Origin: an uncultured Lachnospiraceae bacterium
GTDB lineage: Bacteria > Bacillota > Clostridia > Lachnospirales > Lachnospiraceae
DNA length: 64,000 nucleotides
Assembly: GCA_902778165.1 (NCBI GenBank)
Contig: CACYWQ010000001.1
Coordinates: 248,001-312,000, forward strand
Reading direction: 5' to 3'
Positions 1 to 64,000 of the stretch are shown here, in pieces. The position numbers were made by a program, and so were the translations under genes. Position 1 is the stretch's first letter, and the number at the start of each line of letters is the position of its first letter. The notes under the pieces were generated by a model. It was given only the letters and a program-made list of their open reading frames with translations, was not told the DNA's origin and ran no database searches.

Positions 1-869
1 CTATGTTTTTTTTCTTATCAGGTTTCTGCCATAGGCAAAGTGATGTCTCGATATCATTATTGATATTTAAGCAGGCAAAGAAACTGTTGGTTCCGTATTT
101 TGCATTTGGAATAGTGCAATATATAATGTGGAGATTGTATATAGGAGACAGTATTGATCCGTTGATCAATCTGTTCTGGGTTAATACGGATGGTCTTGCA
201 ATAGCAGGGGCAATATGGTTTCTGACAGCCCTGTTTTTTGTAATCATACTCTATTCAATAATTGTGAGATTCATTACAAACGTATATGTACAGTCTGTTA
301 TTGTGATGGTAATATCGATGACCGGTTGCTTACTTCCGAAAACGACGTCGATTCGATTGCCATATGCTATAGATGTGGCATTTGTTGGGCTTGGATTCTA
401 TTATATAGGCTATTTACTTAAGAATAACAGAGATAGAAACAATGCAAGAATAATTATGAATCCGAATATAATCGTATTAATCATTCTTAGTATAATAAAT
501 GTATTTCTTATAATGTATAATAATTCTGTGAATATGCGAACCGCTAAGTATGACTTCATACCCTTATTCTGGATTAATGCGGTGTTGGCCATAATAATTG
601 GAATGAGACTGTGTAGGCTAATCTGCGACAAATTCTCTGATTCTATTCTCCGGAAATGTATTAAAGAAGTATCGGAGATAGGGATAAACGGATTGATATA
701 TGTATGCATTAATCAATTGGTTATAACAATATGCGCGAGGGTACTTGAGAAAGTAATCAGCTCAAGTGTGATTTATAATATACTTCTTGTTGCTGTCACG
801 TTTATTGTATTAAGACTAGCGGTAGTTGTTAAGAATATAGTATGGATAAGAAAAGCATCAAAATCATAA
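1..869 (+). CDS. acyltransferase 3 family membrane protein, 5' end cut by window edge
   Basis: Polytopic protein of the acyltransferase 3 (OafA/WecH-like) family, which O-acetylates or O-succinylates exported sugars from acyl-CoA. The reading frame opens with MFFFLSGF, which matches the FFxLSGF motif normally about 40-60 residues into these proteins, so the true start lies before base 1 and the Met at base 3 is internal. About eight hydrophobic segments follow. It overlaps the next gene by 28 bp, which suggests translational coupling. The family call rests on that one motif plus the membrane layout; the acyl group and acceptor cannot be told. Confidence 0.72.
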   Translation, partial: MFFFLSGFCHRQSDVSISLLIFKQAKKLLVPYFAFGIVQYIMWRLYIGDSIDPLINLFWVNTDGLAIAGAIWFLTALFFVIILYSIIVRFITNVYVQSVIVMVISMTGCLLPKTTSIRLPYAIDVAFVGLGFYYIGYLLKNNRDRNNARIIMNPNIIVLIILSIINVFLIMYNNSVNMRTAKYDFIPLFWINAVLAIIIGMRLCRLICDKFSDSILRKCIKEVSEIGINGLIYVCINQLVITICARVLEKVISSSVIYNILLVAVTFIVLRLAVVVKNIVWIRKASKS

Positions 870-1990
870 ATAATGATAAGGTCGCAACTCTATTATTCGA
901 ACTTGGAGTGATATTGGAATTAATCGTAATGATGACAGACCACTTTGCTTCATGGACCCTGCCGTATAGAGGAAGAGTGACTCACGTGGCGTTTATTCTG
1001 TTCTGCATCAAGATTCTGATGACCAGGTATGAATACAGAAAACTTCCGATAATTCTGTTGTTTGGAGCTTTGGGAATTGTATCTTACTTCACATGTAGCG
1101 ATGAATATGTCATTAGGGCCATTGTGCTTGTTGTAGCATCCAAGGATGTAGATTGTAATAAGATATTACGAATTATTCTGTATGGAACAATGATTGGGAC
1201 GGCAATCATTATACTTCTTGCGTTACTTGGCGTGTGCGGAGATATTGTAGATATACGACATTATGGAAGAGGTGTGGAAGAAGCGCGGTATTGTCTTGGA
1301 TTTAATCATGCAAATAATCTTCATGATGTATTATGGTATATGACCTGTTTATATATTCTTATCAAACGTAAGAATATCGGATGGATTGAGCTTACTATAA
1401 TGTCGGCACTTAATCTGGGATTATATGTTCTTACAATATCCAGGACCGGTGTTATTGCAACTCAACTTGTTATAGCCTGTGTGTTTCTTACAAGATACAA
1501 CGCAAGAATACGTGATGGACAGGTAATGCAGATATTGGCTGTATTATCGCTTGTTGCATCAATTGTGTTAACGATATACGGTTCAATGTACAATATAGGT
1601 GAGAGAGAATTTGTTAAGATAGTTGATAAAATGTTAACCGGCCGATTGGAGATGCTTACTGAACACGCCAATATTAAACAATGGCAGATGTTTCCGGCAA
1701 GCAGAAGTGCCGAATTTGTAGATAACGGTTTCTCTACAATAACATATTGTTACGGTACCGTTGTTGGTGTGGTTTTTGTTATTGTAATTCTGTATGAATT
1801 ACTGTATTTGATGCGAAGCAGAGACTCGATAGTGTCGATTATTATGCTTGGAGCAATAATGGTTACATTTATGGAGGCGACATTTATCATTAACATATCT
1901 CTTTTGTGCAATATGATTCTATTGGTGATAATAGCAAATGGTATTGAATTTCATCCTGACGGCAGCTTGCCTTTATCGAAGAGAGAATAG
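842..1990 (+). CDS. O-antigen polymerase-like (Wzy-type) membrane protein
   Basis: A 382-residue, strongly hydrophobic protein with roughly ten membrane segments and one larger external loop at about residues 245-300 (GREREFVKI... to ASRSAEFVDNGF). A loop of this kind between late transmembrane helices is typical of Wzy/O-antigen ligase family proteins, as is the motif CLGFNHANNLHDV (about 151-163), which resembles the conserved GxxHpN motif of polymerases. Role inferred: joining repeat units on the outer face of the membrane. It is the only polymerase candidate in the window. Wzy sequences diverge a lot, so the call is by architecture. Confidence 0.68.
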   Translation: MDKKSIKIINNDKVATLLFELGVILELIVMMTDHFASWTLPYRGRVTHVAFILFCIKILMTRYEYRKLPIILLFGALGIVSYFTCSDEYVIRAIVLVVASKDVDCNKILRIILYGTMIGTAIIILLALLGVCGDIVDIRHYGRGVEEARYCLGFNHANNLHDVLWYMTCLYILIKRKNIGWIELTIMSALNLGLYVLTISRTGVIATQLVIACVFLTRYNARIRDGQVMQILAVLSLVASIVLTIYGSMYNIGEREFVKIVDKMLTGRLEMLTEHANIKQWQMFPASRSAEFVDNGFSTITYCYGTVVGVVFVIVILYELLYLMRSRDSIVSIIMLGAIMVTFMEATFIINISLLCNMILLVIIANGIEFHPDGSLPLSKRE

Positions 1991-3905
1991 AATATATCAG
2001 GCTTTGACGCGCGCATTAATAATATGGGTGCTTCATATATATGTATGGGCACTTATTCTTTCTGCATTTAAGTGTCTTACATGGCCGGCATTGGCAATAC
2101 TATATCTGTGTGCTGATTTGCTGATGGTATTGTGGATTATTAAGATTAACAGCCATTCATGGAACAGTATAGGATTATTACATGCAATTAATGAAGATAT
2201 TTTAAATCGGATACAAGAAATCAAAGAGAATCGTTTTGATGAATTCTTAACATGTTCGATTGTTTTATTTGTCATAGGACTCGGTTTTGTGGCGTGTTTT
2301 GCTGTTCCATATAATTATGACTCCGTTGATTACCATGCTCCGCGAATATGTCAGTGGGTGCAGAACAGATCTGTATTCTACTATGCTTCTCATGTTACCA
2401 GGCAGAATTTCAGCTCGATATTGGCAGGATATGTGGCAACATTTGCATATATTCTGTCAGGTAAGTGGCAGAGTGCCATGTGTATTATCCAATATGGTGC
2501 ATATGTGATTAATCTTGGATTGATAATGCATCTGTGCAGAATGTTTAATGTAAGCAGGCGATTAAGAGAATTGGCTGCAATACTATGGATAACATTACCA
2601 ATTGGGTTTGCTGAGGCGATAACACCGCAGAATGATCAATGCGCGGCAGTGTGGTTGCTTATTTTTGCAGTTGAACTAATCTCTCTTATACAGGATATTC
2701 AGTCGGGTTGTTATGCACAGAATGGCTTGATTGAAGATAAGAGAAATGATTTATATTTGCGTATTTCGATTATAGCTATCGCTATTGCATTAAGTTATCT
2801 TACCAAACCGGCAGTTTGTTTTGCTATAGTAGTTTTTTTGTTCTGGTACCTTGTTGTTTGCATCAGAAATAAGATATCGATAATATCGCTTATAAAGCAG
2901 TGCATATTGGCAGCACTTGTTATAGTTCTATTGATTTGTCCCCAGATGATACAGAATTATATGTTGTTAGGGAAGATATCCGCAGATAACGTGGGGAAAT
3001 ACCAGCTTATAGGAACGTTAAGTCCGAAATATGCGTTGGTAAATATGTTTAAGAATATAATATACAATTTTGTCTTTAAATTGGGGCCGGTAACCAATGA
3101 AGGCACGATTTTGGCTTGTGCAAACGGTATTGCCAATATGTTGAGAGTAGATTTGAATCATCCTTCAATCTCTGAAGGTGGAATTGCTTTCAGATATCCG
3201 TCACTACCTTGTTATACTTGTGATGCTGGGCTAAACTTCACAATATATATCATAGCTTTGATATTTTTAATTGTATTTCTATGTAGCAAGAAGACATATC
3301 ACAAAGGATACATCATATCCACATACATTTCTTTTGTGCTTTTATGCATTTTCCTAAGATGGGAGAGCTCTATAACAAGGTACATGATAGGCTATTTTGC
3401 GCTGATTATTGTATCCGTGGCTATTGTTATGCAGTATATATTTACATCTGATTTCCTCAAAAGAATCAAAGTCAGAAAGGTATTGGTGATATTATTAGCG
3501 CTTATGATAATAACGGACACTTGTTATGAATTAAGAGATTTGGTTAGGCTTCATCCTGTATTCCCGGTTAAATCCACGTTGACAATGTATAACAGCGATA
3601 TAGATGAATATACAGAGGCATGTACATATATAAATAATATGGGAGTAAGTACTGTTGGACTTATTGAAGGCGAGGCGCCGGCTGAGTATCCAATATGGAA
3701 GATGCTTAATAAAGGAATTATGATAAAACATGTTAATTTGGATGAATCCAACCCGTTAAAGAGCCTTGAAGAGTATGAGATAATACCGGAAGCAATTATT
3801 TCACATCATGATTTGGGAGACAGTATAATCTGCCATAAAAGGTCATATATATCCGTCTTAAGTAATGATTGTTGGTGTGTATATGTACAGGATACGGAAC
3901 AATGA
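1938..3905 (+). CDS. GT-C fold membrane glycosyltransferase (ArnT/PMT-like)
   Basis: 655 residues with about eleven transmembrane segments. The first long external loop carries acidic residues in PYNYDSVDYHAPR (about 124-136), the position where GT-C enzymes of the PMT/ArnT group hold the catalytic aspartate. Such enzymes move a sugar from a polyprenyl phosphate donor to an acceptor outside the membrane. A hydrophilic tail of about 100 residues ends the protein. The ATG at 1938 overlaps the Wzy-like gene by 53 bp and has no clear ribosome site; a TTG at 2004 is an in-frame alternative, but residues 13-30 already look like protein sequence of this family. Confidence 0.7.
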   Translation: MVLNFILTAACLYRRENRIYQALTRALIIWVLHIYVWALILSAFKCLTWPALAILYLCADLLMVLWIIKINSHSWNSIGLLHAINEDILNRIQEIKENRFDEFLTCSIVLFVIGLGFVACFAVPYNYDSVDYHAPRICQWVQNRSVFYYASHVTRQNFSSILAGYVATFAYILSGKWQSAMCIIQYGAYVINLGLIMHLCRMFNVSRRLRELAAILWITLPIGFAEAITPQNDQCAAVWLLIFAVELISLIQDIQSGCYAQNGLIEDKRNDLYLRISIIAIAIALSYLTKPAVCFAIVVFLFWYLVVCIRNKISIISLIKQCILAALVIVLLICPQMIQNYMLLGKISADNVGKYQLIGTLSPKYALVNMFKNIIYNFVFKLGPVTNEGTILACANGIANMLRVDLNHPSISEGGIAFRYPSLPCYTCDAGLNFTIYIIALIFLIVFLCSKKTYHKGYIISTYISFVLLCIFLRWESSITRYMIGYFALIIVSVAIVMQYIFTSDFLKRIKVRKVLVILLALMIITDTCYELRDLVRLHPVFPVKSTLTMYNSDIDEYTEACTYINNMGVSTVGLIEGEAPAEYPIWKMLNKGIMIKHVNLDESNPLKSLEEYEIIPEAIISHHDLGDSIICHKRSYISVLSNDCWCVYVQDTEQ

Positions 3906-3929
3906 TATAATATCTCATGGTGGTATATT

Positions 3930-5174
3930 ATGAGAATTCTTGAATTAAATACTGTATGTGATACGGGCAGTACCGGCAGAATTGCGGCAGAAGTTGCAAG
4001 GCTTGCCAAACAAAGAGGACATGATGTTTGGTTTGCATATGGAAGAGGAACTCATCCGAGTGACATACAGGGATATAAAATCGGTAACAGAATAGACTTT
4101 ATATGCCATGTTTTTCTGAACTTTGTAAGGGGAAAGAGTGGATTTGGTTCAAGACTTGTCACCAAGAGATTCTTAAGATGGCTTGATACGATACGGCCCG
4201 ACATCATTCATATACATAATTTGCACGGATTCTACATACATATAGGAGTGCTGTTTGAATACATTAAGGTAAATGACATATCTGTAGTTTGGACGCTGCA
4301 TGATTGTTGGTCATTCACGGGACAATGCGCCTTTTTTGATTATGTCGGATGCGACAAATGGAAGGTCGGATGTTATAAATGCCCTATATACAGAACAGAA
4401 TATCCATATTCGTTATTTTGTGACAATAGCAAAGAAAACTATTATGAAAAAAGAAAAGCATTTACAGGAGTGAATAATCTTATTGTCGTTACTCCGAGTA
4501 AATGGATTTCCGATCTTGTGAAAGATTCTTTCCTGAAAGAATATGAAGTACGAATAATAAATAACGGAATTGATTTAGACAGATTCAGAATAATTCGTAG
4601 CGACAACGGGAACTTATCAGGATTAAGAAGAAAGAATAATATTTCCGAGGGAAGAAATATAGTCCTTGGAGTTGCTAATGTATGGGAAGACAGAAAAGGA
4701 TTGAGAGAATTCTATCAATTAGCGAATATTCTCTCGGATGAATATGTTATTGTGCTCATCGGCGTTCCCCGAAGAGTGGTTAGACTTATAGAGAGCAGTT
4801 ATAAAGACAGGATAATTGGTATTAAACATACTGAATCGATAGGTGAATTGGTATGTTGGTATAATCTTGCGGATGTATTTGTTAATCCCACATTAGAGGA
4901 CAACTTTCCAACTACCAATATAGAAGCTTTGGCATGCGGAACACCGGTTATAACGTATAATACCGGCGGTAGCCCGGAGATAATAGATGAGAGTTGCGGC
5001 ATGATTGTAGATAAGAATAATGTGGATGAGCTTAAAGAAGCAATAGTAAAAACTATCGGTCGTTCGATATCAAGAGAAGCCTGCAGAAAAAGAGCGGAGA
5101 TATACGATAAATCCGACAGGCTGCTGCAATATGTAACATTAATGGAATCAATGAGTGAGTATGGCACTAAGTAA
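3930..5174 (+). CDS. GT4 family glycosyltransferase
   Basis: GT-B glycosyltransferase of 414 residues. The N-terminal donor-loop motif GSTGRI is at 13-18. A cysteine-rich insert follows WTLHDCWSFTGQC (121-133), with further cysteines near 141, 148 and 151; this is typical of a GT4 subgroup that adds fucose- or hexosamine-type sugars in bacterial surface glycans. The C-terminal E-x7-E region is seen as LEDNFPTTNIEALACG at about 321-336. Cytoplasmic. The specific donor sugar cannot be read from sequence. It overlaps the next gene's start region. Confidence 0.88.
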   Translation: MRILELNTVCDTGSTGRIAAEVARLAKQRGHDVWFAYGRGTHPSDIQGYKIGNRIDFICHVFLNFVRGKSGFGSRLVTKRFLRWLDTIRPDIIHIHNLHGFYIHIGVLFEYIKVNDISVVWTLHDCWSFTGQCAFFDYVGCDKWKVGCYKCPIYRTEYPYSLFCDNSKENYYEKRKAFTGVNNLIVVTPSKWISDLVKDSFLKEYEVRIINNGIDLDRFRIIRSDNGNLSGLRRKNNISEGRNIVLGVANVWEDRKGLREFYQLANILSDEYVIVLIGVPRRVVRLIESSYKDRIIGIKHTESIGELVCWYNLADVFVNPTLEDNFPTTNIEALACGTPVITYNTGGSPEIIDESCGMIVDKNNVDELKEAIVKTIGRSISREACRKRAEIYDKSDRLLQYVTLMESMSEYGTK

Positions 5175-6261
5175 GAATAATATAGATAATTCCAATAGAA
5201 GTATTATATTTGTGACAATATCCATGACCGGCGGAGGAACTGAGAGGGTTATATCAGTATTGGCTAATTACTGGGCTTCGCATGCTACAGATGTCACAAT
5301 AGTTATGATAGCCGGTAACGAAGTTGCATATGATCTTAATAAGAATATCCTTGTTAAGAACGTATCAGGTGCGACCGGCGGAGATACAAGAGGGAGAATA
5401 GAAAGAATCAGACGGATGAGGGAAGTCTTTCGTGCCAATCCTGATGCAACGGTTATAGCAATGGGCTCGGTTGCATCTATGTTTACGGCAGTAGCGCTTC
5501 TTGGGCTTAAGAATAGGCTTATAGTATCAGAGAGAAACGATCCGGGCAGGCTCAATTACAGACCGATTAAATCATATGAGAAGGTACTTCGGAATCTGTT
5601 ATACCATCGTGCAAGCAATGTGGTATTCCAGACCGATATGGCGATGGAGTTATTCTCCGGTGCAATCAGGAAGAGAGGAATAATAATCATGAATCCGGTT
5701 GATGAGAATCTTCCTAAACCTACTGGTTATGAACAGCGAGGTAAGTATATTATATCTGCGGGACGAATTAATAAGAAGAAGAACCTTAGATTACTTGTAG
5801 ATGCATTCAGCGAGTTCTATAAGGATCACAAGGATTATAAGCTCCTAATATACGGTGAGGGTGAGGAAAGCAAGAATATTGGGCAACATATCTGTGAATT
5901 AGGACTTAATGAAGCGATTATAATGAAAGGGTTCTCCCATGATTTGTGCGGGGAAATGAATCAGGCAAGAATCTTCGTATCTTCTTCGGATTCTGAGGGT
6001 ATATCCAATTCAATAGTAGAAGCCATGGCGATGGGAATGGTGGTTATAGCCACGGATTGTCCGGTAGGTGGCAGCAGGATGCTTATAGACAGTGGTAATA
6101 ACGGAATACTATTTGGCGTCGGTGATAAGAATGAATTGGTAGAAGCACTTAAGCGAGTGATGGATATAAATGTAGCAAAGAGATATTCAGATAAGGCTAT
6201 AGAAGTAAGGACTAAGTATTCTGTATCTGAAATAATCGGTAATTGGGAGAGGTTGATATAG
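5161..6261 (+). CDS. GT4 family glycosyltransferase
   Basis: GT-B enzyme with an N-terminal SMTGGGTERV motif (residues 19-28 from the ATG) and a C-terminal SSSDSEGISNSIVEAMAMG motif (about 278-296) carrying the two glutamates of the GT4 family. This subgroup includes N-acetylgalactosamine and galactose transferases of capsule and protein-glycan clusters. I chose the ATG at 5161 over a GTG at 5155; either way the gene overlaps the previous one by 14-20 bp. Residues 155-190 give a normal inter-domain link. Substrate unknown. Confidence 0.88.
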   Translation: MALSKNNIDNSNRSIIFVTISMTGGGTERVISVLANYWASHATDVTIVMIAGNEVAYDLNKNILVKNVSGATGGDTRGRIERIRRMREVFRANPDATVIAMGSVASMFTAVALLGLKNRLIVSERNDPGRLNYRPIKSYEKVLRNLLYHRASNVVFQTDMAMELFSGAIRKRGIIIMNPVDENLPKPTGYEQRGKYIISAGRINKKKNLRLLVDAFSEFYKDHKDYKLLIYGEGEESKNIGQHICELGLNEAIIMKGFSHDLCGEMNQARIFVSSSDSEGISNSIVEAMAMGMVVIATDCPVGGSRMLIDSGNNGILFGVGDKNELVEALKRVMDINVAKRYSDKAIEVRTKYSVSEIIGNWERLI

Positions 6262-6265
6262 ATAT

Positions 6266-7330
6266 ATGATTAGTATGACGGATTACAAAGACAATTGTAT
6301 AACGAAAGATACTTCAATTATTTCTGCATTAGGCAAATTGGATGAAGCAGAATATAAAATACTGTTTGTCGTGGATGATGAGGACAGAGTTATTGCCTCG
6401 CTGACAGATGGTGATATCAGAAGAGCAATACTTAAGGGAATTCAACTGTCAGCCAAAGCGGTTGACTTCGGAAGAATAGATCCATTTACAGTACTTGAAG
6501 GTGATAAAGAGGCCGCACTTGAAGCGTTTGATAAGCGCAGACTTGATGCTATTCCGGTGATTGATTCGGATAAGAGAATAACAGGTCTCTACGTAAGAGA
6601 TGTTAAAGAGAGCAGAAAAAGAGCAACTGTCTCTATTCCGGTTGTAATTATGGCCGGCGGAAAGGGTACACGCTTATATCCGTATACGAAAGTGCTGCCT
6701 AAACCATTGATTCCTATAGATGATGTACCTATATCAGAAAGAATTATAAAATCCTTTGCTGAAATGGGATGCATGGATTTCAATATGGTAGTTAACTACA
6801 AGAAGAATATGATTAAATCATACTTCAATGAGATTGAAGATGGTTATGATATACACTTCTATGATGAAGATGAACCACTTGGCACTGGAGGCGGATTAAG
6901 CTTAGTTAAAGATTATATTAGTGAGACATTTATATTGACCAATTGTGATATATTGATTCTTGCGGACATTGCGGAGATAGTCCACCATCATAAAGAAAAC
7001 GGTAATAAAGCCACGATGGTATGTTCGCTTAAGTCATTTGAGATTCCGTATGGTGTAGTACATTTCTCCGAAGGAGGCGACATAGAGTCCTTTGAGGAGA
7101 AGCCCAAGATGTCTTTCTTTACCAATACGGGATATTATATATTGGATAAAGAGGTATTTGACTATATTGGAGAGAACGAGAGAATAGGTATGCCGGATAT
7201 CCTGGACAGGATGAGAACCGCAGGATTAAAGATTGGAGTATATCCTATAAGTGATAATTCCTGGCTTGACATGGGGCAATTTGACTCAATGGATGCAATG
7301 GAGAGAAGATTGCGGGAGATAGAGGAATAA
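6266..7330 (+). CDS. CBS-domain sugar nucleotidyltransferase (PtmE-like)
   Basis: 354 residues. Residues 1-120 form a CBS-domain pair (LFVVDDEDRVIASLTDGDIR and, later, IPVIDSDKRITGLYVRDV), and 124-354 form a nucleotidyltransferase domain with VIMAGGKGTRLYPYTKVLPK at about 126-145. The same order is found in PtmE-type enzymes, which make GDP-glucosamine for legionaminic acid in Campylobacter, and in other surface-sugar loci. The CBS pair probably binds a nucleotide and regulates activity. None of the legionaminic acid synthase genes is in the window, so the activated sugar here may differ. It starts 5 bp after the preceding GT4 gene. Confidence 0.82.
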   Translation: MISMTDYKDNCITKDTSIISALGKLDEAEYKILFVVDDEDRVIASLTDGDIRRAILKGIQLSAKAVDFGRIDPFTVLEGDKEAALEAFDKRRLDAIPVIDSDKRITGLYVRDVKESRKRATVSIPVVIMAGGKGTRLYPYTKVLPKPLIPIDDVPISERIIKSFAEMGCMDFNMVVNYKKNMIKSYFNEIEDGYDIHFYDEDEPLGTGGGLSLVKDYISETFILTNCDILILADIAEIVHHHKENGNKATMVCSLKSFEIPYGVVHFSEGGDIESFEEKPKMSFFTNTGYYILDKEVFDYIGENERIGMPDILDRMRTAGLKIGVYPISDNSWLDMGQFDSMDAMERRLREIEE

Positions 7331-7362
7331 CATATATTTCTGCAATATTCGATGATTTGTTG

Positions 7363-7368
7363 TATAAT
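7363..7368 (+). promoter_or_regulatory. possible -10 box upstream of the 7.4-kb gene
   Basis: A perfect TATAAT lies in the 46-bp gap after the CBS-nucleotidyltransferase gene. No good -35 hexamer sits at 16-18 bp spacing, so this is a weak call. If used, transcription would begin near 7375, which would favour the ATG at 7410 over the TTG at 7377 as start of the next gene. Confidence 0.25.
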
Positions 7369-7376
7369 AAAAATGT

Positions 7377-8426
7377 TTGAGTCAAAACATAGTAAAGAGT
7401 GATTGCTGTATGTTTGGTAGAGTAAGGCTTAGATACGAGAGAATAAATAAGAAAATAGGTTATCTTAAGACTTTGAAGTTCTTAAACGCCGCTCAGAAGA
7501 AGTCGTTTATAGACTTAGCTTTAAAGGGTAGAATTGAAGAAGAAGTTGCTATTACCGGTGGATGTGAATATCCTGATAAGACTTTCTTTATAATCAGGCG
7601 TGACGGAATAGAGGCAGGATTATTCTCTTTATATATTACAACCGTTGGTTGGATTAATTATGCACTTGAGAAGGGATATGTTCCAGTTGTTGATATGTCA
7701 ATATATCGGAACAATTATCTTGAAAAATCCAAGCGTGGCAAAGATAATTCTTGGGAATATTATTTTGAACAGCCCATGGGATACGGTATTAATGAGGCAT
7801 ACAAAGGTAAGAGCATTATTTTGTCATCACTTAAATTCACGGAGAATCGTCCTGACGAATCCATGGAGTGTTTCTTAAATAAGAATGGTCGTCTGGATTA
7901 CTGGAAGAAGATTGCGGATGGCTATGTGCATATTAAACAAAATATTATAGAAGATATGCAGGCAGAATACAATCAGCTGTTATGCGGAAGAACCAGAATT
8001 CTTGGAGTGTTGGCTCGTGGAACCGATTATCCGGCATTAAGGCCGCATAATCATCCTATTATGCCGACCGTAGAAGAACTGATAACAGATTCTAAAGATT
8101 TGATAGAGAAATATCAATGTGACGGAATCTTTCTCGCAACAGAAGATAAGAGCATTCTGGGTAGATTTAAAGAAGAATTTGGTGATATGGTAATGACCAA
8201 CAAAAGAGAAATGGTTGATTACAATGGCGGATATATCTGTCAGAAGCACGCGCCCAGAGAGAATGGAGTATATCTGGGCGGCAGAGAATATCTTGCCAGC
8301 ATCTGGATGTTATCAAAGAGTATGTGTCTGTTATGTGGAAGAACAAGCGGCGCTATAGCCATGGTTCTTATGTCACAGAATGAGTATTGTTATAGCAAGT
8401 TCTATAATCTTGGCTATTATGAATAA
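7377..8426 (+). CDS. fucosyltransferase-superfamily-like protein (NodZ/FUT8/GT11 type)
   Basis: 349 residues, cytoplasmic, no membrane segment. The C-terminal half has LGVLARGTDYPALRP (about 207-221), which resembles the HxRRxD/TD nucleotide-sugar motif of the GT11/GT23/GT65 fucosyltransferase superfamily. It is followed by DGIFLATEDKSILGRF and a late ASIWMLSKSMCLLCGRTSG segment, in the order seen in NodZ and FUT8. Assignment is by motif order only. The TTG at 7377 has no good ribosome site; the ATG at 7410 (MFGRVRLRYER) is a plausible true start. It could be another GDP-sugar-dependent transferase. Confidence 0.45.
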   Translation: MSQNIVKSDCCMFGRVRLRYERINKKIGYLKTLKFLNAAQKKSFIDLALKGRIEEEVAITGGCEYPDKTFFIIRRDGIEAGLFSLYITTVGWINYALEKGYVPVVDMSIYRNNYLEKSKRGKDNSWEYYFEQPMGYGINEAYKGKSIILSSLKFTENRPDESMECFLNKNGRLDYWKKIADGYVHIKQNIIEDMQAEYNQLLCGRTRILGVLARGTDYPALRPHNHPIMPTVEELITDSKDLIEKYQCDGIFLATEDKSILGRFKEEFGDMVMTNKREMVDYNGGYICQKHAPRENGVYLGGREYLASIWMLSKSMCLLCGRTSGAIAMVLMSQNEYCYSKFYNLGYYE

Positions 8427-8457
8427 TACCGATAGATAATAATAGGAGGATACAGAT

Positions 8458-8646
8458 ATGCTAGCTTATATTGATCCGTCAGCGGTTACTTATGTGATTC
8501 AGGCTATAGCAGGAGTGATTATTGCCATAGGAGCACTTATTACCGTGTTCCGTCATAAGATAGTTGCTTTCTTTAAGAAGGGCAAGAATGACGAGGCTAA
8601 GGCTGAGATACATTTTGAGGACGATTCTGCAGATAAGGCAGAATAA
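8458..8646 (+). CDS. small membrane protein before the YidC fusion gene
   Basis: 62 residues. A short N-terminal YIDPSAVTYVIQ stretch leads into one hydrophobic helix (about 13-33), then a basic then acidic hydrophilic tail. A strong AGGAGG ribosome site lies 8 bp before the ATG, which shows it is a real gene and not noise. The next gene starts 26 bp later, so the two are probably co-translated. Likely a single-pass inner-membrane partner of the YidC-glycerophosphotransferase fusion; this role is inferred only from position. Confidence 0.72.
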   Translation: MLAYIDPSAVTYVIQAIAGVIIAIGALITVFRHKIVAFFKKGKNDEAKAEIHFEDDSADKAE

Positions 8647-8672
8647 TAAATAATTAGTGAGGTAATGACACG

Positions 8673-10556
8673 GTGATCGCATTTATTGGCAAGGCATTTG
8701 CGATATTACTGGCAGACTGTTATAAGATAATACCAGACTATGGGTTGTCCATAGTCTTATTTACGTTACTAAGTAAGGTGATTCTTCTGCCGATTTCGGT
8801 AATGGTTCAGTACAATTCCATCAAGATGGTCAAGATGTATCCTGATATGAACAGGATTAAGGCCAAATATTTCGGTAATAAAGACATGATATCCGAAGAG
8901 AACTATAAGCTGTATCAGAAGGAGAAGTATCATCCGATGCTTGACCTGGTACCTGTAATTGTTCAGCTTATAGTCTTAATGGGTGTTGTGGAAGGACTTA
9001 AGCATTTTAATGTAACAGACAGCGTATTCTGTGGGTTTGATCTAAGTCTTATCCCGAGTAAGGTGATGGGTAGATATATTCTGGTACCGGTAATAGCTGC
9101 GGTATCGGCGTGGGTTATGTGTTATATACAGAACAAGGTTAATGTTCTTCAGTCAGAGCAGAGTAAGGCTAATCAGTATACTACAATGGGTATATCGGTT
9201 GGCCTGTCGTTATATCTTGGATTCTTCGTAACAGCAGGTGTGGCTCTGTATTGGACCATAGGTAATATTCTTGCGGTTGTTCAGTTATTTGCACTTAATG
9301 TCTGCATAAACCCCAAGAATCATATTAATTATGAGGCGTTACGAGAGAGCAGGAGTGAATTAAATCAGGTAATAGCCACTCAATCCGCTGTTAAGAGTAA
9401 GCAGTCGCAAGAAGAGAAGGATAAGGAAAAACAGGATTATAAGAAGTTCTTCAAATATGGAACAAAGCAGGTAGTTTTTTATTCCGAGAAGAACGGATTC
9501 TATAAATATTTTAAGGATGTAATCGAGTACATATTAGGGAAGACAGACATAGTCATTCATTATGTCACGAGTGATATAAATGACGAAGTATTCGCTATGA
9601 CATCCGAGAATTTCAGGACATACTATATCGGAGAGAACAAGCTTATTGTACTTATGATGAAAATGGATGCCGATATGGTGGTTATGACGATGCCGGATTT
9701 GCAGAAATATCAGATAAAGCGTTCACTTGTAAGGAACGATACCGAGTATGTATATATGGATCATGGTATCAACAGCCTGAATATGATGTTAAGAAAACAT
9801 GCCATAGACTATTTTGATACGGTATTTGTTGCTAATGAACTTGTATATAACGAGATTAGGGCCCAGGAGAAGAAGTATGAACTTAGTGAGAAGAATCTCG
9901 TAAAGTATGGGTATTGTCTGATTGATAATATGATCAAGGCATATGAGGAAGCAGATAAAACAACAGAAATGCACGATAAGCCTACTGTGCTCATAGGGCC
10001 GTCATGGCAGCCTGATAATATTATGGATTCGTGTATAGACGGATTGTTAAGTTCACTATTGAATTCAGATTTTGATGTAATAGTCAGACCTCATCCGCAG
10101 TATGTCAGACATAATGAGCAGAGACTGAAGGAATTGAGGGGCAGATACTCAAAGTATGAGAATTTTACGCTACAGACGGATTTTTCTTCAAACAGTACGG
10201 TATATGATGCAGATATTATGATTACGGATTGGTCAGGAATAGCTTATGAGTATTCGTTTACAACACTTAAGCCAACGCTATTTGTTGACACGCCTATGAA
10301 GGTGATGAACCCGGATTATAAGGAAATAGACGTAGTACCTTTTGATATAGAGATACGCAATAAGATTGGAATATCCATACTTCCCGAAGATTGTAATAAG
10401 GCGGCAGATAGCGCCGGCCGGCTATTGACTGAGAGTGACTTTAGCCCGGAGTCGTTACGGAATGTAAGAGAGCAGTATTTATATAATATAGGCAGTAGTG
10501 CTGAAGTAGGAGCCAGATATATAATCAAGAGATTAATAGAGTATTCTAAGATGTAG
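8673..10556 (+). CDS. YidC/Oxa1-like domain fused to CDP-glycerol glycerophosphotransferase-like domain
   Basis: 627 residues in two parts. Residues 1-215 are a YidC/Oxa1/Alb3-type module with about five membrane helices: FTLLSKVILLPISVMVQYNS at 30-49, where Lys35 stands where classic YidC has its groove arginine, then VPVIVQLIVLMGVVEGL and GVALYWTIGN. A charged linker covers about 225-262. Residues 265-627 match the teichoic acid glycerophosphotransferase (TagB/TagF) fold: YVYMDHGINSLNMMLR, VLIGPSWQPDN, VIVRPHPQYVR and MITDWSGIAYEYSF with the usual His and Asp/Ser motifs. Such domains transfer glycerol- or ribitol-phosphate, or another CDP-linked alcohol phosphate, to a membrane acceptor. 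GTG start with a GAGG site. Confidence 0.85.
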   Translation: MIAFIGKAFAILLADCYKIIPDYGLSIVLFTLLSKVILLPISVMVQYNSIKMVKMYPDMNRIKAKYFGNKDMISEENYKLYQKEKYHPMLDLVPVIVQLIVLMGVVEGLKHFNVTDSVFCGFDLSLIPSKVMGRYILVPVIAAVSAWVMCYIQNKVNVLQSEQSKANQYTTMGISVGLSLYLGFFVTAGVALYWTIGNILAVVQLFALNVCINPKNHINYEALRESRSELNQVIATQSAVKSKQSQEEKDKEKQDYKKFFKYGTKQVVFYSEKNGFYKYFKDVIEYILGKTDIVIHYVTSDINDEVFAMTSENFRTYYIGENKLIVLMMKMDADMVVMTMPDLQKYQIKRSLVRNDTEYVYMDHGINSLNMMLRKHAIDYFDTVFVANELVYNEIRAQEKKYELSEKNLVKYGYCLIDNMIKAYEEADKTTEMHDKPTVLIGPSWQPDNIMDSCIDGLLSSLLNSDFDVIVRPHPQYVRHNEQRLKELRGRYSKYENFTLQTDFSSNSTVYDADIMITDWSGIAYEYSFTTLKPTLFVDTPMKVMNPDYKEIDVVPFDIEIRNKIGISILPEDCNKAADSAGRLLTESDFSPESLRNVREQYLYNIGSSAEVGARYIIKRLIEYSKM

Positions 10557-10568
10557 ATTGGAGATATT

Positions 10569-12389
10569 ATGCAGGCAGTAATATTGGCAGCCGGAATGGG
10601 CAAGAGATTAAAGGAACTTACTAAAGATAATACAAAGTGTATGGTCGAGGTTAATGGAATTACACTTGCTGAACGTGCGCTACGTATTCTGGATAAGAAG
10701 TCTTTGTCCCGTATTGTAATCGTAGACGGTTATAAAAGGGATAATCTGGAGAAATATATTGATACACTTAATATATCCACGCCTATAGAATATGTAAGAA
10801 ATGATATATATGATACGACCAACAATATATATTCGTTATTGCTTGCCAAAGATTATCTTGTTAAAGAAGATACATTATTGCTTGAATCAGATCTGATATT
10901 TGAAGAGGCGCTTATTGATGCCTTAATATATGATGAGCGTAAGACTCTTGCCTTGGTGGATCATTACGAGAGCTGGATGGATGGTACTTGTACGGTAATA
11001 GATGAAGAAGACAGGATAGTTGATTTTATCCCCGGTAAGTACCTTAGATACGAAGAGAAGGAGAAATACTACAAGACCGTAAATATATATAAATTTGATA
11101 AAGAATTCTCCTCTAAGGTATATATACCGTTCCTTGAAGCATATCTTAAAGCAATGGGAGTAAATGAATATTATGAGTCGGTTATTAAGCTTATTGCCAT
11201 GCTTGAAGGGACAGGAATACGAGTAAAGCGCCTTAACGGAGAAGTGTGGTACGAGATAGATGATGAACAGGATCTTGATATAGCGTGTACTCTATTTCCT
11301 AATGATGAGAAGGAAGCTTATGAAACAATTGCATCCAGGTATGGGGGTTATTGGAGATACCCCAAACTTGTAGACTTCTGCTATTTGATTAATCCGTATT
11401 TTCCGCCGGAGAAGATGGTAGATGAATTAAAGTCAAATTTTGCAGAACTGTTAACGCAGTATCCTTCAGGCATGAAGGTAAATTCGCTGTTGGCGGCCAA
11501 GAATTTTGGTGTCCACAGGGAACACATTGTTATAGGTAACGGTGCGGCTGAATTAATTAAGTCTCTTATGGAAAGAGTGGTTAAGGGGCGTATTGGTGTA
11601 GTAAGACCGACTTTTGAAGAGTATCCCAACAGATACAATGGTGAGCAGGTGGTATTCAGAAGCACTAAAGATGATTTCTCGTATTCTGCCGATGATATTA
11701 TGGAGTATTATGACTCACGAAATGTAGATTGGATAATTCTTATCAATCCCGATAATCCAAGTGGAAACTATATTCCTTATGAAGATATGAGAAAATTCAT
11801 CAAATGGTGCAAGGGCAAGGGTATTGGTATAATTGTGGATGAGTCATTTATCGATTTTGCAAGTGAGAACAAACAAAAAGATGTTACATTGATTAATGAA
11901 GCAGATTTGAATTCATACAACAGATTGTATGTCGTTAAAAGCATATCCAAATCATATGGTGTTCCGGGACTCAGGTTGGGGGTAATGGCAAGCAGCGATA
12001 TCGATACTATAAGTGATATTAAGAAGGATGTTGCCATATGGAATATTAATTCGTTTGCTGAGTTCTATATGCAGATATATGAGAAATATAAGAGGGATTA
12101 CTCTAAGGCATTGGAGTTGTTCAGAGAGAGTAGAGAAGAGTTTGTAGAGAGCCTTAAGCGGATTGATTGGATAAATGTATTCCCGTCGGAAGCCAATTAT
12201 GTCATGTGTGAGGTGAAAGATAAGATAGACGTAAAAGAATTGTGCGCGAGGTTGTACAATAACAATATTCTTATCAAAGATCTAACCGGAAAGGTTAATA
12301 ATGGACATCAGTATATCCGCCTTGCTGTGAAGAGAAAAGATGAGAATGAGGTTCTTATAAGTAGTTTTGTGCACATATCTGAAACTTAA
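10569..12389 (+). CDS. cytidylyltransferase (LicC-like) fused to CobD/HisC-like PLP enzyme
   Basis: 606 residues. Residues 1-240 form a LicC-type nucleotidyltransferase (VILAAGMGKRLKELTKDNTK, then CMVEVNG; DTTNNIYSLLLA; LESDLIF). Residues 250-606 are a fold-type I PLP enzyme: INPDNPSGN near 392-400, DESFIDF at 424-430 and SISKSYGVPGLRLG with the PLP lysine at 461. The GVPGLRLG form is closer to CobD (threonine-phosphate decarboxylase) than to ordinary aminotransferases. Inferred: the PLP half makes an amino-alcohol phosphate (ethanolamine- or aminopropanol-phosphate), which the N-terminal half converts to the CDP form. Alternative: a PntC-type aminoethylphosphonate pathway, but no PEP mutase is visible. 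It lies 12 bp after the YidC fusion gene. Confidence 0.8.
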   Translation: MQAVILAAGMGKRLKELTKDNTKCMVEVNGITLAERALRILDKKSLSRIVIVDGYKRDNLEKYIDTLNISTPIEYVRNDIYDTTNNIYSLLLAKDYLVKEDTLLLESDLIFEEALIDALIYDERKTLALVDHYESWMDGTCTVIDEEDRIVDFIPGKYLRYEEKEKYYKTVNIYKFDKEFSSKVYIPFLEAYLKAMGVNEYYESVIKLIAMLEGTGIRVKRLNGEVWYEIDDEQDLDIACTLFPNDEKEAYETIASRYGGYWRYPKLVDFCYLINPYFPPEKMVDELKSNFAELLTQYPSGMKVNSLLAAKNFGVHREHIVIGNGAAELIKSLMERVVKGRIGVVRPTFEEYPNRYNGEQVVFRSTKDDFSYSADDIMEYYDSRNVDWIILINPDNPSGNYIPYEDMRKFIKWCKGKGIGIIVDESFIDFASENKQKDVTLINEADLNSYNRLYVVKSISKSYGVPGLRLGVMASSDIDTISDIKKDVAIWNINSFAEFYMQIYEKYKRDYSKALELFRESREEFVESLKRIDWINVFPSEANYVMCEVKDKIDVKELCARLYNNNILIKDLTGKVNNGHQYIRLAVKRKDENEVLISSFVHISET

Positions 12390-12415
12390 CAAGATGTAGC
12401 AATAAAGGTTGAAAA

Positions 12416-13516
12416 ATGAGAAAAGAAATATATGTTACACGGGCGACATTGCCCCCATATGAAGAATACATAAGCGAGATAAGAGATATTTGGGATACTC
12501 ATTGGCTTACCAACATGGGAACAAAGCATAATGAGTTGGAAAAGCAATTATGCAGAAGGCTTGATGTGCCTAATATATCGCTGTTTTGTAATGGACATAT
12601 GGCTTTAGAACTTGTTATACAAGCTTTCGGTCTTACAGGTGAAGTAATAACCACACCGTATACATTTGTATCAACAACTCATGCGATTGTTAGGAATGGA
12701 CTTACCCCGGTGTTTTGCGATATCAATCCTGTTGATTATACGATTGATGTGACAAAAATAGAAAGCTTAATAACAGAAAAGACATCTGCTATTATTCCGG
12801 TGCATGTATATGGTAATGTATGTGATGTGGATGAGATAGACAGAATAGCCAAGAAGCATAATTTGAAAGTAATTTATGATGCAGCTCATGCATTTGGAGT
12901 GGAGTATATGGAAAAAGGTATTGGAAACTATGGAGATGCATCAATGTTCAGTTTCCATGCAACCAAAGTGTTTAATACCATAGAAGGTGGAGCGATAGCA
13001 TATAAAGATGAGTCTATAGGAAAAAAACTTTATATGCTTAAAAATTTTGGAATCAAGAACGAAGAAGAGGTAATTGATGTAGGTGCAAATGCTAAGATGA
13101 ATGAGTTCTCTGCGACTATGGGTTTGTGTAATCTAAAGCATTTTGATGAGTCCATCGAAAAACGTAAGATGATATATGAGATATACAAATCGGAATTAGA
13201 TGGTATTTTGGGTATAAGCATTCCACAGCCAAATGCGAATATTTCGAAAAAGAATTACTCATATTATCCGATACTGGTGAACAAGGCTATATGTGGATTT
13301 GATAGGGATTATTTGTTTGAAAAATTAAAAGAAAACGGAATATATGCAAGAAAGTATTTTTATCCATTAGTCACGGATTACGATTGTTATCGGAATAGAG
13401 TAAATAATAATGTGACAAATGCAAATAAGATAGCAGAAAATATTATCACCTTACCTATGCATGAGTATTTAACCCGAGAAGATATTATAAGAATATGTAG
13501 TGTTATAAAACAGTAA
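12416..13516 (+). CDS. DegT/DnrJ/EryC1 sugar aminotransferase (VioA/FdtB-like)
   Basis: 366-residue PLP-dependent nucleotide-sugar aminotransferase. The PLP lysine is Lys184 in FHATKVFNTIEGG, and the phosphate-binding aspartate lies in IYDAAHAFG (about 158-166). The overall pattern (TPYTFVSTTHAI, IPVHVYGNVCDV) resembles VioA and FdtB/QdtB enzymes that aminate dTDP-3- or 4-keto-6-deoxyhexoses. No dTDP-glucose dehydratase is present here, so the ketosugar comes from elsewhere. A broken copy of the first third of this gene sits at 23.46-23.84 kb. Confidence 0.9.
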   Translation: MRKEIYVTRATLPPYEEYISEIRDIWDTHWLTNMGTKHNELEKQLCRRLDVPNISLFCNGHMALELVIQAFGLTGEVITTPYTFVSTTHAIVRNGLTPVFCDINPVDYTIDVTKIESLITEKTSAIIPVHVYGNVCDVDEIDRIAKKHNLKVIYDAAHAFGVEYMEKGIGNYGDASMFSFHATKVFNTIEGGAIAYKDESIGKKLYMLKNFGIKNEEEVIDVGANAKMNEFSATMGLCNLKHFDESIEKRKMIYEIYKSELDGILGISIPQPNANISKKNYSYYPILVNKAICGFDRDYLFEKLKENGIYARKYFYPLVTDYDCYRNRVNNNVTNANKIAENIITLPMHEYLTREDIIRICSVIKQ

Positions 13517-13563
13517 TAAGATGAGTATTTGGTTTGTGAAGATTCTGGAGAGTAGCAGTTGAA

Positions 13564-14667
13564 ATGATTAAGAAAACCTTTTTTGAAAGCATAATAGAGG
13601 CTGGAGAACAGCAAAGTGTTATTACACATATGCGCAATCAGAAACTGCCATTGGTGTTATGGGGAGTAGGAGATATGGCATCTGAGGTATATGAGTATTT
13701 ATCTGAAGAGGGAATAAAAGTTGATGCGGTGTGTGTTGATGATGGGTTTTATGAGAAGGATATGTCTTTTAATGGATATAGAGTTGAGAGATTATCTGAC
13801 ATTGAATTGCGATATAACGAATATAACGTAATAGTAGGTCATTCTTATTATGAGAATATTGATTGTTTCAAGAATTCGCATAAATCGATTAAGGAAGTTT
13901 TTGCATTATGTTCTGTAAGTTACGGGGCACATGAAATAACAGACATAGAATATATTAGAGAAAGAATAGAAGAATATGAAAGAGTTTACAATTTGCTGGA
14001 AGATGATTTGTCTAGAAACTGCTTTATTCAATTTCTAAATGCAAGGATATCCGGCGATTATCGATATGTATTAAATGCTTTTGGAAAATATATGAATTAT
14101 TTTAATAATGATCTTTTCCGAGTTGAATCCAACGAGGTTTATATTGATATTGGTGCATATGATGGAGATAGTATCAAGTTGTTTTTGAAAGAGTCGAATG
14201 GGAAATTTGGATATATTTATGCATTAGAACCGGATAATAGTAGCAGAAATAAACTTATTGATTATATAAATAAAGAAAAACTACATGACGTCATAGTATC
14301 GTCCAATGGCGCTTGGAATTCAAAACGAAAACTCTGTTTTGACTCAGATAGTACACAGGAGTCGAGTTTTATAATGGATGAATCTGACGGAGAAAGCATA
14401 GACGTTGACAGAGTTGATGATATGTTTGACTATAAACAGCCACCAACACTTATTAAGATTAACTATTTCTATGGTGTAGAAGAAGGAATCGAAGGATGCA
14501 GCGAATTATTGAAAAAATATAGACCCAAAGTGGCATGTACTGTGGGATTTGATGCTGATAGAATACGCACAATCCCCAATATTATACATGAAATCAATTC
14601 GGATTATAAAATATATTTAAGGTTTAATAGGGCTATGACTTCAGCTCTTACATTGTACGCTATATAA
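13564..14667 (+). CDS. FkbM family methyltransferase with N-terminal Rossmann-like domain
   Basis: 367 residues. Residues 30-125 look like a small Rossmann-type domain (LVLWGVGDMASEVYEYL), and 185-367 are an FkbM-type SAM-dependent O-methyltransferase: VYIDIGAYDGDSIKLF at about 192-207, YALEPDNSS and the late TLIKINYFYGVEEGIEG. In this family a final LKIDxEGxE motif is usual; here it reads IKINYFYGVEEG, so the acidic residue is changed to Asn. Probably methylates a sugar hydroxyl in the glycan. Placed between an aminotransferase and WbqC. Confidence 0.82.
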   Translation: MIKKTFFESIIEAGEQQSVITHMRNQKLPLVLWGVGDMASEVYEYLSEEGIKVDAVCVDDGFYEKDMSFNGYRVERLSDIELRYNEYNVIVGHSYYENIDCFKNSHKSIKEVFALCSVSYGAHEITDIEYIRERIEEYERVYNLLEDDLSRNCFIQFLNARISGDYRYVLNAFGKYMNYFNNDLFRVESNEVYIDIGAYDGDSIKLFLKESNGKFGYIYALEPDNSSRNKLIDYINKEKLHDVIVSSNGAWNSKRKLCFDSDSTQESSFIMDESDGESIDVDRVDDMFDYKQPPTLIKINYFYGVEEGIEGCSELLKKYRPKVACTVGFDADRIRTIPNIIHEINSDYKIYLRFNRAMTSALTLYAI

Positions 14668-14716
14668 CACTTATGTATTGATATAAGTCTGTTTTTGATT
14701 ATTGAAGAGAGGGAGT

Positions 14717-14733
14717 AGGTATTAATAATACCT
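14717..14733. repeat. 17-bp inverted repeat before the WbqC gene
   Basis: An 8-bp perfect inverted repeat, AGGTATTA and TAATACCT with one base between, lies 14 bp before the ATG of the WbqC gene and overlaps its leader. It could be a small operator or a weak hairpin covering the ribosome site, or chance in AT-rich DNA. Confidence 0.3.
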
Positions 14734-14747
14734 TTGAAAGAGAGAAT

Positions 14748-15443
14748 ATGAAGATAGGAATAATGCAACCATACTTTTTCCCGTATCTTGGATATTGGCA
14801 ATTAATAGCAGCAGTGGATAAGTATGTTGTGTATGACGATGTGAAATACATTAAAGGAGGTTGGATTAATAGGAATAATATTCTGTTGAACGGTAAAGCA
14901 CATTTGATGACAATTCAACTTGATAAATCTTCTCCTAATCGTATGATAAATGAGATAATGGTGAGAAATGATTTGGTTGAAAAGAATAAAATAATCAGAA
15001 CCTTGGAACACGCTTATTCCAAGGCTCCTTTTTATAATTTGGTTGTTGATATGCTTAAAGAAATCTTAATGCTAGATACCACTATTTCTCTTATGAATTA
15101 TGAGGCTATAATACGTATATGCGAGTATTTGGATATAGGAACGGAGATTATTATATCTTCACAGATTGACAAGGATGAATCCATTCATGCGGATCAAAGA
15201 GTAATAGATATAGTAAAACGGTTAGGAGGCACAGAGTATATTAATGCGATTGGAGGCAGGGAGCTATATAATAAGCAAGAGTTCGCAGCGGAAGGTATAA
15301 CACTTAGTTTTCTGCAAAAGAATCAAGTAGAATACAAACAGTTTAGAGAGCCTTTTATAGATAACTTGTCAATAATTGATGTTTTGATGTTCAATGGTAT
15401 AGAGGACACCAAAAAACTCCTTTCCGAATGTACCCTTGTATAG
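14748..15443 (+). CDS. WbqC family protein (copy 1)
   Basis: 231 residues with the family hallmark start MKIGIMQPYFFPYLGYWQL. WbqC-like proteins occur in O-antigen and capsule loci near aminosugar genes; they are thought to act as sugar N-acyl or related transferases, but their reaction is not firmly known to me. The C-terminal PFIDNLSIIDVLMFNG segment is also typical. It has a very close second copy at 56.3-57.0 kb, the same length and roughly three-quarters identical by eye with no gaps, and a more distant relative at 40.7 kb. Confidence 0.85.
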   Translation: MKIGIMQPYFFPYLGYWQLIAAVDKYVVYDDVKYIKGGWINRNNILLNGKAHLMTIQLDKSSPNRMINEIMVRNDLVEKNKIIRTLEHAYSKAPFYNLVVDMLKEILMLDTTISLMNYEAIIRICEYLDIGTEIIISSQIDKDESIHADQRVIDIVKRLGGTEYINAIGGRELYNKQEFAAEGITLSFLQKNQVEYKQFREPFIDNLSIIDVLMFNGIEDTKKLLSECTLV

Positions 15444-15502
15444 GGTATGAATCAGCGTTCTTGCAAATGTGACGGACTAAATAGAAAGCAGAATGGAGAA
15501 TT

Positions 15503-16519
15503 ATGAGAATATATGATAATAGGGATAATTCAGATTGCATCAGCATTATTGTAGCAGTATATAATGCTGAGCAGTATCTGGAGAGATGTATTGAAAGTAT
15601 AAGAAATCAAACATATAGGAAAATAGAAATCATTCTTGTGGATGATGGATCAACGGATAATAGCGGAAAAATACTTGATGATTATAAAAAGATAGATAGC
15701 AGGATAAAAGTGATACATAAAGAAAATGGCGTGAATGATCCGGTGAATGTTGGTGTATCATTAGCCACAGGTGAATATATAGCCATTGTCGATGATGACG
15801 ACTATATTGCACCCGAGATGTATGCTAGGTTATATGAGACTATTATTGCAGATGGTTCAGATATGGTTATTTGCAATTGCACTTATGTCGATGAAGAGGA
15901 AAATGATTTAAATATTCCCAGTCCATTGAAGAAACATGAGTGCATTACTTCCAAGGAGGGATTAAAAAGGTTATCTTTGCCTATGGGAAGTTACTATGTC
16001 ACAATGTGGAATCGATTGTATAAGAATTCCTTACTTAAATCGACTCCTATTCCAACGGATTGTTTATATGGAGATAATTGTGTTGCGCATGAAATTATTG
16101 ACAAATGCTCAAAGATTTCGTTGATAAGCGATGTTTTATACTTTTACACTCAAAGGGAAGGCAGTCAATCAAGAATTGCAAGAGGATATAAATATTTTGA
16201 CAATGTAGAATCATATGTTAGAAGGGTTGAATATTATATTAATAACGAATATTTCGACTTGCTTCATGACAGTGTACAGCAATTGATAGAAATATATTGC
16301 CAAATAAGAAGGCGTTATATAACTAAGGAGAGAAATAAAATCGGAGGGTTGAAGATTGCAAGAAAAACGAAAAAAGCTGTTAAACGAATAGTTTCGTACT
16401 GTAAGGGCATCGGTATAATTGATAGAAGATATGAAGCAAGCATATCAGATTTATCAATTATTAAATGTATTATTACGGATAAAATTGAACATTTGGTTAA
16501 GCGAATGTTTATAGGTTAG
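15503..16519 (+). CDS. GT2 family glycosyltransferase
   Basis: GT-A fold enzyme, 338 residues. Nucleotide-sugar motifs are clear: SIIVAVYNAEQYLERCIES at 14-32, ILVDDGSTDNSG at 44-55 and the metal-binding AIVDDDDY at 94-101. The usual KENGG motif reads KENGVNDPVNVG, a small departure. The C-terminal 100 residues are basic and probably contact the membrane or acceptor. It is followed 45 bp later by the first ABC flippase, so it may act late in assembly of that lipid-linked glycan. Confidence 0.88.
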   Translation: MRIYDNRDNSDCISIIVAVYNAEQYLERCIESIRNQTYRKIEIILVDDGSTDNSGKILDDYKKIDSRIKVIHKENGVNDPVNVGVSLATGEYIAIVDDDDYIAPEMYARLYETIIADGSDMVICNCTYVDEEENDLNIPSPLKKHECITSKEGLKRLSLPMGSYYVTMWNRLYKNSLLKSTPIPTDCLYGDNCVAHEIIDKCSKISLISDVLYFYTQREGSQSRIARGYKYFDNVESYVRRVEYYINNEYFDLLHDSVQQLIEIYCQIRRRYITKERNKIGGLKIARKTKKAVKRIVSYCKGIGIIDRRYEASISDLSIIKCIITDKIEHLVKRMFIG

Positions 16520-16564
16520 AAGAGTCGGATTACGGACAGATGACATCTGAAACATTAGAGAATT

Positions 16565-18307
16565 ATGAGTACTGTAAATAAGTTGAACTATATATTTGAT
16601 AAGCATCAAAAGTGGACCGTATTTAAAATTGTAATACTCATTATAATTGGTACGGTTTTGGAACTTGTTGGTATCACAGCCATTCTACCTTTTGTTGAAG
16701 TTGCTATGAAACCAAGTAAAGTCTTCGAAGACAGTAGTCTGAATTATGTCTATAACATATTGAATTTGGATTCCGCTATTGAGTTTCTTATACTAATGGG
16801 AGTTGTACTTATTATTGTATATATAGTCAAGAATGCTTTCTTGATTTATATGAATGACTGCATTTTTCGTTTTACATATAATAGTCAACGGAATCTTGCC
16901 AATAGATTGCTATCTGCATATCTTAAAGAACCATATACATTCTTTTTGAACCATAATAGTGCTGATATGGTCAGAAATATTAAAGAAGATACGGACAGGA
17001 TGTTCGATGTAGTTGTGTCGGGAATGCAACTAATTGCAGAGATAATGGTCACATTAGTTTTATTCATTTATTTATTGTATAAAGATAAAACTATTACAAT
17101 CATTGTAGGAGCAACGCTTGTTCTGTTTGTGTTCATTGTTATGAGAAGAATAAAGGCTGATATAGAAAGATTTGGGGAGAAAACAAGGCAGGCAAAAGCA
17201 GACTCAACCAAGTGGCTTTTGCAAACATTTGGTGGGATTAAAGAAACAATGATTCTTGATAAGAGGGATTATTTTTCGAAGATGGTTGACATACAGTACG
17301 AGATATTTGCTACAAATCAAAGGAAGTATCAGGTTATGTCGTATTTACCCAAGCCTTTAATGGAGTCGTTATGTATTTGTACTGTACTTTTGGCAATTAT
17401 CATCAAACTGCTTAGTGGAGTGACTCCTACATATTTCATATCTACCATAGCCGTATTTGCAATCGCAGCATTTAGGCTTCTTCCGGCATTTAACAGAATA
17501 ACAGGTTATATCAATAGAATTGTATTTGGTATACCCAGTTTAAACGCAGTATATGACGATCTAATAGATACAGAAAAGTTTGAGAAAGTTGGAGACGTAA
17601 TATCAAAAGATGAGTTGTCTTTCGTTGATAAGATAGAAATACAGAATATATGCTATTCGTATCCATACACGGATACGTTGGTGCTGAATAATATTTGTTT
17701 GTCTATACCCAAGAACAAATCAGTGGCTTTTATCGGTTCGTCAGGTGCCGGCAAGACCACATTGGCAGATGTAGTGTTAGGGTTATTAACCCCAAATAAA
17801 GGAAGCATTACAGTTGATGGAGTTGATATAAGTGATAATATGCATGTATGGCAGAAAAAACTTGGTTATATTCCACAAACTATTTTTTTAATGGATGATA
17901 CAATTCGCAGTAATATAGCGTATGGAATTAGAACGGAAGATATTGATGAGAGCAGACTAAACAATGCCATAGAAGATGCTCAGTTAGGGGATTTTATTGC
18001 AAGTCTCGAAAAAGGATTAGATACAGAAGTTGGAGAACGAGGTGTGCGTTTGTCAGGTGGTCAGAGACAGCGTATCGGCATAGCAAGAGCTCTATATGGA
18101 GATCCTGAAATACTAATACTTGATGAGGCCACATCTGCACTTGATAATGATACTGAGGCCGCTATTATGGGTGCAATAGATAATCTGAGTGGTAAGAAGA
18201 CTATGATAATAATTGCTCATAGGCTATCTACTATAAAGAACTGTGAATATGTATATGAGATTACGCCTAACGGAGTAATAGACCGAAGTCGGGAGGACTT
18301 CGGGTAA
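16565..18307 (+). CDS. PglK-like ABC flippase for lipid-linked glycan (1 of 3)
   Basis: 580 residues: six membrane helices in 1-320, then an ABC ATPase domain. Walker A GSSGAGKTT starts at 391 (Lys397), signature LSGGQRQR, Walker B ILILDEATSALD and a late AHRLST switch histidine are all intact, so this half-transporter should be active as a dimer. The transmembrane half (start with NYIFDKHQKW, long TM1 GTVLELVGITAILPFV) matches the PglK/WlaB group, which flips undecaprenyl-diphosphate oligosaccharides. Two homologues lie at 30.7 and 44.3 kb. An 80-bp gap follows. Confidence 0.87.
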   Translation: MSTVNKLNYIFDKHQKWTVFKIVILIIIGTVLELVGITAILPFVEVAMKPSKVFEDSSLNYVYNILNLDSAIEFLILMGVVLIIVYIVKNAFLIYMNDCIFRFTYNSQRNLANRLLSAYLKEPYTFFLNHNSADMVRNIKEDTDRMFDVVVSGMQLIAEIMVTLVLFIYLLYKDKTITIIVGATLVLFVFIVMRRIKADIERFGEKTRQAKADSTKWLLQTFGGIKETMILDKRDYFSKMVDIQYEIFATNQRKYQVMSYLPKPLMESLCICTVLLAIIIKLLSGVTPTYFISTIAVFAIAAFRLLPAFNRITGYINRIVFGIPSLNAVYDDLIDTEKFEKVGDVISKDELSFVDKIEIQNICYSYPYTDTLVLNNICLSIPKNKSVAFIGSSGAGKTTLADVVLGLLTPNKGSITVDGVDISDNMHVWQKKLGYIPQTIFLMDDTIRSNIAYGIRTEDIDESRLNNAIEDAQLGDFIASLEKGLDTEVGERGVRLSGGQRQRIGIARALYGDPEILILDEATSALDNDTEAAIMGAIDNLSGKKTMIIIAHRLSTIKNCEYVYEITPNGVIDRSREDFG

Positions 18308-18387
18308 TTTATGAAACATAGGTGTTTTCAATAAATTTGAAACAGTAGGAATATTAGTAAATAGGCAAAGATAATCAGGAGATGTGA

Positions 18388-19569
18388 GTGAAGTATAAAG
18401 TAGTTGAGGTGATTCCCACTCTAAATATCGGTGGTGCAGAGTCGATGGTAAGAGATTACTGCTTGAAGATTGACAAGGAAGAATTTGACATATGCGTTGT
18501 TGTTTTAACAGAACATAAAAAATCGCCTATAGAGAAAGCCCTTGAGAATGCCGGAATAGAAGTAATCTACCTGGGTGAGCAGCTGTATAATGACGATAGA
18601 TTAAACTACTTACAGAGGGTTATCCGAAGAATATCAAGGTTTTATTACTTTAGGAGCGTTATTACATCAATCAATCCAAATGTAGTACATCTTCACCTGC
18701 AAATAGGAAGATATATGAGGATGCTTCCATTAAAAAAGATGGAATGCAGACTATTTCTGACAGTTCATAATGTTCCTGAAAGATTTTTTAGTATAGATAA
18801 AAATGATAGAGTTAAATACAGAGAGTATAAAGAAGTATACAGATTGATTCATTCTTATGGTATGAGTCTGATTACACTTCATGACGGACTAAATGAAGAA
18901 CTCAGAAGATTGTTTGATACTGATAATGTAACTACTCTTCACAACGGAATCAGAATGGATAAGTTTGATCCGTCTCTGTATGATAAAATAGAAGAAAGAC
19001 AAAAACTAGAAATCGGTCTTAATGATACCGTAATCGGACATGTGGGGAGTATGCATCCGCAGAAAAACCATGAGTTGATACTAAGTATATTCGCTGAGTA
19101 TCATAAGCTGAATCCTTTATCTAAGCTTCTTCTTATAGGTGATGGAGATTTGAGAGACGTTATTGTTCGCAGAATAGATGTACTTGGTTTGGGTAATCAT
19201 GTTATTATCTTGTCCAATAGAGGAGATGTTCCGGCACTGATGAGCACGATGGATGTATTCCTGTTTCCTTCAAGATGGGAAGGGTTCGGTAATGTTATGA
19301 TAGAAGCTCAGTGTATGAATCTTCCGTGTGTTGTATCGGATGCGGTTCCAATAGAGACCCGAGTTACCGACAGAGTATTTGTGGTAAGTTTGGATTCTGA
19401 AGTGGATATTTGGGTAAGGGAGTTAGAAGATGCCTTAAATGGACTAATAGGGTCGGATATTATTGCAAGCAAGGATAATTATGATATGCAGAATTGTGTC
19501 CATAAACTTGAAAAAATTTATAGAGGAAAAAGTGGCGAGATAGATGATTGCTATTCGGTGGACAGATGA
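18388..19569 (+). CDS. GT4 family glycosyltransferase
   Basis: GT-B enzyme of 393 residues beginning at a GTG with an AGGAG site 6 bp upstream. N-terminal TLNIGGAESMVRDY is at about 11-24, and the C-terminal PSRWEGFGNVMIEAQCMN at about 295-312 has the GT4 glutamate pair. VGSMHPQKNHELIL marks the start of the second Rossmann domain. Likely adds an N-acetylhexosamine- or glucose-type residue, but donor specificity is not readable. Its stop overlaps the ATG of the fucosyltransferase (ATGA). Confidence 0.88.
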   Translation: MKYKVVEVIPTLNIGGAESMVRDYCLKIDKEEFDICVVVLTEHKKSPIEKALENAGIEVIYLGEQLYNDDRLNYLQRVIRRISRFYYFRSVITSINPNVVHLHLQIGRYMRMLPLKKMECRLFLTVHNVPERFFSIDKNDRVKYREYKEVYRLIHSYGMSLITLHDGLNEELRRLFDTDNVTTLHNGIRMDKFDPSLYDKIEERQKLEIGLNDTVIGHVGSMHPQKNHELILSIFAEYHKLNPLSKLLLIGDGDLRDVIVRRIDVLGLGNHVIILSNRGDVPALMSTMDVFLFPSRWEGFGNVMIEAQCMNLPCVVSDAVPIETRVTDRVFVVSLDSEVDIWVRELEDALNGLIGSDIIASKDNYDMQNCVHKLEKIYRGKSGEIDDCYSVDR

Positions 19570-20543
19570 ATAACAAGGTAATTAAACTGAATTTCTCCGA
19601 TATGTGGAGAGATTTTGATATTCATGACAACTTTATAACAGATTTGATCAAGGAGCATTTTGTTGGATTTGAGATATGTAACGAGCCGGATTTCTTGTTC
19701 TTCTCATGCTGTGGAACGGAACACTATAAATACGATAAGTGTGTGAAAATATTTATTCCGGGAGAAGCGGTTGTTCCTGATTTTAATATTTGTGATTATG
19801 CAATAGCGTATCCTTATATTGAATATGGTGATAAGTATATAAGACATCCCGCTTGGTTTTGGCATGAACCGCCATCTGAGATTACTATGTCTGATGAAGA
19901 GCTCTTAAACAGGAAGTTCTGTAATTTTGTATATACCAATGAGACTAGGGGGACAGCAGTTGAATTCAGGAAAGAATTTGCCAAGAAACTAATGCGGTAT
20001 AAGCCCGTAGATTGTCCGGGCAAAGTGCTTAATAATATGCCTCCGGGTTCTATAGAGCCACGAAGGGGCAATTACAGGGATGGTAAGATAGATTTTATCA
20101 GGAATTATAAGTTTACTATAGCATTTGAGAATTGCAGAATGCCAGGGTACTGTACGGAGAAAATAGAGGATCCGTATATTGCCCACTCGGTGCCAATCTA
20201 CTGGGGAGATCCTCAAGTTGAGAAAATATTTAATAAAGACTCAATGATATGTGTAAATGGATATGAAGATGACTTGGATAGTATTATTGACAGAATAATC
20301 TATCTTGACACACATGATGAAGACTATCTAAGAATGCTTAAGTCAGATTCTATGATGGAAAACCCTATGGCCGGAATGCAGAGGTATAAGCGTTTTTTGA
20401 TTAATATACTGGAAGGCAATACGGAGGTTCTCAAGAGAGATCCCATGGGCTTCGGAAGGGTTATGACCGTTCCTGATTACAGGACCAAAGATCTTGTGCG
20501 TATGCTTGTAAACAAGTTGACTAACAAGTTAAGAAAGCAATAG
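19566..20543 (+). CDS. GT10 family alpha-1,3/4-fucosyltransferase-like
   Basis: 325 residues from the ATG at 19566, which overlaps the preceding stop as ATGA. The central block FTIAFENCRMPGYCTEKI followed by DPYIAHSVPIYWG (about 183-214) is the GDP-fucose-binding signature of family GT10, as in Helicobacter FucT. PGSIEPRRGNYRDGKIDFI and a basic C-terminal tail also fit. Expected reaction: fucose from GDP-fucose onto GlcNAc or Glc of a lipid-linked glycan on the cytoplasmic face. No GDP-fucose synthesis gene is in the window. Confidence 0.88.
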   Translation: MNNKVIKLNFSDMWRDFDIHDNFITDLIKEHFVGFEICNEPDFLFFSCCGTEHYKYDKCVKIFIPGEAVVPDFNICDYAIAYPYIEYGDKYIRHPAWFWHEPPSEITMSDEELLNRKFCNFVYTNETRGTAVEFRKEFAKKLMRYKPVDCPGKVLNNMPPGSIEPRRGNYRDGKIDFIRNYKFTIAFENCRMPGYCTEKIEDPYIAHSVPIYWGDPQVEKIFNKDSMICVNGYEDDLDSIIDRIIYLDTHDEDYLRMLKSDSMMENPMAGMQRYKRFLINILEGNTEVLKRDPMGFGRVMTVPDYRTKDLVRMLVNKLTNKLRKQ

Positions 20544-20547
20544 ACCA

Positions 20548-21957
20548 ATGAGTTTCTTTACCAATATTATTAGTAAGATAAAAAAAGAACATATAATATA
20601 TTTTTTAGCGGTATGTTTGTTAAATATAGTGTTCTTTTTTCTGTTAGGTAACAGGAAAGTATTGCTTGAGAAAGACAGTTATACCTATGTAAAATGGTCA
20701 TATTTAGCAATGAAGAAAGGATACGTTCTTTATCCATGGTTTATCAAACTCATAAGAATAGTTCATGGAGAGGAATCATTTCTTACGTTTGTTCCCATTT
20801 ATCAAAGTGCAATTTCTATAATATGTAATCTTGTGTTGGTTGAGTATATAAAGAAAAAATTTTATATTTCACATGTACTCGGCGTGTTGTCTCACATATT
20901 TATACTTGCACCTTATACTTATACCCTACCTGAGGCGGTATCATCTCACTATGTATTGACAGAGGGACTGTCGATACCATTATTTCACATTTCTGTGTAT
21001 TTTATTCTAAAAGGGATTATGGACAGAAAACATATTGACTCGTTCGTTGCAATATTGTTAGGTGTATTGCTTTATCTATTAAGACCACAGTTAGCCATTG
21101 TACCGATATTATATATATGTATTATAATCATTCATCTGTTTTATGATTGGACTCAAAGAAAGTCTAAGACATATTTTAAGGGTGTTATATTTTCGATTCT
21201 GGGAATTGCTTTGATTGTCGGTTTATGTGTATATTTTGCAATTATTCAGAGTTGGGCAAACAGCAGGCGGAACACGCAGATAATTGAAGCCACTACAGGC
21301 AAAGCACTTTGTCTTCTTACAGATGAGGATGTTGCGCTGTATTCCGGTACAGACAGTGAAATATATATGGAACTATTGGCTGATTGTAGGAAAAACAGCA
21401 GATTGATAAGTTATTTCCCAAGGTCGATCCTTGATTACGAACAGCTTCATGAAATAATAAATGGTAATGTAACAGCACATGAGACAGTAATATGGGAATA
21501 TTTTATCAGTATAAGAGGAGATGACGGTGGGACGGATTCCTTTGCAATAAGGAATTTGATTACATCAACAGAGATAATGAATCATAAGTTGGCATTTGTC
21601 GGAATAATACTCAGACTCATGCCGTCAAGTTTAGTTGCATCTATATTTGTTCAACCCATGAGATTTAGGTCGGTTTGTTATATCATTGCTGCATTTCTAT
21701 ATATAGCAGCATGCATTATGTTATACTTTATGAAGCGAAAAGAAGTTGATAAATCCTATGCTTTGCCGTTGTGTAGTGTATTAATCTTTGTGATGACTAA
21801 TTCTCTTGAATGTAATGTGTTATTATATGGTCAGCAGAGATACGTGATATACTGTATGGGTCTGTTCTATATCTCTGTGATTGTAGCTGTTGTCGGATGT
21901 TACAGATATAGAAAGAACAAAGGTATTGGCGTAGGCAATAATGGGGGATTGAGATGA
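20548..21957 (+). CDS. polytopic membrane protein, GT-C-like
   Basis: 469 residues with about ten transmembrane helices. The first external loop has LEKDSYTYVKWSYLA (about 38-52), with the acidic residue where GT-C glycosyltransferases keep their catalytic Asp. A large external stretch (about 235-345, containing EATTGKALCLLTDEDVALYS) interrupts the helices. Family not recognised with confidence; a polyprenyl-phosphate-sugar-dependent transferase is the best reading. It starts 4 bp after the GT10 gene and overlaps the next gene (ATGA). Confidence 0.55.
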   Translation: MSFFTNIISKIKKEHIIYFLAVCLLNIVFFFLLGNRKVLLEKDSYTYVKWSYLAMKKGYVLYPWFIKLIRIVHGEESFLTFVPIYQSAISIICNLVLVEYIKKKFYISHVLGVLSHIFILAPYTYTLPEAVSSHYVLTEGLSIPLFHISVYFILKGIMDRKHIDSFVAILLGVLLYLLRPQLAIVPILYICIIIIHLFYDWTQRKSKTYFKGVIFSILGIALIVGLCVYFAIIQSWANSRRNTQIIEATTGKALCLLTDEDVALYSGTDSEIYMELLADCRKNSRLISYFPRSILDYEQLHEIINGNVTAHETVIWEYFISIRGDDGGTDSFAIRNLITSTEIMNHKLAFVGIILRLMPSSLVASIFVQPMRFRSVCYIIAAFLYIAACIMLYFMKRKEVDKSYALPLCSVLIFVMTNSLECNVLLYGQQRYVIYCMGLFYISVIVAVVGCYRYRKNKGIGVGNNGGLR

Positions 21958-23195
21958 AGGAATATTTCGAGGAACATAGAGCAGAAATTATATTTGCATT
22001 AATAAATGCTTTTGTATTTCTTATTATGCTTGCGATTAATAGTATCTATCCTCTTTGTTGGGATGATAAAGGAGTCATCAAGGATTTTGATGTTAACAAC
22101 TGGGCTATTGTTGATGTCTTAAAACACTCATATTACAGATATTATCTCCATTGGTCGGGAAAATTTATTCCGTTATCTCTTGCGACAGTTTTTACACTTT
22201 TAAATAAGTCAATATATAACGTGGTTAATTCTATGCTTTATGTAGTCTTTGCAAATGTTATATACGGATTTTTCTGGAAAAAGAAGAATAATTACTGGAT
22301 TCTGTCAGTTGTTTACGCGGCGTTGTGGATTTGTATTCCATGGTATGGAACGGTAGTTTTCTGGCTTGATGGAACCGTAGAATACCTGTGGATGTTGATT
22401 CCGATATTGTTATTCGGACTAGCATATTACAACAATTATTTCGGTTATAACGAATCGCGGCATTCGAGTATTGGTATGTTCATGCTGGGATTATTGGCAG
22501 GTTGTGGCCTTGAAGCAACGGGTAGTGCACTAATATTTGGATTAGGTGTTATGGTTGTTGCCAAGAAACTTAGAAAAACAAAGATTGACAGATGGGAAAT
22601 ACTCGGGATAGTTGGTGTTGTCATCAGTTTTGCGACGCTGATGCTTGCACCCGGCAATTATTCCAGAGCGGATATCGTATCTGAAATATCAACAATGTAT
22701 TCAAATGTTTTCTACAGATTCGCAAGAGAGAGTTTTTTTACTGTGCTATATATGTTTCCACTAATTGGAGTGGTAATTGCCTTAATGTTGGTTTTGTATA
22801 AATGCAGTGTAGACAACTCGAAAGATATGGATTTAAAGAACAGACTTCTAGAATTCTATTCAGTGTGCAGGGAACAGATTGTGCTTATAGTAATAGCGTT
22901 GGTCAGCATATATGTTATGACATTTGTATCGGCATTTGCAGCCAGAGTGTTTCTGACTCCCACTGTGCTGTTGATAATTGCAGGAGGCATCACAGTAAGG
23001 ATGATATATGATACAGGATCGGGAAACAAGATTATACATGATTATAACGTAGCAATAAGAACATTGATTGTCTTTGTGTGTGTTTATATTTTTTCGCAGA
23101 TGATTATGGCATATATCTCGTGTTTACTTAGTGGAGAGCCAATAACTAAAAATATTCAGTATATTAATGAACTTAATGATGTAAGGTTGTTGTGA
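21954..23195 (+). CDS. DUF6056-type polytopic membrane protein
   Basis: 413 residues, about ten transmembrane helices. NSIYPLCWDDKGVIKDFD (about 24-41), the WYGTVVFWLDGTVEYLW stretch near 127-143 and MLAPGNYSRA near 225-234 match the pattern of DUF6056-like membrane proteins often seen in polysaccharide loci beside GtrB-type transferases. Probably a GT-C-type transferase or a companion acting outside the membrane; no experimental function known to me. It is the last intact gene before the decayed spacer. Confidence 0.6.
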   Translation: MKEYFEEHRAEIIFALINAFVFLIMLAINSIYPLCWDDKGVIKDFDVNNWAIVDVLKHSYYRYYLHWSGKFIPLSLATVFTLLNKSIYNVVNSMLYVVFANVIYGFFWKKKNNYWILSVVYAALWICIPWYGTVVFWLDGTVEYLWMLIPILLFGLAYYNNYFGYNESRHSSIGMFMLGLLAGCGLEATGSALIFGLGVMVVAKKLRKTKIDRWEILGIVGVVISFATLMLAPGNYSRADIVSEISTMYSNVFYRFARESFFTVLYMFPLIGVVIALMLVLYKCSVDNSKDMDLKNRLLEFYSVCREQIVLIVIALVSIYVMTFVSAFAARVFLTPTVLLIIAGGITVRMIYDTGSGNKIIHDYNVAIRTLIVFVCVYIFSQMIMAYISCLLSGEPITKNIQYINELNDVRLL

Positions 23196-23460
23196 GCCAA
23201 TAAATGATTGCGCTTAATCTGTTGGCTAAAGATACAATGACAGTTATTCTCATAAATGTCGTATACAGATGTGGTCGAGAAAATATGGGATTTTGAGAAG
23301 GTGTTGGGATTTAGAAAGAGTTGAATGCGTGATAGGTTCGAGAGCCAATTTTGGAAGAAATATGAATACATTGGGAGAGAACAAAGAGAATATTATGTCA
23401 TTTCCTAAGCATTAAAGAAATAGTATAAATTAGCAGACAGTCTTATGTTACAGGGGAGGT
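23196..23460. other. non-coding, possibly decayed DNA between gene blocks
   Basis: 265 bp with only very short open frames on the + strand, for example 22 codons from 23256 and about 19 from an ATG at 23236 whose start, MTVILINVVYRCG, faintly recalls the first strand of a GT4 enzyme. No promoter, hairpin terminator or repeat stands out. Because the DNA straight after it is a recognisable gene relic, this part may also be old gene remains. Confidence 0.4.
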
Positions 23461-23840
23461 ATTACCCCCCCCACAAAAAGTTTTGAGGAATATATGGAAG
23501 AAATTTGAACTATTTGGAACACACATTGGCTCACGAATATGGGAGAGAAGCATAATGAACTTGAGAGCAATTGTATAGGAGATTAGATGTTACCAATATT
23601 CAGTTTTTTGTAATGGACATATGGTGCTTGAACTTGTAGTATATGCATTTGAGCATATAGGTGAAATATTACAACGTGCTTACTTTTGCGTTGACTATGC
23701 ATGCAATCTTATGCAACGGATTAACTTGAGTATTCTGTGATATTAATCCCCAAATTTTTCAATTGATGTTAATTAAGATAAAAATTTAATAACGGAAAAA
23801 ACCTCGGCCATTATTCTCCTGTACATAAATAGGAAAGGAT
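23461..23840 (+). pseudogene. broken 5' fragment of a DegT aminotransferase, related to the 12.4-kb gene
   Basis: This stretch aligns by eye with about the first third of the intact aminotransferase at 12416. Shared pieces include TTTTGTAATGGACATATGG (exact in both genes) and close matches of the segments encoding TNMGTKHNELE, CNGHMALELV and the later TSAIIPVHVYG. It has several frameshifts and stops, lacks the PLP lysine region, and carries a C8 run (23465-23472) where the intact gene has C5. It is a dead copy. The right edge is uncertain, somewhere between 23830 and 23870. Confidence 0.85.
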
Positions 23841-23970
23841 GCTGCATATATAGTATGATATCGAGAAAAATATATAATAGATGACAAAATGGTATGAAAA
23901 AATAGAAGCTATTTGGGGGTATAGACGCATATAATTAACTGGAAAGAGTATGTTTATAGGATAAAAAAGT
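23841..23970. other. AT-rich leader before the GtrB-like gene
   Basis: 130 bp after the relic with no open frame of note. A TATAAT at 23930-23935 could be a -10 box but has no matching -35 at proper spacing. The ribosome site for the next gene is weak (AGGATAAAAAAG). Confidence 0.3.
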
Positions 23971-24975
23971 ATGATTGATAGGACAAAAGAAAAGGCAATA
24001 AGATTATATACTGTTTTACCATGTTATAACGAAGAAGAAATACTCAGAAGTAGTGCCGAAAAGATGATGAACTTATATAAGAGGCTTATCAATGCCGAAA
24101 CAGACGTTCGGTTATCAGACAGAAGCAGAATAATGTTCATTAATGACGGGTCTTCAGACAGCACGTGGAGTATAATACAGGAATTGTGCAATCAAGATGA
24201 TCTGTTTTGCGGAATAAGCCTATCTAAGAATTGTGGACATCAGATAGCGATTTTTGCCGGAATGCAATATGCGGTTGAATATAATGCTGAATGTGTAATC
24301 ACAATAGATGCTGACCTTCAACAGGATGCTGAAGCTATTCCTAAATTTCTTAAGATGTATCTAGATGGATGTGACATTGTATATGGAGTACGTAAATCAA
24401 GAAATACCGATGGGTTATTTAAAAAGTCATCAGCCAATCTGTATTATAGATTTATGAATCTGCTGGGATGCAATATTGTGCCTCAGAGTGCGGATTATCG
24501 CTTGATGTCTGCTAGAGCTGTGCGTTCGTTAGCAGAATACAGAGAGAGTAATCTGTTCATACGTGGTTTGGTGACTGAGCTAGGTTACAAGACGGATGTT
24601 GTTCATTTTGATGTAAGCCGAAGAGAGGCAGGTAAGTCGAAGTACAATCTAAAGAAGATGATAGCATTGGCTCTAGATGGAATAACATCTTTTAGTACTA
24701 AGCCTCTTAGATGGACATTGTTTTTTGGCCTTGTTGCATCTGCTATTTCCGTAGTGATGATGATTACGACAATTGTTGATTACATCAGGGGAGTAACAGT
24801 TCCGGGATGGTCTACATTGACTATCAGTATATGGTTCATAGGTGGAGTTCAATTGCTTTCGATGGGAATTATGGGTGAATATGTTGGAAGAACGTATATA
24901 GAGAGCAAGCATAGACCGAGATACTTTATTGGAGACACGGTAGGAATAGATCATGATAGAGATACACGCGGATGA
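23971..24975 (+). CDS. GtrB/ArnC-like polyprenyl-phosphate glycosyltransferase (GT2)
   Basis: 334 residues. The GT-A domain has VLPCYNEEEIL (15-25), INDGSSDST at 57-65, SKNCGHQIA at 85-93 and DADLQQD at 113-119, the classic dolichyl-phosphate-mannose synthase/GtrB/ArnC pattern. Two C-terminal membrane helices follow (about 237-257 and 272-293). The enzyme loads one sugar from a nucleotide donor onto undecaprenyl phosphate at the cytoplasmic face. It overlaps the YdjC-type deacetylase gene by 23 bp, which in turn overlaps a GT-C gene, so the three very likely act as one pathway. Confidence 0.9.
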   Translation: MIDRTKEKAIRLYTVLPCYNEEEILRSSAEKMMNLYKRLINAETDVRLSDRSRIMFINDGSSDSTWSIIQELCNQDDLFCGISLSKNCGHQIAIFAGMQYAVEYNAECVITIDADLQQDAEAIPKFLKMYLDGCDIVYGVRKSRNTDGLFKKSSANLYYRFMNLLGCNIVPQSADYRLMSARAVRSLAEYRESNLFIRGLVTELGYKTDVVHFDVSRREAGKSKYNLKKMIALALDGITSFSTKPLRWTLFFGLVASAISVVMMITTIVDYIRGVTVPGWSTLTISIWFIGGVQLLSMGIMGEYVGRTYIESKHRPRYFIGDTVGIDHDRDTRG

Positions 24976-25870
24976 TTATGGGATGTTTGTGGATGAGTCG
25001 CGCAGCATTATCGAATGTATTAATGAGGGTTGTGTTAATGGAATTAGCATCATGCCAAACAGCGAACACTTTGACGAATCCATGAAAATGTTACAGGTAG
25101 AATGTGACAAGAACTGTATGATATCAGTGCATTTGGATCTTATTACTGGCAAGGCCATGCTTCGATCCAGATTTTTGGCAGATGAAGAAGGATATTTTAA
25201 GAATTCATATGGCAAACTGATGCTTATATCACTAATACCCTTTATACGTAGTAGATATAAGGCGGATATCAAGGCTGAACTTTCAGAGCAGATAAATAAG
25301 TGTATTCCTTATATGAATGAAAAAGGCAAAATTCGTATAGACAGTCACAGACACTTTCATATGATACCGATGGTATTCGCTGTAATTATGGATATTGTTG
25401 ATAGCAAGGGATTGGAACTTGAGTATATAAGGATGTCAACCGATTCATATAGATTATATGACAATCTTTTTTCTTATGAAACATTTAGACCTATTAATGT
25501 AATTAAGAGCATACTTCTTTCCATCTTTAAATGCATTAATGAATTGAGATTTAGAGATAGAATAAGGGGAAAGTATAAGAAATTCGCCAGTATATTGTTC
25601 TCAGGATGTATGACAAAGAGTAATATGATAAGGATACTTGACAGGATATCCATTTGTAATTATCAGTTACAAGATTATGAAATCATGGTACACCCTGGGG
25701 GTGTAGTTAATGACGTCGATTTGTTTGAGATACACAATCAAGAAGACAGAGAATTCTTGCAGTCAAAGTTAAGAATGGTAGAATATACTGCTGTTAAAGA
25801 TGATGAGGTTTTAGAACTGATTGATGCATTGAATTCTTGCCAGAAGGAAAATATATTGAATGAGAATTAA
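24953..25870 (+). CDS. YdjC/ChbG-family carbohydrate deacetylase (NaxD-like)
   Basis: 305 residues. The YdjC fold motifs are plain: HADDYG at 5-10, SVHLDL at 58-63 and DSHRHFHM at 130-137, giving the metal-binding Asp and His residues; MVHPGG occurs near 247-252. Family members remove N-acetyl groups from sugars (ChbG, HpnK, NaxD). Placed between a GtrB-like synthase and a GT-C transferase, its likely substrate is an undecaprenyl-phosphate-linked N-acetylhexosamine, giving a free amino sugar, as NaxD does in Francisella. The substrate is inference from order. Confidence 0.85.
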   Translation: MIEIHADDYGMFVDESRSIIECINEGCVNGISIMPNSEHFDESMKMLQVECDKNCMISVHLDLITGKAMLRSRFLADEEGYFKNSYGKLMLISLIPFIRSRYKADIKAELSEQINKCIPYMNEKGKIRIDSHRHFHMIPMVFAVIMDIVDSKGLELEYIRMSTDSYRLYDNLFSYETFRPINVIKSILLSIFKCINELRFRDRIRGKYKKFASILFSGCMTKSNMIRILDRISICNYQLQDYEIMVHPGGVVNDVDLFEIHNQEDREFLQSKLRMVEYTAVKDDEVLELIDALNSCQKENILNEN

Positions 25871-27725
25871 GGAAAGGCTAAAAATTTTAATATGGGCGAT
25901 ACTATTATCGCTACCTATAGATTATATGATTGCTGGCGTATTGTATGCATATAACGACCAACAACCGTGGTACACACAAAATGTATTTATGACAGTTGGA
26001 GTCACAACTATTATATTGTTGTCGATATTGTATATATTTAAATATAAAGGAATTAGTATAAACAATGTAATAGGATTTCATTATACGGGTATTGCAGAAA
26101 GAAAACAATTCTTTATAGAATTCTATAATCTGAATAGCAAGGACATAATAATCCTTGTTATTTCGTTGTTGACTGGATTTGTTCTACGTATTGCGGGATA
26201 CAACTGGGGGCTGGTTGCGAGTTGGCAGCCTGATGAATGTAAGTTGGTTAATCAGGTTATAAGGATGGCAAGAGACAGAATACTCTATTCTGAGAGTGTG
26301 TATTATCCGAATCAATTTGTATCAAAATTTGCAGCGATAATAACATTCATCTATGCAAGAATAACCGATACGCCTGTTCAGACAGGCACTATGGTAGAAG
26401 CTTATTTTATATTCAGAATACTGGTTGTTATGCTCGGAACAGCTACAGTGCTTTCTTCTTTCTTAATAGGCAATCACATCAAAAAGCATCTTGGAAGTGT
26501 TTTTTCGCTACTTGTTGCCATATATCCATATTATATCAGCTTGTCTAAACAGGTTACTGGAGATGCAACTGCACTTTTTTTTCTGTCAGTTACACTTCTG
26601 TTCTCATTAAGATATTATGATGACAGAAGATACATATATATTATACTAATGGCTATGGGAGCTGCAATGGCCACGTTAGAGAAGTGGCATGGAGCGGTAG
26701 GAATAGGATATATAGGTATTGTGTTACTTATTTCTTACAGAGGATGGATTGATTTTGTAAAGAGGGGAGTATGCGCTGTTATTAGTTGGTATCTTTGGAT
26801 GTTTATGTTTGCGCCCAATATAATGATTAAGCCGAAGAAAGCCATTGTTGACGGTTTTGTTAATATTGCAGTATACGATGGTACCGAAGGAACACCGTTT
26901 TATATTCATCTATGGAAGTATTTTTGCTATGGGTTTGAAAATATTGGAGGAATAACCTATATTCTAATTGTTATAATAGGAGTGGTTATTGTTTTTCGCC
27001 ATATTTCAGCGGATTATTCAGTGTTGTTGCTTGGAATAATTAAGGTTATTATTCTGTCTTTCCTTAATAGAGGGTTTTCAAGATGGGCGCTAGAATTATA
27101 TTATAGCGAGATTTTGCTTACATCAATATCGTTTCTGATATTGATGGAGGCTTTTGTTAGGCAGGCAAGAGTTTTGATCTGGATAGTGGGGGTGGTTGTC
27201 TTTCTTGATTATTTTTCAAATTCAATGTTAGCAGCATCTGTGGCATATAACAATGATAATGACAGTAGATTAGTGCAACGCAAGATGTGTGTGGATATGA
27301 ATATTACACCAAGTAACATGATATCTCAATACTATTCAGGATTTGGTGCAGCTTCATGGTGTGATAGTGAATATCCAGATACTGCTAAAATAATTAAAGA
27401 TTGGAGTGAATATTTTATTGAGGAATCTGGCGTTCTATTTAGAACATCCTTAGATTATGATTATGTATGTCTAAATATCACGCGCAGCGACGTGGATCGG
27501 ATGATTGCAGAGAGGTTAGATGAAGATTGTTACAGAGTTTTAGAATTCCATCCAATAATTAGGGACTCATTTGATATACCATTTGAGCATACAGAAAGAA
27601 CACTGAATGATTTAAAAAAAATAGAGATGAGTTTTGATGCGATAAAAAGCATTCATTCCGGAGCATTAACAGGAGATGAGATTATTGTTTATTATGTAGG
27701 AAATCTTGGAGTTATGATTGTTTAA
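25860..27725 (+). CDS. GT-C fold glycosyltransferase (ArnT/FlmK-like)
   Basis: 621 residues, about 12 membrane helices. The first large external loop holds LVASWQPDECKLVNQ with Asp125-Glu126, the acidic pair of PMT/ArnT-type enzymes. A hydrophilic domain of about 150 residues ends the protein outside the membrane. Expected role: take the sugar made by the two preceding genes from undecaprenyl phosphate and place it on a glycan or lipid outside the cell membrane. Start codon overlaps the deacetylase by 11 bp. Confidence 0.78.
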   Translation: MRIKERLKILIWAILLSLPIDYMIAGVLYAYNDQQPWYTQNVFMTVGVTTIILLSILYIFKYKGISINNVIGFHYTGIAERKQFFIEFYNLNSKDIIILVISLLTGFVLRIAGYNWGLVASWQPDECKLVNQVIRMARDRILYSESVYYPNQFVSKFAAIITFIYARITDTPVQTGTMVEAYFIFRILVVMLGTATVLSSFLIGNHIKKHLGSVFSLLVAIYPYYISLSKQVTGDATALFFLSVTLLFSLRYYDDRRYIYIILMAMGAAMATLEKWHGAVGIGYIGIVLLISYRGWIDFVKRGVCAVISWYLWMFMFAPNIMIKPKKAIVDGFVNIAVYDGTEGTPFYIHLWKYFCYGFENIGGITYILIVIIGVVIVFRHISADYSVLLLGIIKVIILSFLNRGFSRWALELYYSEILLTSISFLILMEAFVRQARVLIWIVGVVVFLDYFSNSMLAASVAYNNDNDSRLVQRKMCVDMNITPSNMISQYYSGFGAASWCDSEYPDTAKIIKDWSEYFIEESGVLFRTSLDYDYVCLNITRSDVDRMIAERLDEDCYRVLEFHPIIRDSFDIPFEHTERTLNDLKKIEMSFDAIKSIHSGALTGDEIIVYYVGNLGVMIV

Positions 27726-27752
27726 AATCGGACATATACAATCGGTGGAAAT

Positions 27753-27781
27753 TTGATTTTGGAAAGAGCATTTGATATAAT
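27753..27781 (+). promoter_or_regulatory. sigma-A-type promoter with extended -10
   Basis: TTGATT at 27753-27758, a 17-bp spacer and a perfect TATAAT at 27776-27781, preceded by TG one base before it (extended -10). It lies in the 136-bp gap before the amidotransferase, giving a leader of about 74 bases. It is the best promoter I found in the window and suggests that a new transcription unit starts here. Confidence 0.65.
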
Positions 27782-27861
27782 TTAAAAATATGCATTCTAG
27801 TGCTTACCATATAGAATAAGTGTGGATGAAAATATGTTGTTTTGATTGAGGAGGAACAATT

Positions 27862-28983
27862 ATGAGATATTGTGTAAGATGCACGATGCCCGATACTAGA
27901 CCGGGAATTACGTTCGATAATAATGGATTATGTAGTGCTTGTCAGAATTATGATATGCAAAAGCAAATTAATTGGAATGAGAGATGGAAAGAGTTTGAAA
28001 AATTGTGCGATAAGTATCGAAATTGCAATGGAGAAGGTAATTTTGATTGTGCAATTGCGGTCTCGGGAGGAAAGGATAGTCATTATCAGGTGCATATGAT
28101 GAAAGAGGTTATGCATATGACTCCGATTCTTTTCTCGGTTGAAGATAATTTCCCAATGACGGAAGCGGGAGCGCATAACATTAGGAATATTTGCGAAGAG
28201 TTTGGGTGTCCAATAATTAGGTTTAAGCCTAATATAAAAGCGCAGAAAATCCTGACCAGAGCAATGTTTGAGAATTACGGAAAGCCTACTTGGTATATAG
28301 ATAGGTATCTATATACTTATCCGCTACATATGGCGTTAAAGTTCAATACAATGTTGCTTGTTTATGGTGAAAATGTGAGCTATACATATGGGGGAGATGT
28401 AGATGAAGATACATATTCTGCGAGAAATCAGGTATTAAATGGAGTGGCAAGTGATTATTCGTTTGAGGAGCTTATGAGTTACGGCGTTGATAAGGCTGAT
28501 TTGACTATGATAGATGTGCCGTCAAAGGAATTGTTAGAAAAGCTTGATCCTATATATCTCTCCTATTTTGTTCCATGGAATAGTGTGAAAAACTATGAAT
28601 TTGCTAAAGGACGTGGATTCAGAGATCTCACACATGAGTGGATTCGCACACACCATATTGAGAATTATGATCAGATTGATTCCAGAGGATATTTGGTACA
28701 TTCCTGGATGAAATACCCCAAATTCGGACATGGTTCAACTACAGATTATACTTCTAGGTATATAAGATATGGAATAATGAAGAGAGAAGAGGCGATTGAA
28801 CTTGTTAAAAAGCATGATCATCTTTTAGATCCAAAATGTGTACAGGATTTTTGCGATTTTTGCGGATACAAGGAAAGTGAGTTCTGGGCTATTGTGGACA
28901 GACATTACAATAGAGATATCTTTGAGAAAAATGATATGGGTAGATGGGTATTGAAGGAAGCAATTTATGACAAAAACATATGA
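27862..28983 (+). CDS. N-acetyl sugar amidotransferase (WbpG/PseA-like)
   Basis: 373 residues with a near-perfect AGGAGG ribosome site 7 bp upstream. A zinc-ribbon-like Cys pair set (C4, C7, C24, C27), a PP-loop SGGKDS at 68-73 and a C-terminal cysteine group (CVQDFCDFCGYKESEF) define the WbpG/PseA amidotransferase family, which turns a sugar N-acetyl group into an acetamidino group using ATP and ammonia. Known enzymes draw ammonia from HisH/HisF-like partners encoded alongside; none is here. It is the first gene behind a strong promoter. Confidence 0.9.
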   Translation: MRYCVRCTMPDTRPGITFDNNGLCSACQNYDMQKQINWNERWKEFEKLCDKYRNCNGEGNFDCAIAVSGGKDSHYQVHMMKEVMHMTPILFSVEDNFPMTEAGAHNIRNICEEFGCPIIRFKPNIKAQKILTRAMFENYGKPTWYIDRYLYTYPLHMALKFNTMLLVYGENVSYTYGGDVDEDTYSARNQVLNGVASDYSFEELMSYGVDKADLTMIDVPSKELLEKLDPIYLSYFVPWNSVKNYEFAKGRGFRDLTHEWIRTHHIENYDQIDSRGYLVHSWMKYPKFGHGSTTDYTSRYIRYGIMKREEAIELVKKHDHLLDPKCVQDFCDFCGYKESEFWAIVDRHYNRDIFEKNDMGRWVLKEAIYDKNI

Positions 28984-29899
28984 AATCAGTTTGGGGAAGG
29001 ATATACTGAATGACAATATTATATTGATTACCGGTCCGAGCAGAATGGGTAAGACGTTACTTTCGCGTTTTTTGTCGACGTACGAAAATGTTGAATGGAT
29101 AGAGGAACCATACTCATTGCGTTTTTTGATTGAAATGTGCGCAAATGGTCAGATAGACAGAAAAACATTCAAGAAGATATTTACAGCTAATATACATGAA
29201 TTGTTTATTGATCAAATATTGTTGAGATGTGCGAATTTTCGACCGAATGACTTGTCGAATATTTGGGATCAAAAGTCAATCCAGGAAATACTTTGCCGCA
29301 TTGAATCAATAAAATCGAGGGAAGATGTGGAGATGTATAAGAAACGGATATCCCCCTATTTTATAATAGATATACCAGATATCTTGCCTTATGTGCATCT
29401 TCTTAGAGATTTTTGTAAAAATTTAACAGTCATTTGTGTTGTAAGAAATCCATACGATGCAGCAGAAGATTATGTAGAAAAAAAATGGTTTGATGAGGCA
29501 GGAAAGCAGAATACTTACAATGATGTGTATAGAAATTATGAGGATAAAAAAGTGTTTGGTTGGTTGCGTCAAGGAGATGAAGAGGCATTTCTGAAATCAT
29601 CACCATACGAGAGGGGAATTATATATTGGCTAAGCATTCTTGATTATGATGGAATAGATGACCCATATATGGGTTATGATATATGTATAAAATATGAGGA
29701 TATTACAGAAAACATTGATAGTGTGATTTGTAAATTATCTAAGTATATTGATTTATTGGATCATAGTACTCCTATGAGTAAAGCGGCAAAGAGCCGAATA
29801 CATAAAGCAGAACAAAAAAAAGAAAAAAGAGATTTGGAGTTTGTGGATAAGAAGCGTCTAATTAATGCCTTGGAGAAGTATGGGTATGAAGATCGGTAA
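28967..29899 (+). CDS. sulfotransferase-like P-loop protein
   Basis: 310 residues. ILITGPSRMGKTLLSRFLS at 19-37 resembles the 5'-phosphosulfate-binding loop of PAPS-dependent sulfotransferases, and TVICVVRNPYDAAEDYV near 154-170 resembles the 3'-phosphate-binding RNPxD motif; WIEEPYSLRFL after the loop also fits. This points to sulfation of a sugar from PAPS in the cytoplasm. The fold could instead serve a kinase-like P-loop reaction. It overlaps the amidotransferase by 17 bp. Confidence 0.62.
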   Translation: MTKTYEISLGKDILNDNIILITGPSRMGKTLLSRFLSTYENVEWIEEPYSLRFLIEMCANGQIDRKTFKKIFTANIHELFIDQILLRCANFRPNDLSNIWDQKSIQEILCRIESIKSREDVEMYKKRISPYFIIDIPDILPYVHLLRDFCKNLTVICVVRNPYDAAEDYVEKKWFDEAGKQNTYNDVYRNYEDKKVFGWLRQGDEEAFLKSSPYERGIIYWLSILDYDGIDDPYMGYDICIKYEDITENIDSVICKLSKYIDLLDHSTPMSKAAKSRIHKAEQKKEKRDLEFVDKKRLINALEKYGYEDR

Positions 29900-30707
29900 T
29901 ATTACTAAGTTAAAGAAAACAACGAAACCCGTTATTTGTGGAAAAAAATTGCTTGTTCTCGCCACAGCACCGGAAGTAAAAGCATACTTTGATGATTATA
30001 GAGTTAGGGAATATTTTCGGGATTATGACGTAGCAGTAATAAACAAAATGCCTCTTTGCTCGGAAACAGAAATGCATGTTATCACTCCTAAATACATTAT
30101 TTTTTTTGATGGTATTTTTTTTGATGATTATGACGAGAAAGGAAACAAAAATATAAGAAAAGAGTGGGTTGAAGAAGTACTTGAAAGAGTTGATTGGGAA
30201 TGCAATTTGGTTGTCCCTTTATTGGCTGAATATCAGATAGAAAATCCACATATAAGGCAAATATATATTGGAGTATTAAAAGCAAAATATAATAGACTTA
30301 CGAGCGTGCTTTATAGACATAATATAGTTAATATGGGATTCAATAATGTGGTTATGGGTGCGGTGTATTTTGGTATAACTTTCGGATATAAGCAAATAGC
30401 TCTAATGGGGTTCACATATGGGAGTATTAATATTGGAGATTATATGGATGAAGATGGATTACATGTTGCTACATATCCCCATTATTATGATGAAAAAGTA
30501 AGTCACATTTTGATTCCAAATAATGAATTATTTGATGGAACTACAAGTTATTTATATAAGAGAGCTGTGAGAGAAGTGGAATCTATGTACAAGTTTTGCG
30601 AATTAGCCAGATATGCAGAAGATAACAATGTAGAAATAATAAATTATACCCCTAATAACACTATAGATGTATTTAAGTCTAAAAATTTGGATGGGTTAAT
30701 AAAGTGA
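29880..30707 (+). CDS. GT42/DUF115-like putative glycosyltransferase
   Basis: About 276 residues. LLVLATAPEVKAYF near the N-terminus, then PKYIIFFDGIFF, then VVMGAVYFGITFGYKQIALM with GFTYG, and a late NVEIINYTPNN follow the order of motifs in Campylobacter Cst-type GT42 sialyltransferases and DUF115 proteins (nucleotide loop, SGxxMxxxAxxLGYKxIYLxG, then a CPNS-like motif). Identity is low, so only the fold is suggested. GGAG at 29872 serves ATG 29880 or 29886 better than the ATG at 29865. A CMP-sugar donor would fit the CMP-transferases at 52.8 and 62.7 kb. Confidence 0.45.
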   Translation: MGMKIGNITKLKKTTKPVICGKKLLVLATAPEVKAYFDDYRVREYFRDYDVAVINKMPLCSETEMHVITPKYIIFFDGIFFDDYDEKGNKNIRKEWVEEVLERVDWECNLVVPLLAEYQIENPHIRQIYIGVLKAKYNRLTSVLYRHNIVNMGFNNVVMGAVYFGITFGYKQIALMGFTYGSINIGDYMDEDGLHVATYPHYYDEKVSHILIPNNELFDGTTSYLYKRAVREVESMYKFCELARYAEDNNVEIINYTPNNTIDVFKSKNLDGLIK

Positions 30708-32461
30708 AGAATATACCAGAAATATTTAGGAAACTGAATTATCTTCTTACAACTGAGCAAAAAAGGCTCGGAATATTTGTTTTTATATGTTCAATCTTGG
30801 CTGCTTTTTTAGAACTATTAGGAGTGTCAGTGATTGTTCCTTTGATTGATGTTCTTGTTTCCCCAGAGAGGTTATATGGTAACAAATATGTTGTTAAAAT
30901 TATGCCTAGGGTTCCTTCTTTTGCAAAAAATAAGATATTAATGTTTGTTATAATTCTTGTGATAATCATATACATAATTAAGAATGTGTTTTTTATATTT
31001 AATACATGGCTTAAGAATAAGTATGCATTCAAGATACAGCGTGAAATATCAGTGAGTATGCTTAAGAAATATATTTCGCGTGGTTATGAATTTTTTCTAA
31101 ACCACAATTATAGTGAACTGAGGCAAGGAATAGATGGGGATGTGAGGGCCTTGTATTACATTATTAGCAATATTTTGCAAATAGTTACACAGGTAATGAT
31201 TTCTTTCTTTATAGCTACTTATATGATTCTCAAAGACACAGGTTTAGCAATAGGAACAATAGTAACAGGATGTATTTGTTTATTACTTATGTTGGGATTG
31301 TTTAGGCGAAAGATGTCTGAAAGTGGAATTACGCTCAGAGAGTATTCTATAAGAACAGAGAAGAAGATAGACGAAACTCTGCATGGAATTAAAATGGTTA
31401 TGATAGGGAGAAAAGAGAAAGCATTCGTTGATGGATATAATGAAGAAGTAACTAGGCGAAATCGGGTTGATGTAATTAAAACTGCAGGTTCAGAAATACC
31501 TATATATTTAATAGAAGCCATATCAATTACAGGCATTATGTTGAGCTTATGTATTCGGATATTATCAATGGATAATCCGGAAACTTTTGTATCGGTTTTG
31601 GGTGCATTTGCTATAGGAATGTTTCGCATTTTACCAGCAATAGGTAAGATTTCAACTTCTTCTAATGCCATTATTTCTTCTTTGCCGGGTTTAAACTCTA
31701 TATATATTAATATGTCATATAGAGAATTCGGTGCAGATTTCCTTATACTGGATGATGAAAAAGCCGTAGATTTAGCGTTTTCAAAAGAAATAGAGTTTAA
31801 GGATATATGTTTTAAATACGAAGGATCAAATGATTTTGTATTAAAGAACATTGATTTTGTAATTCCTAAGGGGTCTTCTGTCGCTATTGTAGGGGAGTCA
31901 GGAGCAGGAAAATCAACATTAGCGGATATAATGTTAGGACTCTTGAAGCCTTTTTCAGGCAAAATAACTGTTGATGGAATTGATATGTACAAACTCAGTA
32001 GAAAATGGTGGGAAAAGGTGGCATATGTTCCGCAAACTATTTTTCTTACGGATAATAGCATAAGAGAAAACGTTGCGTATGGACTTGGGGAGAGAGAGAT
32101 TGACGACAATAGAGTTGAAAATGCATTACAAAGAGCAAATATAAAAGGCTTTGTAGATTCCCTTCCAAACGGAGCTGAAACGCTGGTTGGAGACAGAGGA
32201 GTTCGATTATCAGGAGGACAGAGGCAACGTCTTGGAATTGCGAGAGCATTATATAATAATCCTGAGATACTTGTTCTTGATGAGGCAACATCTGCGCTTG
32301 ATAATGAAACCGAAACAGCCGTTATGGAGGCTGTAGAGTCGTTGATGGGAGATATGACAATGCTCATAATTGCTCATAGACTGACAACCATCCGTAATTG
32401 TGACTATATATATGAAATCAAGGATGGTTGCGCTTTCCCAAGGAAATATGGAGAATTATAG
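30704..32461 (+). CDS. PglK-like ABC flippase for lipid-linked glycan (2 of 3)
   Basis: 585 residues, GTG start overlapping the previous stop (GTGA). Six membrane helices, then the ATPase domain: Walker A GESGAGKST starts at 397 (Lys403), LSGGQRQRLG signature, VLDEATSALD Walker B and AHRLTT. The N-terminal start RKLNYLLTTEQK and LELLGVSVIVPLIDVL mark the same PglK-type subgroup as the other two copies. The three proteins are clearly homologous but far from identical, so they are not recent duplicates and may serve different lipid-linked glycans. Confidence 0.87.
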   Translation: MKNIPEIFRKLNYLLTTEQKRLGIFVFICSILAAFLELLGVSVIVPLIDVLVSPERLYGNKYVVKIMPRVPSFAKNKILMFVIILVIIIYIIKNVFFIFNTWLKNKYAFKIQREISVSMLKKYISRGYEFFLNHNYSELRQGIDGDVRALYYIISNILQIVTQVMISFFIATYMILKDTGLAIGTIVTGCICLLLMLGLFRRKMSESGITLREYSIRTEKKIDETLHGIKMVMIGRKEKAFVDGYNEEVTRRNRVDVIKTAGSEIPIYLIEAISITGIMLSLCIRILSMDNPETFVSVLGAFAIGMFRILPAIGKISTSSNAIISSLPGLNSIYINMSYREFGADFLILDDEKAVDLAFSKEIEFKDICFKYEGSNDFVLKNIDFVIPKGSSVAIVGESGAGKSTLADIMLGLLKPFSGKITVDGIDMYKLSRKWWEKVAYVPQTIFLTDNSIRENVAYGLGEREIDDNRVENALQRANIKGFVDSLPNGAETLVGDRGVRLSGGQRQRLGIARALYNNPEILVLDEATSALDNETETAVMEAVESLMGDMTMLIIAHRLTTIRNCDYIYEIKDGCAFPRKYGEL

Positions 32462-32464
32462 AAA

Positions 32465-33655
32465 ATGGTTACTCTAGTTAATGATAATCGCTATCTAAAT
32501 AGAAAAAGAGAATACAATGAGGTTTTTTGTGATGATTACTTGAATAATTCACCTAAAGTTACAATAATAAGTAATGGGTATGTATTGCCTAAAAGCGATA
32601 AGTTTCTATGTAAAGGTGGAGTAACAGATTATAATAAGGAGTTTGTTTTTGAGTCATCAATAATAAATGATGGCTCATTTATATCTATTGATGGTGCATA
32701 TAATTTTCAAGAACTGAATGCTGATTATGTAGAAGAAAGTGTCATTTATTTAGGGTATTTTTATAAGCATTGGGGACATTTTCTTATGGATTGCACAACT
32801 CGTATGTGGATATTGTGCGATTATAAATATGATAACTATAAAGTCGTGTTTCCAAATCATCCAGGGCAAGTATGTGATGGAAATTATAAGCGTTTTATGG
32901 AATTGGCCGGTATAAGTGATGACAGGCTGGTTGTTATTGATAGGCCTACAAAATTTTCTAAAATATTAATCCCAGATGAGGCAAGAATACAACCAGAAAA
33001 TAGACATATGAAATGCTATTATGATATATTTGATAAAGTAATTTCTAATGCAGTATATAATCCCAATAAAATCTCTTCCAAAGTATATTTTTCTCGAGGT
33101 AAAATGGGAAAGCCAGAGCTCGGAGAATCTGAAATTGAACACAATTATATGATTAATGGATATGAAGTAGTATTCCCGGAGAGCATATCACTTGATGAGC
33201 AAATAGGAATATTTAATTGTGCGAATGAGATAGTATCGCAGAATAGTTCAATATGTATGAATACAGTGTTTGCAAGACAAGGCTTGAAATGGACTGTGAT
33301 AAATAAGTATAGCGCCATTCATGATGCATTTACAGAATTAAGATATTGCAAAAACCTTGATTTAACATACATAGATGCATTTAGTGAAAAACTCAACTTT
33401 TTCGGAAACAAAATAGGGACATTACCATATTTGGTAAGTTTCAACGACAATATGAAGAAATATTTTGAAGATAATAATATGAAATGGGTTTCTTTCGGAA
33501 TTGTATACAGAGTTAAGAATATACTGTGCTATTTGGGCAATTCAGCAATAATATTGCCTAAGAGAAGAGTTAACTTATATAAGGCAAAATTTGTAAGATG
33601 GATGAAAAGATATATTCCAAAGTTGTTTGAGATTTTGAAAAGTATGCAGGGTTAG
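32465..33655 (+). CDS. GT61 family glycosyltransferase
   Basis: 396 residues. The signature YFYKHWGHFLMDCTTRMW near 97-114 is the GT61 (DUF563) motif, and VYFSRGKMGKPELGESEIE followed by EIVSQNSSICMNTVFA matches its C-terminal nucleotide-binding part. GT61 enzymes add pentoses or N-acetylglucosamine to glycans; the exact sugar cannot be told. It begins 3 bp after the ABC flippase stop and is followed by a YfhO-type gene. Confidence 0.82.
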   Translation: MVTLVNDNRYLNRKREYNEVFCDDYLNNSPKVTIISNGYVLPKSDKFLCKGGVTDYNKEFVFESSIINDGSFISIDGAYNFQELNADYVEESVIYLGYFYKHWGHFLMDCTTRMWILCDYKYDNYKVVFPNHPGQVCDGNYKRFMELAGISDDRLVVIDRPTKFSKILIPDEARIQPENRHMKCYYDIFDKVISNAVYNPNKISSKVYFSRGKMGKPELGESEIEHNYMINGYEVVFPESISLDEQIGIFNCANEIVSQNSSICMNTVFARQGLKWTVINKYSAIHDAFTELRYCKNLDLTYIDAFSEKLNFFGNKIGTLPYLVSFNDNMKKYFEDNNMKWVSFGIVYRVKNILCYLGNSAIILPKRRVNLYKAKFVRWMKRYIPKLFEILKSMQG

Positions 33656-33665
33656 GGAGTTTGTT

Positions 33666-36392
33666 ATGTTGAATAAGAGAAAGACGGTATATTATACATT
33701 GATATTCTGTTTGCTTTTATTGTTTTCTATACTATTTGTGTATAGAGATTTTTTGTTTGGAGACAGATTATTTGTGTCAATGAGAACTGCATCGGATTCG
33801 TATGGGCAGTTTTATCCTTTATATCTTAACGAAGCAAGAATTTTTAGCAAGTTAGGTTTTGCCAGATATATGGATTTCTCTCGTGGCATAGGGAAGGTAA
33901 CATCCAATGTCTATTTTATGGATTTGCGTAACATTCCGATTTACTTTGGCGAAGAAAACGTTTGTTATGTGATGCTATTTAGGCATTTGTCGCTCGTTTT
34001 TATCTCAGGACTCTCAATATATGGACTTGTAAAATCTATGGGAAAAAGCTCTAAAACTGCGATTATCTCTGGATTTTTGTATGCTTTTTGCGGTCCGATA
34101 CTTGTAAGGCAACTATGGGTTGGATATATCTTTGAATATTCAATGTTTGCCGTATGGCTTTGGAGTTTCGAGATACTATATAGTCGTCGTAGATGGTTTA
34201 TTTTTCCGTTCGCTACCGCCTTACTATTAAATAGTGTAAGCGTTCCGCTGGTTTATTATATTATACTTCCGGCATATATTCTTTTCAGATTAATCTGGGA
34301 TGAAAAGATAGTGAAAACTTGGAAGAAGTCTTTGGGAGCGTTCGCTGCAATTATTGCTTTTTTGTTTTATTCTGGAAAGATAGGTGATTTATATAGACAA
34401 GTGGTCAGTAGAATTTCATCAAGAAGGATGATGTTGGCAATTAATGGAGAAAATGCACTTCAATCAGTTCTTGGTAGAAACGGATATCTTTGGGGAAGCA
34501 AGGAAGAATTGCTTAATCTGTATGTAAGGTCTATAGGGACTAATACGCCATCGACACCAGGAAGATACATAGGTCCATTGAATTATCTTGAAGGACCGTC
34601 ATTTTATTGTGGAATTTTGATTCTGATGTGTTTTATACCTATTATTCTGACGTTGGATAAAAGAAAGAAAACTATCGCTTTTTTTATCCTTTTTTTGGCT
34701 ATATGTTATATTTTTTTTAATCCAATACGGTTATTATCCAATGGCATGGTTAAAGATACATTTAAGCTGACGAGTTTTTGGATAACTGCCTTTGTTATTT
34801 TTGTTTTTGCAGATGGGTTTGATGAGTTTGAAAACAAAATAACTGGTAAACTGGTTATATTTATTGCAATTGAAGCTATTGTGTTAATCGCGATAGGGGG
34901 TTACTGTATTTTATTTACAGAGAATGAAAAAAGTAATGTCATTCTTGCAGTGATATTTATATGTTTATATACTTTTGTTTTTGTAATACGATACTTTATT
35001 TGTTCCATGACAGGGTGTAGTTTATTGCTGGCAAATAGTATTGGAAACATTTTTGCTGCTTTTTGTGTAATTGAGGTTGTTTTGCAAGGAATGTTATGTG
35101 TTGACAAAATCGAGACAGTTGATAAAACAAAATTATTATCGAGAACTGCTTACAATGATTATACAGTTGAGGCGCTTAATTACATCTATGCGCAAGATCC
35201 TTTGCGAGACTATAGAATTGATAAGCAGTATAAGTCTTATGGATATAATGATTCCGCGGCTCAAGACTATTATTCTACCACGTGTTATATTGGTGGTATG
35301 GGCATGGGAAAGGATATTGCGGATTTTTATGATGCCATGAGTATCTCTGACTCAGAAGGCACCTATAATGAGATTAATCCTACAAGTATAAATATTTACT
35401 TTAATACATTTGTTGGAACAAAATATGCCATTACGAAAAGTCCGATGACTATGAATTATGGATATGATATGTTGTGGAGTAACAATGGTGTATATGTTTA
35501 TGAAAATATTAATGCAATTCCTTTAGCATATATATGTGAAAACTATATAAAAAAAGAAGATTTTGAGAAACTTAGTTATATAGAAAAAAACTATGCGTTA
35601 TTGCAAGCTGTAATTATAGGCGATGAATTTGATGCACCAGAGTCTATGACTGCTTTATTGCCTAAAGACTATTACATTAGCGAAGATACAATGGACGGTA
35701 GTCTCAATTCCTTTGCAAAGTATAAGACAGAGGTGATTTTGAATAATGATGGATACTATAATATAAAAAGAGGTCTTGAAGAAGATGAAGTTTTGGTGTT
35801 AGAGATACTAAATGGCAACAATAACGTGTTTGATGGAAAACTTGTTTTTTTAGACAATACTGACAAAACAGATTATTATATTAAAATGAACAGCAATGAA
35901 AAATATATATATGAAATCTGTGGAAAAGGGATTTGTGACTTCTCATTGCTTGATTACTATGAAGAATGCGGAATTGAAATCAAAGAACTGTCAGCTTATA
36001 TCATTCCAAAAGACGAATACTACAAAAAATATAATTCGATAATAGAAGAAATAAATAAAAATAAAATTGATTGTGAGCACTTTGATGAGATTAGTACGAG
36101 CGGAGATGTAAATTCACGAAATGGAGGGATAATGGTAACTTCTTTGAACTACGAAGGAGTTGAGATATACATGGATGATGAACCTGTTGATGTAATAAAG
36201 GTGAACTATGGATTAGCTGGATGTAGAATTCCGCCAGGCAAGCATTATATTAAAATCAAATATGGAGACCATCTTTCTTATAGAGCTAATAGCTATATGG
36301 ATAAATACTTGTTATATATTTTTTTCGGGGTGATCATTGATTTTTGTATATATTTTAAGAAAAGGATTATGACAAATGAAAAATCTCAATAA
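33666..36392 (+). CDS. YfhO-like membrane protein (GT-C type)
   Basis: 908 residues. About 12 membrane helices in the first 480 residues, a large extracellular domain (about 490-875), and one final helix with a basic tail. The first external loop has SMRTASDSYGQFYPLYL (about 39-55), the acidic site of YfhO-type GT-C enzymes. In Bacillus and Listeria, YfhO-family proteins glycosylate lipoteichoic or wall teichoic acid outside the membrane using a polyprenyl-phosphate sugar. The same job is inferred here. It overlaps the next gene by 17 bp. Confidence 0.72.
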   Translation: MLNKRKTVYYTLIFCLLLLFSILFVYRDFLFGDRLFVSMRTASDSYGQFYPLYLNEARIFSKLGFARYMDFSRGIGKVTSNVYFMDLRNIPIYFGEENVCYVMLFRHLSLVFISGLSIYGLVKSMGKSSKTAIISGFLYAFCGPILVRQLWVGYIFEYSMFAVWLWSFEILYSRRRWFIFPFATALLLNSVSVPLVYYIILPAYILFRLIWDEKIVKTWKKSLGAFAAIIAFLFYSGKIGDLYRQVVSRISSRRMMLAINGENALQSVLGRNGYLWGSKEELLNLYVRSIGTNTPSTPGRYIGPLNYLEGPSFYCGILILMCFIPIILTLDKRKKTIAFFILFLAICYIFFNPIRLLSNGMVKDTFKLTSFWITAFVIFVFADGFDEFENKITGKLVIFIAIEAIVLIAIGGYCILFTENEKSNVILAVIFICLYTFVFVIRYFICSMTGCSLLLANSIGNIFAAFCVIEVVLQGMLCVDKIETVDKTKLLSRTAYNDYTVEALNYIYAQDPLRDYRIDKQYKSYGYNDSAAQDYYSTTCYIGGMGMGKDIADFYDAMSISDSEGTYNEINPTSINIYFNTFVGTKYAITKSPMTMNYGYDMLWSNNGVYVYENINAIPLAYICENYIKKEDFEKLSYIEKNYALLQAVIIGDEFDAPESMTALLPKDYYISEDTMDGSLNSFAKYKTEVILNNDGYYNIKRGLEEDEVLVLEILNGNNNVFDGKLVFLDNTDKTDYYIKMNSNEKYIYEICGKGICDFSLLDYYEECGIEIKELSAYIIPKDEYYKKYNSIIEEINKNKIDCEHFDEISTSGDVNSRNGGIMVTSLNYEGVEIYMDDEPVDVIKVNYGLAGCRIPPGKHYIKIKYGDHLSYRANSYMDKYLLYIFFGVIIDFCIYFKKRIMTNEKSQ

Positions 36393-37266
36393 GATTATGA
36401 TGAATAATCTACTTAGAAAAATGTATATTCTATTTACATATATATGTGCGCCAATTCCAGATTCGTTGTATCTAAAGATGATATATCGAATAAGAATGGG
36501 GAAAAAACTAAATTTAGATAATCCGAGTACCTTCAATGAAAAACTTCAGTGGCTTAAAATACATGATATCAAGCCTGAATATACAATAATGGTGGATAAA
36601 TATGCCGCGAAGAATTATGTTGCGGAATTAATTGGGGAAGAATATATAATTCCAACAATAGGAATATGGAAAAATTTTGATGAGATAGACTTTGCTGAAC
36701 TTCCACAGAGCTTTGTTCTTAAATGCACACATGATTCTGGTGGAATGGTAATATGCAGAGATAAGACGGAATTTGAATATGAATCCGCAAGAAAAAAACT
36801 GAAAGCAGCTCTTAAGCGAGATTATTGGTTGGCAGGAAGGGAGCATTCATATAAGGGTGTTCCACATCGCATAATAGCAGAGCAGTATCTAGAGAGTGAC
36901 AATGAACTAAGGGATTACAAGTTTTACTGTTTTAATGGTAAGCCGGAGTACTTATATATTTCTGAAGGGTTAACTAATCATTCAACAGCAAGGATTTCTT
37001 TTTTTGATTTGAATTTTAATATTGCACCGTTTCAGAGAGCTGACTACGAAGGATTTGATTATATACCTTCTAAGCCACGCAATTTTGGAAAAATGGTTGA
37101 GATAGCTAAAATATTATCTAAGGATATGAGGTTCTTACGTGTAGATTTGTATAATATAGAAGGGAAGATATATTTTTCGGAATTAACACAGAATCCAGCA
37201 GGCGGATATATGCCATTTGTTCCAGAGGATTATGATGCAATATTGGGTGAAAAAATAGAATTATAA
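36376..37266 (+). CDS. TupA-like ATP-grasp protein
   Basis: 296 residues. PSTFNEKLQWLKIHD near 50-64, MVDKYAAKNYV, FVLKCTHDSGGMVIC and LRDYKFYCFNGKPEYLYIS match the TupA-like ATP-grasp family found in capsule loci, and LRVDLYNIEGKIYFSELTQNP supplies the metal-binding Asp/Glu/Asn set. TupA is linked to teichuronopeptide synthesis in alkaliphilic Bacillus. Family members probably attach an amino acid or amine to a uronic acid using ATP. The ligated group here is unknown. Confidence 0.78.
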   Translation: MKNLNKIMMNNLLRKMYILFTYICAPIPDSLYLKMIYRIRMGKKLNLDNPSTFNEKLQWLKIHDIKPEYTIMVDKYAAKNYVAELIGEEYIIPTIGIWKNFDEIDFAELPQSFVLKCTHDSGGMVICRDKTEFEYESARKKLKAALKRDYWLAGREHSYKGVPHRIIAEQYLESDNELRDYKFYCFNGKPEYLYISEGLTNHSTARISFFDLNFNIAPFQRADYEGFDYIPSKPRNFGKMVEIAKILSKDMRFLRVDLYNIEGKIYFSELTQNPAGGYMPFVPEDYDAILGEKIEL

Positions 37267-37320
37267 TGGCGAACCCTTATATATAATGGATTAATCAAAG
37301 GACAACAATGACTTAAGACT

Positions 37321-38487
37321 ATGAGAATACTATTTGTTATACCTACGTTAACAGGTGGCGGCGCCGAGCGAGCGATGTCCAATATAACAACACATTTGCC
37401 TAAAGGAGTAGATGCAGATATACTTGTTAATTCAGTGTCAGATTTGGACTACCCGACAGACGCGAAGGTATATAATCTAGGAATGAGGCCTGTAAACAAT
37501 AAAAGCTTGGTTTATCAGGTTATTGCAGCTATTAGAAGGATTTTTCATCTAAAAAAGCTTAAAAAGGCATTTAGATATGATGCTTGTATCAGCTTTATGG
37601 ACAGTGCAAATATATGTAATATTTTATCCGGAAAGAATTGCAAAGTAATCATATCTGTTAGGATACAGTTAAGCAAAAGTAAAAGTATGGTTTATAAGTG
37701 TATAGTATCTCCGTTTGTTAAATGCTTATATAACAGAGCAGATAATGTTGTAGCTGTTTCGGAAGGTATAAAGCAGGATCTTATAGATATATATAGAATT
37801 AAAGAAAACAAAATTGTTACTATTACAAATGGATTTGATATTTCAGAAATAGAGAAGAAGGCTTCTGAAGATATAGATGTAAGTATTGACAAAGATAAGT
37901 TTATTTTTATTGCTGTTGGAAGATACAGTAATCAGAAGGGACATTGGCATCTTATAAGGGCATTTAGTGAAGTAGTACGGAAATGTGGCAAAAATGTGCA
38001 ACTGATTATATTAGGTCAGGGTCCCCTGAAGCATTATCTTAATCAGATTATAGATGAAACCGGGCTTAAAGAAAGTGTTACACTTATGCCATATTCACAG
38101 AACCCATATGCGATTATGAGACATTGCAGTGTATATGTGATTCCGTCTCTTTATGAGGGATATAGTAATTCTTTATGTGAGGCAATCATATGCGGATTAC
38201 CTTGTATTGCTACGGATTTCAAGTCAAGTGCAAGGGAGATTCTAGCACCGGATACAGATTACAACTGTGAAATACATGAAGGAATAGAGGAAGTAAAATA
38301 CGGAATAATTACGCCAGTTTGCTCTGGAATTCATTATAATGGTAATGAAAAATTAGAACCTGCTGAAGAATATTTGGCATATGCAATGACGAGAATGTAT
38401 ATAAAAATGCAGTCTTTTGGCGATCCAGATTATAGATATTTCGATATAAATGCCAAAGTTAATCAATACTTGAGTCTAGTATTATAG
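37321..38487 (+). CDS. GT4 family glycosyltransferase
   Basis: 388 residues. N-terminal PTLTGGGAERAMSNI (8-22), VGRYSNQKGHWHLIRAF at the domain boundary and PSLYEGYSNSLCEAIICG at about 275-292 with both GT4 glutamates. The GGGAER form is typical of GalNAc/GlcNAc transferases such as PglJ- or PglH-like enzymes of lipid-linked glycan pathways. A 44-residue stretch near 325-365 before the end is longer than usual. No strong ribosome site is visible before its ATG. Confidence 0.88.
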   Translation: MRILFVIPTLTGGGAERAMSNITTHLPKGVDADILVNSVSDLDYPTDAKVYNLGMRPVNNKSLVYQVIAAIRRIFHLKKLKKAFRYDACISFMDSANICNILSGKNCKVIISVRIQLSKSKSMVYKCIVSPFVKCLYNRADNVVAVSEGIKQDLIDIYRIKENKIVTITNGFDISEIEKKASEDIDVSIDKDKFIFIAVGRYSNQKGHWHLIRAFSEVVRKCGKNVQLIILGQGPLKHYLNQIIDETGLKESVTLMPYSQNPYAIMRHCSVYVIPSLYEGYSNSLCEAIICGLPCIATDFKSSAREILAPDTDYNCEIHEGIEEVKYGIITPVCSGIHYNGNEKLEPAEEYLAYAMTRMYIKMQSFGDPDYRYFDINAKVNQYLSLVL

Positions 38488-38502
38488 GAAGGGTTAGTGT
38501 AT

Positions 38503-39537
38503 ATGGCAAAGTGTGATTTTTCAATTATTGTGCCGTGCTACAATGTGCAAAATCAATTGGAGAGATGTGTTACTAGTTTGATTAATCAAGAGGATGGCTA
38601 TGGACGATATGAGATTATACTGGTGGATGATGGAAGCGTAGATAAAACTGGCTTAATGTGTGACGAATACTGTTTAGAATACAAGAATATTAAATCAATA
38701 CATAAGAAAAATGGCGGTCTTATTAGTGCATGGAAATCAGGACTGAGAGCAGCAGAAGGTGAATATATACTATTCTGTGATGCAGATGATTATGTTAGTG
38801 GCGATTTATTGTCTATAGTAGAAAAATCGTGTAACGAATATAAGGCAGATATGATAATTTATGGCTATGTAATGGAATATGACAGTGGTAGGTGTGTAAA
38901 AAAGAGCAATAGGTTAAGAGGAGGATTGTACAATAGGAATAGAATTGAGAAGGAAATCTTGCCTGTTTTCTTTTCGACAGGGAGAATGAACAGTGGAATA
39001 ATAAACAATTCAAGATGGACAAAAGTAATAAAAAGAGATGTGTTGCTTCGTGTAGCAGATGATATATGCGATGAAGTGACGCTTGGAGAAGACCTCATCA
39101 CAAAATTTGTAGTTGCTTTAAATGTAAAGAGTATATATTGCATAAGTGATTTTTATCCGTATCATTATGTTAGGAGTAGAGAATCGATGACAGGTGGATA
39201 TGATGCAGATGTATATAATAAATTAGAGAAAAGATTTGAGAATATTGAGATAATTGCAGATAAGTATGGATATATACATACACAACAGATAACAAGAGAG
39301 AAGATTTCGAGTATACTTTTTTATACTAAAAAATTAATGTCAAGATCAACTTGTTATATAGAGACCAAGGAAGTAATTGATTATTTTTTTTCAAGGCAGA
39401 AACAATATTTTAGATTTCAAGACATTAAAGGATTCTCGGTATCGGAAAAAGCGTTTGCGGTGCTGATTTTCTTTCGCATGTACCTTGTTGCGTACATTGC
39501 TTCGAGGTTAAAAACAAGGGTTTTTAACGATTTTTGA
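38503..39537 (+). CDS. GT2 family glycosyltransferase
   Basis: 344 residues from the ATG at 38503; a GTG at 38497 is too close to the GGAAGGG ribosome site. FSIIVPCYNVQNQLERCV (7-24), LVDDGSVDKTG at 40-50, KKNGGLISAWKSGL and the metal site FCDADDYVSG at 91-100 are all intact. GT-A fold, cytoplasmic. C-terminal residues 290-344 are basic with hydrophobic stretches, suggesting membrane association. Confidence 0.88.
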   Translation: MAKCDFSIIVPCYNVQNQLERCVTSLINQEDGYGRYEIILVDDGSVDKTGLMCDEYCLEYKNIKSIHKKNGGLISAWKSGLRAAEGEYILFCDADDYVSGDLLSIVEKSCNEYKADMIIYGYVMEYDSGRCVKKSNRLRGGLYNRNRIEKEILPVFFSTGRMNSGIINNSRWTKVIKRDVLLRVADDICDEVTLGEDLITKFVVALNVKSIYCISDFYPYHYVRSRESMTGGYDADVYNKLEKRFENIEIIADKYGYIHTQQITREKISSILFYTKKLMSRSTCYIETKEVIDYFFSRQKQYFRFQDIKGFSVSEKAFAVLIFFRMYLVAYIASRLKTRVFNDF

Positions 39538-39549
39538 TTAGGGGTTAAA

Positions 39550-40674
39550 ATGAAGAAAGTATATTACGTATCTGCAGGAAGTGATACAATATTCAGCGGA
39601 ATTGATAGGAAAATTGAAGATCAATTATCTGTACTAAAAGAATATTTTGAGTGTTCACACATTATTGTACGTAAGGTACATGTGAGTCTTGCTAGAAAAA
39701 TCCTTGAACGCTTACCATTAGGAAGTATTAAAAGAGCGTATAATGATGCGCTTGCCTCAATAAATGAAGATGCAGACTATATTTATATACGAAAAACGTT
39801 GTTTGATAAAGGGTTTATATCCTTTGTTAGAGATATTGCCTTCAAATGCTGTAGAGCAAAGATAATCATGGAATTTCCTACATATCCATATTACAGGGAG
39901 TTGATCCGACAATTCGAGCTAGTTCCATTTTATTTTAAAGATCTTATTTGGAGGAAAAAGCTGCGTAAATATGTGGATGTTGCGACGACTTATTCTGACG
40001 ACAATAACATATTTGGAATTCCAACAATACAAATAATGAATGGTATTGTGGTAGATAAAATATGGTTACCTGAACGTTCGAAGCACATTGAAAAAACAGA
40101 TGCGGCCATTAACCTGTTGGCGGTAGCGCAGATGCTTCCAGCTCATGGATATGAGCGCGTTATTAATGGAATTGCGAATTATTATCAGAATAAAGGAAAA
40201 AGAAATGTAATGTTTCACTTGGTTGGGGACGGTCCGGAATGTGAAATATATAGAAAAATTACAAGAAAATATGGATTGGAAGATAATGTGATATTTTATG
40301 GTTTAAAAACGGGTATGGAGTTGGACAATATATATTCTAAAGCGGATATTGGCTTAGGAAGTTTTGGAGGCTATAAAAATCATTTGTATGTTTCTAGTGC
40401 ATTAAAGATACGAGAATACTTAGCTCATGGTCTTCCTATTGTCTCAGGTATGAAAGAGGATGTTTTTTTGAAGAATAAACCTGAGTTTTATTTGGAATTA
40501 CCCAATAGTCCGGAGGATATTGATATTGAGAGAATAGTTTGTTTTATTGATGGAATACGGAGAAAATACAAACGAGACGAGTTGCGCGAGATTATAAGAG
40601 AATATGCTAAGAAAACGGTGGATATGCGAATCACAATGAAACCAATTGTAGACTATATGAATGGAAGTGAGTAA
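39550..40674 (+). CDS. GT-B fold glycosyltransferase (GT4-like)
   Basis: 374 residues. The second domain has INLLAVAQMLPAHGYERVI, FHLVGDGPECEIYRKI and ADIGLGSFGGYKNHLYVSSA followed by LKIREYLAHGLPIV, the order of GT4 enzymes, although the usual E-x7-E motif reads as S-S-A-L-K-I-R-E, with only one glutamate. The N-terminal domain is diverged. It might use a slightly different donor pocket. It ends 6 bp before the second WbqC-type gene. Confidence 0.72.
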   Translation: MKKVYYVSAGSDTIFSGIDRKIEDQLSVLKEYFECSHIIVRKVHVSLARKILERLPLGSIKRAYNDALASINEDADYIYIRKTLFDKGFISFVRDIAFKCCRAKIIMEFPTYPYYRELIRQFELVPFYFKDLIWRKKLRKYVDVATTYSDDNNIFGIPTIQIMNGIVVDKIWLPERSKHIEKTDAAINLLAVAQMLPAHGYERVINGIANYYQNKGKRNVMFHLVGDGPECEIYRKITRKYGLEDNVIFYGLKTGMELDNIYSKADIGLGSFGGYKNHLYVSSALKIREYLAHGLPIVSGMKEDVFLKNKPEFYLELPNSPEDIDIERIVCFIDGIRRKYKRDELREIIREYAKKTVDMRITMKPIVDYMNGSE

Positions 40675-40680
40675 AATAGC

Positions 40681-41385
40681 ATGATTTGCGCTATACATCA
40701 ACCTAATTTTTTCCCTTGGCTGGGTTATTTTGATAAGATTGCAAAATCAGATGTATTTGTTTTTCTCAATCAGGTTGATTATGAGAAAAGCGGACACTCA
40801 ATGCAGTGCTATACCAATAGGGTTGCAATACTGGATAATAAGAATGGAAAAAAGTATATTCATTGTCCGGTAGTAAGGGAACATGGGCCACAAAAAATAG
40901 ATACTGTAAAAATCAAACCTGATTCGGATTGGAAGACGGTGGTATTAAATGGCTTGATAGAAAGTTATAAATATGCTCCATACAGGGAAGAAACAGCCGG
41001 ATTGTTGGAAAAGATTTTTGAAATAAATACGCAATTCTTATCGGAATTCAATATTAGAGCGATTGAAATTATATTGGATTCTTTGGGAATTAGGACAAGA
41101 CTGATAAGACAAGATGAACTGAACACTTCTTTTCATTCAACGGAGTTACTCGCAGAGATTACCGACAAGGTTGGTTGTGACAGATATTTATATGGAGGAG
41201 GAGGCCATAAGTATCAAGAACAAGAGTGTTTTGATAAGTGGAATATTATTGCGGTTTCACAAGATTTTGTATTTCCTAAGTATATGCAAAGAAGTAATAA
41301 TTGTTTCGTAGGAGGATTATCTATTCTAGATGCGCTATTTTGGCTTGGGATAGATGGCACAGGTAAGATGATAGTAAATAATTGA
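40681..41385 (+). CDS. WbqC family protein (divergent)
   Basis: 234 residues with the family start MICAIHQPNFFPWLGYFDKI and the C-terminal GGLSILDALFWLGID. It differs strongly from the twin copies at 14.7 and 56.3 kb, so it probably acts on another substrate. Context: the next gene is a polysaccharide deacetylase-like protein and then an acyltransferase, as expected for a block that re-acylates an amino sugar. Confidence 0.83.
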   Translation: MICAIHQPNFFPWLGYFDKIAKSDVFVFLNQVDYEKSGHSMQCYTNRVAILDNKNGKKYIHCPVVREHGPQKIDTVKIKPDSDWKTVVLNGLIESYKYAPYREETAGLLEKIFEINTQFLSEFNIRAIEIILDSLGIRTRLIRQDELNTSFHSTELLAEITDKVGCDRYLYGGGGHKYQEQECFDKWNIIAVSQDFVFPKYMQRSNNCFVGGLSILDALFWLGIDGTGKMIVNN

Positions 41386-41390
41386 GCATC

Positions 41391-42116
41391 ATGAGATTTA
41401 CATATGAAGCATATTTTAATTTAATACAAATGTTACATGAGCATCGTTATAATATAGTCTCATATATGGATTGGTATAAGTATGAAAAAAGCGTAATTCT
41501 GCGGCATGACATAGATTATAATTTAGATAAAGCAGTGGAGTTTGCCGCTTTTGAGAATAGTATAGGAGTAAGTAGCACATATTTCGTCCAGATTACAAGC
41601 GATATGTATAATCCATTTTCAAAGCACGGTCGCGAGTGTGTAAAAGAGATTATATCTCTTAATCATCGAATTGGATTGCATTTTGATGAAATGATTTATG
41701 AGTCGTTAGATAATGTACAAAAACATATTATGAATGAGAAGAATATGTTAGAGAGTATAACTAATGGTGTTTCGGTAGATACAGTTTCTATGCACAGACC
41801 TAGCAGACAGATTCTTGATGCGAATATTAGCCTTGAAGGGATTACTAATTCTTATGGAGAGCTTTTTTTTAAGAGTATTAAATATATATCAGATTCGAGA
41901 AGAAGATGGCGTGAATCTATAGAGGATATAATTGTTAATGAATCGTATGACCATATGCAGATCTTGACACATGCTTTTTGGTACAATAATAGTGAAATGG
42001 ATATAAGTGATTCGATAAGACAATTTGTAAATTCTGCCAATAAGGAGCGTTATAGATTTTTGAGCGAAAATATAACCGATCTTGAATCAATAATGAGAGA
42101 AGACGAAATTCGTTGA
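41391..42116 (+). CDS. polysaccharide deacetylase-like (CE4-type) protein
   Basis: About 241 residues. KSVILRHDIDYNLDKAVEF near 31-49 has the HDxD motif of NodB/CE4 deacetylases, RIGLHFDEMIYE near 91-102 supplies the second histidine region, and ILTHAFWY near the end supplies another. Together they support a metal-dependent N- or O-deacetylase. A TTG at 41382 overlapping the preceding stop is an alternative start, but the ATG at 41391 is simpler. Cytoplasmic, since no signal peptide is seen. Confidence 0.68.
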   Translation: MRFTYEAYFNLIQMLHEHRYNIVSYMDWYKYEKSVILRHDIDYNLDKAVEFAAFENSIGVSSTYFVQITSDMYNPFSKHGRECVKEIISLNHRIGLHFDEMIYESLDNVQKHIMNEKNMLESITNGVSVDTVSMHRPSRQILDANISLEGITNSYGELFFKSIKYISDSRRRWRESIEDIIVNESYDHMQILTHAFWYNNSEMDISDSIRQFVNSANKERYRFLSENITDLESIMREDEIR

Positions 42117-42132
42117 AAGGAGATTAGATGAT

Positions 42133-42798
42133 ATGCGGAAAGTATTTCGGGTTGTTTGCGGATTGTTTACTACTCGCATTAGGGGGGGGAGCGGATTTAG
42201 GCTATTTAATAAAGTTCGGGTACAAGGACATGATAATTGCATAGAGCTTTTGGAATCTTATCATTGTAGGAATAATAGGGTTATAATACATGGTTCGCAT
42301 AACCATATAACTATCAACGGATCAAGTGTGATTAATACGTTGATTGAAGTGCGTGGGGACCATACGTCTTTTTCGATTGGTTTAGGAGGAATTATAAGGA
42401 GGGCTCAAATACTGTTGCGTGATAATGGGAGCAGTATTGCAATAGGAAAACAATTTGATTCCGGTATAGGGCTGGAAATAGCGGCTATGGAGGGTGCAAG
42501 CATAAGTATTGGAGACGACTGTTTATTATCTAATAATTGTATAATCACTAATAGCGATGCACATAGTATTTATATTGATGAGATAAGGGTAAATAGGGCA
42601 AAGGATATAAAAATAGGAAATCATGTATGGTTTGGTAGAAATGCCGTTGTTCTTAAAGGAGCATCCGTTGCAGATGGGGATATAATAGGGCATTCAGCGA
42701 TTTGTACGGGTGGCGAATATGCCCCTGATTACGTTTATGCAGGGAACCCGGCGAAGTCCATAAAAAAAATAACGAAGTGGGATTCTGTATGCGAGTGA
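42133..42798 (+). CDS. hexapeptide-repeat acyltransferase with poly-G tract
   Basis: 221 residues, rich in I-G-x-x hexapeptide repeats: FSIGLGGIIR, ISIGDDCLLSNNCIITNSD, IKIGNHVWFGRNAVVLKGA and YAGNPAKSIKKI near the C-terminus. This is the left-handed beta-helix fold of O- and N-acetyltransferases, though the catalytic histidine falls in SDAHSIY. A run of eight G residues at 42182-42189 encodes RGG near residue 17-19 and could slip. Strong GGAG ribosome site 11 bp upstream. Confidence 0.85.
   Translation: MRKVFRVVCGLFTTRIRGGSGFRLFNKVRVQGHDNCIELLESYHCRNNRVIIHGSHNHITINGSSVINTLIEVRGDHTSFSIGLGGIIRRAQILLRDNGSSIAIGKQFDSGIGLEIAAMEGASISIGDDCLLSNNCIITNSDAHSIYIDEIRVNRAKDIKIGNHVWFGRNAVVLKGASVADGDIIGHSAICTGGEYAPDYVYAGNPAKSIKKITKWDSVCE
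42182..42189. repeat. G8 homopolymer inside the acyltransferase gene
   Basis: Eight G in a row in very AT-rich DNA, about 50 bp after the start codon. Gain or loss of one G would shift the frame and cut the protein short, so this is a candidate on/off switch. Confidence 0.6.
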
Positions 42799-42929
42799 CC
42801 ATGACAGGGTATTCGTATGCTCTTGCAACTCAGTTAGCAGGTATTCGAAACAATCAATATGGCTGCACATACATGCATCCGCACTGTCAAATTTTTTTCT
42901 CTAGCAGGAGCGGCTTATTGTTGCGTTAG
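42789..42929 (+). other. 46-codon open frame, possible gene remnant
   Basis: An open frame beginning ATG CGA GTG ACC overlaps the acyltransferase stop by 10 bp and encodes a 46-residue peptide starting MRVTMTGYSYALATQLAG. Position and overlap resemble the true start of a once longer gene, with the rest lost before the TTG at 42956. No family recognised. It may be the leftover start of the glycosyltransferase piece that follows, or chance. Confidence 0.3.
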
Positions 42930-42955
42930 TTGCCATAATTCCAAGGAGAAATATA

Positions 42956-44314
42956 TTGATAAAGTACAAATTTGCTGGTTATACACCTAATGACGAAATT
43001 CTTGCATTTTATGCGAATTATACACCAGATTGTTTCATTACCACTTCTGAGACGGAAGGTTTGCCAATATCGGTTGTAGAAGCTATGGATTTAGGTCTTC
43101 CGATTGTTGTGACTGATGTTGGAGGGATGAGAGAACTTGTTGATGGGAATGGATTGCTTTTGCCTTCAAATCCAACAGCAGAAGAGGTAGCAAGTGCCAT
43201 AGTGAGTATAATGGACTGTAATGAAGATACTCGGAATGAGATGAAACTAAATGGAAAAAAAATATGGTCGAGTAGATTTGATGCAGTTCTTAATGCAAAG
43301 GAATTTGCAAATTATATAGCTGATGTATGCAAAGATGGGACCCAAAAGGTGGTCCTTATCACAGAAAGATATCCGTTTGGAGGAGAACAAACTTTTATAG
43401 AAACAGAATTGAGAGAGATGCTCAAGCGTTTTGATGTGTCATTAATTTGTTATAATATTGACAATTCAAGTGGAGATAAGGAGTGCCAGGCAAGCATAAA
43501 TATAGATAGAGTGTTGAAAGATCAGGATGGAGAGATACATAATCTGGAAGTGATAAAAAACAGTGATAATTGGAAGACAGGACATTGCGTACGTTATTTT
43601 TTTGATTATATTCTTGATAGGAATATTAAAGAGGAAAGAAAATCGATTTGGCGTACAAATAAGAAGAGAATGATTCGATTCTGGGAATCGTTGAAGTATT
43701 ATTCAAAAGCGGAAGAATTCTTGAAAAATACATTGCTTGATGTGATTGATAACTGTGATTTATCCAGAACAGTTATTTATACCTATTGGCATCAACCTTA
43801 TACACTAGCTGCTTGTCTATTAAAAGCCAGCGGACGAAACCTAAAGGTAATCACGCGTGAACACGGTTTTGATTTGTATGATGAGCGTGTAAAAAAATCT
43901 ATTCGACAGCCATTTAGGGAGATGATGGATAACTACTTAGAATCAGTGATTTTTGCATGTAAAATAGGCAAACAATACTATCTTGATAGAAATCATTTTG
44001 GGTGTAATGACGAAAAATACCGTGTTCACTATATTGGATCCAGGCATTATAACGATATGCTGAACGTAATCACAAATGAAAGAAATACCAAGATAATAGA
44101 GGGCGGTGACGGACAAGGAACTAGTCAGAAGCCTTTTAAAATCGTAAGTTGTTCAGCACTAATTCCATTAAAAAGGGTGAATCTTATTATTGATGCATTA
44201 AATGTAATTAATAAAACTAGGCCATCAACAAATATCGAATGGATTCATTTTGGAGATGGAGAATTACTACAACCGATGCAAACATATGCATGCGTTAAAC
44301 TTGGGGGTCAGTAA
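42956..44314 (+). CDS. GT4-type glycosyltransferase with parts in permuted order
   Basis: 452 residues. Residues 1-125 are the C-terminal half of a GT4 enzyme (IKYKFAGYTPNDEILAFY, TSETEGLPISVVEAMDLG, VVTDVGGMRELV). Residues 130-395 look like a GT4 N-terminal domain (VVLITERYPFGGEQTFIETE, then TREHGFDLYDE), and 395-452 are the beginning of a C-terminal domain (IVSCSALIPLKRVNLII, WIHFGDGELL) ending abruptly at VKLGGQ. Put end to start, the pieces make one complete GT4 protein. TTG start with an AAGGAG site 8 bp upstream. It may be a folded circular permutant or a dead recombination product. Confidence 0.75.
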   Translation: MIKYKFAGYTPNDEILAFYANYTPDCFITTSETEGLPISVVEAMDLGLPIVVTDVGGMRELVDGNGLLLPSNPTAEEVASAIVSIMDCNEDTRNEMKLNGKKIWSSRFDAVLNAKEFANYIADVCKDGTQKVVLITERYPFGGEQTFIETELREMLKRFDVSLICYNIDNSSGDKECQASINIDRVLKDQDGEIHNLEVIKNSDNWKTGHCVRYFFDYILDRNIKEERKSIWRTNKKRMIRFWESLKYYSKAEEFLKNTLLDVIDNCDLSRTVIYTYWHQPYTLAACLLKASGRNLKVITREHGFDLYDERVKKSIRQPFREMMDNYLESVIFACKIGKQYYLDRNHFGCNDEKYRVHYIGSRHYNDMLNVITNERNTKIIEGGDGQGTSQKPFKIVSCSALIPLKRVNLIIDALNVINKTRPSTNIEWIHFGDGELLQPMQTYACVKLGGQ

Positions 44315-44323
44315 AGAGGTATT

Positions 44324-46108
44324 ATGAAGGGTTTTAGAGCGTTTGTAGATATTTGTAAGAAGTTATACTTTATTCTATCGGAAAAGCAAAGAATCGGAGC
44401 TGTAGTGGTGTTTTGCGCCATGATTACTATGTCATTGTTGGAACTTATGGGCGTTTCTGCCATATATCCATTCTTGCAAGCGGTACTTAATCCGTCTTTA
44501 ATTAGAGAGAAGTGGTATATTAGGTGGATATATATGTTTACTTCTAGTATAAGCGATCGTAATCTTGTCCTGCTTACAGGCATTGCGATTATTTTTATTT
44601 TTCTGTTTAAAAACGCTATGGCATTACTATTAGCTTATGTAGAGTACTCATACGCAACGAGCTTTCAAAGAGACCAGTCTGTAATGATGTTGGATAATTA
44701 TATGAAGCGTCCATATGAGTTTTTTGTCAATACAAATTCCACAATTGTACTAAGAGGCATTAGTTCGGATACGCAGGACACATACTCAGTGCTTGTAAGT
44801 TTAATGCAACTTATTGGTGAATGTATGACAGTTGTAGTTTTGGGTATTTATTTAATTCGTACAGACTGGTTTATTGCAATATGTGTTTTAACGCTTGTGG
44901 GAATATGCCTATCAATCATAGTGACTGTTTTTAAGAAAAGGATAAAGATAGCAGGACGTGAACGCAGGTACTATGTCTCTAAGAGTAATCAGTATCTATA
45001 TCAAGCAGTTAATGGTATTAAGGAGATAACTGTTCTAAATAGGCGAAAAAGGTTTGTTGAGGCATATGAAAAGGCTGCTGAGAAAATGGCAAAAACTACA
45101 CTTTTATATAATATTGTATCGGCATCACCTGACAGAATTTTGGAAGGAGTGTGTGTGGGAGGGGCAATTGCTATAGTGTGTCTTAGAATATGTATTGGTG
45201 CTGATATGACGGAATTTGTTCCGATTATTGGAACATTCGCAATGGGCGCTTTTAAGTTGTTGCCGGCTGTATCTAAGATATCAGGAAGAATCAACAATAT
45301 TATATATAATAGCCCGGGGTTATATGGTTGTTATGAAGATTTACAAGAAGTGCGTGTGTATGGGGAACAAAACAATAAACAATCAACAATCAGAGAGAAT
45401 CAAGATAGCCTGTGTTTTAAAAATACAATATATGTAAATAATGTTTCGTGGAAGTATTTAAACTCTGCAGATGATGTATTAAATAATGTTTCATTAAGAA
45501 TAAATAAGGGTGAGTCTGTTGCGTTTATCGGTGCATCAGGAGCGGGAAAAACAACTTTGGCAGATGTGATTATGGGTTTATACGTTCCACAGGAAGGAGA
45601 TGTAACAGTTGACGGAATTAGTGTCTTTGAATCACCTGAGCAATGGCATAAAATCATAGGGTATGTTCCCCAATCGGTATATTTGATTGATGATACAATA
45701 CGTGCTAATATTGCATTTGGTCTACCAAAGGATATCGTAGATGATGAAAAAGTCTGGAGCGCACTAATCCAGGCGCAAATGAGAGATTTTGTGGAACAAT
45801 TACCCGAGGGTCTTGATACAATTGTTGGAGAGCGGGGTATTAAATTCTCAGGCGGGCAAAGGCAGCGTGTAGCTATAGCAAGAGCCCTATATGAAAACCC
45901 GGACATACTGGTTCTTGATGAAGCGACATCTGCGCTTGACACTGAAACTGAAACCGCGGTTATGCAATCAATAGAAAATCTTCAAGGTAGTAAGACACTC
46001 ATTATAATTGCACATAGGTTTACCACAATACGCAAATGTGATAGAATATACGAGGTTGCGGACGGAAAGGTTGTTGAGCGAAGAAGAGAAGAGATATTTA
46101 ATGAGTAA
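44324..46108 (+). CDS. PglK-like ABC flippase for lipid-linked glycan (3 of 3)
   Basis: 594 residues. Six membrane helices in 1-320 (VDICKKLYFILSEKQRIG, then LELMGVSAIYPFLQAVL), ATPase domain with Walker A GASGAGKTT starting at 403 (Lys409), signature FSGGQRQRVA where Phe replaces the usual Leu, VLDEATSALD and AHRFTT. Phe in the signature is tolerated in several ABC proteins. It is homologous to the flippases at 16.6 and 30.7 kb. AGAGG ribosome site before the ATG. Confidence 0.87.
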   Translation: MKGFRAFVDICKKLYFILSEKQRIGAVVVFCAMITMSLLELMGVSAIYPFLQAVLNPSLIREKWYIRWIYMFTSSISDRNLVLLTGIAIIFIFLFKNAMALLLAYVEYSYATSFQRDQSVMMLDNYMKRPYEFFVNTNSTIVLRGISSDTQDTYSVLVSLMQLIGECMTVVVLGIYLIRTDWFIAICVLTLVGICLSIIVTVFKKRIKIAGRERRYYVSKSNQYLYQAVNGIKEITVLNRRKRFVEAYEKAAEKMAKTTLLYNIVSASPDRILEGVCVGGAIAIVCLRICIGADMTEFVPIIGTFAMGAFKLLPAVSKISGRINNIIYNSPGLYGCYEDLQEVRVYGEQNNKQSTIRENQDSLCFKNTIYVNNVSWKYLNSADDVLNNVSLRINKGESVAFIGASGAGKTTLADVIMGLYVPQEGDVTVDGISVFESPEQWHKIIGYVPQSVYLIDDTIRANIAFGLPKDIVDDEKVWSALIQAQMRDFVEQLPEGLDTIVGERGIKFSGGQRQRVAIARALYENPDILVLDEATSALDTETETAVMQSIENLQGSKTLIIIAHRFTTIRKCDRIYEVADGKVVERRREEIFNE

Positions 46109-46132
46109 TAGTAAGTGAGAGAGTTAGAACAC

Positions 46133-47173
46133 ATGCCTGAAATATCTGTTATAACGTCGGTATACAATTGCGAAGAATATATTGAAGACACCATCAAAAG
46201 CGTCATAAAGCAAACATTTTCTGATTGGGAATATATAATAATAGACGATTGTTCTAGTGATAGAAGTAAAGAGATAATTGAAAAGTATGCATCTTCTGAT
46301 TCAAGAATTATATATATACGGAACTCTACTAATAAAGGACAATCTACCAATCTGAATACTGCAATTAGTATGTCAAAAGGCAGATATATTGCCAGACTTG
46401 ACCACGATGATATATGTATTCCAGATCGATTCAGAATACAATATGAATATATGGAGAATCACTCCAATACAGTTTTGCTTGGATGCAGACACATTATACT
46501 TAAGGATGGGAAAGAGTATTGGTGCACTAATCTAACCCGAAGTGACGATGAAGTGAGGTTCCTTGCGGCATTTGGAATTCAAGATACGATACATTCAGCG
46601 TTTTTTATACGCAAATCAGCAATGATAGAGAATAAAATATTATATAGAGATTTTGATTATGCTGAGGACTACGGCTTGTATTCAGAACTGTTAACTGTGG
46701 GAGATGTTCATATACTGGAAGACACATTGGTCAAGTATCGTGTTTTTGATGGAAATACTACTTCAAAAACAACTAAGGAATTAAAGTATAATGAATCAAG
46801 GAAAATAATTTTAAAATATCTTGAATGTTATAAGCATATCGATTTTTCCATATTTGAGAAAAGTTTAAAAGGAGATATCCATACCAAGAGCGAGTATCAG
46901 TATTTGCCTATATTTGTTAGAAGTTATGCAAAGCAGTGTGGGATTGATGATGCGGATGGCTACCGCAATCCATGCATGAGTTTTGCGTTATATAATGTAT
47001 TATTATGGCAGAAGGGATGTATATATGCTTTGTTTACATATATACGTAGCGGTCTTGCTTATGATTTAAAGTTTGTAAATTACAATCTTAAAATGCTTAA
47101 GCATTGTGTTTTAAAAGAAAGAAAGCTGATATTGACACATCGAGGAAAGGGAATATTGACAACGAGGTATTGA
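46133..47173 (+). CDS. GT2 family glycosyltransferase
   Basis: 346 residues from the ATG at 46133; a GTG at 46115 would add six residues but lacks a ribosome site. PEISVITSVYNCEEYIED (2-19), IIDDCSSDRS at 36-45, NKGQSTNLNTAISMSKG and ARLDHDDICIPDR at 87-99 are the GT-A motifs, with the typical HDD metal site. About 100 C-terminal residues are hydrophobic to basic. It lies 25 bp after the third flippase gene. Confidence 0.88.
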   Translation: MPEISVITSVYNCEEYIEDTIKSVIKQTFSDWEYIIIDDCSSDRSKEIIEKYASSDSRIIYIRNSTNKGQSTNLNTAISMSKGRYIARLDHDDICIPDRFRIQYEYMENHSNTVLLGCRHIILKDGKEYWCTNLTRSDDEVRFLAAFGIQDTIHSAFFIRKSAMIENKILYRDFDYAEDYGLYSELLTVGDVHILEDTLVKYRVFDGNTTSKTTKELKYNESRKIILKYLECYKHIDFSIFEKSLKGDIHTKSEYQYLPIFVRSYAKQCGIDDADGYRNPCMSFALYNVLLWQKGCIYALFTYIRSGLAYDLKFVNYNLKMLKHCVLKERKLILTHRGKGILTTRY

Positions 47174-47177
47174 AAGA

Positions 47178-48290
47178 ATGATTAATGTTTTTGGATCAAG
47201 GGTTGGAAGAAAAGAGATTGAAGAAGTTTCGGACAGTTTATCTAAACAATGGATGGGCATGGGAGCAAAAACTAAAGAGTTTGAACGTAGGATGGCAGAA
47301 AAACTAGACACACCGAGTTTTCTCCTTGTCGATAGCGGATCAAATGCGCTGTATTTGGGCCTTAAACTTATGAATCTTCCAGAGGGCAGTGAAGTCATTT
47401 TGCCTTCGTTGACTTGGGTATCGTGTGCGCAAGCTGTGTTGCTTGCCGGGTGTAGACCGGTATTCTGTGATGTAGATATTAATACTCAGAACTGTACAGC
47501 GGATACAATTAAAGCTGTTATCTCTGACAAAACCGCTGCAATAATGGTTGTTGATTATGCAGGCTTACCGGTTGATTTAGATCCAATTCTTGAATTAGGA
47601 TATCCGGTAATTGAGGATGCGTGCCATGCCGTGGATTCATTATATAAAGGAGTCCCATGCGGCAAATCTGCGGATGTAGGCGTGTATAGTTTTGATGCTG
47701 TTAAGAATCTGGCAATTGGCGAGGGTGGTGGACTTATATCCGATAGGCATCAAGATTGGATGGAAAGAGCTTCGGTACTTAGATATTGCGGCATAGGAAA
47801 GTCTGGCTTTGAAGCTTCTACACATGGTAAAGAACGTTGGTGGGAGTATAATATTGTTGAGCCATTTATAAAGATGTGTCCGTCTGATGTGGCAGCAGGA
47901 ATAGGCCTGGCGCAGTATGATAATCTTGAGGAGAATCAAAAACGCAGAAAGAAAATATGGGATATATATCAAGAGGAACTTACAAAGGTTGCGGGAATTG
48001 ATACTCCGGTTGATGCAAAAGAAGGAGATAGGCACTCTTACTTTACATATTTTATAAGAATTAAGAATAGGGATAAAGTAGCAAAGTATCTGTTTGACAA
48101 GGGTATATATTCAACCCTTAGATATCACCCACTTCATATGAATGCACTTTATAAATTCAATAAATCACTTCCAGTATGTGAAGAACTTAATGAAACGGGT
48201 TTGAATATTCCTCTTCATCCTAGTTTATCAGATCGGGATGTAGATTATATAATTGAGACAATAAAATCTTGTGAGTTTATAAGAGCATAG
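47178..48290 (+). CDS. DegT/DnrJ/EryC1 sugar aminotransferase
   Basis: 370 residues. PLP lysine Lys176 in SFDAVKNLAIGEGG, PLP-binding IEDACHAVDSLY at about 148-159 and the start ...SKQWMGMGAKTKEFER typical of nucleotide-sugar aminotransferases. LPSLTWVSCAQAVLLAG marks the N-terminal fold. It is not a close copy of the 12.4-kb enzyme, so it should aminate a different ketosugar. No partner dehydratase is visible nearby. It starts 4 bp after the GT2 gene. Confidence 0.9.
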   Translation: MINVFGSRVGRKEIEEVSDSLSKQWMGMGAKTKEFERRMAEKLDTPSFLLVDSGSNALYLGLKLMNLPEGSEVILPSLTWVSCAQAVLLAGCRPVFCDVDINTQNCTADTIKAVISDKTAAIMVVDYAGLPVDLDPILELGYPVIEDACHAVDSLYKGVPCGKSADVGVYSFDAVKNLAIGEGGGLISDRHQDWMERASVLRYCGIGKSGFEASTHGKERWWEYNIVEPFIKMCPSDVAAGIGLAQYDNLEENQKRRKKIWDIYQEELTKVAGIDTPVDAKEGDRHSYFTYFIRIKNRDKVAKYLFDKGIYSTLRYHPLHMNALYKFNKSLPVCEELNETGLNIPLHPSLSDRDVDYIIETIKSCEFIRA

Positions 48291-48331
48291 AGGGTTAACC
48301 AGTTTATTTCTATAATAGTGTCTTGGAGAAA

Positions 48332-49321
48332 ATGAAAATAGTTATTTTTGGTGGATATTACGCTACAAATATTGGCAATGCATTTTATGACATAGGTGCA
48401 AAGTATGTTTTAAATAAATGTTTTGGCGATAATGCGCAGATTATATCATCTTCGGATAAAATGCAAGTTTATTGGAGTGATATATTAGGTGATTCGCAAA
48501 GCATATTTGATCATACGCCGTATTTCGCATCGGATTATGTCGTTTTATTAGGTCCGGTTTTTGAGCCTGCTTATATAAGAAAATGGGTAGACACATTTAG
48601 GCTGTTTTGTGATAATAAAATTAGAATTGTGTTTATGAGCGCAGGCGCAAGCAAATACGACGAATGTGAATCAACAGAGGTACATAGGCTTTTAGAGGAT
48701 ATACATTTGTACGCTTTGTTTTCGAGAGATACTGAGACATATAATCTGTACAAAGATTTATTTGAGTATAGTTATGATGGAATATGTTGCGCCTTATACT
48801 GCAATGAGTATTCGCCCAAAATAGAATATGGTCTTGATGAGTATGTTGTAATGAACTTTGATAATTGCGAAGAACCATTGATTCGTAGAAAAGAAGCTGG
48901 AAGAATACGAGTTGCCGATATTGACTATGACCTTGTTAAGAAGAAGCCATTTTCAAGGCCATGTATAGATGAAAGGCTGGAGGGTGGACAGAGAATAATA
49001 AGAACTATTCATTCCGTATTGCCTGAGTATCTGAAAAATGCAAAAATCTCTACACAAAAATATTTTGTGTCAGATGTACCATATGACTATTTAAACTTGT
49101 ATTCTAATGCTATGGCAGTAATAACCAATAGAGTCCATGCAGCTGTCACATCAATTGCTTACGGAACCCCTGTAATGTTAACAAATTGTACTCCAAGAGG
49201 TAATATATTGAAACGGATTGGCTGCGAAGAGGCGTATAAGGGGCTTTATGTATGTGAGAAAGAGTACATAGATGAAGAAAAGAATAAATTGGAAGAAGCA
49301 ATAAAAGAAATCCTTGATTAG
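48332..49321 (+). CDS. polysaccharide pyruvyltransferase family protein
   Basis: 329 residues from the ATG at 48332 (a TTG at 48323 is possible). IVIFGGYYATNIGNAFYDIG near 3-22, VFMSAGASKY, and the C-terminal AVITNRVHAAVTSIAYGTPV follow the CsaB/WcaK/PssK pyruvyltransferase pattern; the NRxHA histidine is present. Such enzymes add a pyruvate ketal to sugars using phosphoenolpyruvate, although some members act as other transferases. Cytoplasmic GT-B-like fold. Confidence 0.8.
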   Translation: MKIVIFGGYYATNIGNAFYDIGAKYVLNKCFGDNAQIISSSDKMQVYWSDILGDSQSIFDHTPYFASDYVVLLGPVFEPAYIRKWVDTFRLFCDNKIRIVFMSAGASKYDECESTEVHRLLEDIHLYALFSRDTETYNLYKDLFEYSYDGICCALYCNEYSPKIEYGLDEYVVMNFDNCEEPLIRRKEAGRIRVADIDYDLVKKKPFSRPCIDERLEGGQRIIRTIHSVLPEYLKNAKISTQKYFVSDVPYDYLNLYSNAMAVITNRVHAAVTSIAYGTPVMLTNCTPRGNILKRIGCEEAYKGLYVCEKEYIDEEKNKLEEAIKEILD

Positions 49322-49345
49322 TTTAGAGAGAAATAAGGCGAGAAG

Positions 49346-51001
49346 TTGAAGAATAAAAAAAACTGCATAGATTTGTCTGATTTAGATTCGAATCAAACAA
49401 AAAGAATAAATGAGATAATGGCAAAAAAAAGATATGAATATGCAGATTTTGTTGATAATTTTTGCCGTGAGAATAAAAATGAAAAACTCCTTTGGTCTTT
49501 GCCTTTTGTTACCAGAAATGTTTTTTCCGATGATTCTTTCGAAAAAATATGCAGAGTAATATTTATTAAGAGTGAATTGTCAAAGAATCATGCTGGATGT
49601 GTTTCAGGTTTATGTGAGAGTGAAATGAGATGCATAAGCGATAATAAAATTCTTTTTCCAAAGGATTGTTTCTATACAAATATAATTGAAGCACCTTCGA
49701 CTCGTAAGGTTAAGGATTTAATTATTGATTATAAATGGATAAGGCAGTTTTTGCGTATTAGGAGAAGAACAAGGTGTTCGAGCAAAATTTCGCCATACAT
49801 AATAATTACACCATTGTTGAGTTCCTGTGTAAAAAATGATGGATATAAAGATAGGTATTTCACAAATATATGTCAATATCTTGATAATGCAGTTCATTTC
49901 TGTCCTATGATTGTGTTCGATGATAAGAAGAGTTGTACAGACGTAATTAATAGATTGTGTGAGGATACGAATTATTCTTTTTTATTCTATGAGGCATATT
50001 GCAAGATATGGGATTTGTTTCAAATATGTAGGTATCATAGTTTGTGCAAGAGGTTACTAAACTCGAAGGACAAATATGTGTTTGATAATATTGATGTAAC
50101 TCATATTATTATGGATTCCATTCGACAATCTATGCATAGAGCAGATGTATATTACGGATTGTTGTTTGATAGATTTCTATATAGGTTGTCAGAAACCTCA
50201 TCTTTTGCGCCTAGTTTTCTTGTATGGTATGAAGGACGACCTGCTGATTTACAAGTTATATCTTCTGTTAGAACATACTTCCCGAAAAGTAAATGTATAG
50301 CGTACGAATTGTTTCCGTATAGTAGTGAATGGTGTGCTTTGTTTTTTTCCAGATACGAATGGGAATCAAAGCATGCACCTACTAAAGTGGTTGTTCCGGG
50401 AGGATATGATAAAGAACATTATAGGTATTATGAGAATGCAATTATTCAGCAAGCACCTATGCTTCGTGCAGAATACAATTTGAGGAAACGGAGTATATAT
50501 GAGGGTAGATGTAGGATAATACTTTTGATGTCATATTTTACATCTGTTTGTTCAATGATGTTAGAGATGCTTGATGAATATTTGAAAGAATCAAATGCCA
50601 AAATTCAAAGAGAAATTTTTGTTAAAAACCATCCTACAAAAGCAAAGTATAAACTGGAGGATTATATAGACAGAGAAATGTGTTTTTCCGTAAAATATGT
50701 GGAGGGAGATTTGCAGGATTGTTTAGACGATATAGATATTGCTATTACCTCTAGTTCGACTTCATCGTTGGAGGTTTTGTTTAGTAATGTAAACCTGGTG
50801 TTATTATGTGGAAATGGCAAATTACTGTTTTCGGGATTATCGGATTGTATTTCAAAGGATATGTATTCTGTTTGTTATGGACAGTCTGAGTTTAATGGAA
50901 CAATGAGGAGATTAGAGGCGGGTTACCAATATGATAATTCGACGCTTAAAGATTTGTTGGTTCCTCTTAATAGAGATACGGCACAGACAATCTTCGAATA
51001 A
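49346..51001 (+). CDS. large GT-B-like surface carbohydrate protein
   Basis: 551 residues, TTG start behind an AAGG site 7 bp upstream. The C-terminal third shows a GT-B-like layout: RIILLMSYFTSVCSMMLEML, REIFVKNHPTKAKY and DIDIAITSSSTSSLEVLF near 465-482, similar in pattern to TIGR04326-type surface carbohydrate proteins and to TagF/KpsS-like transferases. Residues 240-330 contain FLVWYEGRPADLQVIS, which recalls the same group. Function unknown. The call is pattern-based. Confidence 0.42.
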   Translation: MKNKKNCIDLSDLDSNQTKRINEIMAKKRYEYADFVDNFCRENKNEKLLWSLPFVTRNVFSDDSFEKICRVIFIKSELSKNHAGCVSGLCESEMRCISDNKILFPKDCFYTNIIEAPSTRKVKDLIIDYKWIRQFLRIRRRTRCSSKISPYIIITPLLSSCVKNDGYKDRYFTNICQYLDNAVHFCPMIVFDDKKSCTDVINRLCEDTNYSFLFYEAYCKIWDLFQICRYHSLCKRLLNSKDKYVFDNIDVTHIIMDSIRQSMHRADVYYGLLFDRFLYRLSETSSFAPSFLVWYEGRPADLQVISSVRTYFPKSKCIAYELFPYSSEWCALFFSRYEWESKHAPTKVVVPGGYDKEHYRYYENAIIQQAPMLRAEYNLRKRSIYEGRCRIILLMSYFTSVCSMMLEMLDEYLKESNAKIQREIFVKNHPTKAKYKLEDYIDREMCFSVKYVEGDLQDCLDDIDIAITSSSTSSLEVLFSNVNLVLLCGNGKLLFSGLSDCISKDMYSVCYGQSEFNGTMRRLEAGYQYDNSTLKDLLVPLNRDTAQTIFE

Positions 51002-51115
51002 TATCATACATTAATTTGTGTTTTAGAATCTAGTATAAAAACTCAGAAGAAATATAAGAGAATATTTAATCAATCAAAAAATAAAGAAGATAATTGGTGA
51101 AAGATAGAGGTAGAT

Positions 51116-51919
51116 GTGAAACAATTAGTTTGTAATTTGGTCGCAAATACAAAGTATAGATTGTATAGACTATATGAAGAAGGATTGAAGAGAAAATGCT
51201 TGAAGAATGTTGTAAAATGCAGTGACATAGGAATTACTACATTGAACTGTTCGGGCGTTCAATATATCGAAGAAGCAACAAAGATTATTAGTGATGGTGG
51301 TAGGGAAGGAATAGATTTTTACTCAATAGTGGATTATGGTGCCTATATCGAGAAAACGGAGATATTGCTTAATAAGATTAAGGGATCGGTTAGAGAATGG
51401 AGAGACAATGAGTATTTGACATCTGATTGGTATAGTAGATGTGAAACATTGTTGGGATTTGTTGAGAGCAAAGATAGTACTTTGTTAGACATAGGATGTG
51501 GAAGTGGAAATGTAATAGAATGCATAAGAAATATGGATTTAGAGCAAATAAAGTATTATGGATTAGATTACGTAAGTCGAAATGAGAATACATTAGTATA
51601 TGATTTAAATGAATACCAATTCCCTGACGAAGAATATGATGTTTTCTTGTGTTCTGGAGTGATAGAATATGTTGTTGATGCAGATTGGTTTTTTGAGCAA
51701 TTTAGCAAATGTAGAAAACAAGCTGTTATATCATATTGTTTGATGGAAAGAGCCGATAGTGTATTAGATAGACGCCGTTCGTGTTGGAAGAGTGATTTGA
51801 CAATGAGGCAGATAATAAACATGATGAGTTGTCAAGGTTTTGTGCTGTTCAACAGTAAGACTATAAATGAATTAACAGTATGTATGGATTTTAGAAGAAA
51901 AGAGATCTTATGTATGTAA
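51116..51919 (+). CDS. class I SAM-dependent methyltransferase
   Basis: 267 residues, GTG start with an AGAGGT site. The SAM-binding motif TLLDIGCGSGNVIECIRNM is at about 122-140, followed by IKYYGLDYVSRNENT and FPDEEYDVFLCSGVIEYV, the typical Asp/Glu and motif II-III positions. N-terminal 90 residues are less conserved and may bind the acceptor. Probably an O- or N-methyltransferase for a glycan sugar. A 114-bp AT-rich gap precedes it and holds no clear promoter. Confidence 0.85.
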   Translation: MKQLVCNLVANTKYRLYRLYEEGLKRKCLKNVVKCSDIGITTLNCSGVQYIEEATKIISDGGREGIDFYSIVDYGAYIEKTEILLNKIKGSVREWRDNEYLTSDWYSRCETLLGFVESKDSTLLDIGCGSGNVIECIRNMDLEQIKYYGLDYVSRNENTLVYDLNEYQFPDEEYDVFLCSGVIEYVVDADWFFEQFSKCRKQAVISYCLMERADSVLDRRRSCWKSDLTMRQIINMMSCQGFVLFNSKTINELTVCMDFRRKEILCM

Positions 51920-52013
51920 TATTGATATATTAATAATGCATCTTAAGAAAATATTTGTAAAAAGATTTATGTAATTAAATTTCAATTAGCGAACAATAGG
52001 AAAGAATATTTAG

Positions 52014-52760
52014 ATGATTACGCTTACGGGAAAAGATTTATGTGAGGGAATAGTAGTTGAGGATAGTCCACAACTTGGAACATGGGGTATTTATGAACGA
52101 TGTATAATAGAGACGCCGGTTTTTATAGGAATGAGCCAAATAGATTGTGGTTTCATTGGAGCTTATACGCAAGTTAATATGCGAAAGGTAAAGGCATTGA
52201 GTAACAATACCGTATTAGAGTGTCAAAGAATTGGCAGGTATTGTTCGATTGCACATGGAGTTAATGTGGGGATGGCATCTCATTCTACTAGTTTTTTGTC
52301 CTCTAGTACATTGTTCAAGTTTAATTCCAATTCTGATGTTTTTCTAAGAACGTGGAATAGTCGTGATTTTGAGTGGGAAAATGATATGAGAAAAAAAAAC
52401 ATTGATTCATATAGTAGACCGCTACCAATAATTGGAAATGATGTATGGATAGGATATGGAGTTACTGTTTTAAATGGAGTTACAATAGGTGATGGAGCTG
52501 TTATTGCAGCAGGAAGCGTTGTGACAAAGGATGTACCACCCTATACCATTGTAGGAGGCTGTCCTGCAAAGCAGATAAGAAAGCGGTTTGGCAAGAGTAT
52601 AATTGATAGATTACTCGAATTAAAATGGTGGAATTATCCCCCTGAGTTATTAATAGGCTTGGATATATCTAATCCAGCAGAAATACTTGAGGATTTGGAA
52701 GAACGAATAATTAATTCAGAAGTTTTTACTCCGCCAACAGTAACAATAGAAACACGCTAG
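52014..52760 (+). CDS. hexapeptide-repeat acetyltransferase (xenobiotic acetyltransferase-like)
   Basis: 248 residues. IGRYCSIAHGVNVGMASHSTSF near 72-93 contains the catalytic His in the loop, then IGNDVWIGYGVTVLNGVTIG and AAGSVVTKDVPPYTIVGG close the left-handed beta-helix, followed by a C-terminal helix with LKWWNYPPELL. This layout is the CatB/VatD-like acetyltransferase group used for sugar O-acetylation. Context: just before a CMP-sugar module, so it may acetylate the same residue. Confidence 0.88.
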   Translation: MITLTGKDLCEGIVVEDSPQLGTWGIYERCIIETPVFIGMSQIDCGFIGAYTQVNMRKVKALSNNTVLECQRIGRYCSIAHGVNVGMASHSTSFLSSSTLFKFNSNSDVFLRTWNSRDFEWENDMRKKNIDSYSRPLPIIGNDVWIGYGVTVLNGVTIGDGAVIAAGSVVTKDVPPYTIVGGCPAKQIRKRFGKSIIDRLLELKWWNYPPELLIGLDISNPAEILEDLEERIINSEVFTPPTVTIETR

Positions 52761-52816
52761 TTATGTTATTAATATAATGTGCAGCATATTTATTCACAAA
52801 TGAGAATGGAGGAAAA

Positions 52817-53578
52817 ATGAGAATAGTAGGAGTAATCCCTGCAAGATTTAAATCGTCTAGATTTCCTGGGAAACCATTGGCAGATATCTGTGGAAAACCA
52901 ATGATCTGGTGGGTTTATCAGCAGAGTAAAAAAGTTGATGAGTTTGATGCAATATATGTTGCAACTGATGATGAGCGTATATTTGATGTATGTCGAAAAC
53001 TGGATATAGAGGTAATTATGACATCAGATACACATCCTACCGGAACTGACAGAGTAGGTGAAGTGGCAGAGAATGTTCATGCCGATTTGTATGTAAATAT
53101 TCAGGGAGACGAGCCGATGATTGAACCAGAGACAATAAGGGCAGCTATAACTCCGTTTTATTCAAAACCAGATCTAATGGTAACAAATCTAATGACAAAA
53201 ATAACGGATCCTGTTGATTGTGTAAATTATACAATACCTAAAGTAATAACAAATAAAGATAATTTGGCGGTTTATATAACTAGAAGCGTTGCACCCCATC
53301 CTAAGGGCAGGATAGATTTTTCATATTATAAACAGGTATGTGTTTATGGATTCAGGCCGGAAGCGCTTAGTTTTTTTTGCGAGTATGGTAAGAAATATGG
53401 TAAAGCTAAAATAGAGGCTATAGAAGATATAGAAATTTTGAGATTTATAGAGAATGGATATCTTGTTCAATATATTGAAGTAGAGTCTGATACTGTTGCA
53501 GTGGATACACCCAAAGATTTAGAGAAAGTTTGTAAACTTTTAGCAAAAAGGAAGAAAACGATTAATAGAGGTGTTTAA
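52817..53578 (+). CDS. KdsB-like CMP-ulosonic acid synthetase
   Basis: 253 residues. VIPARFKSSRFPGKPLADIC (6-25), YVATDDERIFD, the central NIQGDEPMIEPETIRAA near 94-110 and a late VDTPKDLEKV match 3-deoxy-manno-octulosonate cytidylyltransferase (KdsB), which couples CTP to an eight-carbon 3-deoxy-2-ulosonic acid. KdsB is unexpected in a locus without LPS genes. Its stop is directly followed by the aldolase gene with no gap, so the substrate is likely the aldolase product and not ordinary KDO. Confidence 0.85.
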   Translation: MRIVGVIPARFKSSRFPGKPLADICGKPMIWWVYQQSKKVDEFDAIYVATDDERIFDVCRKLDIEVIMTSDTHPTGTDRVGEVAENVHADLYVNIQGDEPMIEPETIRAAITPFYSKPDLMVTNLMTKITDPVDCVNYTIPKVITNKDNLAVYITRSVAPHPKGRIDFSYYKQVCVYGFRPEALSFFCEYGKKYGKAKIEAIEDIEILRFIENGYLVQYIEVESDTVAVDTPKDLEKVCKLLAKRKKTINRGV

Positions 53579-55156
53579 ATGAAACAAGCTTTTGCGTTGG
53601 ACTGTACGCTTCGTGATGGCGGGTATTGTAATGAATGGAGATTTGGTTTCTCAAACATAAAGAAGATTGTATCGCATTTAATAACTGCTCGAGTTGAAGT
53701 TATAGAATGTGGCTTCCTAACAAATAAAGTTGTTTACGATAAAGACGTATCTATATTTACGGATGTTTCGCAACTTGTAGAAGTCATTCCCAAACATAAT
53801 GATAGTTCTAAATTTGTTCTTATGGTGAATTTCGGAGAGTATGATTTTACGCATCTTCCACCAAAGAAGGATTCTGTTATTGATGGAATTCGCCTCGCAT
53901 TTCACAAAACTAATAGATTAGAAGTTATGGATGCATGCAGATGTATTAAAGACAAAGGATATGATTTATATATTCAGCCTATGGTGTCTATGCTTTATTC
54001 AACAGATGAATTTGAAGAGATGATTTGTATGTTGAGTAAATTCTCGCCTAAAGCTTTATATATTGTAGATAGTTTTGGCATGATGCATAAGGAAGATGTG
54101 CTGCGATACTTTCGAATTCTTGAAAGACTTCTTCCCTCAAACGTAATAATTGGATTTCATTCACATAATAATCTTCAACTTGCATACTCGAATGCAATTA
54201 TTTTATTGGAGTGTAATGGAGAGCATTCTCTTGTGATAGACTGTTCTATATATGGAATGGGAAGGGGTGCAGGAAATCTAAATTCAGAGTTGTTTTTATC
54301 AGAGTTGAATGCATATTATGGTAAGAAATACGAGATAAAACCTCTTTTAACAATAATGGATGAAGTGATAAGCAGGTTTTATGAAGAGTCTCCATGGGGA
54401 TATTCTTTGCCAAATTATTTGTCTGCCAAGCATATGATTCATCCAAATTACGCAAATTATTTGAATTCAAAAAGGACACTAACTGTAGAGAATATAGATG
54501 AAATCTTTTCAATGATTGGTTCGGAAGAAGGAAGCGAATATAATGAGGACTTTATAAGTGATTTATATGTAAAATATATGTCAACTGGTGTATCTAGAAA
54601 CGAACATTTATTTGAAATAAAGAAAGAATCAGAAAATAGGACAGTATTACTTATTGCTCCAGGGAAAAGCGCGATTGATGAGAAAAACTTAGTTGAAAAC
54701 TTCGTAAAAGAGAATAATCCGATTGTTATTAGTATTAATCACGAGTATCCGATAATTGCTTCTGACTATATTTTTGTTAGTAATATCCGAAGATTCAAAA
54801 ATATAGAGAGGAAGCTTTATTGCAAAACAATATCCACCTCAAATATAAAATCTTTAGAGACATATGCAAGCGTTGATTATTTTAAATTATTGAATCCGAT
54901 TGATTGTGTAAGAGATAATGCTGGACTAATGGCTATTAGATTTGTTCTGGAAGAATTGAATGCAAAAGAAGTTTTCATCGCAGGTATGGATGGGTATTCC
55001 CCATATATATATTCAAACTTCGAGACACGTGAGATGGCATTTGTGACATCAGCGGATAGACTAAATGAGATGAATGTGGGGCTTAAAAAAGCTATCGATT
55101 TGTTTTCAGAGATGATTGACATTCATTTTATTACAACTTCTTTGTTGGATAAGTAA
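53579..55156 (+). CDS. HMGL-type pyruvate aldolase fused to GT42/DUF115-like domain
   Basis: 525 residues. Residues 1-290 are a DRE-TIM barrel aldolase like 4-hydroxy-2-oxovalerate aldolase (DmpG): LDCTLRDGGYCNEW at 7-20 with the metal-binding Asp, and IIGFHSHNNLQLA near 189-201 with the two metal-binding histidines. Such enzymes join pyruvate to an aldehyde to make 3-deoxy-2-keto acids. Residues 355-525 resemble a DUF115/GT42 fold: TVLLIAPGKSAIDEKNLVEN, then AGLMAIRFVLEELNAKEVFI with AGMDGY. Proposed: make the acid here, activate it with the KdsB-like enzyme, and perhaps transfer it with the C-terminal domain. Products are inference. Confidence 0.72.
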   Translation: MKQAFALDCTLRDGGYCNEWRFGFSNIKKIVSHLITARVEVIECGFLTNKVVYDKDVSIFTDVSQLVEVIPKHNDSSKFVLMVNFGEYDFTHLPPKKDSVIDGIRLAFHKTNRLEVMDACRCIKDKGYDLYIQPMVSMLYSTDEFEEMICMLSKFSPKALYIVDSFGMMHKEDVLRYFRILERLLPSNVIIGFHSHNNLQLAYSNAIILLECNGEHSLVIDCSIYGMGRGAGNLNSELFLSELNAYYGKKYEIKPLLTIMDEVISRFYEESPWGYSLPNYLSAKHMIHPNYANYLNSKRTLTVENIDEIFSMIGSEEGSEYNEDFISDLYVKYMSTGVSRNEHLFEIKKESENRTVLLIAPGKSAIDEKNLVENFVKENNPIVISINHEYPIIASDYIFVSNIRRFKNIERKLYCKTISTSNIKSLETYASVDYFKLLNPIDCVRDNAGLMAIRFVLEELNAKEVFIAGMDGYSPYIYSNFETREMAFVTSADRLNEMNVGLKKAIDLFSEMIDIHFITTSLLDK

Positions 55157-55231
55157 TGGTTTGCAGATGACAACTATTAGAGAATAAAGGCGGCGTATAT
55201 TCGCTTATATTTGAAGAATAGAGAGTAATAC

Positions 55232-56308
55232 ATGATAGTTCATCTTTTTCCTAAATCTCAGTTTACGGAGGAATTTATAGATTATATAAATACCCATTTT
55301 GACAGAAATGAGCATATATTTGTTTTATATACAAATGTTCCATTTCAGGTAAACTCTAGGGTTTATGATTATTGCAATGTATTTGATTATGATTATATGA
55401 CTGTTTTTTTGCTTAACAACTTGTTAACTAAAGCTGACAGAATTATACTTCATAATTTTGGGATTAAAATGCGTGAACTGTTTTTACTTTTTATGCGTAA
55501 ATCAATCTGCAATAAGATTATTTGGCTAATATGGGGCTCGGATATATATTGTCATAGAGTAAAGAACAAAGGAGTAAGACAGAATCTTGTCGAGACTATG
55601 CGTGGATGTATAATGAGAAGATTCCCGGTTGTGGCATCTTTAACGGATGGAGATTATGAATTAGCTAAATCATGGTATGGTTGCAGAGGTACAAATATCA
55701 GACTTGATTATTGTGAGGAACATACGACAGAATTGATGAAGAATTATAGTTCGCAATTTTTTGCGGATGATGGATACATACATATTTTGGTTGGTAATTC
55801 TGCAACAGAGACTAACCAGCATGAAGAGATATTTAGAATGCTTGCTAAATATGATACCAGTCGGATGAGAATTTACTCTCCATTGTCATATGGGAACAAA
55901 GAATATGGCAATAAGATAATAAGACTTGGGTATAAATTATTTGGAGATAGGTTTAATCCAATAACAGAATATATGACGAGAGAGGAGTATTACAAATTTC
56001 TGTCACAGATTGACATCGGGATTTTTAATAATAACAGGCAACAGGGAATGGGCAATATAGTCGCGCTATTATATTATGGAAAAAAAGTATATATGCGTAG
56101 CGATACAACGATGTGGAGCGAATGGAGAGATAAGAAAAAGTACTCTATAAATGACGTTGATAAGATAGGAAATGAATCATATGAGGATTTCATTTCATAT
56201 GATACAATTAACGCAGATAATAATAAGAGATTGATTGAGGTTTATCTTGATCCAGAAGAAAGAAAAAAGGAGTGGGAGTGGGCTTTTTCTATGCCTTTGG
56301 ATAGATAA
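55232..56308 (+). CDS. WecF-like Fuc4NAc transferase (GT56)
   Basis: 358 residues. ILVGNSATETNQHEEIFRML near 186-205 and DIGIFNNNRQQGMGNIVALL near 262-281 are the hallmark motifs of the TDP-Fuc4NAc:lipid II transferase (WecF, GT56) family from enterobacterial common antigen. The same fold appears in other surface glycan loci. It would add a 4-amino-4,6-dideoxyhexose, consistent with VioA/FdtB-type aminotransferases in this window. It is followed within 2 bp by the second WbqC copy. Confidence 0.82.
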   Translation: MIVHLFPKSQFTEEFIDYINTHFDRNEHIFVLYTNVPFQVNSRVYDYCNVFDYDYMTVFLLNNLLTKADRIILHNFGIKMRELFLLFMRKSICNKIIWLIWGSDIYCHRVKNKGVRQNLVETMRGCIMRRFPVVASLTDGDYELAKSWYGCRGTNIRLDYCEEHTTELMKNYSSQFFADDGYIHILVGNSATETNQHEEIFRMLAKYDTSRMRIYSPLSYGNKEYGNKIIRLGYKLFGDRFNPITEYMTREEYYKFLSQIDIGIFNNNRQQGMGNIVALLYYGKKVYMRSDTTMWSEWRDKKKYSINDVDKIGNESYEDFISYDTINADNNKRLIEVYLDPEERKKEWEWAFSMPLDR

Positions 56309-56310
56309 AT

Positions 56311-57006
56311 ATGAAGATAGGAATAATGCAGCCGTATTTCTTTCCGTATCTTGGATATTGGCAGTTGATTGCTGCAGTGGATAAATATGTTGTATATGAC
56401 GATGTTACATACATTAAAGGCGGATGGATTAACAGGAATAATATCTTGTTAAATGGCAATATACATTTGTTAACCATACAACTTGATAAGTCGTCTTCTA
56501 ATCGAATGATTAATGAGATTAATGTAAGAAATGATTCGGTTGAGAAGAAGAAGATTATGAGGACCTTGGAATATGCATATTCAAAAGCTCCGTTTTATGA
56601 AATTATTTCCGACATGATTGGGGGAATAATCATGCAGGATACTACGATTTCTCTAATGAACTACAATGCGGTATTGCGTATATGCGATTATCTACATATA
56701 GATACGGACATTATTCTATCGTCACAGATTGATAAAGACGAATCTAAACATGCAGATGACAGAGTAATAGATATAGTTACTAGATTAGATGGTACAGTGT
56801 ATATTAATGCGATAGGCGGACAGGAGTTATATAATAGAGATAAGTTTGCTGATAAAGGTATTAAACTTAGTTTTTTGTCAAAAAATGAGATAATCTATAA
56901 TCAGTATAGGCAACCATTTATAGATAATTTATCAATAATCGATGTTTTGATGTTTAACAGTGTAGAGGATACAAGAGAACTTCTGGAAGAATACAAACTT
57001 GTATAA
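56311..57006 (+). CDS. WbqC family protein (copy 2)
   Basis: 231 residues, same length and start (MKIGIMQPYFFPYLGYWQL) as the copy at 14.7 kb and aligned with it without gaps; differences are scattered, at roughly a quarter of positions by eye. Both genes keep the C-terminal PFIDNLSIIDVLMFN. Here it follows a WecF-like transferase, while copy 1 follows an FkbM methyltransferase, suggesting both blocks make the same or a very similar acylated amino sugar. Confidence 0.85.
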   Translation: MKIGIMQPYFFPYLGYWQLIAAVDKYVVYDDVTYIKGGWINRNNILLNGNIHLLTIQLDKSSSNRMINEINVRNDSVEKKKIMRTLEYAYSKAPFYEIISDMIGGIIMQDTTISLMNYNAVLRICDYLHIDTDIILSSQIDKDESKHADDRVIDIVTRLDGTVYINAIGGQELYNRDKFADKGIKLSFLSKNEIIYNQYRQPFIDNLSIIDVLMFNSVEDTRELLEEYKLV

Positions 57007-57542
57007 AATGTGTGAGTAAATTGGCAATATTTGGTATAACTATATTAATACTTGGATTCTCGGAATAACATGATGGGGTTAGTAATGTCGTGTAAGTATC
57101 ATACATCTCAGCCTTTGTGGTAAGTTTAAATGTGCAATCCATGGTTTTAATCCCCGAAGAATTCAAGGACATAACATTGTCCTTATCGATATATACACGC
57201 ATTAGAACCTGACGTCGATAACAGGGACAGATTGACTTGTTATATTATGAATGAATATCTGGAGAATGTTATTGTATCACTCCTTGTCGCGTGGAATACA
57301 AAGAGCACACTACGCTTTGATTCTATAAGTACACTAGGTCCGGCGTTGGATTATATATTCCTGGCGGTACAAGTATAGAGGTGAGCGAGTGGATAAAATG
57401 TATGATTAATTATTGCTCCCTACATTGATAAATATTATTTACTTCCACGGAGTTAAAGAAGAGTAACTTGTAAACGATTTAACACATACCTCTATATATA
57501 GAGATTATGATAAACTTGTAGGAAAAAGAATAGAGAGAGACA
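57007..57542. other. 536-bp spacer with short frames, likely decayed DNA
   Basis: No long open frame on the + strand; the longest is 43 codons at 57247-57378. On the - strand an 82-codon frame (57202 down to 56954) reads MRVYIDKDNVMSLNSSG at its start, looks protein-like in composition and overlaps the end of the WbqC gene, so it may be the start of an inactivated reverse gene. No insertion-sequence ends were seen. A perfect 14-bp palindrome lies near the right end. Confidence 0.45.
57490..57503. repeat. 14-bp perfect palindrome
   Basis: CTCTATATATAGAG is self-complementary and ends 39 bp before the ATG at 57543. It could be an operator for the next gene or a chance AT palindrome. No -35/-10 pair with good spacing was found beside it. 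Confidence 0.3.
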
Positions 57543-59354
57543 ATGTATCTGGTTTTATCCCATTATGATCAAGAATACATAAATAGAAAAGAGGAACTGG
57601 TTATGTTGAACAGGGCCTCCATTTTGTTTGAAAAGAAGCAGGAGCTTATTTCAAATGGGGTTATAATTTTTCGGAATCCTGATATTGTTTTTTCAAAGGA
57701 AGAAGCTTATAAAAGAGCAGATTGGGCTATGGACTTATTTCGAAGAATAATGAAATCCCTGACATTAACGATGAATGATTTTCATAATGTAAATCATAAT
57801 CAGAAGTTTTGGTCTATTGCTTTTGGTAGAAGGGTTTGGGAAGTTATTTGCAATTATTTAATACATTATTTGGAAATCAAAAGAGTGTGCAAAGATTACT
57901 CTGAAATCTGTACTACAATTCTTGATTCTGACAATTCAAGTTTCGTAAATTGTGAATATTCGGACTATAATAGAATCCTTTTGGATTATCATATACCGAG
58001 CGTTTTAGTAATCGAGTTGGGTATGGGAATAAAATATTCAAAATCAGAGTTAAGAATTGAGGGTTCAGATGATTCAATCCCCAAGTTTTTTTACGTGAAT
58101 TCATTGATAAGAAAAATGATGGGGTATTTTTTTCAAAAAATATTCTACGCAGGAAATAACACAAGAATAATATTGGACACCCCATATATTTCTAACATGA
58201 AAAAACTGACTCTAACTAGTGGTTTTAGAATAAAGGAAACAACAAAGATATTTCGCGATTTGTATAAAATTTATGGTCATATTGTTGATAAAAAGGGGGT
58301 TGGCGTAAATAATGAATTACAATTGTGTGGATTTGAACCAAAGAACGAATTAGAGGCCATAATTGCTAAATATATTTTTTGTTATATACCAGATTGCTTT
58401 GTTAGTGAATATAATAACATAGAAGAGGATATATTTAGATTGTTTTATAAATGTAATGCTAAGGTTGTTGGATCTGCAAATAGTTTTTGGTATAACGACG
58501 TTTTTAATCTTTGGGCTGCGCATATGAGTGAGAGAGGAGCTAGAGTCATTGCAATGGAGCATGGCGCGCCGGGATTCTCAGATTTACTTTCGGATTTTGA
58601 ATGTGAAGTATATGACTGGTTTCTGATATGGGGGAATAATGTCGATTATACAAGATATAAGAATTGTATTCCGGGAATGTGTATAAAACAAATGGATAAT
58701 GATAATGGAGAAATTTTGGAAAAAAAACCAGATAGAGTTTTGTATATAGAAGATATTGGAGTAGCAAATAACCATTTTATCTCTAGGCAGGAACATATTA
58801 ATGTAGAAGAGAGAATAAGAAACAGACATATTTTATATGATGTTTTTGGGAAAGACTTAAAATGTGAACTTTCAATTAGAATGCTAAATGATGAAGAGAT
58901 AGTATCGCATAGATATACCCAAGAGTATATAAAAGAATATAATAATATAGAATGCCATACTATGTTGGATATTTCGTATTCTGACGATATAAAGGCATCT
59001 GATATATGCATTACGGATTCTATTCAGACAGTATGGGCAGAATTGTTGGCTATAGATAAGCCAACGATTCTACTGGTAGATATTGGGGGAGATATTTTGA
59101 TAGATGATGCTTATGACTTGATATTTAGAATGAAGAACAAGGGATTGGTTTTCTTCGCTGGAGATGAATGCGCGTATTACATAGAGTCAATAAACAATAT
59201 AAGAGAATGGTGGCTTGCACCACAGAGGCATAGTCTGGTAGAGGAGTTTTGTTATAAATACTCATATCTTCCTAATAAAAGAGTAAGATATAGAGAACTA
59301 ATGCATAGGCTGTTTGCAGCTGAGAAAGACCCGATTTTAAATGTGAGGATATAG
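57543..59354 (+). CDS. LIC12162-family surface carbohydrate transferase-like protein
   Basis: 603 residues. HNQKFWSIAFGRRVWEVICN near 89-108, VVGSANSFWYNDVFNLWAA near 310-328 and VIAMEHGAPGF near 336-346, followed by WFLIWGNNVDYTRYK and a C-terminal KASDICITDSIQTVWAELLA, match the LIC12162 family (TIGR04331) first named from Leptospira. The histidine in EHGAPGF is in the position of the QHGG motif of GT-B phosphotransferase-like enzymes. Reaction unknown. Confidence 0.6.
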   Translation: MYLVLSHYDQEYINRKEELVMLNRASILFEKKQELISNGVIIFRNPDIVFSKEEAYKRADWAMDLFRRIMKSLTLTMNDFHNVNHNQKFWSIAFGRRVWEVICNYLIHYLEIKRVCKDYSEICTTILDSDNSSFVNCEYSDYNRILLDYHIPSVLVIELGMGIKYSKSELRIEGSDDSIPKFFYVNSLIRKMMGYFFQKIFYAGNNTRIILDTPYISNMKKLTLTSGFRIKETTKIFRDLYKIYGHIVDKKGVGVNNELQLCGFEPKNELEAIIAKYIFCYIPDCFVSEYNNIEEDIFRLFYKCNAKVVGSANSFWYNDVFNLWAAHMSERGARVIAMEHGAPGFSDLLSDFECEVYDWFLIWGNNVDYTRYKNCIPGMCIKQMDNDNGEILEKKPDRVLYIEDIGVANNHFISRQEHINVEERIRNRHILYDVFGKDLKCELSIRMLNDEEIVSHRYTQEYIKEYNNIECHTMLDISYSDDIKASDICITDSIQTVWAELLAIDKPTILLVDIGGDILIDDAYDLIFRMKNKGLVFFAGDECAYYIESINNIREWWLAPQRHSLVEEFCYKYSYLPNKRVRYRELMHRLFAAEKDPILNVRI

Positions 59355-59360
59355 TTATAC

Positions 59361-60326
59361 ATGAGTTCTATAAATAAATATGAATTAATCAAAGTAGATG
59401 AAACAGATCAGTTATGGGAGGAGTTGTCGGCTTGTTCTATAAACTATACTCCGTTTATGCGTGAAGATTATCTTAATTGCGTTGGATATGAGGGCGTAAG
59501 ATACATTGTGATTAAGACAAATCGACCACTAATGGGTATATGTTTAGCAAGGAATATCAAGACAGGCTTAATTGACTCGGAAGCACCGTTTGCGCCATAC
59601 CAAGGTTTTCTGTATTCTGAGAACACAGGATATAATGCGTATAATAGTAATTTAATCGCAACAGAGTATTTGCTGGATTACTTGTATAAAAGCGAAGGAT
59701 TCAAACAAATTGAGTTCTCGAATTATTATAATGTTAAGGATTTTCGCGCAGTGCAGTGGCATCATTATCATGAAAGAGAAAAAGGGACATATGATATTCG
59801 ATTGAGTTATACGGGTATTCTAAAGCTTTCCAGTTTTAGTCGTGATAAAATGAGCAAAGGAAGAAAGCTAGATTTGCGGTATAGTACTGATCGGTATGGT
59901 ATACAATGTAATTATTCAGATAATATTCAAGATTTTTTAAGATTATATATGGATACTTTTATGCGCGAAAACATATGTCTTAGCGATGAAACTGTTGGCA
60001 TGGTACGTTCTATTATAGATATGGCGATGGTTAATGATTATGGCAAGATGCTTGTTGCATATAACACTGAAGGGGAGGCTATAAATGCCACGTTTGTTTT
60101 GACTGACAAGAGAAGAGCATATTATATATTTGGAGCCAATGATCCAGTATACAGAAAATGTGGGGGAGCGACATTGTTGCTTGTAAATCAGATGGAGATG
60201 TATAGAGATGAGACTGAACTGGAATATTTTGATTTTATAGGGATAAATAGTCCGCAAAGAGGAGATTTCAAACTCAGTTTTGGTGCGGATATTGTGCCAT
60301 ATTTTATATGTGGTATAAAATACTAG
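59361..60326 (+). CDS. FemAB/GNAT-like acyltransferase
   Basis: 321 residues. The C-terminal half has RRAYYIFGANDPVYRKCGGA and LLVNQMEM, then EYFDFIGINSPQRGDFKLSFG, matching the FemAB/BioF2-like double-GNAT fold that transfers amino acids from tRNA or acyl groups from acyl-CoA. Here the likely job is N-acylation of an amino sugar, as is common for this type in surface-glycan loci. It starts 6 bp after the LIC12162-type gene; GAGG lies 12 bp upstream. Confidence 0.72.
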   Translation: MSSINKYELIKVDETDQLWEELSACSINYTPFMREDYLNCVGYEGVRYIVIKTNRPLMGICLARNIKTGLIDSEAPFAPYQGFLYSENTGYNAYNSNLIATEYLLDYLYKSEGFKQIEFSNYYNVKDFRAVQWHHYHEREKGTYDIRLSYTGILKLSSFSRDKMSKGRKLDLRYSTDRYGIQCNYSDNIQDFLRLYMDTFMRENICLSDETVGMVRSIIDMAMVNDYGKMLVAYNTEGEAINATFVLTDKRRAYYIFGANDPVYRKCGGATLLLVNQMEMYRDETELEYFDFIGINSPQRGDFKLSFGADIVPYFICGIKY

Positions 60327-60342
60327 TACTTAAGCAAAGGAT

Positions 60343-60371
60343 TTGCAATAAGGATTATAGTGCAGTGTAAT
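60343..60371 (+). promoter_or_regulatory. probable promoter for the terminal aminosugar module
   Basis: TTGCAA at 60343-60348, 17-bp spacer and TGTAAT at 60366-60371, four and five matches to the consensus hexamers. It lies in the 135-bp gap before the Gfo/Idh-type gene, leaving a leader of about 85 bases. Confidence 0.4.
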
Positions 60372-60461
60372 TGTGCGTAAAAGCTGTCTCCGTAGCATTA
60401 TTACATATACAACAAATTAGGAAGCGAAGTAAGTGATTAGAAAGAGTACAGGAATCAAAAG

Positions 60462-61433
60462 GTGAAGAAAGTATTAATTATCGGTGCCGGAAATATTGCA
60501 TCTGGATATGATCAACCCAATTCTGAGTGGATTTTAACTCATGCGCATGCTATAAAATGCAATAATATGTTTAGTCTTGTTGGATTTTATGATGTAGATC
60601 GAGTAAAGGCGGAAGATGCAGCAAAAAAGTGGAACACCATTGCTATAGATGATTTAGAAATGATAAAAGACTCTGTTGATGTGGTGTGCTGTGCAGTCCC
60701 AGACAATCTCCATTATGACGTTATGAAGGAATTGTATAATTGGAACAATCTTCAGGTAATTATATGTGAGAAACCTATAACAAACAAACTTTGTTCAGCA
60801 AGGGAATTGTCGAATCTATATTTAGAGAGTGACAAAGAAGTTATTGTAAATTATTCAAGAAGATATATAGATGAGTTTATAGAGGTTAAGGAGTGGATAG
60901 TCAACAAAGCGGGGAAATTGACGGTTGGGACTTGCTTGTATGGAAAAGGCATTATTCACAATTGCTCTCATATGATTAATCTTCTCCACTTTCTGTTTGG
61001 GAGAATAGAGATTGACTATATCGGGAGACATTTTTATGATTATAATGAAGATGATCCAAGTGTTGACTTTTCAGTAAAGGCAAAAGAAGGAAAGATATAC
61101 TTTCATCCCATTCCATGTAATAATGTTACTGTGTTTGAATTTGACTTATGTTTCGAGAAAGTAAGAATAAAATATGATGATACGGATGGTTATATAAAGT
61201 ATTATGTGGTGGAAGAATCGGATGAGGGAGAATTGAATTATTGCTTGCGAAAAACGGTCAGCATAAACAGAAGCAATGCTTTAGTAAATTTATATACAAA
61301 TGTATATAATGTGCTAGAAAAGAAAGAAAAACCTAAAGCCAATATGGAAGACGCGGTAGAGGCATTACAAGTTTGTTATCAAATAAAAGAAAGAGTATTA
61401 ACGGAGAAAAAAAATGGCAGTTTTAGCGATTAA
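60462..61433 (+). CDS. Gfo/Idh/MocA-type sugar oxidoreductase
   Basis: 323 residues, GTG start with AAAAGG just before it. The NAD(P)-binding motif VLIIGAGNIASGYDQ is at 4-18, CCAVPDNLHYDVM near 76-88 and the substrate motif CEKPITN at 102-108 with the catalytic Lys104. The family oxidises or reduces ketosugar nucleotides, often giving a 3-keto product for the aminotransferase that follows. It overlaps the next (DegT) gene by 20 bp, which supports that pairing. Confidence 0.87.
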   Translation: MKKVLIIGAGNIASGYDQPNSEWILTHAHAIKCNNMFSLVGFYDVDRVKAEDAAKKWNTIAIDDLEMIKDSVDVVCCAVPDNLHYDVMKELYNWNNLQVIICEKPITNKLCSARELSNLYLESDKEVIVNYSRRYIDEFIEVKEWIVNKAGKLTVGTCLYGKGIIHNCSHMINLLHFLFGRIEIDYIGRHFYDYNEDDPSVDFSVKAKEGKIYFHPIPCNNVTVFEFDLCFEKVRIKYDDTDGYIKYYVVEESDEGELNYCLRKTVSINRSNALVNLYTNVYNVLEKKEKPKANMEDAVEALQVCYQIKERVLTEKKNGSFSD

Positions 61434-62709
61434 TGGAGGACAGAAAGTAAGGAATAGCATGTTTCCTGCATATAGGGTTATAGCCGATGAAGAAGAAAGA
61501 GCGGCTATTCGCGTGCTTAGATCAGGGATTCTCTCTGGTTACCTTGGATGTTGGGATGAGGGTTTCTATGGTGGGTCAGAAGTGAGAGCACTAGAAGAAG
61601 AGTGGGCAGCTCATTTCGGAGTAAAACATGCTATTGCAGTTAATTCCGCAACCTCTGCGTTGTATATTGCGACAGGAGCTATAGGGATTTCTCCTGGAGA
61701 TGAAGTCATTGTATCACCATATACGATGAGTGCATCTGCAGTAGGACCCTTAATATATAATGGTATTCCGGTTTTTGCGGATATAGAAAGGGATTATTTC
61801 GATCTTGATCCTCACTCAATCGAAGAAAGAATCACGAGTAATACTAAGGCTATAATTGTTGTTAATATATTTGGTCAACCATATGATATGGACAGTATTA
61901 ACGAAATTGCCCAGAAAAATGGATTAAAGGTGATTGAAGATAATGCACAAGGTCCAAATGCAAAGTATGGTGACAAGTTTGCAGGCACATTAGGAGATAT
62001 AGGAGTTTTTTCTCTGAATTATCATAAGCATATTCATTGCGGAGAGGGCGGAATAGCAGTAACTGATAGTGATGAATTGGCGGAGAGAATGAGATTGATT
62101 CGTAATCATGCAGAGGCTGTTGTTGGCGACAAAGGTTATAAGGATCTAACCAATATGATAGGGTTTAATCTTCGAATGACAGAAATAGAAGCATCTATAG
62201 CGAGGGAACAACTAAAAAAACTGGATTACCTTGTAGATGAAAGAGTATCAAATGTTAATTATTTGAATAGTAAATTTAGTAATATACCTTGTTTGAGGAC
62301 CTTACCTGTAAGGAGTGGTTGTAAGCATGTATATTATATGCACCCTTTGATATATAATAGAACAGCGGCAAAAGGAGTTACCCGTAAGAGATTTGTTGAG
62401 GCAGTACGTGCTGAGTTGATGCCTGCAGAACTTAGGGAGGCAGAGGGGGCTCTAGTTAGTTACGGATATGTAAGGCCGTTGTATTTAGAACCTATATATC
62501 AAGAACGAATTGCATATGGAAAAGATGGATATCCATTTAATAATTCTAATATTTCGTATGCAAAGGGAATATGCCCGATATGTGAGGATATGCATTTTGA
62601 AAAGCTTATTACGCATGATTATGTATATGCAGGCTTGACAAAAAATGACCTGGATGATGTTGTGTCTGCCTTTGAAAAGGTATATGAGAATATTGACGAG
62701 TTAGTGTAA
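61414..62709 (+). CDS. DegT/DnrJ/EryC1 sugar aminotransferase (long form)
   Basis: 431 residues, longer than the usual 370-390. PLP lysine is Lys205 in SLNYHKHIHCGEGG, with VIEDNAQGPNAKYG before it. The C-terminal region has an insert around 340-395 (YVRPLYLEPIYQERIAYGK, ICPICEDMHFEKL) like DegT enzymes that work with Gfo/Idh partners. Expected step: transamination of the keto sugar from the preceding enzyme to an amino sugar. Next gene starts 19 bp later. Confidence 0.88.
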   Translation: MAVLAINGGQKVRNSMFPAYRVIADEEERAAIRVLRSGILSGYLGCWDEGFYGGSEVRALEEEWAAHFGVKHAIAVNSATSALYIATGAIGISPGDEVIVSPYTMSASAVGPLIYNGIPVFADIERDYFDLDPHSIEERITSNTKAIIVVNIFGQPYDMDSINEIAQKNGLKVIEDNAQGPNAKYGDKFAGTLGDIGVFSLNYHKHIHCGEGGIAVTDSDELAERMRLIRNHAEAVVGDKGYKDLTNMIGFNLRMTEIEASIAREQLKKLDYLVDERVSNVNYLNSKFSNIPCLRTLPVRSGCKHVYYMHPLIYNRTAAKGVTRKRFVEAVRAELMPAELREAEGALVSYGYVRPLYLEPIYQERIAYGKDGYPFNNSNISYAKGICPICEDMHFEKLITHDYVYAGLTKNDLDDVVSAFEKVYENIDELV

Positions 62710-62728
62710 CTATGCAATTGGAGAAAGT

Positions 62729-63472
62729 ATGAGTCAAAATAAGAAATATATTGCAACTATTGAAGCAAGAATGACTTCCTCAAGACTGCCAGGAAAAGTT
62801 CTTATGGAGGCATGCGGGAAGCCGTTGTTGCAACACCTTATAGAAAGGGAGAAAAGATGCACAGAGGTTGATGATGTGGTTGTGGCTACAACGATTAACA
62901 AGGAGGATGATCCAATTGTTGAATTATGTGAGCACATTGGGTGTAGCTATTATCGTGGAAGTGAGAATGACGTTCTTGGTAGAGTATTAAATACAGCGAA
63001 GGAGTTTGAAGCGGATGTCATAGTGGAGACTACAGGCGATAATCCTTGTATTGATTGGCGCCAAATGGACTATTTAATAAGATTTTATCGGAATAACAAT
63101 TATGATTTTGTAACAAATATGATGGAGCAGTCTTTCGCTGAGGGGTTTGAATTTCGAATCTTTTCAACGGAAATGTTGGAATACGTGAATGATATATCGG
63201 ATGATCCGCTTGACCGAGAACATGTAGCCATATACTTTCCCAAACATCCCGAAACATTTAAGTGTTATAACTGGAGAGCAAGAGGAAGAGAATATAGACC
63301 TGATTTGCAAGTCACACTGGATGAAATGGGAGATTATTTGTTAATAAAAAATGTGTTTGAAGCGTTATATCCATTGAATAATGACTTTCAATATATGGAT
63401 GTTGTTGGCTATTTGAGCAAGCATAAAGATGTCAGGGCATATATAGATGGCATTAAAAGAACAGTTATTTAG
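62729..63472 (+). CDS. SpsF-like cytidylyltransferase
   Basis: 247 residues. IATIEARMTSSRLPGKVLME near 8-27 and VIVETTGDNPCIDWRQMDYL near 97-116 match the SpsF branch of CMP-sugar or nucleotidyl transferases found in spore-coat and flagellin glycan loci. VTLDEMGDYLLIKNVFEAL near 194-212 fits the family's C-terminal part. It probably activates a nonulosonic-acid-like or other sugar acid, or acts in an amino sugar route. The next gene starts 1 bp after its stop. Confidence 0.83.
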   Translation: MSQNKKYIATIEARMTSSRLPGKVLMEACGKPLLQHLIEREKRCTEVDDVVVATTINKEDDPIVELCEHIGCSYYRGSENDVLGRVLNTAKEFEADVIVETTGDNPCIDWRQMDYLIRFYRNNNYDFVTNMMEQSFAEGFEFRIFSTEMLEYVNDISDDPLDREHVAIYFPKHPETFKCYNWRARGREYRPDLQVTLDEMGDYLLIKNVFEALYPLNNDFQYMDVVGYLSKHKDVRAYIDGIKRTVI

Positions 63473-63473
63473 A

Positions 63474-64000
63474 ATGATTGATAACCATATATTTGTTTAT
63501 GCATCAGAACCTGGCGGTGTAGATGCGCTTATTCCGGTAATTGATATACTTAAATGCAAGTTTAATGTTTGTGTTTTTGGTACTGATAAGCTTGCTAATA
63601 GATATGAAAATTATGGATTGGAGTGTAATGATTTAGAAGAAATTCTTGCTGATATATCTGTGGATTCTTTAACATATTTGTTCAGAAAAATAAAGCCAGT
63701 TTGCGTGCTAACTGGAACTGGAGCGACGAATATGTATGAGAGAATGATGTGGGAAGCAGCTCGCAGATGTTGTATACAGTCATTTGCATTGGTGGACAAC
63801 AGTGTAAATTATTCAATTAGATTTTCTGACAAAACGCTAGCTGATATTAGCGCCCTTGAAAAGCACCTGCCCAATACTTTAACGTTGCCGGATTATATTT
63901 TTGCAATTGATGATTTTTGCAGGAATGAAATGGTAGGAGAGGGTTTACCTGCAGACAGAATTCTAACTTTTGGACAGCCTTTTTACTACAGGGTTGTTCA
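63474..64000 (+). CDS. GT-B-like protein, 3' end cut by window edge
   Basis: An open frame from the ATG at 63474 runs off the window without a stop, at least 175 codons. It begins MIDNHIFVYASEPGGVDALI and contains CVLTGTGATNMYERMMWEAA, then LPDYIFAIDDFCRNEM and ILTFGQPFYY. The layout (first strand, GG loop, TGTG motif, and a second-strand D/E) resembles the N-terminal half of GT-B proteins such as UDP-GlcNAc 2-epimerases or surface-glycan transferases. No ribosome site beyond the previous coding end. Function cannot be fixed without the missing half. Confidence 0.55.
   Translation, partial: MIDNHIFVYASEPGGVDALIPVIDILKCKFNVCVFGTDKLANRYENYGLECNDLEEILADISVDSLTYLFRKIKPVCVLTGTGATNMYERMMWEAARRCCIQSFALVDNSVNYSIRFSDKTLADISALEKHLPNTLTLPDYIFAIDDFCRNEMVGEGLPADRILTFGQPFYYRVV

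Follow-up and report, generated by a model that had tools for sequence, protein, structure and literature searches.

Two adjoining genes in a 64,000-nucleotide stretch of DNA from an uncultured Lachnospiraceae bacterium (hereafter the window) probably encode two enzymes that act on one unusual 3-deoxy-2-ulosonic acid, a synthase that makes it and a synthetase that activates it, and sister copies of the putative synthase would feed a second, ThDP-dependent sink in other genomes. We put the probability of this reading at about two in three, and build it on protein families, conservation of active-site residues, gene adjacency, natural gene fusions and the absence of KdsA matches. A sequence-only reading of the same DNA had proposed that pyruvate and an aldose yield a 3-deoxy acid, which is then CMP-activated; adjacency, two fusions and the missing KdsA make this sequence of steps likely.

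A KdsB-like gene and a two-domain aldolase gene

The pair consists of a KdsB-like CMP synthetase (P0001) and an aldolase of 525 aa with two domains (P0002; full-length predicted model, pLDDT 93.8), both located where they had first been read and in the gapless order described then (Table 1), the TAA of the KdsB-like gene at 53576-53578 being followed directly by the ATG of the next gene at 53579-53581. P0001 exceeds the cut-offs of the NCBIfam KdsB subfamily models NF009905 (285.1 bits against 255) and NF003952 (263 against 193) and, narrowly, that of the equivalog TIGR00466 (157.4 against 155.2); it scores below those of two further KdsB models, NF003950 (213.8 against 234) and the equivalog NF003948 (173.8 against 281). 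Pfam CTP_transf_3 is matched with 159.6 bits, and the top PDB match is the KdsB entry 1gq9 (E 5.5e-44).

Table 1 Features of the gene pair, numbered from the first letter of the window
Feature	Position	Strand	Basis
GGAGG, likely ribosome-binding site of the KdsB-like gene	52808..52812	+	read directly
KdsB-family CMP-ulosonate synthetase P0001, 253 aa	52817..53578	+	NCBIfam, Pfam and PDB match
Two-domain aldolase P0002	53579..55156	+	
Aldolase domain, HMGL/DRE-TIM barrel, about residues 1-335 of P0002	53579..54583	+	Pfam, Foldseek; border estimated from the model
C-terminal DUF115/MptE-like domain, residues 338-525 of P0002	54590..55153	+	predicted fold, profile-profile comparison, Foldseek

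Conservation of the pairing across genomes

We define the two-domain aldolase family as a pyruvate-aldolase barrel and a C-terminal DUF115/MptE-like domain on one polypeptide. Across 84,980 species genomes, scanning yielded 590 pattern matches, 580 of them relatives, and the best 80 of these 580 were kept. The classified set of 104 distinct copies combines named loci (75 of the 80 kept), 30 Lachnospirales-type loci and the window, after removal of two near-duplicate copies (106 to 104); ORFs of at most 400 aa or without a C-domain match were left out of the counts, as were, for example, L129 (no labelled ORF) and L149 (no C-domain). The family is widespread: named carriers comprise 52 Bacillota, 6 Bacteroidota and seven other phylum labels at one to three each, several carriers being metagenome bins whose labels may be wrong. 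The Gram-positive-type locus suggested at first is thus a plausible description that understates this spread. Six pattern matches in viral contigs included no relative, and none of 173 plasmid records reached 80% query coverage; the 20 plasmid matches listed were mostly HOA aldolases and single-domain relatives.

Neighbours were labelled with small purpose-built HMMs, with an NCBIfam check on one or two representatives per label, in flanks of up to 9 kb that are shorter at contig ends; "no synthetase" accordingly means none within the available flank, and "adjacent" means within 150 bp on the same strand. A KdsB- or NeuA-type CMP synthetase lies within 9 kb on the same strand or is fused to the aldolase in 64 of 104 copies (62 unfused), the NeuA type accounting for roughly half of the CMP-type copies. 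The pair was sought in other genomes and its adjacency is conserved: the synthetase is adjacent in 57/104 copies, as compared with 51 of the 1006 remaining ORFs in these loci (Fisher p 9e-37), so that the pairing is not due to chance. The KdsB- or NeuA-type gene stands upstream of the aldolase in 54 of these 57 cases, with median gaps of -4 and -1. In two loci, aldolase, C-domain and KdsB form a single ORF (L114, 787 aa; L120, 768 aa), and the KdsB part of L120 matches CTP_transf_3 with 130.8 bits; L120 also enters the phosphatase tally of the CMP copies, with a weak label (35 bits). A ThDP enzyme without CMP synthetase is found in 34 of the 104 copies, both in one and neither in six, a class that held eight copies before L114 and L120 were recognized as KdsB fusions.

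On a tree from a quick search (n=102, two further copies below 440 aa being left out), KdsB- and NeuA-type partners each account for at least 13 changes on well-supported branches, indicating that the type of CMP synthetase was swapped often beside the same aldolase family. The ThDP context requires five changes against a shuffled mean of 28.7, which marks the ThDP sink as a rarer, clustered switch.

The C-terminal domain

Predicted alone, the C-domain (188 aa) adopts a confident fold (pLDDT 94.1). Aligned with 22 MptE-like domains by hhalign it reaches a probability of 94.9 (E 4.4e-8, 132 columns), and Foldseek retrieves viral models annotated as MptE-like (E 8.1e-5 to 7.6e-4) and, from the PDB, SteA (E 3.5e-4). 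Profile searches add weak matches to an MptE-type pterin kinase (E 0.017), SteA (E 0.059) and the GT42-type sialyltransferase 9c08 (E 0.3 over 58 profile positions), to be read against a ribosomal protein at E 0.49 as a gauge of noise. No GT42 entry occurs among the 50 PDB fold matches listed of 1340, and the PF06002 profile matched in 0 of 145 genomes, a zero that carries no weight since its controls were likewise silent. A Pfam scan of the window's C-domain matched no family; in the homologues, PF01973 is matched by 17/70 at E up to 1 (best 4.1e-4) and by 3/70 full-length proteins at E 0.01. Judged by profile comparison and predicted fold, the C-domain is a member of the DUF115/MptE-like superfamily. 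Of the two resemblances named originally, DUF115 thus stands, and GT42 is weakly supported through the single 9c08 match.

The domain might be a CMP-ulosonate transferase, as the sequence-only reading had it, in which case P0002 would both make and transfer the acid. A DUF115/MptE-like fold and the 9c08 match would suit such a role, and a WecF-like gene is the sole obvious transferase right beside the window pair. Conserved positions of the C-domain are P361, G362, N387, N402, R405, T420, S421, N422, D446, N447, G469, D471, G472 and T519. Against a transferase, G362, N387, N402, R405, N422, D446, G469, D471, G472 and T519 are kept equally in the 62 CMP-type copies and in the 34 ThDP-type copies, whose flanks hold no CMP synthetase. 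Moreover, 30 of the 36 places in 190 genomes where the C-domain profile matches are aldolase fusions, the other six being three broken or edge fragments and three weak matches (E 1e-4 to 8e-4), and an intact free-standing C-domain was found in none of the 190 genomes. Other candidates for the transfer step are encoded nearby in related loci, namely a cluster of polysialyltransferase type, present in 12 loci (10 of them CMP, 2 unassigned), and one of MptE-like type, present in 11 CMP loci, each scanned through one representative. Retention of the residues in the absence of a CMP synthetase and the lack of free-standing copies thus do not favour a transferase, which we consider unlikely. Most likely, to judge from these sequences, the action of the C-domain is coupled to the aldol step and common to both sinks.

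PEP-dependent synthases in carrier genomes

KdsA (KDO8P synthase, TIGR01362) has no match in the window's genome, which is 95.34% complete, and the only DAHP_synth_1 match there is AroFGH (TIGR00034, 264.1 against 173.2). The same genome contains four NeuB-family matches, of which the closest lies on the contig of the pair, some 15 kb downstream and with a synthetase-family match beside it, and seven CTP_transf_3 matches, six of them over the cut-off. A PEP-dependent synthase could therefore in principle feed the KdsB-like enzyme, and the case does not rest on the window's genome alone. Among 13 genomes with the aldolase family, KdsA exceeds its cut-off in one (G071), and NeuB is matched in 11, in five of these only weakly (best E near 1e-10). 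The loci of those five weak matches also match the KDO8P-synthase model below its cut-off. In the remaining two genomes, G167 and G178, neither KdsA nor NeuB was matched, and a NeuA-type synthetase, the aldolase and a KdsC-type phosphatase are encoded in a row.

The NeuB matches and the KdsA of G071 would agree with a KdsB-like enzyme that activates the product of a NeuB- or KdsA-type synthase, the aldolase being catabolic or making something else. The adjacency, the zero-gap order and the single-polypeptide fusions speak against such an arrangement, as do G167 and G178 and the recurrent switching between KdsB- and NeuA-type partners within this aldolase family, and we regard it as distinctly improbable. 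The proposal that the synthase is not of the PEP-dependent KdsA type is borne out in so far as adjacency, two fusions, the absent KdsA match and G167/G178 point to the aldolase as the likely synthase.

The aldolase barrel

P0002 matches the Pfam HMGL-like family PF00682 with 62.3 bits (gathering score 29), which places it in this superfamily, and the same profile is matched by 70/70 homologues (E 0.01). Among solved structures it is most closely related to 3dxi, AmnG, DmpG and further HOA-type aldolases. Both motifs picked out initially, LDCTLRDGGY and GFHSHNN, are present, and the metal residues, whose loss would have spoken against an aldolase, are retained as RD and HxH: R12, D13, H194 and H196, which we take from DmpG-type enzymes to be metal/substrate residues, are identical in all 96 context-labelled homologues of the conservation alignment (62 CMP-type, 34 ThDP-type). 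P0002 stays far below the HOA-aldolase cut-offs (TIGR03217, 89.3 against 286; NF006049, 95.7 against 229), and the histidine of the AmnG DGMH motif, presumably the catalytic base in DmpG-type aldolases, aligns to Y16, a tyrosine in 87/96 homologues. Catalysis is thus expected to differ from the textbook DmpG mechanism. That the barrel is instead a Claisen-type (acyl-CoA) or carboxyl-transfer member of the HMGL superfamily, which a Pfam match at family level only, the low HOA scores and the tyrosine would allow, appears highly improbable, as Foldseek puts 3dxi and HOA aldolases at the top (E 1e-18 to 2e-15) and isopropylmalate/homocitrate synthases lower (E 3.5e-12 and weaker), and the neighbouring CMP synthetases and ThDP enzymes would both, by family chemistry, require a 2-oxo acid.

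Most differences between CMP-type and ThDP-type copies of the pyruvate aldolase fall within the barrel (H109/K, Y161/S, S195/A, L199/F), which would agree with a use of different aldehydes. Among single-domain relatives of about 340 aa, four (L060, L062, L063, L047) adjoin ThDP enzymes. Another four (L067-L070) lie among unrelated genes, and adjacency is hence not general to the whole barrel family.

Phosphatase neighbours and a ThDP-linked sink

Two features of the sister loci go beyond the sequence-only reading, namely a frequent HAD phosphatase and the ThDP-linked second sink. In 34 of 104 copies a PGP-like HAD gene follows downstream at no more than 150 bp, overlapping by a median of 8 bp, and in seven a KdsC-like phosphatase is adjacent; two representatives of the latter exceed the TIGR01670 cut-off. 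HAD phosphatases occur beside CMP-type and ThDP-type copies alike, and their frequency suggests that the aldol product is phosphorylated in many cases. None adjoins the window pair, and KdsC has no match in the window's genome.

An AHAS-like ThDP enzyme is encoded near the aldolase in 35/104 copies; we label it YerE-like from its neighbour genes and from general background on that family. Its representative is AHAS-like and scores below the acetolactate-synthase cut-offs, whereas representatives of RfbF, RfbG and RfbH exceed those of NCBIfam. Genes for CDP-3,6-dideoxyhexoses are frequent companions of the ThDP enzyme, strong RfbH or RfbF neighbours accompanying 22 of 34 ThDP-only copies as against 2 of 63 CMP-only copies. 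According to the ErwE passages of a 2025 review, ErwE prefers 4-hydroxy-2-oxobutanoate, -pentanoate and -hexanoate as donors for CDP-4-keto-3,6-dideoxyglucose; no aldolase is mentioned in these passages as the origin of the donors (PMC12247030). The preferred acids are products expected of a pyruvate aldolase. Caryophyllose is described as a 3,6-dideoxy-4-C-[D-altro-1,3,4,5-tetrahydroxyhexyl]-hexose (PMC5706390). A branch lacking the 2'-hydroxyl would be expected if a 3-deoxy-2-oxo acid were decarboxylated and attached. Donor preference and branch both fit a ThDP sink. The word "aldolase" is absent from the Mycobacterium marinum main texts searched, so that no aldolase is confirmed in the caryophyllose locus.

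Proposed route and its implications

In the route that we infer, from reaction, direction and substrates to the phosphate and the role of the C-domain, the aldolase domain would join pyruvate, bound to the metal as its enolate, with an aldehyde (probably an aldose, free or phosphorylated), giving a 4-hydroxy-2-oxo acid, for which the KDO type named initially is one candidate. Where an HAD phosphatase gene follows downstream, the aldol product probably arises in phosphorylated form and loses its phosphate afterwards. The KdsB-like enzyme would convert the acid to its CMP derivative, for use by a polysaccharide glycosyltransferase encoded elsewhere. In the second sink, present in other genomes, the AHAS/YerE-like ThDP enzyme would decarboxylate the same kind of acid and attach it to a CDP-4-keto-3,6-dideoxyhexose. 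In both sinks, the aldehyde may be supplied, phosphorylated or held by the DUF115/MptE-like domain fused to the barrel.

A more far-reaching picture, possible although we hold it to be doubtful, is that of a large and so far undescribed enzyme family making 3-deoxy-2-ulosonic acids of bacterial surface glycans from pyruvate rather than PEP, a metabolic hub with one exit through CMP (KdsB/NeuA) and another through ThDP (erwiniose/caryophyllose). Its strictly fused MptE-like domain would act as a catalytic partner of a new kind, readying the aldehyde and passing it on to the aldolase in the manner of the DmpFG dehydrogenase.

CMP-activated 3-deoxy-2-ulosonic acids (Kdo, sialic, legionaminic and pseudaminic acids) are not known to arise by any route other than PEP-dependent synthases. 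The literature searched contained no description of the gene pair, in keeping with the initial view of the route as undescribed, and a pyruvate-aldolase synthase in place of KdsA or NeuB for CMP activation is apparently new. If the proposal is true, new acidic sugars are predicted in gut and environmental bacteria annotated with "Kdo" genes, and the gap in donor synthesis for ThDP-branched sugars, erwiniose and caryophyllose among them, would be closed.

Comparison with known systems

With the 4-hydroxy-2-oxovalerate aldolases DmpG, BphI and AmnG, P0002 shares the HMGL barrel, the RDG and HxH metal/pyruvate residues and a GAGN motif. It differs from them by the tyrosine in place of the DGMH histidine, by its scores below the HOA cut-offs, and by a fused C-domain where DmpG-type systems have an acylating aldehyde dehydrogenase as partner; its family resides in polysaccharide loci, whereas DmpG-type enzymes act in aromatic breakdown. 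The closest structure, 3dxi (N-terminal domain of the putative aldolase BVU_2661 from Bacteroides vulgatus), shares LDCTLRDGGY and matches at E 1e-25 by sequence and 1.1e-18 by fold; its entry title assigns no function, its crystal construct comprises the N-terminal domain without the C-terminal part, and a literature search for "3DXI" returned unrelated uses only. The C-domain is similar by profile and fold to DUF115/MptE-like proteins and SteA, and weakly by profile to a GT42-type enzyme; the window's copy lacks a Pfam match and, fragments and weak matches aside, the domain was found only fused to the aldolase.

The sister loci resemble the ThDP-dependent branching systems YerE, ErwE and MMAR_2332 (yersiniose, erwiniose and caryophyllose) in the AHAS-like ThDP gene and RfbF/RfbG/RfbH that stand beside their aldolase, a likeness drawn from neighbour genes and general background that concerns sister copies and not the window copy. 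The NeuB-NeuA pathways to sialic, legionaminic and pseudaminic acids share the NeuA-type partner with about half of the CMP-type copies, the pyruvate aldolase replacing the PEP-dependent NeuB; the single NeuA-type partner that was scanned falls well short of PseF (66.7 against a cut-off of 205.7). The KdsA-KdsC-KdsB pathway to CMP-Kdo, finally, shares the KdsB-family activator and, in the seven copies noted above, a KdsC-type phosphatase, whereas in the window module the aldolase would take the place of KdsA.

Ulosonate genes and unusual proteins in and around the window

In the genome bearing the window, three of four NeuB matches and six of seven CTP_transf_3 matches lie at ~196-367 kb of the contig that carries the window at 248-312 kb, a stretch rich in ulosonate genes. 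A second CTP_transf_3 gene within the window closes a row that perhaps leads to another activated amino sugar acid. A 280-aa protein, without a match in Pfam or NCBIfam, could be a stand-alone transferase; DUF115/GT42-like stretches were discerned in it by eye. An odd joining of insertase and glycerophosphotransferase-like domains was also observed, and one polysaccharide region holds two closely alike WbqC-like genes.

Coordinates of features in the window and at loci of aldolase relatives in other genomes (L)
Location	Feature	Basis
Window 8673-10556	YidC/60KD_IMP-type insertase and CDP-glycerol glycerophosphotransferase-like domain, one 627-aa protein	
Window 10569-12389	Nucleotidyltransferase and class I/II aminotransferase domains, one 606-aa protein	
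Window 14748-15443	WbqC-like gene, first	
Window 29865-30707	280-aa protein	
Window 56311-57006	WbqC-like gene, second	Pfam (WbqC-like label)
Window 60462-63472	Gfo/Idh/MocA dehydrogenase, DegT aminotransferase, second CTP_transf_3 protein, consecutive	Pfam/NCBIfam
L047 3227-11262 (-)	Aldolases of both forms alongside two ThDP enzymes, single locus	
L060 6466-9666 (-)	1066-aa protein: single-domain aldolase, then two similar long segments	
L062 8969-11598; L063 7250-9879	Single-domain aldolase immediately adjoining ThDP decarboxylase-like gene	

Single-domain aldolases beside ThDP enzymes

The two long segments of the L060 protein look glycosyltransferase-like by eye, and its gene adjoins that of a ThDP enzyme and two more genes resembling split transketolase halves. 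No CDP-dideoxyhexose genes are found among the listed neighbours of the L062 and L063 pairs, whose product may be 3-deoxy aldoses.
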